A DNA stretch of 36,299 nucleotides from Microtetraspora niveoalba (lineage in GTDB: Bacteria > Actinomycetota > Actinomycetes > Streptosporangiales > Streptosporangiaceae). Every line of letters starts with the position of its first letter. Position 1 is the stretch's first letter. A program made the translations under genes and the position numbers. Below the pieces are notes generated by a model. The model did not search any database, was not told the DNA's origin, and saw only the letters and a program-made list of their open reading frames with translations. The DNA lies in NCBI RefSeq assembly GCF_001570405.1, contig NZ_BBYM01000010.1, positions 201,362 through 237,660 on the forward strand, written 5' to 3'. Below, in pieces: positions 1 to 36,299 of the stretch.

Positions 1-422
1 AGAGTCGGGGGCGGCCGCCCGCCGAGACGCGGGCGCCCTTGGGCGAGGCGGCGTCCGGCGCCAGGAGCGCCCCGAACCCGAGCCCGAGCCCGGGCGGGTC
101 GCAGACGACGGACGAGTCGTGGCCGGACGCGCCCTCGGACGAGGACGACGGCAGGCCGGCGGAGGGGCCGGGCGGCGCGCGCGGCTCCGCGCCCAGCCCG
201 GGGCTGGCGGCGGCGAGGTCGGCGGCCAGGGCGGCCGCCCAGGCGGGGCCGCGCCAGGCGTGGCCGGAGACGGTTCCCGGCCGGGCCAGGTCGGGGCAGG
301 AGACGAGTGACGACGTCGACCCGCTCAACGACGCGGACGCCGACGTGGACGAGCTCACCGGCATGGCGCTCATCCAGCGCGAGCTCGGTGGCCGTGTCAT
401 TGAGGAAATCGACCACTCCTGA
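1..422 (+). CDS. dnaX: DNA polymerase III subunit gamma/tau, C-terminal fragment (5' end outside window)
   Basis: This is the 3' end of a gene that begins before the window; the frame (codons from position 3) is open from the edge to the TGA at 420-422. The visible part is a Pro/Ser/Ala/Gly-rich, acidic linker ending in a conserved-looking tail, GMALIQRELGGRVIEEIDHS. Actinobacterial gamma/tau subunits end in this way: a disordered linker and a short helical tail that contacts the replicative polymerase. The AAA+ ATPase domains are outside the window, so the call rests on the tail and on the neighbours YbaB and RecR, which follow dnaX in most actinobacteria. Tau holds the clamp loader and polymerase together at the fork. 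No programmed-frameshift signal is visible in this piece. Confidence 0.8.
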   Translation, partial: SRGRPPAETRAPLGEAASGARSAPNPSPSPGGSQTTDESWPDAPSDEDDGRPAEGPGGARGSAPSPGLAAARSAARAAAQAGPRQAWPETVPGRARSGQETSDDVDPLNDADADVDELTGMALIQRELGGRVIEEIDHS

Positions 423-548
423 GAGGCCCCGACGGCCTTGCTGGGGTGCGTTTACCCGTAACACGCACATGCGCCGGTATCAGATCCGCGGCAAACGCCG
501 TAGGCTCGTCGCGACGACAAGTCGCTGGATGCCGAGGAGCGCACGAAC

Positions 549-896
549 GTGAACCCTGGAGATGTCAACCTGCAGCAGTTGCTGGAGCAGGCCCAGCTGA
601 TGCAGCAGCAGCTCGTCACGGCCCAGCAGGAGCTCAGCGACGCGGAGGTCGAGGGGACCGCCGGCGGCGGGCTGGTGGTGGCGACGGTCAACGGCAGCGG
701 TGAGCTGCTCGAACTGAAGATCAGCCCCAAGGCCGTGGACGCGAGCGACCCCGAGGAGACCGTGGAGACGATCGCCGACCTGGTGCTGGCCGCGGTGCGT
801 GACGCGGTGCGGTCGGCCGCGGAGTTGCAGCAGGAGAAGCTCGGCCCGCTGGCGCAGGGACTCGGAGGCGGGCTCGGCCAGCTTCCCGGGTTCTAG
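549..896 (+). CDS. YbaB/EbfC family nucleoid-associated protein
   Basis: This 115-residue protein has the YbaB/EbfC pattern: an N-terminal helix rich in Gln and Leu ([14 protein letters not shown], residues 8-21), a central [20 protein letters not shown] strand region, and a C-terminal helix with [16 protein letters not shown]. Family members form tweezer-like dimers that bind DNA without strong sequence preference. They almost always lie between dnaX and recR, as here. The GTG start at 549 is supported by a GAGGAG about nine bases upstream. The stop at 894-896 is six bases before the recR ATG, so the two genes are very likely co-transcribed and perhaps translationally coupled. The Gly-rich tail after residue 100 is typical of actinobacterial members. 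Confidence 0.93.
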
Positions 897-902
897 AAGA
901 TC

Positions 903-1502
903 ATGTACGAAGGGGTCGTCCAGAATCTGATCGACGAGCTGGGGTTGCTGCCCGGCGTCGGTCCCAAGAGCGCGCAGCGGATCGCGTTCCACCTGCTGGC
1001 GGCGGATCCCGCCGACGTGAAACGGCTGGCGCACGCGCTGCTGGAGGTCAAGGAGCGGGTCCGGTTCTGCCGCGTCTGCGGCAACGTCGCGGCCGAGGAG
1101 GAGTGCCGCATCTGCCGTGACCAGCGCCGGGACCCGCACGTCATCTGCGTCGTCGAGGAGTCGAAGGACGTGGTGGCGATCGAGAAGACCCGCGAGTTCC
1201 GCGGGCGCTACCACGTGCTCGGTGGCGCGATCAGCCCGATCGACGGGGTCGGCCCCGACGACCTGCGGATCCGTGAGCTGATGGCGCGGCTCGCCGACGG
1301 CCAGGTCACGGAGCTGATCCTCGCGACCGACCCGAACCTGGAGGGCGAGGCCACGGCCACCTACCTGGCCAGGCTCGTCAAGCCCATGGGGCTGAAAGTG
1401 ACACGACTGGCCAGCGGTCTGCCGGTGGGCGGTGACCTCGAATACGCCGACGAGGTCACGTTGGGCCGCGCTTTCGAAGGACGGAGGCTGCTGGATGTCT
1501 GA
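903..1502 (+). CDS. recR: Recombination mediator protein RecR
   Basis: This is a 199-residue RecR of usual length. RecR works with RecF and RecO to load RecA on gapped single-stranded DNA. In order it shows an N-terminal helix-hairpin-helix ([20 protein letters not shown], residues 9-28), a four-cysteine zinc finger (C56, C59, C68, C71) and a Toprim domain from about residue 79 ([16 protein letters not shown]). The Toprim domain is followed by the [13 protein letters not shown] segment that carries its acidic residues. The C-terminal region with [18 protein letters not shown] is diagnostic for the family. The ATG at 903 lies six bases after the YbaB stop. The 3' end overlaps the next gene by eight bases, which points to one operon. 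Confidence 0.97.
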
Positions 1503-2025
1503 TGAGTGGATGGCCCTGGCGGAACGGATCGCGGGGCACGCGCAGAACTACCTCGACGGCCTCACCCGGTTGGCCGGCGGCGAGGGCGGGGACGCCATCC
1601 TGCCGCTGCTGCTCGTCGAGGTGGCCCAGGTCAGCCTGGCCGGGACCCAGCTCGGGGCGATGCAGGACGTGATCCTGCAGGGCAACTTCGAGCCGGCGCT
1701 GAGCGAGGACCCCGACGTCGATCCCCTCCGTACGGCTCTCGCCTCCCGGCTCGGACCGGTGGACGACTACGCCGAGGTGTTCGACCCGTACAAGGACACC
1801 GTGGTGACCCCGTACCGGCTGTCGGACGATCTGGCGGCGGTGGCGGCCGACCTGCTGCACGGGCTGCGGCACTACCGCGCGGGCCGCCCGGCCGAGGCGC
1901 TGTGGTGGTGGCAGTACTCCTACTTCAACACGTGGGGCAACCACGCGGGGGCGGCGCTGCGCGCGCTGCACGCGCTGGTCGCGCACACCCGGCTCGACGT
2001 GGTGGAGGAGAGCACCGTCGTCTGA
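1495..2025 (+). CDS. DUF5063 domain-containing protein
   Basis: This 176-residue acidic, mostly helical protein matches the DUF5063 family, which sits directly behind recR in many actinobacteria. Its function is not known. Visible features are an early conserved-looking [18 protein letters not shown] helix, a central [12 protein letters not shown] motif, and an aromatic cluster [21 protein letters not shown] near residues 138-158, the most distinctive part. There is no signal peptide and no membrane segment. I chose the ATG at 1495, which overlaps the recR stop by eight bases (ATGTCTGA); an upstream start in the same frame would lie inside recR. The overlap suggests translational coupling. 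A role near recombination or replication is only suggested by location. Confidence 0.8.
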
Positions 2026-2113
2026 CGTGTACGGACGATCTCCCGGCGGCCCACCTGGCAGGATGATCATCCACATGGTGAGCATGTCCCGTCGGACTGG
2101 CGAGACCCGACAG

Positions 2114-2119
2114 TAGACT
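2114..2119 (+). promoter_or_regulatory. Possible -10 element ahead of lysC
   Basis: TAGACT at 2114-2119 matches the actinomycete -10 consensus well and lies 36 bases before the lysC GTG. It sits in a 130-base gap after DUF5063 that is otherwise empty. No good -35 hexamer is visible at the usual spacing (GTCGGA at 2091-2096 is weak), so this is a tentative call. Confidence 0.3.
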
Positions 2120-2155
2120 GTGAGCTCCACGTCCTGATTCGTTCGGAGAGTTCCA

Positions 2156-3430
2156 GTGGCGCTCGTTGTCCAAAAGTACGGTGGTTCGTCCGTCGCCGAC
2201 GCGTCCTGCATCAAGCGGGTCGCGCAGCGGATCGTCGCGACGAAAAAAGCCGGCAACGACGTCGTGGTGATCGTGTCCGCCATGGGAGACACCACGGACG
2301 AGCTCCTCGACCTCGCCAAGCAGGTGTCGCCGCTGCCTCCGGGGCGCGAGCTGGACATGCTGCTCACCTCCGGTGAGCGGATCTCGATGGCGCTGCTGGC
2401 GATGGCGATCGCGAACCTGGGCCACGAGGCCCGGAGCTTCACCGGCTCCCAGGCCGGCGTGATCACCGACTCCACGCACGGCAGGGCGCGCATCATCGAC
2501 GTGACGCCCGGCCGCATACAGGAGGCCCTCGACCTCGGCCAGATCGCGATCGTCGCCGGGTTCCAGGGAGTGTCGCAGGACACCAAGGACATAACGACGC
2601 TCGGCCGCGGCGGGTCCGACACCACGGCGGTCGCCGTCGCCGCCGCGCTCGAGGCCGACGTCTGCGAGATCTACACAGACGTGGACGGCATCTTCACGGC
2701 CGACCCGCGCATCGTCCCGGCGGCCCGGCAGATCCCGCGGCTCTCCTTCGAGGAGACGCTGGAGATGGCGGCCTGCGGAGCCAAGATCCTGCATCTGCGC
2801 TGCGTGGAGTACGCCCGCAAGTACCGGCTGCCGATCCACGTCAGAAGCTCGTTCAGCACCAGGGAAGGCACGTGGGTCTTCACCGACCCCAAGACCGAAG
2901 GAACCGAGATGGAGCAGCCCATCATCTCCGGCGTCGCGCACGACCGGAGCGAGGCCAAGATCACCGTTGTCGGGGTGCCCGACAAGATCGGAGAGGCTGC
3001 CGCCATCTTCAATACGCTGGCCGACGCCGAGATCAACATCGACATGATCGTGCAGAACGTGTCGGCCGCGGCGACGGGGCGTACGGACATCTCCTTCACG
3101 CTTCCGACGAACGACGCGCAGACCGCGCTCACCGCGCTCAAGAAGATCCAGAGCAAGGTGGTGTTCGACTCGCTGCTGTTCGACGACCGCATCGGCAAGG
3201 TCTCGCTGATCGGCGCGGGCATGCGCTCGCACCCCGGCGTCACGGCGAAGTTCTTCGGCGCGCTGGCCGACGCGGGTGTCAACATCGAAATGATCTCCAC
3301 GTCCGAGATCCGGATCTCGGTGGTCGTCGACGAGGACGACGTGGACGCGGCTGTCAACGCCGCGCACCGGGCGTTCGACCTGGACGCCGACGAAGTCGAG
3401 GCAGTCGTTTACGGAGGTACCGGCCGATGA
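2156..3430 (+). CDS. lysC: Aspartate kinase (alpha subunit; in-frame beta subunit start inside)
   Basis: This 424-residue aspartokinase phosphorylates L-aspartate, the first step towards lysine/diaminopimelate, threonine, methionine and isoleucine. The N-terminal amino-acid kinase domain (about 1-245) begins with [12 protein letters not shown], the Lys and Gly/Ser motif that binds aspartate and ATP, and includes [18 protein letters not shown]. Two ACT domains follow from about residue 265 ([19 protein letters not shown] and [20 protein letters not shown]). These bind lysine and/or threonine and give feedback control. The GTG at 2156 starts exactly at the conserved N-terminus. The ATGA at 3427-3430 overlaps the asd start, so lysC and asd are coupled. 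An internal start at 2909 probably yields the separate regulatory beta subunit, as in other actinobacteria. Confidence 0.97.
2909..3430 (+). CDS. Aspartate kinase beta subunit (internal in-frame translation start)
   Basis: An ATG at 2909 (codon 252 of lysC, same frame) follows AAGGA at 2898-2902 with six bases between them. This looks like a genuine internal ribosome-binding site. It would make a 173-residue protein consisting only of the two ACT domains. Aspartokinases of alpha2-beta2 type in Corynebacterium and related actinobacteria make the beta subunit in this way from the same gene. That precedent is established knowledge; its use here is inferred from the site and the family. Confidence 0.6.
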
Positions 3431-4497
3431 GTCGCAAGCCCACCCTCGCGCTCGTCGGCGCGACCGGTGCCGTCGGCACCGTGATGCGGGACATCATCTC
3501 CAACCGCGAGGACATCTACGGCGAGATCCGTCTCGTCGCGTCCGCCCGGTCGGCCGGCAGGCTCCTGCCGGTACGCGGCGAGGACGTCGTCGTCCAGGCG
3601 CTGGCCCCCGAGGTGTTCGACGGCGTCGACATCGCCATCTTCGACGTGCCGGACGAGGTGTCGGCCGAGTGGGTGCCGGTGGCGGCCGAGCGCGGCGCGG
3701 TCGCGATCGACAAGTCGGGCACGTTCCGGATGAACCCGCAGGTGCCGCTGGTGGTGCCCGAGGTCAACCCCGCCGACGCGCGGAACCGGCCGCTCGGGAT
3801 CGTCTCCACCCCCAACTGCACGACCCTGTCGATGATGGCCGCCATGGGCGCCCTGCACAGCGAGTACGGCCTGCGCGAGTTGGTCGTGGCGTCGTACCAG
3901 GCGGTCTCCGGGGCGGGCGTGGCCGGGCCGGCCCGCCTGTACGACGAGGTCGAGGCGCTGGCGGGGGACCGCACCGCCGGCCAGACCGCCGGTGACGTGC
4001 GCAAGACCCTGCAGAACAAGCTGGGCGACGCGGAGTCGCCGTTCCCCGCGCCCATCGCGTTCAACGTCGTGCCGTGGGCGGGGTCGCTCAAGGAGGACGG
4101 CTGGGCGTCCGAGGAGCTCAAGCTCCGCAACGAGTCCCGCAAGATCCTCGGCATCCCCGATCTCAAGGTGTCGGCGACCTGCGTCCGCGTCCCGGTGGTC
4201 ACCACGCACTCGCTGGCCGTGCACGCGACCTTCGAGCGCGAGGTCACCGTGGCGGACGCGCACCGCGTGCTGGCCGCCGCGCCGACGGTCGTCCTGATGG
4301 ACGACCCGGAGAACGGCGTCTGGCCCACCCCGGTGGACGTCGTCGGCACCGACCCGACCTACGTCGGCCGGATCCGCCAGGCGCTCGACTTCCCCAACAC
4401 GCTGGACCTGTTCGTCTGCGGCGACAACCTGCGCAAGGGGGCGGCACTGAACGCCGCCGAGATCGCCGAGCTGATCGCGGCCGAGTTCACGGCCTGA
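3427..4497 (+). CDS. asd: Aspartate-semialdehyde dehydrogenase
   Basis: This 356-residue enzyme reduces aspartyl phosphate to aspartate semialdehyde with NADPH, the step after lysC and the branch point to diaminopimelate for the cell wall. It has the N-terminal Rossmann motif [14 protein letters not shown] (residues 7-20), the catalytic cysteine C131 in [10 protein letters not shown]158 and SGAGVAGP just after it, and the active-site histidine H261 in [12 protein letters not shown]. The last follows the substrate-binding arginine. All key residues are present and the length is normal. The ATG at 3427 overlaps the lysC TGA (ATGA), so the two are translationally coupled. Strong hairpins just after the stop close this operon. 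Confidence 0.97.
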
Positions 4498-4505
4498 TCC
4501 ACCCG

Positions 4506-4526
4506 GCCGGACCGGGACGGTCCGGC
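4506..4526 (+). terminator. Hairpin after asd (first of two)
   Basis: A perfect 8-bp inverted repeat, GCCGGACC (4506-4513) and GGTCCGGC (4519-4526), with a five-base loop, begins eight bases after the asd stop codon. There is no T-run, which is common for actinomycete terminators. Confidence 0.55.
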
Positions 4527-4542
4527 TGATCGTCGTGTGGTC

Positions 4543-4590
4543 CGGCAGGGCCCGGCACGGGAGTGACCGCTTCCGCGCCGGGCCCTGCCG
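4543..4590 (+). terminator. Large hairpin after asd (second of two)
   Basis: A perfect 14-bp inverted repeat, CGGCAGGGCCCGGC (4543-4556) and GCCGGGCCCTGCCG (4577-4590), encloses a 20-base loop. With the smaller stem just upstream it forms a tandem hairpin block between asd and the amidase gene. It most likely ends transcription of the lysC-asd operon. There is no poly-T tail. Confidence 0.6.
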
Positions 4591-4716
4591 CCGTTCCCGC
4601 CGCCGTCGCCGGGTCGGGGTTTCCGCTCACCGGGACGGCCGTCGCCCGTCGCGCCGCCCGGAGGCAGGGTTTCCCGTACGGCCGCGCCGGGCCGCATCCC
4701 CTCGGAAAGGGCGCCA

Positions 4717-6138
4717 GTGGACGAGTTGCTGACGTTGGACGCGATCGGACAGGCGGAAGCCGTACGGACCGGGCGGGTGTCGGCGCGCGAGCCGGCCGAG
4801 GCGGCGATCGCCCGGATCGAGGCCGTGGACGGCGAGCTGAACGCGGTGGTCCACCGGCGGTTCGAGCGCGCGCTCGCGGAGATCGACGCGATCCCGCCGG
4901 ACGCCCCCTTCCGCGGGGTGCCGATCCTGCTCAAGGACATCGGCTGGGCGTCGGAGGGCGACCCGTACGGCGCGGGCTCCAGGACGCTCGACGGCGTGGT
5001 CTCCGAGCGGGACTCCTACAGTGTCGCCAAGCTGCGCCGGGCCGGGTTCGTGATCCTCGGGCGGACCAGCACGCCGGAGTTCGCCACGACGATCACCACG
5101 GAGTCGGCGGCCTTCGGCCCGACCCGCAACCCGTACGACCCCGCGTACTCCACCGGCGGATCGAGCGGCGGCTCCGCCGCGGCGGTCGCGGCGGGCATGG
5201 TGCCGGTCGCGAGCGCGAGCGACGGCGGCGGCTCGATCCGGATCCCGGCGAGCATGTGCGGCCTGGTCGGGTTGAAGCCCGCCAGGGGCCGCAGCAGCCA
5301 CGGCCCCGACGTCGCCGAGTCGTGGGGCGGCCTGTCGGTGCAGGGCATGCTGACCCGGAGCGTGCGCGACAGCGCCGCGCTGCTCGACCTGATCGCCGGG
5401 ATGATGCCGGGCGACCGCTACGCCGCCCCGGCGCTGCCGCGTCTCCTGTCCCAGGAGGTCGGCGCGCACCCCGGCCGGCTGCGGGTCGGCTTCGTCACCG
5501 TCCACCCGCGCGGCGACGTGCCGGAGGACGCCGAGCTGACCGCCGCCGTGACCGGGACCGCGGCCCTGCTGGAGGCGCTCGGGCACGACGTCGTCCAGGA
5601 CTGCCCCGCAGCGCTGGGCGAGCACGACTTCGGCATGTACTTCGGCGCGCTCATCGGCGTGAACGTGGCCGCGGAGCTCGAGGTCGTCGCCGCGCTGCGC
5701 GGCAGGCCGGTGGACGTCGAGGAGCTCGAACCGCGCAACCGGCTCATGGTCACGGCCGCCCGGGCCGTCAGCGCCACCGACTACCTGGCCGCGCAGCGGT
5801 GGCTCGACGGGTACCGCCGCCGGATGGCCGAGTGGTGGGAGTCGGGCTTCGACCTGCTGCTCACGCCCACGATGGGCGTCACCCCGTATCCGGTCGGCTG
5901 GCTCTCCGACGACGACCTGCACACGTCCCTGGACAGGTCCGGGCAGGGCGCGGCCTTCACGTCGCCGTTCAACGCGACCGGCCAGCCGGCGATCTCGCTC
6001 CCGACGCATCGCACGGCGGCCGGGCTGCCGGTCGGCGTCCAGCTCGTCGCCGCGGCCGGGCGGGAGGACCTGCTGGTCAGGGTCGCCGCCCAGATCGAGG
6101 AGGCCCGCCCCTTCCAGCACTCCGCGATGGCCGTCTAG
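4717..6138 (+). CDS. Amidase signature family amidase
   Basis: This 473-residue protein of the amidase signature family hydrolyses a carboxamide bond; the substrate cannot be told from sequence. The Ser-cisSer-Lys triad is readable: K73 in GVPILLKDIG, the cis-serine in STGGSSGGSAA (S149/S150), and the nucleophile S173 in SDGGGSIRIPAS. The C-terminal half has the usual FNATGQPAISLP and GLPVGVQLVA motifs. It is not a GatA: there is no adjacent gatC or gatB, and the family features fit catabolic amidases better. The GTG at 4717 has GGAAAGG about nine bases upstream. It stands alone, after terminators and convergent with the next gene. There is no signal peptide, so it is probably cytoplasmic. 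Confidence 0.92.
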   Translation: MDELLTLDAIGQAEAVRTGRVSAREPAEAAIARIEAVDGELNAVVHRRFERALAEIDAIPPDAPFRGVPILLKDIGWASEGDPYGAGSRTLDGVVSERDSYSVAKLRRAGFVILGRTSTPEFATTITTESAAFGPTRNPYDPAYSTGGSSGGSAAAVAAGMVPVASASDGGGSIRIPASMCGLVGLKPARGRSSHGPDVAESWGGLSVQGMLTRSVRDSAALLDLIAGMMPGDRYAAPALPRLLSQEVGAHPGRLRVGFVTVHPRGDVPEDAELTAAVTGTAALLEALGHDVVQDCPAALGEHDFGMYFGALIGVNVAAELEVVAALRGRPVDVEELEPRNRLMVTAARAVSATDYLAAQRWLDGYRRRMAEWWESGFDLLLTPTMGVTPYPVGWLSDDDLHTSLDRSGQGAAFTSPFNATGQPAISLPTHRTAAGLPVGVQLVAAAGREDLLVRVAAQIEEARPFQHSAMAV

Positions 6139-6153
6139 CCAGCGGAAGGCCGG

Positions 6154-6759
6154 TCACCGGAACAGGATGTCCCAGTGGTTGGCCTCGTCGGCGTAGACGT
6201 CGGCGTCGCGGGCGGCCTCGGGGCGATACATCCGCGCCCCGTCCCCCCGGGTCGTCCAATAGCCGAACCTCCGGGTCACGTACGCGTCGATGCACGGGTT
6301 GTGGGCGATGTCGAGCTTGTAGCCGTTCTCGTGGCTGTAGCGGCCGCTGTTGTGGCCGACCTCGGTGCCGCCGGTGACGACGATCCTGCAGTCGCTGCGC
6401 CGCTTGAGCTCGATCGCCTGGCTGAGCGTGCCGTACCGGAGGCCCTCAAGGGAGGTGCAGTTCGGCTGGGTGCGGTCGGTGCAGTGGCCGGACGACCGCC
6501 AGCGCAGCCCGGCGCCGAGAAGTTGCCGCATCGCCCCGGCGTGCGCGAGCCGGGCGGTCGCGCTGACGGACGTGGCGGTCCTCCCGCCGGGCGCGGTCGC
6601 GAGCGTCCGGGCGGGCGGCAGCCGTACGGGCAGGCTGACCTCGTACGAGAGGTGCCGCGCGTTGGCGGCGGTCAGCGGTTTCATTTGCGTGGCCGACTGG
6701 GACAGCAGGACGATCATGATCGCCCCGGCGAATCCCCACCACGAGTGACGTAAAGTCAT
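6154..6759 (-). CDS. Secreted M15-like metallopeptidase (D,D-peptidase fold), probable
   Basis: This 201-residue protein has an N-terminal hydrophobic stretch (residues 8-22, FAGAIMIVLLS) that acts as a signal peptide or anchor, so it is extracytoplasmic. The C-terminal half resembles peptidase M15/VanY-type domains. VVTGGTEVGHNSG is followed by SHENGYKLDI, giving zinc ligands H143 and D150, and NHWDI near the end gives the third ligand, H195. Such enzymes cleave D-Ala-containing peptides in the cell wall. Four cysteines (C93, C101, C124, C156) could form disulfides, which fits an exported protein. ATG at 6759 has GGGGA upstream. The match is by motif order only; a non-catalytic relative is possible. 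The gene is divergent from the TetR gene, with 162 bases between. Confidence 0.6.
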   Translation of the reverse strand: MTLRHSWWGFAGAIMIVLLSQSATQMKPLTAANARHLSYEVSLPVRLPPARTLATAPGGRTATSVSATARLAHAGAMRQLLGAGLRWRSSGHCTDRTQPNCTSLEGLRYGTLSQAIELKRRSDCRIVVTGGTEVGHNSGRYSHENGYKLDIAHNPCIDAYVTRRFGYWTTRGDGARMYRPEAARDADVYADEANHWDILFR

Positions 6760-6921
6760 GCGTCATCCCCGGTGCTCAGTCCTCGATCGGGTGGCGGGGG
6801 AGCTCGCCAGCATGATCAATGCCCACGCGGGGTGATCGGCCATTCGCGGGCGGCCGGGAATTTGCCGCCTCCTATGGATCATCTGGCGCGTATATGACCG
6901 GGCGGGTGCGAGGGTCGTACA

Positions 6922-7578
6922 GTGACCACCGTGGCCGAGAAGACACGGGAGCGGATCGTCGCGACCGCCCTTCGGCTGTTCGAGGAGCGGGGGTTCGAGG
7001 CGACGACGATGCGGGCGATCGCCGCGGAGGCGGGTGTCTCGGTCGGGAACGCCTACTACTACTTCTCCTCGAAGGAACAGCTCATCCAGGCGTACTACGA
7101 CCGGGCCCAGCGCGAGCACGAGACCGCGTGCCGGGAACTGCTCGCGGTCGAGACGGCCTTCGCCGCCCGCCTGGGGGGAGTGCTGCGGGCCTGGGTCCGG
7201 GTGTCGGAGCCGTACCACCAGTTCGCGGCCAAGTTCTTCAAGCACGCGGCCGAGCCGAGCAACCCGCTCAGCCCCTTCAGCGCGGAGTCGACGCCCGCAC
7301 GTGAGTCGTCGATCGCGATCTACCGCGATGTGGTGGAGGGCTCGGCCGACCGGATGGACTCGGACCTGCGCGCCGAGCTGCCGGAGCTGCTCTGGCTGCT
7401 GTCGATGGGCGTGGTGCTGTTCTGGGTGCACGACACGTCGCCGGGGTGCGCGCGGACGTACCGGCTGATCGACAGGACCGTTCCGCTGATCGACCGGCTG
7501 GTCGCCCTGTCGAACCTGCCGGGCCTGCGCGGCGTCGCGCGCGACTTCATCGACGTCGTACGGGAGCTGCGCGCCTGA
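6922..7578 (+). CDS. TetR family transcriptional regulator
   Basis: This 218-residue regulator has a textbook TetR N-terminal helix-turn-helix. TRERIVATALRLFEERGFEA (9-28) is followed by TTMRAIAAEAGVSVGNAYYYF (29-49) and then SSKEQLIQAYYD. The C-terminal ligand-binding half is helical, with an odd SNPLSPFSAESTPARESS loop. I cannot assign a ligand. The start is the GTG at 6922, with GAGGG seven bases upstream; a second in-frame GTG at 6931 is possible. It is divergent from the M15-like peptidase gene (162-base shared upstream region), a layout in which TetR proteins often control both genes. No clear palindromic operator was seen there. Confidence 0.9.
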   Translation: MTTVAEKTRERIVATALRLFEERGFEATTMRAIAAEAGVSVGNAYYYFSSKEQLIQAYYDRAQREHETACRELLAVETAFAARLGGVLRAWVRVSEPYHQFAAKFFKHAAEPSNPLSPFSAESTPARESSIAIYRDVVEGSADRMDSDLRAELPELLWLLSMGVVLFWVHDTSPGCARTYRLIDRTVPLIDRLVALSNLPGLRGVARDFIDVVRELRA

Positions 7579-7678
7579 GTCGCCCGGCGAAGTCCGCGGG
7601 CGGCCCTGGAACCGCCGCAGGAGCGCCGAACGTTAATGAGACGACAAAAGGGGCACAATGCCCGCTGGAGGTGGCCTC

Positions 7679-8029
7679 ATGGCGAAGGCAGGACGTGCGG
7701 CGGCGACCTGGCGAGCCTACCGGGAGGTGTCCAAGCCGGGTTCCCCCGGACTGCTCACCCGGTTCAAGGCGGTGCCCAGGATGATCCGGGGAACCCTCAA
7801 GGGGAACTATCCGCATCTCGGCAAGGGCCAGCTCGCCATGTTCGCGGCCGGCCTCGCCTACATCGTCTCGCCCGTCGACGCCATCCCGGACTTCCTGATC
7901 GGGATCGGCGTCGTCGACGACTTCGGCGTCCTCATCTGGCTGGTTTCGTCGATGCTCGCCGCGAGCGGCCGGTACGTCGAGTGGGAGCGTGAGGACCTAG
8001 AGCTCCTCCGCCAGAAGCCACGCGCGTGA
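7679..8029 (+). CDS. YkvA/DUF1232 family membrane protein
   Basis: This 116-residue protein carries the DUF1232 (YkvA) core GKGQLAMFAAGLAYIVSPVDAIPDFLIGIGVVDDFGVL (about residues 43-80). The near-invariant YIxSPVDxIPDF motif is followed by the DD pair. It is probably membrane-associated; the function of the family is not known. I prefer the ATG at 7679 because GGAGGT lies six bases upstream; an ATG seven codons earlier (7658) is in frame but has no comparable site. The last 33 bases overlap the 3' end of the convergent amidohydrolase gene on the other strand. That is a sizeable antisense overlap. Confidence 0.88.
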   Translation: MAKAGRAAATWRAYREVSKPGSPGLLTRFKAVPRMIRGTLKGNYPHLGKGQLAMFAAGLAYIVSPVDAIPDFLIGIGVVDDFGVLIWLVSSMLAASGRYVEWEREDLELLRQKPRA

Positions 8030-9214
8030 CGGGAGCGGGTGCCCGAACAACCGGGCGGCGTTGCCGTACGCGACCCGGGCGAGGTCGGCCGGGGGCAGGG
8101 TGCCGAGGTTGCGGGCGACCGACCGCTGGGTGTCGGGCCAGGAGGACTCGGCCCGCGGGTAGCCGCTCTCCAGCAGGACGTGCTCCATGCCGACGGCGAG
8201 CCGGACCCCGCCGAGCGCGCTGTCGTCGAGGGTGCCGAAGAAGAAGTTGCGCCGCAGCACCTCGCTGGGCTTGAGCCCGCCCTCCCAGCTCGCCTCGCCG
8301 GCGACGGGGTGGTCCAGGGCGTAGTCGGCGCGCTCGGCCAGCATCGGCAACCAGCCGACGCCGCCCTCGACGATCAGGATGCGCAGCGAGGGGAAACGCA
8401 GCGGAACCCCCGACCACAGCCAGTCGGCGCACGCGAACATCGCGCTCGCCGGGATCAGCGTGGTGATCGCCTCGATCGGCGTGTCCGGCGAGGGCACCGG
8501 CGACCAGGAGGAGGCGCCGGTGTGCAGGCACACGACGGTGCCGGTCTCCTCGCAGGCGGCGAAGAACGGGTCCCAGTGGCCGCTGTGGATGGACGGCAGC
8601 CGCAGCCGGGTGGGGAACTCGGGGAACACCACGGCCTTGAAGCCGCGCGCGGCGTTCGCCCTGATCTCCTTGGCGGCGACGTCGGGGTCGGGCAGCCAGG
8701 GGAGCTGGAGCGCGATCATCCGCTCGGGGTAGGTGCCGGCCCACACGTCCACGTGCCAGTCGTTCCACGCCTTGACCAGGGCGAGGCCGAGCTCCTGGTC
8801 GCGGGTCTTGGCGAAGAGCATGCCGGACTGGCTGGCCAGCATGCCGGGGAAGCAGAGGGCGGCCCAGATCCCGGCGCGGTCCATGTCCTCGACGCGGGCC
8901 TCGATGTCGTGGCAGCCGGGCCGCATGTCCTCGAAGCGGACCGGGTCGAGCGTCCACTGCTCCTTGGGCAGGCCCGCGCCCACGTCAAGGCCGGCGCAGG
9001 GGTAGGTGGCGCCGCCGTACCGCCACACCTGGTGCCCGGCGTCCGTCTCCACGATCTTGGGGGCGAGGTCCTTGTACTTGTCCGGCAGGCGGTCCTCGAA
9101 GAGATCGGGCGGCTCGATCAGGTGATCGTCGGCGGAGATGATCACATAGTCCCGCCGCCTCGGCTCTGGGTCGGGATGCAGCGGCGTAGTCACAGGAGTA
9201 AACCGTAGAGCCAA
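7997..9214 (-). CDS. Amidohydrolase family protein (Amidohydro_2 type)
   Basis: This 405-residue metal-dependent hydrolase is of the amidohydrolase-2 type, related to ACMS decarboxylase. Its N-terminal ISADDHLIEPPDLFEDRLP carries the DxH metal motif in the form typical of this group. Conserved blocks follow: LCFPGMLASQSG, a VCLHTGASS histidine, FPSLRILIVEGGVGWLP with its Glu, and ALGGVRLAVGMEHVLLESGYP near the end, followed by the family's N-A-A-RLFG terminus. The substrate is unknown. The start at 9214 would be a TTG with AGGTG seven bases upstream; a GTG at 9193 is an alternative and would remove seven residues. It lies downstream of the SURF1 gene on the same strand, with a 60-base gap. 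Confidence 0.88.
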   Translation of the reverse strand: MALRFTPVTTPLHPDPEPRRRDYVIISADDHLIEPPDLFEDRLPDKYKDLAPKIVETDAGHQVWRYGGATYPCAGLDVGAGLPKEQWTLDPVRFEDMRPGCHDIEARVEDMDRAGIWAALCFPGMLASQSGMLFAKTRDQELGLALVKAWNDWHVDVWAGTYPERMIALQLPWLPDPDVAAKEIRANAARGFKAVVFPEFPTRLRLPSIHSGHWDPFFAACEETGTVVCLHTGASSWSPVPSPDTPIEAITTLIPASAMFACADWLWSGVPLRFPSLRILIVEGGVGWLPMLAERADYALDHPVAGEASWEGGLKPSEVLRRNFFFGTLDDSALGGVRLAVGMEHVLLESGYPRAESSWPDTQRSVARNLGTLPPADLARVAYGNAARLFGHPLPSRAWLLAEEL

Positions 9215-9274
9215 GGAATAACACCTAACAAGCTGCGAGGTCTCCGGTTGGTATCCGTTCGTTCACCAGGCGCT

Positions 9275-10093
9275 TCACGACTGGGCGCGAACCTCTTTCC
9301 GATCCTTTTCGGGATCCTCTCCGGATGTCTCGCCGTCCGCGTCCGCCGCGGCCAGATCGCGCGCCTCACGCCGGATGAGGAGGAACCAGCCGCCGACGGC
9401 CACGCCGATGAACAGCCACCACTGCACCGAGTACGCCAGGTTGAGCCCGCCGCCTCCGCCCAGGTCGGGCGTGGGCACCGGCTCGGGCGCGCGTTCGGCG
9501 GCCGGCCGTTGCCCGGTCAGCTCCACGAACCCCCCGTACAGCCGGTACGGCAGGGTGGCGCCGATGTCGGTCGTGTTGACGAGGAGGATCTGGCCCGCGG
9601 GCAGGCCGGCCGCGCGGTTCCTGATGCCGGTGGTGTCCTCGGTCTCGGAGGGCTTGAGCCGTCCGGTGACGGTCACCTCGCCCGACGGGGCCGCCGGCAC
9701 GTCGGGCCGGGAATCCGCCGTGGCGCCCGCGGGCACCCAGCCCCGGTTGACCAGGACCGCGCCCTGCGGGGTGACCAGCGGGGTGACCACGTAGAAGCCG
9801 ACCCGGCCGTTCTGGGGGCGGCGCCGTACGAGCAGCTCGTGGGACGCGTCGTAGCTGCCGGACACGGTCACGGGGCGGTACTTCAGGCTGTCGGGGACGG
9901 TTCCGCCGACGCTGTCCAGCCGGTCGAGCGGCACGGGCGCGCTGTTCAGGTTGGCCGTGGTGCGGTCGCCGGCCGCCGACCGCTCCTCGAACCGGCCGAG
10001 CTGCCACTTCCCCAGGAAGAAGAACGTGGGGATGAGGATCAGCACCAGCAGGTGGAAGCCCAGCCAGCGGCGGGTCAGCAGGAACCGGTACAC
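9275..10093 (-). CDS. SURF1 family cytochrome c oxidase biogenesis protein
   Basis: This is a 272-residue SURF1/Shy1-type membrane protein. It has two transmembrane segments in the family arrangement: one at about residues 10-30 (WLGFHLLVLILIPTFFFLGKWQLGRF) and one near the C-terminus (QWWLFIGVAVGGWFLLI). Between them lies an extracytoplasmic domain with conserved blocks YRPVTVSGSYD, VLVNRGWVPAG and GYFVVTPL-like text. SURF1 proteins help assemble haem-copper oxidase. The GTG at 10093 is chosen because actinobacterial members begin with MYRFLLTPRWL, matching VYRFLLTRRWL here. It lies 35 bases behind the HxlR regulator gene, so the two may be co-transcribed. The acidic, charged C-terminal tail is ordinary for actinobacteria. 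Confidence 0.92.
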   Translation of the reverse strand: MYRFLLTRRWLGFHLLVLILIPTFFFLGKWQLGRFEERSAAGDRTTANLNSAPVPLDRLDSVGGTVPDSLKYRPVTVSGSYDASHELLVRRRPQNGRVGFYVVTPLVTPQGAVLVNRGWVPAGATADSRPDVPAAPSGEVTVTGRLKPSETEDTTGIRNRAAGLPAGQILLVNTTDIGATLPYRLYGGFVELTGQRPAAERAPEPVPTPDLGGGGGLNLAYSVQWWLFIGVAVGGWFLLIRREARDLAAADADGETSGEDPEKDRKEVRAQS

Positions 10094-10128
10094 GCCATCC
10101 AGCGTAGGCGCGGGACCGAGTGGTCCCG

Positions 10129-10626
10129 TTACCGGTCCTGCGGATCCGGCGGGTTCGGCCGGCCGGCGCGGTAGCCGGGGCCGGGCACCGGGGTGACGGC
10201 CCACGGTCCGGGGAGCTCGTGGCCGTCGTCGCAGACCAGGCGCAGGGCCACCGGGGCCCCGCAGTCGCGGTGGGTGAGCGAGATCGGGGGGCCGTCGGGG
10301 TCGGCGAGGTGGCGGTCGCCCCAGTGCATCAGCGCGACCAGGATCGGATAGAGATCCATGCCTTTGGCGGTCAGGCGGTACTCGTCGCGCTGGCGCTGCC
10401 CGGGCTCCTGGTAGGGGGCCCTGCGCAGCATGCCCTCCTCGACGAGGCGGGTCAGCCGGGCGCTGAGCACCTGGCGGGGCGCGCCGGTCGCGGCCTGGAA
10501 GTCGCCGAACCGGCGGACACCCATGAAAGCTTCGCGGAGCACGAGGAAGGTCCATTTCTCGCCGACCACGGCGAGGGTCCGCTCGATGGAGCAGTTGTCC
10601 ACCCGGGAGGGCCGCATGTCAGGCAT
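10129..10626 (-). CDS. HxlR family winged-helix transcriptional regulator
   Basis: This 165-residue protein starts with the HxlR pattern: a cysteine near the N-terminus (C12 in NCSIERTLAVVGEKWTFLVL), then a winged helix (RFGDFQAATGAPRQVLSARLTRLVEEGMLRR) and YRLTAKGMDLYPILVALMHWGDRHL. The family often senses oxidants or electrophiles through that conserved N-terminal Cys. The C-terminal 50 residues form a short domain with two more cysteines (C127 and C136). The ATG at 10626 is preceded by GAGAGGGAT; an ATG three codons in is an alternative. A TAGACT -10 element lies upstream. SURF1 follows at 35 bases. The TetR gene on the far side is divergent. Confidence 0.9.
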   Translation of the reverse strand: MPDMRPSRVDNCSIERTLAVVGEKWTFLVLREAFMGVRRFGDFQAATGAPRQVLSARLTRLVEEGMLRRAPYQEPGQRQRDEYRLTAKGMDLYPILVALMHWGDRHLADPDGPPISLTHRDCGAPVALRLVCDDGHELPGPWAVTPVPGPGYRAGRPNPPDPQDR

Positions 10627-10655
10627 CGTAGGTCATCCCTCTCACGCCTCTTCTC

Positions 10656-10677
10656 AGTCTAAAAGGCAGACCTAGAC
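10656..10677 (-). promoter_or_regulatory. Probable HxlR-gene promoter with inverted repeat
   Basis: On the minus strand TAGACT (10661-10656) fits the actinomycete -10 consensus and would start transcription about 22 bases before the ATG. It coincides with one arm of an imperfect operator-like repeat, GTCTA (10657-10661) and TAGAC (10673-10677). A repressor binding there would block the promoter. No good -35 was found. Confidence 0.35.
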
Positions 10678-10725
10678 GGGCTGTCCTGCGGGAAGATCGG
10701 CCGAGGTGAACGAATCCGGTATTTG

Positions 10726-10740
10726 CAGAACAAGGTTCTG
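10726..10740. promoter_or_regulatory. Palindrome CAGAAC-N3-GTTCTG, candidate TetR operator
   Basis: A perfect inverted repeat with 6-bp arms (CAGAAC 10726-10731, GTTCTG 10735-10740) and three bases between lies 18 bases before the GTG of the TetR gene. It is in the shared region between that gene and the divergent HxlR gene. Its size and place fit a TetR autoregulatory operator. This is inferred. Confidence 0.5.
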
Positions 10741-10758
10741 TTAGGCCACCATTGGGGG

Positions 10759-11349
10759 GTGAGAACCGGAAAGAACGGGCGTGACGGCAGAAGCCGCATC
10801 ATCGAGGGCGCCCTACGCCGCTTCAGTCAGGACGGTGTCTCCGCCACGACACTCGCCAGCCTCCGCGAGGAGAGCGGCGTCAGCGTGGGTAGTTTCTATC
10901 ACCACTTCGCCAGCAAGGAGCACGTTTTCGGCGTTCTGTACGCCGAGACGTTGCAGATGTACCAGGACGCCTTCGTCTCCGAGCTCGTCCGGCACGAGGA
11001 CGCCCGCGGCGGCATCGAGGCCATCGTGGCCCTGCACATGTCGTGGTGCGGAGAGCATCCGGAACGGGCGCGGCTGCTGATCAGCGAGCGTCCGCCGCGG
11101 CGCGAGGAGCCGGGCGGCCCCGAGGTCGGCGAGGCCAGGCGCGCGTTCTTCCGCCAGGTCGCCGACTGGTGGAAGCCGCACATGAAGGCGGGGCTCCTGC
11201 GGCCCGTCCCGACCACCATGTGTTACGTGTTGTGGCTCGGCCCCGCCCAGGAGATGTGCCGCCTGTGGTTCGCCGGCGCGCACCAGCCCACCGACGAGGA
11301 GATCAGAGGCATGTGCGAGGCCGCCTGGAACAGCCTCAGGCAGAGCTGA
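10759..11349 (+). CDS. TetR/AcrR family transcriptional regulator
   Basis: This 196-residue regulator has the TetR DNA-binding domain at its N-terminus: RSRIIEGALRRFSQDGVSAT, then TLASLREESGVSVGSFYHHFASKEHVFGVLYAET, with the GSFYHHF recognition helix. The C-terminal domain contains a CGEHPERARLLISERPPR segment often seen in TetR_C-type regulators, and a Trp-rich stretch. The ligand is unknown. I chose the GTG at 10759; extending to a TTG at 10723 would run through a perfect palindrome that looks like an operator. No Shine-Dalgarno is evident, so initiation may be leaderless or weak. The 3' end overlaps the convergent zinc-ribbon gene by 14 bases. Confidence 0.88.
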   Translation: MRTGKNGRDGRSRIIEGALRRFSQDGVSATTLASLREESGVSVGSFYHHFASKEHVFGVLYAETLQMYQDAFVSELVRHEDARGGIEAIVALHMSWCGEHPERARLLISERPPRREEPGGPEVGEARRAFFRQVADWWKPHMKAGLLRPVPTTMCYVLWLGPAQEMCRLWFAGAHQPTDEEIRGMCEAAWNSLRQS

Positions 11350-11653
11350 CGGTCCTCAGCGGCAGGACGCGGGTCGGCACCCGCCACACCCGCAGGCCCA
11401 GCGAGATGTCGAGCCTCAGGTCGTGCCGCCTGCGGCTCATCCCGGGCACCCGGATCCGGTCCCGCACGTCGTACCGGCCGCGGGAGCGGTAACCGAAACC
11501 CAGCTCCCCGGGAAGCACCCGGATCTCGTCCCTGTTCCCGCAGCGCGGGCAGGTCCACGCCACCAGGTCCCTGCCCCGGTTGTAGTCGTGGCAGGCGCCG
11601 AAGTAGTCGTCCGGGGCGAAACGCGCCTCGCAGGCCAGGCAGGGAAGCAGCAT
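11336..11653 (-). CDS. Small zinc-ribbon-like protein, unknown function
   Basis: This 105-residue reading frame has ordered metal-ligand candidates: C5-x2-C8, then C21-H22, then C35-x2-C38 in WTCPRCGNRD. This is a zinc-ribbon layout. The second half is basic (GYRSRGRYDVRDRIRVPGMSRRRHD), compatible with nucleic-acid binding. I do not recognise a named family. GAGGAA lies seven bases before the ATG at 11653, which supports translation. It is divergent from the methyltransferase gene and overlaps the 3' end of the TetR gene by 14 bases. It could be a shadow, but the ribosome site and Cys spacing argue that it is real. Confidence 0.6.
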   Translation of the reverse strand: MLLPCLACEARFAPDDYFGACHDYNRGRDLVAWTCPRCGNRDEIRVLPGELGFGYRSRGRYDVRDRIRVPGMSRRRHDLRLDISLGLRVWRVPTRVLPLRTVSSA

Positions 11654-11759
11654 CGCGGGGTTCCTCGTGGACGGCGGGCCAGGGGCGGACTGCCCCAGCG
11701 GACTGCTCCTACAAATAGGCCCGCCTTCTTTACGGCGGCTTGCAGTGGACTTACAGGGA

Positions 11760-11765
11760 TAGATT
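11760..11765 (+). promoter_or_regulatory. -10 element for a possibly leaderless methyltransferase mRNA
   Basis: TAGATT at 11760-11765 ends seven bases before the GTG start at 11773. A transcript begun from it would start at or next to the initiation codon. No Shine-Dalgarno is present at a sensible distance. A TTGCAG at 11740-11745 is a weak, closely spaced -35. Confidence 0.35.
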
Positions 11766-11772
11766 TCCTCTC

Positions 11773-13254
11773 GTGCACGTGCCTTCCGATCTGGTCCACC
11801 GGCTCCGCGACCGGTTCGCCGAGTCCGGCTACACCATCGACGGCGTGCGAGAGCGGCTCGGCGGCGTGGCCGCCGCCGCGCTGGCGCGCGAGGAGCTCGT
11901 CCCCGCGCTCCGGGCGACCCGCGACAACGACCCTCTCGGCACGCTGATCCGCCTGTGGTGGCTCGGCGTACCGGTGAGCACCGCGGCCGCCGACCTCCCG
12001 CTCGCCGACCTGATCGAGGCCGGCCTGGCCGTCCGGGTCGGGGACGCGGTGCAGGCGACCGTTCACCTCCAGCCGTGGGACGTCGGCGGCGACCGCCTCT
12101 CCTGGGTGGTCTCCGACCGGAAGGTACGGCCGGGCGACCCCGCGCTCCGCCGCGACCACGTCGTCGGGGCCGGCGGCGCGTCCGCCAACCTGGCCCAGCT
12201 CGCGTGGACCCCGCCCGTGGAGAGCGCGCTCGACCTCGGCACCGGGTGCGGCGTGCAGGTCCTCCACCTCGCCGGTCGCGCCGGGCGCATCGTCGCCACC
12301 GACGTGAACCCGAGGGCGGTCGAGCTGGCCAGGATGAGCTGGCGGCTGTCCGGGGTGGAGGGCGTCGAGGCGCGTACGGGATCGTTGTTCGAGCCGGTCG
12401 AGGACGACCGGTTCGACCTCGTCGTCTCCAACCCGCCGTTCGTGATCTCGCCCGAGGGGCGGTTCACGTATCGGGAGTCCGGCTTCCCGGCCGACGGCTT
12501 CTGCCGGGAGATGCTGCGCCGGGTGCCGCGCCACCTCAATCCCGGCGGTCACGGCCGCTTCCTCGCGAACTGGCTGCATCTGAAAGGCGAGGACTGGCAG
12601 GACCGGGTGGGCGGGTGGCTCACCGGCACCGGCTGCGACGGCTGGGTGGTGCAACGCGACGTCCAGGATCCGGCGGAGTACGTCGAGCTGTGGCTCCGCG
12701 ACGCCGCCGAGCAGGGGACGACCGCGTACCGGCAGCACTACGACGAGTGGCTGGCCTGGTTCGAGTCGCTCGGCGTCGTCGGCGTCGGGTTCGGCTGGAT
12801 CTCCCTGCACAACTCGGGCGCGATGGACCCGGTCGTCCGCGTGGAGGAGCTCGGGCAGCGGGTGGAGCTCCCGGTCGGCGCGTACGTCCCGGACGTGCTG
12901 GACGCGATCGCCACCGCGCACCGGATCGGCGACGAGGACCTGCTGGACGCCCGCCTGGCGATCGCGGAGGGCGTGGTCGAGGAACGTGTCGGCCCTCCCG
13001 GGGCGGACGACCCGTCGCGGATCGTCCTGCGCCAGACCGGCGGGCTGCGGCGCGCGGCCGGCGTGGGCACGGTCGAGGCCGCGCTCGCCGGGGTGTGCGA
13101 CGGCGAGCTGCCGCTGCGCCCGCTGCTCGCCGCCATCGCCGAGCTCACCGGCGGCGACGAGCGGGAGCTGGTGGAACGCGCCCCCGCCGCGCTGCGTCCG
13201 CTGGTCGCCGAGGGTTTCTTCCGGATCGCCGGTACGGCTGCAAGCCCGCGTTGA
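11773..13254 (+). CDS. Class I SAM-dependent methyltransferase with N-terminal DUF7059-type domain
   Basis: This is a 493-residue protein. The central part is a Rossmann methyltransferase: motif I ALDLGTGCGVQVLHLAG (DLGTGCG at about 154-160), an acidic TDVNPRAVELA motif II, and the catalytic VVSNPPF (NPPF at 220-223). NPPF is the signature of enzymes that methylate planar nitrogens in Gln, adenine or guanine, as in HemK/PrmC or RsmC. Before it lies a 145-residue helical domain, and after it a long C-terminal region. I believe this is the actinobacterial DUF7059/DUF7782 arrangement, but the substrate is unknown. The GTG at 11773 is preferred over a TTG at 11740 because a -10-like TAGATT ends seven bases before it. 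Confidence 0.85.
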   Translation: MHVPSDLVHRLRDRFAESGYTIDGVRERLGGVAAAALAREELVPALRATRDNDPLGTLIRLWWLGVPVSTAAADLPLADLIEAGLAVRVGDAVQATVHLQPWDVGGDRLSWVVSDRKVRPGDPALRRDHVVGAGGASANLAQLAWTPPVESALDLGTGCGVQVLHLAGRAGRIVATDVNPRAVELARMSWRLSGVEGVEARTGSLFEPVEDDRFDLVVSNPPFVISPEGRFTYRESGFPADGFCREMLRRVPRHLNPGGHGRFLANWLHLKGEDWQDRVGGWLTGTGCDGWVVQRDVQDPAEYVELWLRDAAEQGTTAYRQHYDEWLAWFESLGVVGVGFGWISLHNSGAMDPVVRVEELGQRVELPVGAYVPDVLDAIATAHRIGDEDLLDARLAIAEGVVEERVGPPGADDPSRIVLRQTGGLRRAAGVGTVEAALAGVCDGELPLRPLLAAIAELTGGDERELVERAPAALRPLVAEGFFRIAGTAASPR

Positions 13255-13569
13255 TCGGACGTTGACCCCGGGTGGCCACGCTGGGGTCGTCGACTCGGGT
13301 CTGGGGGGTTCGAGATCCGGGTCGCCACCCGGCCGGCCGTCGTCATGAGGCGGCGAGCCGCCACCCTGGTGCCCCGGAAGACCGGGCCCCCTATGCACCG
13401 GGTGGCGGTCGGACGGCCGGCCGGGAATCCCGTGCCCCGCCCGCGACGCCCCTGATGGAAGTGGTCGAGTGTGATCAATCACGTCCGCATGACGCGCCTG
13501 GACGACGATCTGCGGTTCGACCTGCCCGCCGGTGTGCCGGGAGATCGGGGCGGCGGTCCGGATCCCGGT
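13255..13569. other. Convergent intergenic region with long-range inverted repeats
   Basis: These 315 bases lie between two convergent genes. No convincing gene is present. Two nested long-range inverted repeats are visible: CGCCACCCGG (13323-13332) with CCGGGTGGCG (13398-13407), and CCCGGCCGGCCGT (13328-13340) with ACGGCCGGCCGGG (13413-13425). A small GGCGG-CGAG-CCGCC stem (13349-13362) lies inside. The two long repeats share an arm region and could alternate. The likely role is bidirectional termination. Confidence 0.5.
13264..13288 (+). terminator. Hairpin after methyltransferase gene
   Basis: GACCCC (13264-13269) and GGGGTC (13283-13288) can pair across a 13-base loop, nine bases after the stop. 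The stem is short and lacks a T-run, so this is a weak candidate. Confidence 0.3.
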
Positions 13570-16563
13570 CTAGACGTCGACCCGGTCGGGCTCCAGGAGG
13601 AGGGCGCGGACGTCGTCGGCCTCGGGGGAGCCGAGCCGGGTGAAGAGCCCGAGTGCCTTCTCTAGCGCCTCCCTGCCCCGCGCCTTCTCGCCCATGCCGC
13701 GCAGCGCCTTGCCGAGCGCGGTCAGCGACTGCGCCTCGCCGTACGGGTGCGTGATCTCGCGGCTGACGGCGAGGGCGCGCTCGGCGTGCCGGGACGCCTC
13801 GGCGAAGCGCCCGGCGGCGATGAACGTCGCGGCCAGCCGGTAGCAGACCCGCTGCTCCCACACCCGCTGGTCGCTGGCCCGGAAGAAGTTCAGGCACTCG
13901 GCGTGGTGGACGACCGCCTCGTTGAGCCTGCCGACGTAGGAGAGGACGATGCCGAGGTGGTAGCGCGCCCGCGCCACGCCCGCGCCGCTGCCGACCTCCG
14001 TGAACATGGCCAGGCCGCGCTCCGAGGCGGCGATGGCGTCCTCGACCCGGCCGAGACCGAGGTGGTCGCGGGCGGAGTAGCTCAGCGCGAGGGCCTCGCC
14101 CGCCGGGTTGCCGACCTCGCGGTAGAAGTCGGTCGCGCGGCCGAACCATTCGAGGGCCTCGGTGTGCCGGCGCAGGCGGCCCGCCACCACCGCGAGCGCG
14201 TTGTACGTCTCGCCGAGCACGATGTGGTCGCCGGTCTCCAGGGCGAGCTCGCGGGCCTTCTGGAAGAGGTGCCCCGCCTCGTCCAGCCGGTTCATGCCGA
14301 ACAGGACACGGCCGAGGACGTAGCCGCAGCGGATCTCGCTGTGCCGGTCGCCGGCCCGCCGGGCGGCGGCGAGGACGGCGCCGGTCCGCTGCTCGAACTC
14401 CCGGCTGCTCGTGCCGGACTCCAGCAGCGGCTCCATCGCGAGCAGCAGGTCGGCGGCGGGCAGCAGCAGGCTCTCGGACTCGGCCGCCTGGCCGATCGCG
14501 CCGAACAGGTCCTCCGCCTCGACGGACAGCCAGGCGACCGACTCGTCGGCCGTGGAGAAGGTGTGGCCGGGCATGCCGATGTCGGTGAGAGCGTCGGCGA
14601 TCGCGCTTCCCTCGTACGCCAGGCGGTGCGCGGACCTGGCCGAGGCGAGATAGAAGCCGAGCAGGCGGCGCTGGGCGGCCATCCGCTCGGCCGGCTCCTC
14701 GGCGTCCTCGGCCTGCCTGCGGGCGAAGAGCTTGAGCAGGTCGTGGAAGCGATATCGGCCGGGCGCGGGGGCTTCGAGCAGGCTGGCGTCGACCAGCGAC
14801 TCCAGCAGGTCCTCGGCCGGGCCCTGCGGCATGTCCAGGACGGCCGCCGCCGCGACGGCCGAGATGTCCGAGCCCGTGGGCAGCGAGAGCAGCCGGAAGG
14901 CCCGCGCCTGCTGCGGGTCGAGCTGGCCGTACCCGAGGGCGAAGGTCGCGGAGACGGCCAGATTGCCGATCTTGAGCTCGTCGAGGCGGCGGCGCTCGTC
15001 GGCCAGCCGGGGCACGAGCGAGGCGACGGTCCAGGACGGGCGGGCGGCGAGCCTGGCCGCCACGATGCGTACGGCCAGCGGGAGGAAGCCGCACGCGGCG
15101 ACCACGTCCATGGCGGCGGCCCGCTCGGCCCTGACCCGGTCGGGCCCGGCGACGGCGGCGAACAGCGCGAGCGCCTCGTCCGGCTCCAGGACGTCGAGGT
15201 CGACGAGCCGGGCCGAGGGCAGGTCGGCGAGCTTGCCCCGGCTGGTGATGACGGCCGCGCATCCCGCCGACCCGGGCAGGAGGTGCTCGACCTGCTCGGC
15301 GTCGCGGGCGTTGTCCAGCAGGACGAGCATCCGGCGCTCGGCCAGCAGCGAGCGGAACAGCGCGGAGCGCTCGGCCAGGCCGTCCGGGATGACGTCCACC
15401 GGGATGCCGAGTGCGCGCAGGAAGGCGACCAGCGCCGTCTCCGGCGGCGTCGGCTCCGCGCCGTATCCGCGCAGGTCGGCGTAGAGCTGGCCGTCGGGGA
15501 ACAGGTCGTGCGCGAGGTGGGCGACGTGGACGGCGAGCGCGGTCTTGCCGACGCCGCCGATGCCCGACATGGCCGCGACCGGCACGCCCTCGTCCTCGGC
15601 GAGCAGCGCGAGCAGCCGGTTGACCAGCGCGGTGCGCCCGGTGAAGTCGGTGACGGCGGCCGGGAGCTGGGCCGGCCGCGGCATCTCCACGGCCGGGCCG
15701 GCCTCCGCTCTCTCGGAGGCGGGGTCGGCCGCGGTGTCGGAGAGGGGGCCGGAGATGGTGCCGGACCGCGGGGCGGGGGAGAGCGCGGGGTCGGCGGCGA
15801 GGATGCGCCGGTGCAGGGCGGTCAGTTCGGCGCCGGGCTCGATGCCCAGCTCGTCGATCAGCGCCTGCCGGGTCTCGGTGAACACCGAGAGCGCCTCGGC
15901 CTGCCGTCCGCAGCGGTAGTAGGCCAGCATGAGCTGGGCGCGCAGCCGTTCGCGCAGCGGATGGTCGGCGGTGAGCGCGACCAGCTCGGACACGACGTCG
16001 GCGTGCCGCCCCAGCTCCAGGTCGAGGTCCATCAGGGTTTCGACCCCGCTCATCCGCCGCTCGACCAGCCGGTCCCGCTGCCGCTCGGCGTACGGTCCGA
16101 CCGCTCCGGCGAGCGGCTCTCCGGACCAGAGGGCGAGGGCCTCGCGCAGCGCCTCCGCCGCGTCGCGCGTACGGCCGGTGCGGCGGGCGGACTCGGCGGA
16201 GGCGGCGCGCCGCTCGTAGTCGGCGAGGTCCAGCCCGCTCGCGCCGAGGACCAGCGCGTAGCCGCGGCCCACGGAGGTGAGCAGCTCGGGGCGGGTGCGG
16301 GGCGAGCGGTCCGGCTCCAGGACGGTGCGCAGCCGTGACACGTACGTGCGCAGCGCGCCGAGCGCCCGGGGCGGGGCGTCCTCGCCCCAGATGCCGTCGA
16401 TCATCTCGTCCGGGGTGACGGGATGACCCTGCCTGAGCAGCAACATCGCGAGGATGGAACGTTGCAGCGGGGTGCCGAGATCGAGCTCGATCCCGTCGCG
16501 CCAGGCGAGGACAGGTCCGAGTATCACGAAGCGCAGCCCGTCACCGGTGGCGCGACCTGCCAT
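13570..16563 (-). CDS. AfsR/SARP-type transcriptional regulator (HTH-BTAD-NB-ARC-TPR)
   Basis: This is a 997-residue AfsR-like regulator. An OmpR-type winged helix fills about residues 10-105 (FVILGPVLAWRDG...LQRSILAMLLLRQGHPVTPDEMIDGIWG). A BTAD helical-repeat domain covers about 112-258 (ending in DELGIEPGAELTALHRRIL). A short Ala/Pro linker leads to an NB-ARC ATPase starting near 300, with P-loop GIGGVGKT (334-341), VLLDNARDAEQVEHLLPG and a PLAVRI motif. TPR repeats occupy roughly 650-970. In Streptomyces such proteins activate secondary metabolism or development. The ATG at 16563 has only a weak GGAG. It is divergent from a secreted-protein gene. No biosynthetic cluster is visible here, so its target is unknown. 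Confidence 0.95.
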   Translation of the reverse strand: MAGRATGDGLRFVILGPVLAWRDGIELDLGTPLQRSILAMLLLRQGHPVTPDEMIDGIWGEDAPPRALGALRTYVSRLRTVLEPDRSPRTRPELLTSVGRGYALVLGASGLDLADYERRAASAESARRTGRTRDAAEALREALALWSGEPLAGAVGPYAERQRDRLVERRMSGVETLMDLDLELGRHADVVSELVALTADHPLRERLRAQLMLAYYRCGRQAEALSVFTETRQALIDELGIEPGAELTALHRRILAADPALSPAPRSGTISGPLSDTAADPASERAEAGPAVEMPRPAQLPAAVTDFTGRTALVNRLLALLAEDEGVPVAAMSGIGGVGKTALAVHVAHLAHDLFPDGQLYADLRGYGAEPTPPETALVAFLRALGIPVDVIPDGLAERSALFRSLLAERRMLVLLDNARDAEQVEHLLPGSAGCAAVITSRGKLADLPSARLVDLDVLEPDEALALFAAVAGPDRVRAERAAAMDVVAACGFLPLAVRIVAARLAARPSWTVASLVPRLADERRRLDELKIGNLAVSATFALGYGQLDPQQARAFRLLSLPTGSDISAVAAAAVLDMPQGPAEDLLESLVDASLLEAPAPGRYRFHDLLKLFARRQAEDAEEPAERMAAQRRLLGFYLASARSAHRLAYEGSAIADALTDIGMPGHTFSTADESVAWLSVEAEDLFGAIGQAAESESLLLPAADLLLAMEPLLESGTSSREFEQRTGAVLAAARRAGDRHSEIRCGYVLGRVLFGMNRLDEAGHLFQKARELALETGDHIVLGETYNALAVVAGRLRRHTEALEWFGRATDFYREVGNPAGEALALSYSARDHLGLGRVEDAIAASERGLAMFTEVGSGAGVARARYHLGIVLSYVGRLNEAVVHHAECLNFFRASDQRVWEQRVCYRLAATFIAAGRFAEASRHAERALAVSREITHPYGEAQSLTALGKALRGMGEKARGREALEKALGLFTRLGSPEADDVRALLLEPDRVDV

Positions 16564-16939
16564 GGGGGTCTACTCCGATACGCATATTCAATGGGAAGTT
16601 TCCCGATCAAATGATAGATGCCGATGACCTTGGCCAATAGAGAAGGTCCGGCTCGTTAATCGAAGTGTTGATTGTCCGTTGATCGGGTGGCAAGTCCGAT
16701 CCGTGATGCTGGGGGCAGCGAGCATGGCCTCTGCGGGGGCGGCCATGCTCGGGTTGATGTGGCGAAACGGGGTCCTCCCCGGGTCTGGGGTGCCCGGCGG
16801 GGGACTTCTCCCTTTTCAAGCCGGGTGCAAATCGCGGTCAGGGCCGTGAAAGCTCCCTGCAGGCGGGGCGGCTTATCACAGGGGTGCACCCCCGGAAGCA
16901 TCCCGCCCGGGGATCGTCCTCGAAAACGGGAGAACAGAA
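16564..16939. promoter_or_regulatory. Divergent intergenic region with structured leader of the secreted-protein gene
   Basis: This 376-base gap separates the AfsR-like gene from a small secreted-protein gene. It contains a perfect 11-bp inverted repeat CGAGCATGGCC (16719-16729) and GGCCATGCTCG (16741-16751). Nearer the start codon, a GGCGGG arm (16862-16867) can pair with CCCGCC (16912-16917) around the 12-bp palindrome GGGGTGCACCCC (16881-16892). GGGAG at 16928-16932 is the ribosome site. The size and folding suggest a long structured 5' leader. It matches no riboswitch class I can name. Confidence 0.5.
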
Positions 16940-17479
16940 ATGCGTCGCTCCACCCGCACCGTCCTCGGTCTCGCCGCGGCCGCCGCCACGATCGCCGTCG
17001 GCGTCCCGGCCCTCTCGACCGCCGCCTCCGCCTCCACCCACAGCACCGCGTCGTCCGCCTCCTCCTCGTCCTCGGACTTCGACGGCTACTGGGGCTCGTA
17101 CTGGTCGGGCAACCGGCTCGCCCGGGCGAACGGCTACATCGACGTCAACTACACCGACGACGAGTCCAACCGCGTCCGCGTCACCGGCAAGCTGTGGGAC
17201 CTCGACCGCCGCACCTACGGGCAGGGCGGCAAGTGCGCCTACATCCGGTTCCGCGTCCAGTCCTGGGAGGACGAGGAGAACGACTGGTCCTCGTCCTACA
17301 AGTCGTACAAGTACTGCGGCGGCGGCAGCTACAAGCAGTTCAGCTTCTGGCGCTACGACGTCGCGCAGGTCCAGGCCCAGGTCTGCCAGATCGGCCTGTA
17401 CAGCAAGTACCCGACCCGCTGCGGCTACTGGCGGGACCTGTACGACGCCTACGACGAGGACTACGGCTACGAGGTCTGA
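16940..17479 (+). CDS. Small secreted protein with four cysteines, unknown function
   Basis: This is a 179-residue exported protein. Residues 1-32 form a classical signal peptide: basic RRSTRT, a hydrophobic Ala/Val core, and a probable cut after ASA near residue 32. A Ser-rich stretch follows, then a domain rich in Tyr, Trp, Asp and Ser. This domain has four cysteines (C99, C126, C149, C161) that would form two disulfides, in KCAYIRF, KYCGGGS, QVCQIGLY and TRCGYW. I do not recognise a family. The pattern is like small extracellular proteins of filamentous actinomycetes. ATG 16940 has GGGAG seven bases upstream, and a strong terminator follows. The C-terminal tail is acidic (YDAYDEDYGYEV). 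Confidence 0.8.
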   Translation: MRRSTRTVLGLAAAAATIAVGVPALSTAASASTHSTASSASSSSSDFDGYWGSYWSGNRLARANGYIDVNYTDDESNRVRVTGKLWDLDRRTYGQGGKCAYIRFRVQSWEDEENDWSSSYKSYKYCGGGSYKQFSFWRYDVAQVQAQVCQIGLYSKYPTRCGYWRDLYDAYDEDYGYEV

Positions 17480-17492
17480 GTCCAGGTACGGG

Positions 17493-17527
17493 CGTGGCCC
17501 GTCCTCCTCGCCGGAGGACGGGCCACG
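17493..17527 (+). terminator. Strong hairpin terminator after the secreted-protein gene
   Basis: A perfect 15-bp inverted repeat, CGTGGCCCGTCCTCC (17493-17507) and GGAGGACGGGCCACG (17513-17527), has a five-base loop and is followed by TCGTTCTCTCT. It lies 13 bases after the stop codon. It probably serves both strands, since the GNAT gene converges on it. Confidence 0.85.
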
Positions 17528-17557
17528 TCGTTCTCTCTGGGGTCTGTGGGTGGAAGG

Positions 17558-18202
17558 TCAGGCGGCTACGACGAGGCCGAGCCTCGCGCGGAGCCGTTCT
17601 CGAACCGCCGGCCATTCAGGGCTGAGGATCGAGTAGTACGCGGTATCTCGGACCGTGTTGTCGGCGCCTCGGCTGTCCGCTCGTCGCACGCCGTCCAGGC
17701 GCGCGCCGAGGGCCTCGATGGCGGCCCGGGATCGTGTGTTGCGTACGTCTGCCTTGAGAGTTATCCGGTGGACCTGCCAGGTCTCGAAGGCGTGGGAGAG
17801 CATCAGGAACTTGCTCTCCCTGTTGACACCGGTGCCCTGGGCCGACGCCGCCAGCCAGGTGTAACCGATGTCCGCCACCGACGGGACCTCGCCCACCACG
17901 CCTTTGGCGCCCGGCGGCCAGGGCATGGGGCCCTGCCAGTACTCCAGGTGCATCAGACGGGTGGCACCGACCACGCGGTCGGTGTGCAGCCACCGGATGG
18001 CGAAGGGCAACGTGCGGCCCTCCGCCTGCTCAGCCAGGGCGGCCTCCACGTAGGAGACCATCTCTTCCCGGCCAGCGGGAACGCGAGTGAAGCCGTAGGT
18101 GGAACGGTCCTCACTCGCCGCGGCGACGAGATCGTCGACGACCGCGAGGCTGAGCGGTTCCAGGCGCACGGAGCGCCCGGACAGGGTGACAAAAGCGGGC
18201 AT
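17558..18202 (-). CDS. GNAT family N-acetyltransferase (RimJ/RimL type)
   Basis: This 214-residue acetyltransferase is like the RimJ/RimL group. It opens with the usual LSGRSVRLEPLSLAVVDDLV. It has the acetyl-CoA-binding region around ADIGYTWLAASAQGTGVNRESKFLML (a variant of the Q/R-x2-G/A loop) and the family's HRITLKADVRNTRSRAAIEALGARLDGVRR near the C-terminus. The substrate (a protein N-terminus, amino sugar or antibiotic) is not predictable. I chose the ATG at 18202 (MPAFVTLSGR); a TTG 13 codons upstream is in frame but has no good ribosome site. The gene converges on the secreted-protein gene across its terminator and lies 159 bases downstream of the aminotransferase gene. Confidence 0.9.
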   Translation of the reverse strand: MPAFVTLSGRSVRLEPLSLAVVDDLVAAASEDRSTYGFTRVPAGREEMVSYVEAALAEQAEGRTLPFAIRWLHTDRVVGATRLMHLEYWQGPMPWPPGAKGVVGEVPSVADIGYTWLAASAQGTGVNRESKFLMLSHAFETWQVHRITLKADVRNTRSRAAIEALGARLDGVRRADSRGADNTVRDTAYYSILSPEWPAVRERLRARLGLVVAA

Positions 18203-18361
18203 GAGCACATGATGGGGGCTCGAGCACGCTCCCGGTGCCAAATGGTAGGAGACATCTTTCGAAGCCTCCGGTGAAGCACCCAGGCTAGCCGTATAACCGC
18301 AGGTCAGAGCGGTGGGCGCGGCTGATCTGGGTGGCCGCGGAGGGTAAAGATTCAGAAACGA

Positions 18362-19654
18362 TCACCAGGCGGGCTTGGGAGCCCCCACGGACACGTGCGA
18401 AGGGGTGCCAAACGCGGCCTCACCTCCGCGAACGCGGCGGGTCGCGGAGAGGGCGGTGAGCGCCCGCTCCAGGTGGTCGAGCGACTCCGCGATCCACGGC
18501 AGCGCGAGTGGATCGTCGGCCCGCAACGCGGCCAGCCGCTGGTCGGCGGTCTCGCCGTACAGGAGGCTGGTGGCGACCCGGACGCGCGGCGCGGCGGGCA
18601 GGTCGCCGAAGGCCGTGCCGGGCAGTACGCCGACTCCGTGGTCCTCGATCAGGGCCGCGGTCAGCTCGGCCGACGACTCGAAACCCGGGATCTCCGGGTA
18701 GAGGTAGAAGCCGCCCTGCGGGAGCGCGACCGACGCTCCGGCCTTGACGAACCGGTCGGCGACCGCCCTGGCCACGATCCCGTGCAGCCTGCGGCTCTCC
18801 GCCACGCGCTGGACCAGCTCGTCCGGCTCGGTGAACGCGTACGCGGCCGCGTGCTGGACCGGGGCGGCCGGGCTGGACCAGATCTCGCTGGCCACCGCGA
18901 GCAGCCGGTCGCGCAGGTCGTGGTCGACCAGCCGGGCGACGCCGATGCGCCACCCCCCGACCGCCAGGCTCTTGCTCAGCCCGCTGGTGATGATCGTGCG
19001 CTCGGGCGCGATCTCGGCCGGGCTGGTGTACTGCGCGACCGGGTCGTGCACGAGGTCGCGGTAGATCTCGTCCGAGATGATGGTCAGGTCGAGGCTCCGG
19101 GCCAGCTCGGCCAGCCGCCGCACCGTCTCGGGGCGGGCCAGCCGCCCGGTCGGGTTGTCGGGCAGCGTGACGAGCAGCGCCTTCACCGTACGGCCCTGCG
19201 CCCGCGCGTGGAGAACGGCGGAGGCGACCAGGTCGGGATCGGGCACCCCACCCTCGCCGGGGGGCGCCGGGACCATGATCGGCCGGACGCCGATGATCTC
19301 GGCCTGGGCGGCGTAGCTGACCCAGCTCGGCATCGGCAGCACGATGTCGCCGCCGAGCGCGAGCATGAGCCCGAAGAGGAGCGCCTTGCTACCGGGGCCG
19401 CACGCGACGAGACCGGGGTCCGTCGGCAGGCCGCGCCGCGACCAGTAGCCGGCGACGGCCTCGCGAAGCTCGGGGGACCCGGCCACCTGGCCGTATCCGT
19501 TGCTTCCGCTGGCCTCGGACAACCTGCGGCGGAGCTCGGGGTGGACGGGCAGGCCGGCCTCGCCGAAGGCGAGATGGAGCACCCGCTGCCCGGTGCGGCG
19601 TCTTCGCTCGATGTCCTCGTTCGCCGCCAGCGTGGCCGACAGGGTCACATTCAT
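18362..19654 (-). CDS. Pyridoxal phosphate-dependent aminotransferase (class I/II)
   Basis: This 430-residue fold-type I aminotransferase has the standard active-site set: NPTG at 167-170, D195 in IISDEIY with Y198, the Schiff-base lysine K228 in TSGLSKSLAVGGWRIG, and R236 for cofactor phosphate. Substrate-binding GEAGLP and GYGQVAGSPELREAV at the N-terminus are typical of the aspartate/aromatic subgroup. The exact substrate is unknown. The ATG at 19654 has GGAAGG eight bases upstream. Upstream lies a divergent LysR gene with a 148-base shared region, so LysR control of this gene is likely. The last 20 residues look like an unstructured tail. Confidence 0.93.
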   Translation of the reverse strand: MNVTLSATLAANEDIERRRRTGQRVLHLAFGEAGLPVHPELRRRLSEASGSNGYGQVAGSPELREAVAGYWSRRGLPTDPGLVACGPGSKALLFGLMLALGGDIVLPMPSWVSYAAQAEIIGVRPIMVPAPPGEGGVPDPDLVASAVLHARAQGRTVKALLVTLPDNPTGRLARPETVRRLAELARSLDLTIISDEIYRDLVHDPVAQYTSPAEIAPERTIITSGLSKSLAVGGWRIGVARLVDHDLRDRLLAVASEIWSSPAAPVQHAAAYAFTEPDELVQRVAESRRLHGIVARAVADRFVKAGASVALPQGGFYLYPEIPGFESSAELTAALIEDHGVGVLPGTAFGDLPAAPRVRVATSLLYGETADQRLAALRADDPLALPWIAESLDHLERALTALSATRRVRGGEAAFGTPSHVSVGAPKPAW

Positions 19655-19802
19655 TGGGGTTGCCTTCCTGGGATTCCGGCGGCACTCATCCCGTTTAAGG
19701 GGATCGCCGGATTGGCCCGGTGTGTTCGGAACGTTCCCAGGGTGGTTGGGTATAGGCATCAGCACAAGCGAGGCTTTTCGGTGGTAGGAGTAAGGAAAAC
19801 CG
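19655..19802. promoter_or_regulatory. Divergent LysR/aminotransferase promoter region with palindrome
   Basis: This 148-base region drives two divergent genes. A perfect 10-bp palindrome, GGAACGTTCC, lies at 19728-19737, near its middle. That is where a LysR protein would be expected to bind. A strict T-N11-A LysR motif was not found over it. The region is AT-richer than its surroundings on the LysR side (AAGGAAAACCG just before the ATG). Confidence 0.45.
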
Positions 19803-20756
19803 ATGCTCGATTTACGGCGGCTGATTCTGATTTGTGAGTTCGCCAGGAGAGGGAGCATCGCGGCCACCGCGTCGTCCCTGGGCTACAGCCCGTCGGCCGT
19901 CTCGCAGCAACTCGCCGCGCTGGAACGGGAGGCCGGCGCCGTCCTGATCGACCGCACCTCCCGAAGCGCCGAGCTGACCGACGCCGGGCGGCGGCTCGTC
20001 GCCCACGCCGAGCGGATCCTCGCGATGGTGGAGACGGCGGAGTCCGACCTGTCCGCGCAGACGGCCACCCCCTCGGGGCGGGTCGTGGTCACCGCCTTCC
20101 CGACCGCCGGGGTGGCCTTCGCGCCCGCGCTCGCCCGTTCGTTGCGCCGCTACCGGAAGTTGTCGCTGCGCCTGCGCCAGAGCCGGTCGGGACGCGGGCT
20201 GCGCGAGGTCGAGTCGGGCGAGGTCGACATCGCGCTGGTGGACGACTGGTGGGGCCGCGTACGCGGCCACGCGACGCTCAAGACGTTCCCCCTGCTCATC
20301 GACCCGCTCGTGCTCGTCGTGCCGCGGCGCCACCCGATCGCCGACCAGTCGGCGCCGGTCGATCTGGGCGCGTTGCGCGAGGAGTCGTGGATGGCCACGC
20401 CGGACGGTGAGCCGTCCCGCACCGCCGTCGACCGGCTGCTCGCGGACGTGGGCGGGCTGCCGCCGATCGCCTGGGAGTTCGAGGGGCTCGGCACGATCCT
20501 CAGCCTGGTCGCCAAGGGCATCGGCATCGCCGCCGTCCCCGCCCTGGCGCTCGCCGCCGGTGTGCGCGGCGTCGCCGTACGCGAGTTCCCCGGCGCCTCG
20601 ATCGAGCGCCGCGTGTACGCGGTGGCCAGGGAGTCGAGCGTCCAGCGGCCGTCGGTCGCGGCCACGCTGCGCGCGCTGCACGTGGCCGCCCGCTATCTCG
20701 CCGCCGATCTCGGCTATCTGCGCGTGGCCCGCGACCGGGACAGTAGCTTGTCGTGA
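19803..20756 (+). CDS. LysR family transcriptional regulator
   Basis: This 317-residue regulator has the LysR helix-turn-helix at residues 1-60 ([39 protein letters not shown]). The periplasmic-binding-like effector domain runs from about residue 92 ([19 protein letters not shown]), with [17 protein letters not shown] and the C-terminal [12 protein letters not shown] motifs. The ATG at 19803 has AAGGA seven bases upstream. Its divergent partner is the aminotransferase gene, the most likely target. Two bases after its stop begins the RNase HII gene, so the two are probably co-transcribed and coupled. Confidence 0.94.
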
Positions 20757-20757
20757 T

Positions 20758-21426
20758 GTGAGTCCCACATATGATCTGGAGCGGCTTCTGTGCTCCTCCG
20801 GAACGCGTACGGTCGCGGGCGTCGACGAGGTGGGGCGCGGCTCCTGGGCCGGTCCGGTCGCGGTCTGCGCGGTGGTGACCGACATGTCCCCGCCGCCCGA
20901 CGGTCTCACCGACTCCAAGCTGCTCAGCCCCGCCCGCCGCACCGCGCTCGCCGCCGAGATCGAGTCATGGGCCGTCGGCATCGGGTACGGCGAGGCGTCG
21001 GTCGAGGAGATCGACACGCTGGGCATGACCGAGGCGCTGCGCCGCGCCGCGCGCCGGGCGCTCGCGGAACTGCCCGAGCGGCCCGGCGCGGTGATCCTCG
21101 ACGGCAAGCACGACTATCTCGGCTCGCCCTGGGCGGTGCGGTGCCAGACGAAGGCCGACCTCTCCTGCGTCTCCGTCGCGGCCGCGTCCGTGATCGCCAA
21201 GGTCCGGCGGGACGCGTTGATGGCCTCGCTCGGCTACGAGGAGTACGGCTTCGCCGACAACGCGGGATATCCCTCACCCGCCCACCAGGAGGTGCTGGCG
21301 GAGCTCGGTCCCACGCCGCACCACCGCCTGTCGTGGTCGTACATGGACGACCTGCCGAAGTGGCGGCATCTCAAGCGGCACCGCAACGCCCTCGCCGGAG
21401 AGGGCCAGCTCTCCCTCTTCGGCTGA
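20758..21426 (+). CDS. rnhB: Ribonuclease HII
   Basis: This 222-residue RNase HII removes ribonucleotides from DNA:RNA hybrids. The metal-binding catalytic acids are D23 and E24 in [16 protein letters not shown]115 in VILDGKHDY, and D134 in [18 protein letters not shown]. The C-terminal [21 protein letters not shown] and [17 protein letters not shown] are typical. The GTG at 20758 starts one base after the LysR stop codon, with no Shine-Dalgarno, so translation is probably coupled to LysR. In many actinobacteria rnhB sits with rplS and lepB; here it sits beside a regulator, so this may be a second copy. Confidence 0.95.
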
Positions 21427-21442
21427 CGAGCTGCCCGGCGGG

Positions 21443-21829
21443 TCAGCAGTCGACGAGTTCGGGCTTCTGGTTGAGGATCTGCGCCCGGGGCGTCACGAAC
21501 TCGTCGTACGCCCCGGTGGCGGCGGGGTGGAACACGGCGACGCGATGGCAGTTCTGGAAGGCGAGCCGTACGCCGAAGTGGCGTTCCAGGGCTCCGCGCA
21601 TCGCGTCGCTGGCCAGGCAGCGCAGCAACTGGCCGCGGGCGGCCTCGTCCGGCGGCGGGACCTCGTTGTCGGCGAAGTCGGCGCCGGACCGGTCGCGCCG
21701 CTCGACCAGCCCGCTGATCACGGACCAGGCGTACGGCAGCGAGTCGCGTACGCAGGCGACGAACGCGGCGTCGTCCACCTCACCGGTGCGGGCCCGGTCG
21801 AGCAGCTCGGTAGAAACGGTCAGCGACAT
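21443..21829 (-). CDS. SCO5389 family protein
   Basis: This 128-residue protein matches, from memory, the actinobacterial family typified by S. coelicolor SCO5389. Conserved-looking blocks are FVACVRDSLPYAW (22-34), FADNEVPPPDEAARGQLLRCLASDAMRGALERHFGVRLAFQNCHRVAVF (52-100) and a C-terminal LNQKPELVDC. Function is unknown. It has five candidate metal or redox ligands (C26, C71, C94-H95, C128, plus H84 and H101), which matters because the upstream ATPase gene has a zinc-type box. The ATG at 21829 has GAGGAGA six bases upstream. It lies 116 bases downstream of the ATPase on the same strand; that gap holds two hairpins. Confidence 0.75.
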   Translation of the reverse strand: MSLTVSTELLDRARTGEVDDAAFVACVRDSLPYAWSVISGLVERRDRSGADFADNEVPPPDEAARGQLLRCLASDAMRGALERHFGVRLAFQNCHRVAVFHPAATGAYDEFVTPRAQILNQKPELVDC

Positions 21830-21863
21830 GGATTTCTCCTCTCGGAAGGGATGAACAGGACTG

Positions 21864-21922
21864 CCGGCCTCGGATGTGACGTTAGGCCGGGGGTGTGCGC
21901 GCCTCCAGGTGGCGCGGAGGCG
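21864..21922 (-). terminator. Two hairpins between the ATPase and SCO5389-family genes
   Basis: CCGGCCT (21864-21870) pairs with AGGCCGG (21884-21890) across 13 bases. CGCCTCC (21900-21906) pairs with GGAGGCG (21916-21922) across nine bases. Both lie between the two minus-strand genes and may attenuate or end transcription, or stabilise an mRNA end. No T-run follows. Confidence 0.35.
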
Positions 21923-21945
21923 ACATCTTGATGGAGCCGGGGTCG

Positions 21946-22881
21946 TCAGGCCGGCTCGACGGAGGCCGGGCCGTAGACGAACTCGGGGTCGATCTGGGCG
22001 GACAGGTCCTCGCCGGTCGCGCGGTCGGCCCACGCCCTGGCGTTGCGCAGGTGGAACTCCGCGGCCTGCTCGCCGAACCTGCGCCAGTCCTTCGGCTGCG
22101 CGTCGAGCCGCTTCAGCAGCACGGCGAGCGCGTCGTGGTCGTCGCCGGAGAGGTCGTCGAGCGTGAACGCGCGCCCCTGCTCCATCGCGCGTACGGCGGG
22201 GGAGTGCCCGAACCAGGTGAGCAGGTCGTCGCCCACGTGCTCGCGCAGGAAGTCGACGTCCCGCGGGTCCTGCACCTTGTTGCCGACGACGGCGAGGGCG
22301 ACGCCGAAGTCGGCGGCGTGGTCGCGGTACTGCCGGTAGACGCTCACGCCCTGCCTGGTCGGCTCGGCGACCAGGAACGTGACGTCGAACCGGGTGAACA
22401 GGCCGGAGGCGAAGGCGTCGGCTCCGGCTGTCATGTCGACGACGACGTACTCGCCCTGGCCGTCCACGAGGTGGTTGAGGTAGAGCTCGACCGCCCCCAC
22501 CTTGGAGTGGTAGCAGGCCACGCCGAGGTCGTCCTCGCCGAAGGGGCCGGTGACCATCAGCGAGACCCCCTCGACCCGCCGCGACGGGAAGAACGGGTCG
22601 TCCAGCCGGATCAGCCGGGAGCCCCGGCCGGGCGGGGTGGTCTTCACCATCGCGGCGGCGTCGCGGATGCGCGGGTTGTCCCCTCGGAGGTACTCCTTGA
22701 TCTCGCCGATCATGCCGCCGAGCGGGCGCGGGGTCGCCGTCGCGCCGAGCACGAGGCCGAGGTGCTGGTTGATGTCGGCGTCGATCGCGACGACCGTGCC
22801 GTGCTGCGCGGCGTATCTCGCGAACAGCGACGACAGGGTCGTCTTGCCGCTGCCGCCCTTGCCGACGAACGCCACTCGCAT
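21946..22881 (-). CDS. CooC/MinD-like P-loop ATPase
   Basis: This 311-residue SIMIBI-class ATPase begins with the deviant Walker A motif KGGSGKTT (residues 8-15) and AIDADINQH (about 32-40). It continues with a Walker-B-like VVVDMTAGADAF, FLVAEPTRQGVSVYRQY and VVGNKV (the NK of the nucleotide pocket). This order matches CooC, the ATPase that helps nickel insertion into CO dehydrogenase, and related MinD-fold proteins. There is no CODH here. The ATG at 22881 has AGGAGG seven bases upstream. The promoter region carries a near-consensus Zur box. A metal chaperone or metal-dependent role is plausible but inferred. It lies upstream of the SCO5389-family gene and is presumably in one operon with it. 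Confidence 0.88.
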   Translation of the reverse strand: MRVAFVGKGGSGKTTLSSLFARYAAQHGTVVAIDADINQHLGLVLGATATPRPLGGMIGEIKEYLRGDNPRIRDAAAMVKTTPPGRGSRLIRLDDPFFPSRRVEGVSLMVTGPFGEDDLGVACYHSKVGAVELYLNHLVDGQGEYVVVDMTAGADAFASGLFTRFDVTFLVAEPTRQGVSVYRQYRDHAADFGVALAVVGNKVQDPRDVDFLREHVGDDLLTWFGHSPAVRAMEQGRAFTLDDLSGDDHDALAVLLKRLDAQPKDWRRFGEQAAEFHLRNARAWADRATGEDLSAQIDPEFVYGPASVEPA

Positions 22882-22902
22882 ACCGCCCTCCTAACATGGT
22901 TA

Positions 22903-22917
22903 TGAAAATCATTTTCT
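22903..22917 (-). promoter_or_regulatory. Zur-type box upstream of the CooC-like ATPase gene
   Basis: On the minus strand AGAAAATGATTTTCA (22917-22903) matches 14 of 15 positions of the actinomycete Zur consensus TGAAAATGATTTTCA as I recall it. The inner GAAAATCATTTTC (22904-22916, plus strand) is a perfect palindrome with a one-base centre. It lies 21 bases upstream of the ATPase ATG, where bound Zur would block transcription when zinc is plentiful. A Fur-family relative is also possible. Confidence 0.7.
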
Positions 22918-22982
22918 CTGGCCATGCGTGATGATGCCACAGGCGGGGGCGTCCGCGAAGGAGAACCGCGCGGGAGAAGCCG

Positions 22983-23103
22983 GGTTCTTCGGCCCGGTTC
23001 TTCGGCCCGGTTCTTCGGGCGGGCTTTTCAGGCCGGGCTGTTCAGCCGGGTTGATCAGGCGGGTTGTTCAGGCGGGTTGTTCAGGCCGGGTTGGTTCTTC
23101 AGG
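22983..23103. repeat. Minisatellite of 13-14 base units, about eight to nine copies
   Basis: A run of degenerate 13-14 base units fills most of the gap between the ATPase and kinase genes. Early units read GGTTCTTCGGCCC (22983-22995, repeated exactly at 22996-23008). Later ones drift to GGTTGTTCAGGCG (23062-23074). The last partial copy overlaps the first bases of the kinase gene's 3' end. It could arise by slippage; no function is shown. Confidence 0.85.
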
Positions 23104-24622
23104 TGGTGGGCGGGGTGAAGAGGGCGACGACCCTGGCCAGCGTGGGACGCAGCGACTCCCACTCGTCGGCCGGGGCCGTCCACGTCAGCACGCTCGTGGT
23201 GGCCCCGGTGGACAACACCCGCCGGAACTGGCGGTAGGTCACGCCCTGCTTCAGGCCGGTACGCGACGACGACGGGCCGGGCCGGAAGGTGAACTCCCAG
23301 TCCGCCGCCGTGCCGTACTCGCTGGACGCGGAGGCGAGGCGGAGCCGCCGGTACGCCTTGACGTCGGGATAGAGGACGGCCTCGGCCTCGTGCAGCGAGC
23401 CGAGGGGGTCGGTCCCGCGCTGCCGGGTGATCTCGATCTCGAACCGCGCGTTCCGCGCCGAGTCGAGCCACTGGTACCAGGACTGCCGGCCCAACGAGGT
23501 GAACCGGGTCCAGTCGCGCGGGACGGCCGCCCGCCACCCCTGATCGGGCGGCTTCGGCCGGAACCACATCAGCTTCGGCCTCGGCGCGCGCACCGGCGCG
23601 GGCGAGGGCGGGGACACGGACGACGCCGACGACACGGGCGACGTCGGGTCGGGGACCCCGGCGAGCGGGATCGGCGCGGCGTCGACGGCCGAGCCGGGCC
23701 GCAGCACCGCCCACCCGCCGAGCGCCCCGGCGAGCGCCGCCACCGTGACCACTCCCGTGACCAGCCGCGTACGGCTCCCGCGCCGGGCCGGGACGGGCGG
23801 CTCCGGAGCGGGCTCCAGCGCGGCGAGCAGCCGGTCGGCGTCCTCGGGGGCGAGCCGTTTCCTCGGGTCCCTGGCCAGCAGGCCGGCGACCACGGCACGC
23901 AGCGGCTCGGGGACGGGGGCGGGATCGACCGGCCGGTGGGCGAGGGGAGGCCGGCCGGTGACCGCCGTGTGGAGCGTGGCGCCCAGGGCCCACAGGTCGG
24001 CGGCGCGGGTGGGGCCGCCGGCGTCCGCGCGCTCCGGAGCGAGGAACGCGGCCGCGCCCCGGATCGCGCGGACCGGGGCTCCGTGCGCGGGGGAGCGGCC
24101 CGCGACCTCCCGGGTGAAGGCGGGGTCGGCCGCGAGCACGGCGGCGCCGAAGTCGGCCAGCAGGACGCGGCCGTCGTGGCCGAGGAGGACGTTCGCCGGG
24201 CGCACGTCGCCGTGCCGTACCCCGGAGGCGTGGGCGTAGGCGAGCGCGGAGAGCACCTGGCGGGCGATCGAGGCGGCTCGCGGCACGGGGAGCGGCCCGT
24301 CGCCGGCCACCACGCCGTCCAGCGAGCGGGAGCGGACCAGCTCCATGACGATGTACGGCGTGCCCTCGTCCTCGGCGTAGTCGTGGACGGCGGCGATGTT
24401 GGGGTGGCGGAGCCGTTCGGCCTGCCGCGCCTCGCCGGCCAGCCGCCGGACGAGCTCCAGGCGGCGGCCCTCGCGCAGCCCGGCGGGGAGCATCACCTCC
24501 CGGACGGCGACGGCCCGGTCGAGCAGGGTGTCGTGGGCCTCCCAGACGACGCCGGTCGTGCCCTGTCCGAGAGCTCGCACCAGGCGGTAGCGCCGGACGA
24601 TCGTCTGCCCCGGAGTTCCCAT
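23099..24622 (-). CDS. Membrane-anchored Ser/Thr protein kinase-like protein (atypical catalytic residues)
   Basis: This is a 507-residue Hanks-type kinase with an extracytoplasmic tail. The kinase domain (about 12-270) has the Gly loop GQGTTG (19-24), a catalytic loop H137-G138-D139 in VRHGDVRPANVLL, DFG at 157-159, and an APE triplet in AFLAPERA. The β3 lysine of VAVK is arginine here (R41 in VAVREV). The loop reads HGDVRPAN rather than HRDLKPEN. A transmembrane helix lies near 287-307, then a Pro/Ser linker and a ~185-residue C-terminal extracellular part with no clear repeats. The ATG at 24622 is chosen because MGTPGQTIVRRYRLVRALG is the normal kinase start. It is possibly a weak or pseudo-kinase. 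Confidence 0.9.
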   Translation of the reverse strand: MGTPGQTIVRRYRLVRALGQGTTGVVWEAHDTLLDRAVAVREVMLPAGLREGRRLELVRRLAGEARQAERLRHPNIAAVHDYAEDEGTPYIVMELVRSRSLDGVVAGDGPLPVPRAASIARQVLSALAYAHASGVRHGDVRPANVLLGHDGRVLLADFGAAVLAADPAFTREVAGRSPAHGAPVRAIRGAAAFLAPERADAGGPTRAADLWALGATLHTAVTGRPPLAHRPVDPAPVPEPLRAVVAGLLARDPRKRLAPEDADRLLAALEPAPEPPVPARRGSRTRLVTGVVTVAALAGALGGWAVLRPGSAVDAAPIPLAGVPDPTSPVSSASSVSPPSPAPVRAPRPKLMWFRPKPPDQGWRAAVPRDWTRFTSLGRQSWYQWLDSARNARFEIEITRQRGTDPLGSLHEAEAVLYPDVKAYRRLRLASASSEYGTAADWEFTFRPGPSSSRTGLKQGVTYRQFRRVLSTGATTSVLTWTAPADEWESLRPTLARVVALFTPPTT

Positions 24623-24719
24623 CCCGCCCGCCTCTGCGCAACGGCGAATATGACTGGATCGGGAGTCTTGCACATGAAGCGAGCGCTCTGTGGATCTTTG
24701 CCGTGGCCCGTCCCGAACG

Positions 24720-25112
24720 CTACAAAGGCGGCAGAGACCCACTCGCGATGTGCGCCAGGGTGATCTCGGTGAGCGTCGTCTGCTCGAACTCGCGCAGGGC
24801 GGTCCAGACGCCCGCGAGCGGCCCGGCGACTCCCGGGAAACGCTCGTTCTCCTGCGACACACCCTCGACCACCACGACGATGTCGGCCAGGGAGATCTCC
24901 TCGGCGGGCCGGGCCAGCCAGTACCCCCCGTCCGGGCCGCGCTGGCTGTTGATCAACCCGGCCCTGCGCAGTTGCAACAGGATGTTGTCGAGGAACCTGC
25001 GCGGGATGTCCTGCGCCGTCGCGATCCGCTCCGCGGGCACGGGACCGGGCGGCGCCGCCGCGAGTTCCACGGCGGCGCGCAGGGCGTACTGGGTACGGGC
25101 GGAAAGCCGCAT
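24720..25112 (-). CDS. Rrf2 family transcriptional regulator (cysteine-free)
   Basis: This 130-residue Rrf2-type regulator has the winged helix: MRLSARTQYALRAAVELAA (1-19), then PAERIATAQDIPRRFLDNILLQLRRAGLINSQRGPDGGYWLARPAEEISLADIV with its recognition helix and wing. It contains no cysteine at all, so it cannot hold the Fe-S cluster of IscR or NsrR. It resembles CymR-type regulators of sulfur metabolism instead. It lies 12 bases after cysA on the same strand, as the last gene of the sulfate operon. The ATG at 25112 is in the right place. Sensing through a partner such as cysteine synthase would fit CymR-like proteins but is inference. Confidence 0.92.
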   Translation of the reverse strand: MRLSARTQYALRAAVELAAAPPGPVPAERIATAQDIPRRFLDNILLQLRRAGLINSQRGPDGGYWLARPAEEISLADIVVVVEGVSQENERFPGVAGPLAGVWTALREFEQTTLTEITLAHIASGSLPPL

Positions 25113-25124
25113 GCGCCGTAGGGG

Positions 25125-26090
25125 TCACGCCCCGGTCAGGGCCAGCGACCGCGCGCCGGGGCTCGGCCGCACGTTGACGATGTCGCCCGGCGCCAGCCCG
25201 AGCCGCTCGGCGGTGCCGCGCGTCACCTGCGCCCACGCCTCCCGGTCGCCGACCAGCAGCTCGACCCGCACCTCGAAGCCGAGCCGGACGATCCGCGTGA
25301 CCGTCGCCTCGCCGCTGCCCGGCCGCGGCTCCGCGCTGATCTCGATGTCGTGCGGGCGGACGAGGCTGCCGCCGATCTCGGTGACCGGTCCGAGGAAACG
25401 CATGACGAACGGGTTGGCCGGGTTGTCGTAGACGTCGGACGGGCTGCCGACCTGCTCCACCGCGCCGTCGGCGAGCACGACGACGGTGTCGGCGACCTCG
25501 ATCGCCTCCTCCTGGTCGTGCGTGACGAACACGGTCGTGACGTGGACCTCGTCGTGCAGGCGGCGCAACCAGGTCCGCAGCTCCTTGCGCACCTGCGCGT
25601 CCAGTGCGCCGAACGGTTCGTCGAGCAGCAGCACCTGCGGCTCGACGGCGAGCGCGCGGGCGAGGGCCATCCGCTGGCGCTGGCCGCCGGAGAGCTGGGA
25701 CGGATAGCGGCCGGCCATCTGCTCCAGGTGGACCAGTTCGAGCAGTTCCATGACCCGCCTGCGGATCTCGTCCTTGGGCCGCTTGCGGATCTCCAGTCCG
25801 AACGCCACGTTGCGGAACACCGTCATGTGCTTGAAGGCGGCGTAGTGCTGGAAGACGAACCCCACGTTGCGCCGCTGCGGCGCGAGCCGGGTCGCGTCCA
25901 CGCCGGAGATCCGTACGGTCCCGGTGTCGGGGTGCTCGAGCCCGGCGATGACGCGCAGCAACGTCGACTTCCCGCCGCCGCTCGGGCCGAGCAGGGCGGT
26001 GAGCGACCCGGAGGCGACGTCCACGGAGACGTCGCGCAGCACCGGGGTGGTCCCGAAGGACTTGTTCACGTCGCGTACTTCGATGGCCAT
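25125..26090 (-). CDS. cysA: Sulfate/thiosulfate ABC transporter ATP-binding protein
   Basis: This 321-residue ABC ATPase powers sulfate import. Walker A is GPSGGGKST (about residues 35-43). The Q-loop is [14 protein letters not shown], the signature LSGGQRQR precedes [24 protein letters not shown] (Walker B and D-loop), and [15 protein letters not shown] holds the switch histidine. After the core comes a C-terminal domain ([36 protein letters not shown]) of the kind found in CysA. The start overlaps nothing: one base separates it from cysW (stop at 26092). All catalytic motifs are intact, and its membrane partners lie directly upstream. Confidence 0.94.
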
Positions 26091-26091
26091 T

Positions 26092-26946
26092 TCAGTCCTT
26101 CGGGCGCAGGAGCCTGGTGAGCAGGAGGGTGACGACGGCGAGCAGCGCGAGCGCCGTGGACGCCGCGAACGCCGCCGGCTGGTCGAAGTTCTGGAAGCGC
26201 TCCTCGACGAACAGGGTGAGGGTCTGCGTCTGGTCGACCAGACGTCCGGAGACGACCGCGACCGCGCCGTACTCGCCGAGGGACCGCGCCAGGCACAACA
26301 CCACGCCGTACGCCAGGGCCGAGCGGATGCCGGGGAGCGTGATCCGCAGGAACGTCTGGAGGCGGCTCGCCCCGAGGGTGTGCGCGGCCTGCTCCTGCTC
26401 GTCGCCGAGCTCCTCCAGGACGGGGACCACGGACCTGACCACGAGCGGCAGCGCGACGAACACCGTGGCGAGCACCATGCCGGGCGTGGAGAAGATGACC
26501 TGCAGACCCCAGCTCTCCAGCAGCCCGCCCACGGGGGAGAACCGGCCGTACAGCAGGATGAGCGCGAGCCCGACGACGACCGGGGACACGGCCATCGGCA
26601 GGTCGATGAACGCGCCGAGCAGCCGCTTCCCGGGGAAGTCGTGCCGGACCAGCAGCAGGGCGGCGCCGACGCCGAAGACGGTGTTGAGGACGACCGCCCA
26701 CAACGCGACGACGAGGGTGACCCGGAACGCGTGCAGCGCCGACGGCGAGGTCAGCGCCTCGAGGAACGGGCCCAGGCCGTCGCCGAACGTCCGCCAGACG
26801 ATCAGACCGACCGGGAGCACCAGCAGGAAGAACAGGTACGCGACGGCGGTCGTGCGCAGGACGTATCTGGCCACGCCGTGCTTGGTGTCGTGCGTGACGT
26901 CGTGTTCGACGTCGTGTTCGACGTTGTTCTTGGCGCTGTCAGCCAC
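26092..26946 (-). CDS. cysW: Sulfate ABC transporter permease CysW
   Basis: This is a 284-residue inner-membrane permease with about six hydrophobic helices. The EAA-type loop, [27 protein letters not shown], docks with CysA, and the sequence continues with [16 protein letters not shown]. This block and the gene order identify CysW. The first 23 residues are a hydrophilic tail with repeated His and Asp: [15 protein letters not shown], corresponding to a short DNA repeat at about 26899-26930. That tail is unusual for CysW and may be a neutral insertion. The ATG at 26946 overlaps the cysT stop by eight bases, so translation is coupled. Confidence 0.93.
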
Positions 26947-27784
26947 GGCGGCTCCCCCATCGTTGCAGGAGGTCCAGCACCAGCAGGGCGACCAGGGCCA
27001 CGACCAGCAGCACGGTCGAGATCGCCGCCGCGCCGGTGGTGTTGTCCCCCTCGATCTGGCTGAAGATGTTGACCGCCGCGACCTGGGTCTTGAACGGCAG
27101 GTTGCCCGAGATCAGCACCGTCGAGCCGAACTCCGAGATCGCCCGCGTGAACGCCAGGGCCGTGCCGGACAGCATCGCGGGCACCAGGTTGGGCAGGATG
27201 ATCCGCCGGAACGTCTGGAACGGGCTCGCGCCGAGCGAGGCCGCGGCCTGCTCCATGTCCCTGTCCAGCTCGATCAGCACCGGCTGCACCGTGCGGACGA
27301 CGAACGGCAGCGTGACGAAGAGCAGCGCGAGCCCCACGCCGGCCCTGCTGTAGGCGAGGTTCAGCCCGAGCGGGCTCTCCGGGCCGTACAGCGCGAGCAG
27401 GACGAGACCGGCGACGATCGTCGGCAGGGCGAAGGGCAGGTCGATGAGCGTGTCCACGATCGCCTTGCCGGGGAAGCGGTCGCGGACCAGCACCCAGGCG
27501 ATGAGCGTGCCCAGGACGAGGTTGACGAGCGCGACCACCGCCGAGGCGCCGATCGTGAGGGTGAGCGCGGCCCACGCGTCGGGTGTGGTGACCGCCCGCC
27601 AGAAGTAGCCGGGCCCCTCGTCGGCCGACCGCACCACCACGAGGGCGAGCGGGATCAGCACGATCAGGCTCAGGTACAGCACGGCGGAGCCGAGGCCGAG
27701 GGCGGTGCCCCCGGAGAAGCGGCGGCGGCGCCGCGCCCCCGCACGCGGCGGGGGAGCGGTGCGGGTGGCGGTTTCCGCGGTCAT
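26939..27784 (-). CDS. cysT: Sulfate ABC transporter permease CysT (CysU)
   Basis: This 281-residue permease has about six transmembrane helices after a basic N-terminus. The cytoplasmic docking loop is EQAAASLGASPFQTFRRIILPNLVPAML. FTRAISEFGSTVLISG is the CysT/CysU signature, as its counterpart in CysW is [14 protein letters not shown] chose the ATG at 27784 (MTAETATRTAPPP); a GTG ten codons upstream (27814) is in frame but lacks a purine-rich ribosome site. The stop overlaps cysW by eight bases. It lies between sbp and cysW in an sbp-cysT-cysW-cysA order. The product forms the channel with CysW. Confidence 0.92.
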   Translation of the reverse strand: MTAETATRTAPPPRAGARRRRRFSGGTALGLGSAVLYLSLIVLIPLALVVVRSADEGPGYFWRAVTTPDAWAALTLTIGASAVVALVNLVLGTLIAWVLVRDRFPGKAIVDTLIDLPFALPTIVAGLVLLALYGPESPLGLNLAYSRAGVGLALLFVTLPFVVRTVQPVLIELDRDMEQAAASLGASPFQTFRRIILPNLVPAMLSGTALAFTRAISEFGSTVLISGNLPFKTQVAAVNIFSQIEGDNTTGAAAISTVLLVVALVALLVLDLLQRWGSRRG

Positions 27785-27863
27785 GGCGACCCCGTACGCG
27801 TCGGGGGTGCCCACGGAGAGGGGGGCGTCGCGCGGGGGGCGCTCCGGCCGGGCACGCGCGCCG

Positions 27864-28871
27864 TCACTTCTCGGTCGCGATGCCGAGCTTGCGCTCGATA
27901 TCGGCGACCTTGCCGGTCTTGGGGTCGAAGAAGTCGGCGGTGATCTTGTCCCAGCCGCCGATGTCCTCGATCGTGAAGAGCTGCGGCGGGTTGGGCCAGG
28001 TGAAGCCGTTCACACCGTCGATCACCGGGCGGTAGCCGTTCTTGGCGAAGATCGTCTGCGCCTCGGTCGAGTAGAGGTACTTGAGGAAGGCCGCGGCCTC
28101 CTTGGGGTGTGCCGAGTCCTTGGTCACCGCGACCGGGTTCTCGATCAGCAGCGTGCTGTCGGGGACGACGTACTCCAGCTCCTGCTTGTTCTGCTGGGCG
28201 AAGATCGCCTCGTTCTCGTAGGTCAGCAGGGCGTCGCCCTTGCCGCCGGTGAAGGTCTGCAGGGCCTTGCGTCCGCTGTCGTCCTGAACGGGCACGTTGT
28301 GCAGCAGCTTGTCCAGGTAGGCGAGTCCGGCCTCCTGGTTCGCGCCGTTCTCGGACTTCGCGCCGTATCCGGCGAGCAGGTTCCAGCGGGCGGCGCCGGA
28401 GGTGAAGGGGTTCGGCGTGATGACCTCGACGCCGGGCTTGACCAGGTCGTCCCAGGTCTTGAGGCTCTTGGGGTTGCCCTTGCGCGTGCCGATCACCACG
28501 ATCGACTTGGTCAGGATGCCCTTGGTCGGTCCGCTGTTCCAGTCCTCGGCCACGAGTCCGGCCTTGACCAGGCGGGTGATGTCGGTTTCGAGGGAGAACT
28601 CGACGATGTCGGCCTTCAGCCCGGAGGCGACGGCCCGGCTCTGGTCGCCGGAGGCGCCGTACGACTGGGTGAAGGTGATGTTCTTGCCCTCGGGAGTCTT
28701 CTGGAAGGCGGCGATGATCTCCGTGAAGGCCGCCTGCGGAGTGGAGTAGGCGACGAGCGCCAGCTTGACCTTGCCGTCTCCCCCCGAACCGCTGCCTCCC
28801 CCGCAGGCCGTGACCAGGGCGGTGGTCGCGAGGGCGGCGGCCGTGATCCCCCGTAGCCTGCGAACGCTCAT
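27864..28871 (-). CDS. sbp: Sulfate-binding lipoprotein
   Basis: This is a 335-residue substrate-binding protein of the sulfate/thiosulfate type. The N-terminus is a lipoprotein signal with lipobox LVTAC, placing the lipidated cysteine at C23 and a GGGSGSGG linker after it. The mature domain carries the family's VEFSLETDITRLVKAGLV, VVIGTRKGNPKSLKTWDDL and TSGAARWNLLAGYG segments, and the C-terminal FTWPNPPQLFTIEDIGGWDKI. It delivers sulfate to CysT and CysW outside the membrane. The ATG at 28871 has AGGGAG six bases upstream. It is the first gene of the operon, with a TTGACG-type promoter about 70 bases upstream. Confidence 0.95.
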   Translation of the reverse strand: MSVRRLRGITAAALATTALVTACGGGSGSGGDGKVKLALVAYSTPQAAFTEIIAAFQKTPEGKNITFTQSYGASGDQSRAVASGLKADIVEFSLETDITRLVKAGLVAEDWNSGPTKGILTKSIVVIGTRKGNPKSLKTWDDLVKPGVEVITPNPFTSGAARWNLLAGYGAKSENGANQEAGLAYLDKLLHNVPVQDDSGRKALQTFTGGKGDALLTYENEAIFAQQNKQELEYVVPDSTLLIENPVAVTKDSAHPKEAAAFLKYLYSTEAQTIFAKNGYRPVIDGVNGFTWPNPPQLFTIEDIGGWDKITADFFDPKTGKVADIERKLGIATEK

Positions 28872-28892
28872 GGGCTTCTCCCTGCTTTTCCT

Positions 28893-28945
28893 ACTAAATA
28901 AGTCGGCTTAGCAGATATTGAAGCCGAGGGAGATATTTCCGTCAA
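28893..28945 (-). promoter_or_regulatory. Sulfate-operon promoter with inverted and direct repeats
   Basis: On the minus strand TTGACG (28945-28940) and TTCAAT (28922-28917) are spaced by 17 bases. Around the -10 an inverted repeat, TCGGCTT (28903-28909) and AAGCCGA (28921-28927), has an 11-base spacer. AGATATT occurs twice on the plus strand, at 28913-28919 and 28931-28937, 18 bases apart. A quasi-palindrome ACTAAATAAGT covers 28893-28903. These are candidate sites for the Rrf2 regulator at the operon's end. Confidence 0.5.
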
Positions 28946-28988
28946 GCCCGGTAGGTTTTGCCGCGAAGGGGGTCCCGTCGTACGCGGG

Positions 28989-30377
28989 TCAGCAGATGTT
29001 GTCGAGCGACTGCGGGGTTCCCGGTGACGGCCGGACCGACGGCGACGGCTGAGGGGAGCGCCCGGCGGGTGGCCGCTTCCCGGCGTGACGGGAGCGGGAG
29101 TGCCGCGCGTGCTGGGGGCGCAGCGCCCTGCCGACCTCGCGCTGGATGAGGCCCCAGTCGGGGTCGGCCGTGTCCACCAGCGGAGGCACGAACTGCAGGC
29201 TCCGGATGTGCGAGGTCTTGATCTTCTCCGAGAGTTCGAGCAGCGCGGGCAGCATGTCCTGCGGCACGTCCGTGGTGACGTACCGCTTGGTCGCGTCCGC
29301 GATCCGCTCGAAGCCGCGCAGCACGGCCATCGGGTCGGCCTGCTTGGCGACCGCGTTGAGCAGGCACTTCTGCCGGCCCATCCGCACGTAGTCGTCGCTG
29401 TCGGTGCGCGACCGGCCGTACCACAGGGCCTGCTGCCCGTCCAGGCGCCGCCGCCCCGCCTCCAGGACCCCGCCCTCGAGCCCGTACGGGATGTCCTGCC
29501 TGATCGTGACCGTGACCCCGCCGATGGCGTTGATGACCTGGGCGAAGCCCTTCATGTCGAGCATCGCGTAGTAGTCGATCCGCAGGCCGAGGATCTCGCC
29601 GACGGTGTCCCTGAGCAGCCGCATCCCGCGGTCCCCTGGCGGGCCCGGAGCGATCCGCGGGTGGTCCTCGGCCCACTGGTACACCTCGTTCAGCAGGCCG
29701 GGCGTGGACTCGTCGCCGTCGCCGGTGAACCCCCACGGGAAGGCCGTACGCGCGGGGCCCGGGGGCATCGGCACGTGCTCCAGGTTGCGCGGCAGGCCGA
29801 ACAGCACCGTGTCGCCGGTGCGGGTGTCCACGCTGGCGACCGTCACGCTGTCGGTGCGCGCGCCCGGCCGGTTCCTGGCCGCGTCCGCGCCGACGAGGAG
29901 GACGTTCACCCGCCGCTTCCCCGTCCACGGGTCCGCTCCCTGCGCCCTCCCGTCGAAGACCGTGAGCAGCACGTCCCTCGACACGTACGCGAGCCGGCCC
30001 ACGTACGCCAAGGGGGCGACGACCAGCACGCACAGCAGCGCGACCGCCCCGGTCGCGAGGCCGCGCTCCACCCGGTCCAGGTCCGGCGGCCGCACCAGCC
30101 GGTACGACGCGACGATGACGGCCGACCAGCAGAACCCGATCGCCAGCGCCGTCATGATCAGCCCGGTCAGCCCGCTGGGCCGTACGGCGAGTTCGAGCAG
30201 GGCCGACCGGAACGCGATGGCGGCGGTGAAGACGGTCCCGAGGAGCACGGTGTACGCGCCCGCGAGCGCCAGGCCCGTCCGGGTGCGGCCCGCCACCAGG
30301 TGGCCGATCCCCCAGACCATGGCCGAGGCGAGGGTCAGCCCCAGTGCCTGTCCGAGGTTTCGCCAGTCGGTCCGCAT
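28989..30377 (-). CDS. LCP (LytR-CpsA-Psr) family protein with multi-helix membrane domain
   Basis: This 462-residue LCP protein attaches wall polymers to peptidoglycan in families so far studied. The N-terminal ~140 residues have four hydrophobic segments (GLTLASAMVWGIGHLVA, ALAGAYTVLLGTVFTAAIAF, GLIMTALAIGFCWSAVIVA and GAVALLCVLVVAPLAYVG). Then comes the LCP domain: VNVLLVGADAARNRPGARTDSVTVASVD, LFGLPRNL, the YYAMLDMKGFAQVINAIGGV block and RSRTDSDDYVRMGRQ. The long basic C-terminal tail is extra. I chose the ATG at 30377, which has GGAG eight bases upstream; GTG 30386 is possible. It lies 88 bases downstream of a second LCP gene on the same strand. Confidence 0.92.
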   Translation of the reverse strand: MRTDWRNLGQALGLTLASAMVWGIGHLVAGRTRTGLALAGAYTVLLGTVFTAAIAFRSALLELAVRPSGLTGLIMTALAIGFCWSAVIVASYRLVRPPDLDRVERGLATGAVALLCVLVVAPLAYVGRLAYVSRDVLLTVFDGRAQGADPWTGKRRVNVLLVGADAARNRPGARTDSVTVASVDTRTGDTVLFGLPRNLEHVPMPPGPARTAFPWGFTGDGDESTPGLLNEVYQWAEDHPRIAPGPPGDRGMRLLRDTVGEILGLRIDYYAMLDMKGFAQVINAIGGVTVTIRQDIPYGLEGGVLEAGRRRLDGQQALWYGRSRTDSDDYVRMGRQKCLLNAVAKQADPMAVLRGFERIADATKRYVTTDVPQDMLPALLELSEKIKTSHIRSLQFVPPLVDTADPDWGLIQREVGRALRPQHARHSRSRHAGKRPPAGRSPQPSPSVRPSPGTPQSLDNIC

Positions 30378-30465
30378 CCGCAGCACTCCACGTCCGGGTA
30401 TCCGTCGCCACTGCCCGTCGAGCAGGCGTTATAACAGGCTAGTAACGGACCCGGGGGAATCCCGG

Positions 30466-31869
30466 TCAGCTTGCCGTGCAGCTGTCCTGGGTCGCGTCGA
30501 AGCCGTCGACGTCGTCCAGGGTCTTGGGCGGCTTCAGGCCTTGCCAGTCCGCGCCGAGGACGAGCACCAGCGTCTGCGTCCGCGCGTTCGGCACCGGGCG
30601 GGTCGTCGAGGTGACCAGCTCGCGGTAGAGCCGGGGCGCCCGGCTCTCGCCGTTGGGCGAGTACTTGACGACGGTCTTGGCGTACTTCTTCGCGGCAGTG
30701 CTGATCTTCCGGACGTGGTAGCCCCGCTGCTCCAGCTCGGCGGCGACCGTGGAGCCGAGCCCCTGCCTGCCGCTGCCGTTCTCGACGACGATGTGGATCT
30801 GCGACTTGGGGATCTTCTGCTCGCCGCTCTTGACGCCCTTGCTGATCTGGTCGGCGGCGACCATCTTGAACAGGCGGTTCGCCTGTGGCTGCACCCACTC
30901 GACCCGGCCCGGGCTGGTGACGGAGTAGCGCCACGGCGCCGTCACGAACCGGATCTGCCCGGCGGTCAGGCCCTCGGCGCTCACCGCCAGGTCCTTCATC
31001 ACCCCCACGGTCAGATCGGGGTCGGTGGTGATCGACTTGGTGACCGCGTCGAGGAAGCCGAAGAGGGTCTTCGGGGCGGTCAGCGTCTCGCCGCTCATCG
31101 CCTTCTTGGCCATCGAGGCGAGGAACATCTGCTGGCGCTGGATGCGGCCGATGTCGGAGCCGTCGCCGAGCGAGTAGCGGGCCCGCACGTAGCCGAGCGC
31201 CTGCTCGCCCTTGAGCACCTGCCGTCCGGCCGCCAGGGTCAGCCGCGCCTTCTTGTCGTCGATCGCCTCGGGGACGCAGACCGGCACCCCGCCCAGCGCG
31301 TTGACCATCGCCTTGAAGCCGGTGAAGTCCACCTTGACGAAGTGGTCGATGTGGATGTCGGTGAGCGCCTCGATCGTGCGCCAGGTGCAGGCGATGCCGC
31401 CGGAGTTGAACGACTCGTTGATCATGCCGACGTGGGCGCGCTGCCCGGGCAGGCCGTTCTTCGCCGGGCAGGCGGGGAGCTGGACGAGCGAGTCCCGGGG
31501 AAAGCTGATCAGCATCGCGCCGTCCCGCTTCGGGGAGATGTGGGCGAGGATGATCGTGTCGGTCCGCTCGCCCTCGAACTTGCCGTACTTCGCGTTGGCG
31601 CCGTCACGCTGGTCAGACCCGACGATCAGCACGTTCATGGCCTTGCTGATCTTCACCGGGCGCGGGCCGAGGTCCTGCTTGGCCACGACCTCGTGCTTGA
31701 CGTTCCCGGTGAGCTTGACGTACCCGCCGACGAGGAAGGTCGCTCCACCGGTCACCACGCCGAGGACGCCCGCGAGCAGCGCCCACAGCCAGGCACGCCA
31801 CTTGGGCGGGGCCGGCGGTGCGGGCGGCTCCTCCACGGGAAGCGCAGGACGCACGTCGACAAGACCCAC
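30466..31869 (-). CDS. LCP family protein with C-terminal LytR_C domain
   Basis: This is a 467-residue LCP protein with a short cytoplasmic N-terminus, one transmembrane helix (about 27-50, LWALLAGVLGVVTGGATFLVGGYV), and the LCP domain with conserved blocks. These blocks are MNVLIVGSDQRDG, RTDTIILAHISPKRDGAMLISFPRDS, FVKVDFTGFKAMVNALGGVPVCVPEAIDD and RARYSLGDGSDIGRIQRQQMFL. A LytR_C domain (IHIVVENGSGRQGLGSTVAAELEQRGYHVRKIS) ends the protein. The GTG at 31869 has AGGAG nine bases upstream, which settles the start. The paired LCP gene follows at 88 bases. LCP enzymes attach teichoic acids, arabinogalactan or other polymers; the precise polymer here is unknown. Confidence 0.95.
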   Translation of the reverse strand: MGLVDVRPALPVEEPPAPPAPPKWRAWLWALLAGVLGVVTGGATFLVGGYVKLTGNVKHEVVAKQDLGPRPVKISKAMNVLIVGSDQRDGANAKYGKFEGERTDTIILAHISPKRDGAMLISFPRDSLVQLPACPAKNGLPGQRAHVGMINESFNSGGIACTWRTIEALTDIHIDHFVKVDFTGFKAMVNALGGVPVCVPEAIDDKKARLTLAAGRQVLKGEQALGYVRARYSLGDGSDIGRIQRQQMFLASMAKKAMSGETLTAPKTLFGFLDAVTKSITTDPDLTVGVMKDLAVSAEGLTAGQIRFVTAPWRYSVTSPGRVEWVQPQANRLFKMVAADQISKGVKSGEQKIPKSQIHIVVENGSGRQGLGSTVAAELEQRGYHVRKISTAAKKYAKTVVKYSPNGESRAPRLYRELVTSTTRPVPNARTQTLVLVLGADWQGLKPPKTLDDVDGFDATQDSCTAS

Positions 31870-32060
31870 GTTCTTTAACTCCTGAGAATCGGACGCCGGC
31901 TGTCGCCCGCGTCGGAGAGCCCGAACCCGGCAAATCGCGGAAAGTGTAGCGATCTGCCTTGAACATCGCGTATCGCCGCGTAGGCAACCAGGCTGCAAGC
32001 GATGGTCAAGTGAGCATCCCTATCCCTGTGACGTATGAAGCAGGCGAAAGGTTTGTACAT

Positions 32061-32564
32061 ATGGCGCGAAATGTGCTTCTCGTGGGCGCCGCCGCCGGGC
32101 TCGTCCTCCTCATCGGCGGCGTTTACGGCATGAGCTCCCTCTCCACCATGTCCTGGGGCGTACCGGTCTTCGTGATCGGCCTGTTCCTGCTGATCATCGG
32201 GGTGACGGCGTTCGCCGCCAGGATCGCCGGAGGTCACGGGCCCTCCACCGGCGTCGTGGGGCGGATGAAGGACTTCATGGGCACCGGCAACCAGGAGCTG
32301 ATCGGCGCCGGCGTCCCCTCCAGGGCCCTGATCACCGCGATGCGGGACACGGGGACGATGGTGAACGACCAGGTGGTCGTCGCGTTCGACCTCCGGGTCC
32401 AGCCCGCCGGCGGCCCGCCGTACGCGGTGAGCCACCGCCAGATCCTGCCGCGCCTCCTGATGGGTGCCGTCCTTCCCGGCAGAACCGTCCAGGTCTGGGC
32501 CGATCCGGTGAACCCGCGACGCCTGGCCATCGACTGGTCGGCCCTCCCGGCCCAGAGTCCCTGA
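32061..32564 (+). CDS. Small membrane protein, DUF3592-like
   Basis: This 167-residue protein has two adjacent hydrophobic helices (NVLLVGAAAGLVLLIGGVYGM and VPVFVIGLFLLIIGVTAFAA) and then a soluble C-terminal domain. The domain ends with PGRTVQVWADPVNPRRLAIDW, in the style of DUF3592-type proteins that end VxYDPxxPxRa. Its function is not known. I chose the ATG at 32061, with GAAAGG nine bases upstream; an ATG 34 codons upstream (31959) would add a hydrophilic stretch and has no better ribosome site. It is divergent from the LCP pair, with a 191-base shared region, and is followed by the TrpRS attenuator region. Confidence 0.7.
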   Translation: MARNVLLVGAAAGLVLLIGGVYGMSSLSTMSWGVPVFVIGLFLLIIGVTAFAARIAGGHGPSTGVVGRMKDFMGTGNQELIGAGVPSRALITAMRDTGTMVNDQVVVAFDLRVQPAGGPPYAVSHRQILPRLLMGAVLPGRTVQVWADPVNPRRLAIDWSALPAQSP

Positions 32565-32636
32565 GATGCGTACGGCGGCGCCGCACCGGATCCTCATTGT
32601 GCAGGCGGCATGGTGTTGCCGCTGAGAAAGCGGAAG

Positions 32637-32642
32637 TATGCT
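32637..32642 (+). promoter_or_regulatory. -10 element for the trpS leader transcript
   Basis: TATGCT at 32637-32642 resembles a -10 element and ends six bases before the leader-peptide ATG. The transcript could start almost at the ATG. A partial GTGTTG at 32613-32618 is a weak -35 at 18 bases spacing. The call is tentative. Confidence 0.35.
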
Positions 32643-32648
32643 TCCCTC

Positions 32649-32690
32649 ATGCGTCTTTCGTCGTGTCTGAGCTGGTGGCGCTCCTCGTAG
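32649..32690 (+). CDS. Leader peptide with tandem Trp codons, upstream of trpS
   Basis: A 13-codon reading frame, MRLSSCLSWWRSS, ends in TAG at 32688-32690. Trp codons 9 and 10 (32673-32678) lie just before a hairpin whose left arm begins at 32679. Slow translation of the two Trp codons would hold the ribosome over that arm. The peptide is the sensor of a trp-type attenuator. It is too short for ordinary gene finding; its evidence is the Trp pair, the hairpins and the gene it precedes. Confidence 0.8.
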   Translation: MRLSSCLSWWRSS

Positions 32691-32695
32691 GAGCG
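32679..32695 (+). promoter_or_regulatory. Hairpin 1:2 of the trpS attenuator
   Basis: CGCTCCT (32679-32685) pairs with AGGAGCG (32689-32695) across a CGT loop, enclosing the leader stop codon. The right arm extends into GCGGCC (32693-32698), which can also pair with GGCCGT (32718-32723) of the terminator. This pairing gives the alternative antiterminator. Confidence 0.7.
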
Positions 32696-32716
32696 GCCGC
32701 TTTCACGCACGACCCC

Positions 32717-32742
32717 GGGCCGTTCGGATGGACGGCCCTTTT
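32717..32742 (+). terminator. Intrinsic terminator (attenuator) ahead of trpS
   Basis: GGGCCGTTC (32717-32725) pairs with GGACGGCCC (32730-32738), one G-T wobble included, over a four-base loop. TTTT at 32739-32742 follows. A real T-run is uncommon in actinomycete terminators, which strengthens the case. It lies 26 bases after the leader stop and 65 bases before the trpS ATG. Confidence 0.8.
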
Positions 32743-32807
32743 CCATGCTCTCCCCTCGTCGGGGCCTCCTCCGGATGGCGAAACAGCCACTCACCAGGAG
32801 AAATCCC

Positions 32808-34265
32808 ATGACGACCGCTTCCACATCCACTCCTGCCGGCGACGACGGCATGCCCGCACGCGCCTCCCGACCGTCCGCGGAAGTCCCCGCCGCCGCACCA
32901 CCCGTGCCCGTACCGCCGCCGGCCTCGCTTGTACCGGCTGGTCCCGTATCGCCGGCTGAACCGCCACTGGCCGCGTTTGTACCGGCCTCGCTTGTACCGC
33001 CGGCTGTCCCCTCACTGGCCGCGTTCGTGCCGGCCGGTCCCGTACCGCCGGTGGCCGCACCGGCCGCGACTGTACGGCCCGCCTCTGCGCCGGGCGTCGT
33101 GATCCGGCCGCCCGCAGCCGTACCGCCCGGCCCCGGCGAGATCGAGACGCGCACGGCCTCGCCCGCCGACCCGGCGACGCGGACGCCGGGGAGCGAGGGG
33201 GCCGTGGGGTCTTCCGGAACGGCCGCCGCCCAGCGACGCAGCGCAGAGTTGGAGGAGCTCATCCTGCGCGATCCCGGGCGGTTCCGCGTGCTCACCGGGG
33301 ATCGGCCCACGGGACGGCTGCATCTGGGGCACTACTTCGGCACCCTCCACAACCGCGTCCGGCTCCAGGAACTCGGGGTGGAGACCTTCCTGATCATCGC
33401 CGACTACCAGGTCCTGACCGACCGGGACGTCGCCGACCGGCTGACCGAACGCGTTGAGGACCTCGTCCTCGACTACCTCGCCGCGGGCATCGATCCCGAG
33501 CGGACCACGATCTTCGCGCACAGCGCCGTCCCGGCGCTCAACCAGTTGTTGCTGCCGTTCCTCAGCCTGGTCTCGGTCTCCGAGCTGAGCCGCAACCCCA
33601 CCGTCAAGGACGAGATAGCGCAGTCCCGGCAGTCCGCCGTAAGCGGCCTGATGTTCACCTATCCCGCACACCAGGCGGCCGACATCCTGTTCTGCAAGGC
33701 CAACCTGGTTCCGGTCGGCCAGGACCAGCTCCCTCACCTGGAGCTCACCCGCACCGTCGCGCGCCGCTTCAACGACCGGTACGGCAGAGCCGAGGCTCCG
33801 GTGTTCCCGGAGCCCGACGCCCTGCTGTCCGCCGCGCCGTTGCTGCTGGGCACCGACGGGGCCAAGATGAGCAAGAGCCGGGGCAACGCCATCAGCCTGG
33901 CCGCCACCGCCGACGAGACCGCCCGGCTCATCCGGGGCGCGAAGACCGACGCTGACCGGCACATCTCCTACGACCCGGTGGCCCGGCCCGAAGTGTCCAG
34001 TCTCGTCCTGCTGGCGGCGTTGTGTCTCGGCCGCGATCCGCACGAGGTGGCGGGGGAGATCGGCGGCAAGGGCGCTGCGGCGCTCAAGGCGACCGTCACC
34101 GAGGCGGTCAACGAGCACCTCGCCCCGCTCCGCGAGCGCCGCGCCCGCTACGCCGCCGAACTGGGCTACCTACGGCGGATCCTGCGCGACGGCAACGCGG
34201 TCGCCAATGCCGTCGCCGAAACCACCCTCGACGAGGTACGGGCCGCGATGAAGACCCTTTATTGA
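32808..34265 (+). CDS. trpS: Tryptophanyl-tRNA synthetase with long Pro/Ala-rich N-terminal extension
   Basis: This 485-residue class I synthetase charges tRNA-Trp. The catalytic core fills about residues 155-485, with HLGH (172-175, HIGH motif) in TGDRPTGRLHLGHYFGTL and KMSKS (353-357) in GTDGAKMSKSRGN. Residues 1-150 form a low-complexity Pro/Ala/Val extension with near-repeats (LAAFVPASLVPP, LAAFVPAGPVPP). At the position of H43 in the Bacillus enzyme (DQHAIT), it has Q201 (DYQVLT). The core resembles, as I recall it, the auxiliary indolmycin-resistant TrpRS of S. coelicolor. The ATG at 32808 has AGGAG seven bases upstream. The gene sits behind a Trp-codon attenuator, so Trp-tRNA shortage should induce it. 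Confidence 0.95.
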   Translation: MTTASTSTPAGDDGMPARASRPSAEVPAAAPPVPVPPPASLVPAGPVSPAEPPLAAFVPASLVPPAVPSLAAFVPAGPVPPVAAPAATVRPASAPGVVIRPPAAVPPGPGEIETRTASPADPATRTPGSEGAVGSSGTAAAQRRSAELEELILRDPGRFRVLTGDRPTGRLHLGHYFGTLHNRVRLQELGVETFLIIADYQVLTDRDVADRLTERVEDLVLDYLAAGIDPERTTIFAHSAVPALNQLLLPFLSLVSVSELSRNPTVKDEIAQSRQSAVSGLMFTYPAHQAADILFCKANLVPVGQDQLPHLELTRTVARRFNDRYGRAEAPVFPEPDALLSAAPLLLGTDGAKMSKSRGNAISLAATADETARLIRGAKTDADRHISYDPVARPEVSSLVLLAALCLGRDPHEVAGEIGGKGAAALKATVTEAVNEHLAPLRERRARYAAELGYLRRILRDGNAVANAVAETTLDEVRAAMKTLY

Positions 34266-34282
34266 AGGACGGCTTGCCGACG

Positions 34283-34330
34283 GGCCTATCCACAGGCCTA
34301 TCCACAGGCCTGTCCACAGGCTTGTCGACG
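34283..34330 (+). repeat. Four 12-base tandem units containing DnaA-box-like nonamers
   Basis: Units read GGCCTATCCACA (34283-34294), the same again (34295-34306), GGCCTGTCCACA (34307-34318), and a diverged GGCTTGTCGACG (34319-34330). CTATCCACA and CTGTCCACA each differ by one base from the DnaA box consensus TTATCCACA / TTGTCCACA. The spacing is exactly 12 bases. Confidence 0.6.
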
Positions 34331-34464
34331 GGGGACGGCGCATCGACTGGCGCTCGGTCGAGGGGCGGTCAGTCGAAGGGGGCTTCCTCGGGAGGACGGA
34401 ACGTGCCTGTACGAAGGTGAGCCCGGGCGAGGAATCAAGCCGGGAAAGCTGATGCGAGCCAAAG

Positions 34465-34490
34465 GGACCCTGGGCATCCGCCCAGGGTCC
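34465..34490 (+). terminator. Terminator hairpin downstream of trpS
   Basis: A perfect 10-bp inverted repeat, GGACCCTGGG (34465-34474) and CCCAGGGTCC (34481-34490), has a six-base loop and is followed by TCCTGCTCCC. It lies about 200 bases after the trpS stop. Confidence 0.65.
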
Positions 34491-34527
34491 TCCTGCTCCC
34501 GGCCCCATTCCTGCCGCCCTGCTCCAT

Positions 34528-34673
34528 GAGCAAGAGGCCGCGAAGCAAAAGGATTATGAGCAAGGGGCCGTGAGCAAGGGGCCGAGAGGAAGAGGTCGTG
34601 AGCCGAACGGTCGTAGGCAAGGGTCGTGGGCAAAAGGGATCGTGAGCAAGGGGCCGTGATCATGAGCGCCGAG
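34528..34673 (+). repeat. Degenerate tandem repeats of about 14-16 bases
   Basis: About ten units resemble GAGCAAGGGGCCGT. Exact copies of GAGCAAGGGGCCGT or its GA-ending variant occur at about 34558, 34572 and 34643, with drifted forms between. No reading frame with protein-like content explains the tract. It probably arose by slippage. Confidence 0.7.
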
Positions 34674-34918
34674 AGGATGCATGAGCTGTGCCTTCGGGTG
34701 TGGCGTGGGCGGTGATGGCGGGGCCGTCGTTGCCTAAACCGGTTGGTGCCGGCAGTGATGGCGTGACAGCGCACATCAAGCGGCGGCGGCCATGGCTGGA
34801 AACGGCGGCGGCAGAGAAGCAGACCGTCGTGGTGACACGTCCTGCACGAATGCCCTCTAGCGGAATTTCACCCACATCAGTTACTAACAGTCCAATCGTG
34901 ACTACTTAGAGTTGTAGA

Positions 34919-34943
34919 TCGAACATGTGAGCGATATTCTCAC
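34919..34943 (+). promoter_or_regulatory. SOS-like box and inverted repeat before the DUF222-like gene
   Basis: TCGAAC (34919-34924), then four bases, then GAGCGA (34929-34934) compares with the actinobacterial LexA box TCGAAC-N4-GTTCGA. The left half is perfect; the right half matches four of six. Next to it, GTGAG (34927-34931) and CTCAC (34939-34943) form a 5-bp inverted repeat. It lies 41-65 bases before the ATG, inside the promoter region. Confidence 0.4.
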
Positions 34944-34983
34944 GGCACATCAATTTTCGGAGCGGGAAGGGAGGCGTGAAGAG

Positions 34984-36299
34984 ATGATTCTTTCGGGTGG
35001 TGTACTGCTGTCACACCGACTGGAGGACGCGCCTCCATCTGGTTCGTCAGACATGCCCGCCGCGCCCCCGCGACGGCGTGGCCTCAGGGGGCACACGACG
35101 TTCACTGGATCTGGTCGCTTCGCTGGTGACTCCTACGGTGCCGTGCTGCTTGATCGCGCCCGCACCCGTGCCGGCGCCCGCGTCGGCACGCCTGTTCCGG
35201 CTCGGCCCGCCCGCACTCCCAGCGACATCACTTCTCCCGATGTCGGCCGTCTCGAGCCGATGCGTTCGACGGTGGCAGGGCCCTATGGGAGGCGGGGCGG
35301 TAGGCAGGGCGACGGTTCGCCATCACAGGGTTGGTCCTTGTTCGATTCGGTCTCGGACGGCACCGCCACGTCCGGGGGTGTGGACGATGCGTTGTCCTGG
35401 GCGCGGCGGCTGATGGGCGTCGCTGAGCCGGTAGAAGGCCGGGGGCCGTCTCGTGGAGTGTGGCCGTCAGCGCCGACCGGCCCCGCTGCCGCCGCGCTCG
35501 GTTTCTCAGGGCTGGATGCCGTTGGGTCCGGTGCTCCAGGGCACGGTACCGGTGCCGCAGTGCTCGATGGCGGGACGACCGGCGCAGGGACGGGGGCGGG
35601 AACCGACGGCCCGGACGAGCGCCGGTGTCCGCAAGATGACGATGGTGGTCTTTCGGCCTGGGATGGCATCTGGCAGGGACGTCCCCCCAGCAGCGACCAG
35701 GCGTCGACGGTCACCCCTGTCCGGCGCGGCGGCCGAGACGGCCGTCAGCGGGACAGCCGGCGACGGGAACATGGCCGGGAGGCTCAGTCCGGCGTAGATC
35801 GGACGGGGCAGCCCGGCGGGGGTGGGGACCGGGAGGCTCTGCCTGATGGTGAGTCGGGGTGTGTGGATGGCCGGGCGGGTGATTGGCCCGATCCGGCGTT
35901 GGCCGGGCCTGCTGTCCGGGAGCTGCTCGCCTGCGTCGAGCGGATCGCCGCCACCGCCACGGCCGCCAGGTCAGGGGACGCGTCGCAGGGTGTGTCGGGG
36001 AACGCGTCGGGGCCGGGGGCCGCATGGTCGGGGGACGCCTCACGTGCTGCGTCGTCGGGGGCTGCGCCCGAGGCTGCGCCGGGAACTGCGTCGGGGGCTG
36101 CGTCGGGGGCTGCGCCCGAGCATGCGTCGGGAGCTGCGTCAGGGGCTGTGCCGGGGGCTGTTCCGGGAGGTTCTCCGGGCGAGGTCGAGGCCGAGGTCGA
36201 TGTTGAGGTGGCGATGGCGGAGATCGTCGCGCTGGCCCGGGTGATCGATCTCGCCGAAGCAGCACTGGCAGCGCGGTTGCGGATAGCCGAGGCCGGCAA
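34984..36299 (+). CDS. DUF222/13E12-type protein with a long low-complexity N-terminus, probable HNH endonuclease (truncated by window)
   Basis: The frame runs open from ATG 34984 to the window edge (438 codons) with no stop. It is preceded by AAGGGAGG (34967-34974). An in-frame GTG at 34927 is the alternative start. Residues 1-~300 are rich in Gly, Arg, Pro and Asp. Residues ~330-400 are an Ala/Gly/Ser tract of SGAAPE-like units. The last ~35 residues (MAEIVALARVIDLAEAALAARLRIAEAG) look like the opening helix of DUF222, found in 13E12-type proteins that usually end in an HNH nuclease domain. That domain would be outside the window. The upstream SOS-like box fits, since several 13E12 genes of M. 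tuberculosis are LexA-controlled. Confidence 0.55.
   Translation, partial: MILSGGVLLSHRLEDAPPSGSSDMPAAPPRRRGLRGHTTFTGSGRFAGDSYGAVLLDRARTRAGARVGTPVPARPARTPSDITSPDVGRLEPMRSTVAGPYGRRGGRQGDGSPSQGWSLFDSVSDGTATSGGVDDALSWARRLMGVAEPVEGRGPSRGVWPSAPTGPAAAALGFSGLDAVGSGAPGHGTGAAVLDGGTTGAGTGAGTDGPDERRCPQDDDGGLSAWDGIWQGRPPSSDQASTVTPVRRGGRDGRQRDSRRREHGREAQSGVDRTGQPGGGGDREALPDGESGCVDGRAGDWPDPALAGPAVRELLACVERIAATATAARSGDASQGVSGNASGPGAAWSGDASRAASSGAAPEAAPGTASGAASGAAPEHASGAASGAVPGAVPGGSPGEVEAEVDVEVAMAEIVALARVIDLAEAALAARLRIAEAG

Follow-up and report, generated by a model that had tools for sequence, protein, structure and literature searches.

The trpS gene in the stretch of Microtetraspora niveoalba DNA analysed here (36,299 nucleotides, referred to as the window) is in all likelihood controlled by a ribosome-mediated transcription attenuator of the Escherichia coli trp type, which would govern an auxiliary tryptophanyl-tRNA synthetase (TrpRS) of class A. 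Judging from its leader, trpS is very probably switched on when charged tRNA-Trp runs short. The hallmarks of ribosome-mediated attenuation are found together: a short open reading frame (ORF) with Trp codons, a mutually exclusive and conserved antiterminator/terminator pair, and a 1:2 hairpin that depends on the position of the ribosome. The features are as follows, with counts referring to an alignment of 76 sequences:

32637–32642, plus strand: predicted −10 box TATGCT, 6 nt 5′ of the leader start codon (sequence)
32649–32690, plus strand: leader ORF of 13 codons, MRLSSCLSWWRSS, with stop codon UAG at 32688–32690; predicted leaderless (sequence, aligned relatives)
32660–32666, plus strand: 5′ strand of the outer helix P1, within the leader ORF (minimum free energy (MFE) fold of the window, RNAalifold consensus for the inner five pairs, pair counts)
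32673–32678, plus strand: tandem Trp codons TGG TGG, the putative sensor; TGG at the first codon in 74/76 and at the second in 76/76
32679–32684, plus strand: left arm of P2 (the 1:2 hairpin), region 1; 99.1% of cells paired, two pairs changed on both sides
32690–32695, plus strand: right arm of P2, region 2; its first base is overlapped by the stop codon (32688–32690)
32691–32698, plus strand: 5′ strand of the antiterminator, GAGCGGCC; 98.7% of cells paired, seven compensatory cells at two pairs
32707–32713, plus strand: 3′ strand of P1, in the linker before the terminator (window MFE, RNAalifold, linker swap, pair counts)
32717–32742, plus strand: intrinsic terminator, a 9-bp hairpin (32717–32725/32730–32738) plus TTTT (sequence, covariation)
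32718–32725, plus strand: 3′ strand of the antiterminator, GGCCGTTC, common to the left arm of the terminator
32796–32800, plus strand: Shine–Dalgarno-like AGGAG of trpS (sequence)
32808–34265, plus strand: trpS, auxiliary class A tryptophan–tRNA ligase (TIGR00233, 235.8 bits, cut-off 176.75)

Much of this layout had been outlined in a preliminary description of the DNA and lies where it had been placed, namely the 13-codon leader that runs with TGG TGG (32673–32678) into a hairpin, the hairpin itself (CGCTCCT/AGGAGCG, 32679–32695), and the terminator hairpin with TTTT within 32717–32742. The antiterminator described there (GCGGCC, 32693–32698, with GGCCGT, 32718–32723) is likewise present, but it is longer, with 8 bp instead of 6 (32691–32698/32718–32725). 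The −10 box at 32637–32642 and the outer helix 32660–32666/32707–32713 had been overlooked.

The best 80 of 513 confirmed relatives, chosen by the conserved part of TrpRS, served for comparison; the closest named relatives by TrpRS among the matches listed belong to Microtetraspora (88–90% identity; L003, L004, L018). The element accompanies the gene in 75 of these 80 loci, 73 of which have TGGTGG within a short, stop-terminated frame, and two (L042, L057) CGG TGG. The lack of both Trp codons and hairpins in homologues, named beforehand as the observation that would speak against attenuation, concerns the other five (L034, L043, L073, L075 and L080), which keep the gene without the element. 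Together with the window, the 75 relatives form the 76-sequence alignment (A1), in which two leaders possess a single Trp codon. Natural single-Trp forms, in which the first Trp codon has become CGG (Arg) and the remaining attenuator is retained, occur in L042, L057, L102, L214 and L222, some of which possibly represent one genome fetched twice. The second Trp codon is altered in L112 and L115, and two class A leaders (L170, L173) carry three tandem Trp codons and have no TAnnnT box at the usual distance.

A motif consisting of TAnnnT, 5–8 nt and a short ORF starting with ATG or GTG and containing two adjacent Trp codons (WW) gave 73 matches in the target zone, 100–450 nt before the conserved TrpRS part in the loci of the 80 relatives. 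These data bear on an alternative explanation, according to which the hairpin merely ends transcription of the upstream gene (31959–32564) as an ordinary intrinsic terminator, the ORF is due to chance, and the trpS promoter lies inside 32743–32807. A stable terminator hairpin does stand between the two genes, yet the leader ORF, the Trp codons and the antiterminator are found in 75 of the 80 relatives, the antiterminator covaries, and the motif has no match outside the target zone in 1,066,836 strand-bases of the same loci (approximately 533 kb, both strands). In addition, a promoter-like box follows the upstream gene and precedes the hairpins in 76/76 sequences. A plain terminator is considered highly improbable, and attenuation is the preferred reading.

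The position of the promoter-like box also suggests how the leader is translated. All 72 leaders with a standard start have a TAnnnT hexamer that is followed, after 6 nt (59 leaders) or 7 nt (13 leaders), by the start codon; for the non-standard leaders L003, L032, L074 and L076, gaps of 6, 6, 7 and 6 nt were determined by eye, which gives a distance of 6–7 nt in 76/76 sequences. A Shine–Dalgarno-like 4-mer precedes the start in two of the 72 standard leaders. Since the −10 box abuts the leader throughout, the mRNA is predicted to be leaderless, with transcription starting at or next to the A of the leader ATG. According to passages of a transcriptome study of Streptomyces lividans (PMC8079986), the −10 hexamer lies on average 6.3 nt from the transcription start, and RNA-seq identified the comparable leaders trpL2 and trpL1 as being transcribed leaderless. 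By analogy, transcription here would begin at the first leader codon.

The alignment of leaders that had been proposed in the preliminary description reveals compensatory changes in the antiterminator, the 1:2 hairpin and the terminator. Pairing of the antiterminator in 98.7% of cells compares with at most 61.4% in slid registers; A–U is replaced by G–C in 6 of the 76 sequences, and G–C by A–U once (L045). The number of further pair types in this helix does not exceed that in shuffles (4 vs 4.4). The 1:2 hairpin and the terminator (arms GGGCCGTTC, 32717–32725, and GGACGGCCC, 32730–32738; TTTT at 32739–32742) are together paired in 99.3% of cells, and three pairs (eight cells) show compensatory changes, whereas slid registers reach at most 64.8%; the covariation score is 0.066 in the true register and 0.062 in one slid by +3. 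At least three T residues lie within 8 nt 3′ of the hairpin in 73/76 sequences, and at most two in the other three. P2 can extend outward through the Trp codons by pairing of 32675–32678 with 32697–32700 past one bulged G, an extension that is paired in 94.5% of cells and displays no covariation.

The helices are interlinked by region 2 column 72 of the alignment, which is common to the 1:2 hairpin and the antiterminator, and by its antiterminator partner, column 123, which is also used by the terminator. Pair 62–72 is UA in 70, CG in 4 and UG in 2 sequences, with pairing kept; pair 72–123 is AU in 69, GC in 6 and unpaired in 1; and pair 123–133 is UG in 60, UA in 9 and CG in 7. Pairing stays possible in all three helices at the linked columns 62/72/123/133. 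The three-state layout postulated earlier is hence supported: the Trp codons are conserved (74/76 and 76/76), and the changes seen preserve both competing pairings.

At −52.9 kcal/mol, the fold of the RNA 32637–32750 is more stable than every one of 200 shuffles, whose mean is −37.9 (z −4.37). With the alignment as sole input, RNAalifold arrives at three elements, namely the terminator, the outer helix P1 and the 1:2 hairpin together with its extension through the Trp codons. An RNA as strongly structured as this could also sense its ligand directly, either as a T-box for uncharged tRNA-Trp or as a leader bound by a TRAP-like protein, with an incidental ORF; T-boxes and TRAP are used by Trp genes of Firmicutes, as passages of PMC5036795 state. 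However, an Rfam scan of the whole window returned no family at gathering score, and a permissive scan of 32560–32820 gave two matches, mir-56 and Trp_leader (RF00513), the latter with 16.4 bits against a cut-off of 41. Moreover, the in-frame start, the tandem UGG and the stop codon occupy fixed places relative to the hairpins across relatives. Direct sensing thus seems very unlikely, and a translated leader is favored.

Alternative structures, whose calculation had also been suggested beforehand, were obtained by constrained folding with a ribosome footprint assumed from general background. With the ribosome on the first or second Trp codon (W1/W2) and transcription proceeded to 32725–32729, the lowest free energy (−13.7 to −15.3 kcal/mol) belongs to the antiterminator. 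The complete RNA with the ribosome at the stop codon forms the terminator alone, and without a ribosome P1, P2 and the terminator are formed together. The terminator is the more stable helix (−18.0 vs −14.7 kcal/mol for the antiterminator), and the complete RNA prefers it in every folded state, including the W1/W2 stalls. Antitermination must therefore be kinetic, i.e. decided during transcription. In the E. coli trp leader, the choice is likewise made during transcription.

A plausible course of events can be derived from this geometry. The promoter with its −10 box abutting the leader start would give a leaderless transcript, on which the ribosome starts at the 5′ end. When Trp-tRNA is ample, the ribosome would reach UAG at 32688 and cover region 2 (32690–32698), so that the terminator (32717–32738) could form. 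When Trp-tRNA is short, either owing to Trp scarcity or to inhibition of the housekeeping TrpRS, the ribosome would stall on the UGG pair and cover region 1 as well as the 5′ strand of P1; region 2 could then pair with 32718–32725 to give the antiterminator, and trpS would be transcribed. Without a translating ribosome, P1 and P2 may combine into a single extended 1:2 hairpin in which region 2 is trapped, which would render termination the default.

The 5′ strand of P1 is made up of leader codons ahead of the Trp pair. Upon swapping of linkers, leaders combined with their own linker fold at a mean of −13.3 kcal/mol, compared with −10.9 kcal/mol for other linkers; none of 5000 permutations, which ignore relatedness, gave a sum as low, and in 53/76 sequences the native linker ranks among the top five when set against 100 shuffled ones. 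For the window, 26 of the 75 other linkers do as well as or better than its own, and for L023, L074 and L076 this number is 67–70. Five counted pairs of P1 are formed in 94.7% of cells in class A, with a number of pairs changed on both sides that is reached by 112 of 500 shuffles; a register slid by −2 has more two-sided cells (15 vs 10), but fewer paired ones (68.6% vs 94.7%). In class B, a second type of auxiliary TrpRS discussed below, a separate set of 31 sequences displays a 9-bp helix in 98.9% of cells, and five of the nine pairs are changed on both sides, a number that none of 500 shuffles reaches. The class A signal alone is mixed, while that of class B is cleaner.

Three codons ahead of the Trp pair, Cys is kept in 70/76 leaders, for which P1 offers a possible explanation; most class B leaders read have Cys as well. 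Within the helix, TGT and TGC pair through their third base with the same partner G (UG 36, CG 33). In 6 of the 31 class B sequences, A replaces G at the second base of the codon (pair 44–83: G–C 25, A–U 4, unpaired 2), and four of these six (3 Tyr, 1 His) carry U in place of C at the partner position. In addition, L031 has lost Cys, and yet its own linker is matched in pairing with the leader by only one of the 75 others. Alternatively, the attenuator may be real and the Cys residue be selected at the peptide level, for a second function or for Cys sensing. This would be in line with the prevalence of Cys in both classes and with L179 and L197, class B leaders with Tyr at this position that leave the P1 pair broken. 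In view of the compensated codons and of L031, selection on the peptide is regarded as unlikely and judged less likely than P1 pairing.

The product of trpS begins with a low-complexity N-terminal extension of 151 codons (32808–33260), with the conserved part starting at 33261. This extension is rich in Pro, Ala and Val and repeat-like. The Trp codons are separated from the conserved part by 588 nt, compared with 289–347 nt in the Microtetraspora loci L003, L004 and L018; because of this longer spacing, the extension has probably been expanded in the window's TrpRS. Of the solved structures, 1yi8 (tryptophanyl-tRNA synthetase) and 2a4m (TrpRS II) match the class A protein best. This protein is 34–35% identical to housekeeping TrpRS, and a second TrpRS with 34% identity is encoded on contig C8 of the same genome (G000, 8.47 Mb). 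In a tree of 26 proteins, in which long branches are flagged, a branch with 100/100 support divides class A from class B and the housekeeping TrpRS; the grouping of class B (with L135) has weak support (69/6). The window gene falls into class A in this tree and does not group with class B, the bearer of the S. lividans-type leader. The TrpRS of L135 (G016, from the window's family) is 50% identical to the housekeeping enzyme and is preceded by a WW leader of the leaderless type, MRMICCFLSWWRP. The long branch of this TrpRS makes its placement with class B uncertain.

Among 199 Streptomyces genomes, 131 encode class B (E 1e-110 or better) and 36 class A (E 1e-100 or better), with both in 4 and neither in 36. 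Co-occurrence of the two classes is rarer than expected (Fisher p 5.8e-14, relatedness ignored). All 30 class B loci from the best 30 of these 131 genomes (L176–L205), as well as L143, have a leader with at least one Trp codon and a placed −10 box, e.g. MTTRTCTQLWWAA, and the leader in L186 and L196, MMTRTCTQLWRAA, equals the published trpL2 peptide of S. lividans. In the four loci examined out of the 30 (L178, L182, L183 and L187), class B trpS has a 16S rRNA gene as its neighbor and is transcribed away from it; many class B matches are located less than 1 kb from a contig end, as expected beside rRNA operons. The class A loci of Streptomyces carry a WW leader in 24 of 30 cases and RW in two more (L214, L222). 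No leader was found in L208, L213 (345 nt searched upstream), L221 and L225, three of which come from genomes that also have class B.

At least two TrpRS matches occur in 51 of 54 class A genomes, including that of the window. Of the three genomes with one match, no WW leader was found in two (L161, L168), and L167 has a WW leader with unlike hairpins. For this reason, it is suggestive, and not more than that, that the attenuator occurs only where class A is the second TrpRS. The TrpRS of S. coelicolor and S. griseus were reportedly studied by Vecchione and Sello in 2009 and 2010. Indolmycin resistance is named for auxiliary TrpRS in passages of reviews.

A covariance model of the element finds one strong match in its own genome, the present one (E 1.2e-23). 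The next two (E 0.61 and 0.98) were scanned, and no leader with two Trp codons was found in them; a diverged attenuator may precede trpE of this genome. Within the order of the window, class A is present in 46/150 genomes. All 29 loci considered besides the window (L091–L119; 16 weaker matches were left out, and some genomes overlap the set of 80) possess a leader with a placed −10 box and at least one Trp codon, which is single in L102, L112 and L115. Across the class, class A is encoded in 46/394 genomes. Among 24 further loci (L152–L175), for which the leader and not the hairpins was counted, 20 have a short ORF with at least two Trp codons at the right place, 18 of them with a −10 box; L159, L160, L167, L170, L172 and L173 look different. 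A scan upstream of TrpRS gave no leader in L161, L168 and L175. In L155 (G235), the attenuator appears decayed, with the leader ORF and its Trp codons lost and the sequence of region 2 and terminator recognizable, while L131 (G019, approximately 1500–2300) has an intact attenuator ahead of a class A TrpRS gene that is missing coding parts.

The model matches 32/394 genomes at E 0.01 or better. This tally includes chance matches, as a convincing Trp leader ahead of a trp gene is missing from L140, L148, L149 and L151; five further weak matches were left out of this review. Weaker matches with WW leaders precede trpD (L138 and L142, above the TIGR01245 cut-off) and TrpE-like genes (L136, L144, L145 and L146), whose best match is anthranilate synthase component I, all below curated cut-offs. 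L137, L139 and L141 resemble these by eye on comparison of the leaders alone.

Conceivably, though this is a tentative and rather doubtful extension, a single leaderless Trp cassette comprising the abutting −10 box, the tandem UGG, the stop beside region 2 and P1 constitutes a portable module of Actinomycetes, which fronts two distant and mutually replacing auxiliary TrpRS classes as well as trpE-like genes and trpD, and which spread with or between genes rather than having separate origins. The physiological logic of the switch would be to reserve synthesis of a spare TrpRS for a drop in charged Trp-tRNA, be it through Trp shortage or through an inhibitor of the main enzyme. The leaderless start and the outer helix are added as regular parts of actinomycete Trp attenuators, and the reason for the rare sharing of Streptomyces genomes by two distant auxiliary TrpRS classes becomes testable.

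Like the E. coli trp leader (RF00513), the element has tandem UGG codons, 1:2/2:3/3:4 geometry and a stop codon adjoining region 2; unlike it, it is predicted to be leaderless and controls trpS instead of the trp operon. A precedent was seen beforehand in the auxiliary TrpRS gene of S. coelicolor, trpRS1, which Vecchione and Sello are said to have placed under ribosome-mediated attenuation in 2010. An attenuated trpS is indeed known, but the attenuator of trpRS1, which we take to be equivalent to that of trpL2–trpS in S. lividans TK24, would not be a direct counterpart, as S. lividans-type TrpRS appears to be class B and the window gene is class A.

The S. lividans locus itself (SLIV_21112/SLIV_21110), for which RNA-seq in 2021 revealed trpL2 before trpS, shares with the window a leaderless 13-codon Trp leader and hairpins that control trpS, as far as the relevant passages go (PMC8079986). 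They report one Trp codon and no U-tract for trpL2, in contrast to two Trp codons and TTTT here, and peptides identical to that of trpL2 front genes of class B (L186, L196), a class to which the window gene does not belong. A leader of the S. lividans type with an ATGATG start was not found in 295 Streptomyces genomes; the same peptide was found starting with GTGATG. Seliverstov et al. (2005) predicted a classical Trp attenuator before trpS2 of S. avermitilis, likewise an actinobacterial trpS, and described conserved gGCC-rGCy-GGCC triples in the trp-operon attenuators; the passages concerned state neither an outer helix nor a TrpRS class (PMC1262725). In Sinorhizobium meliloti, the start codon of the Trp leader ORF trpL is the 5′ end of the transcript as well, but this alphaproteobacterial leader precedes trpE(G) and yields trans-acting products, according to passages of PMC7298713. 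A literature search, with most subscription journals outside its reach, gave no account of the element in Microtetraspora or of the outer helix. Taken together, Trp attenuators before Streptomyces trpS have already been published (passages of PMC1262725 and PMC8079986) and this kind of switch is known; the element from Microtetraspora is a well-supported new example of it, with a regular leaderless start, the outer helix P1, and a TrpRS class unlike that of the assumed precedent.
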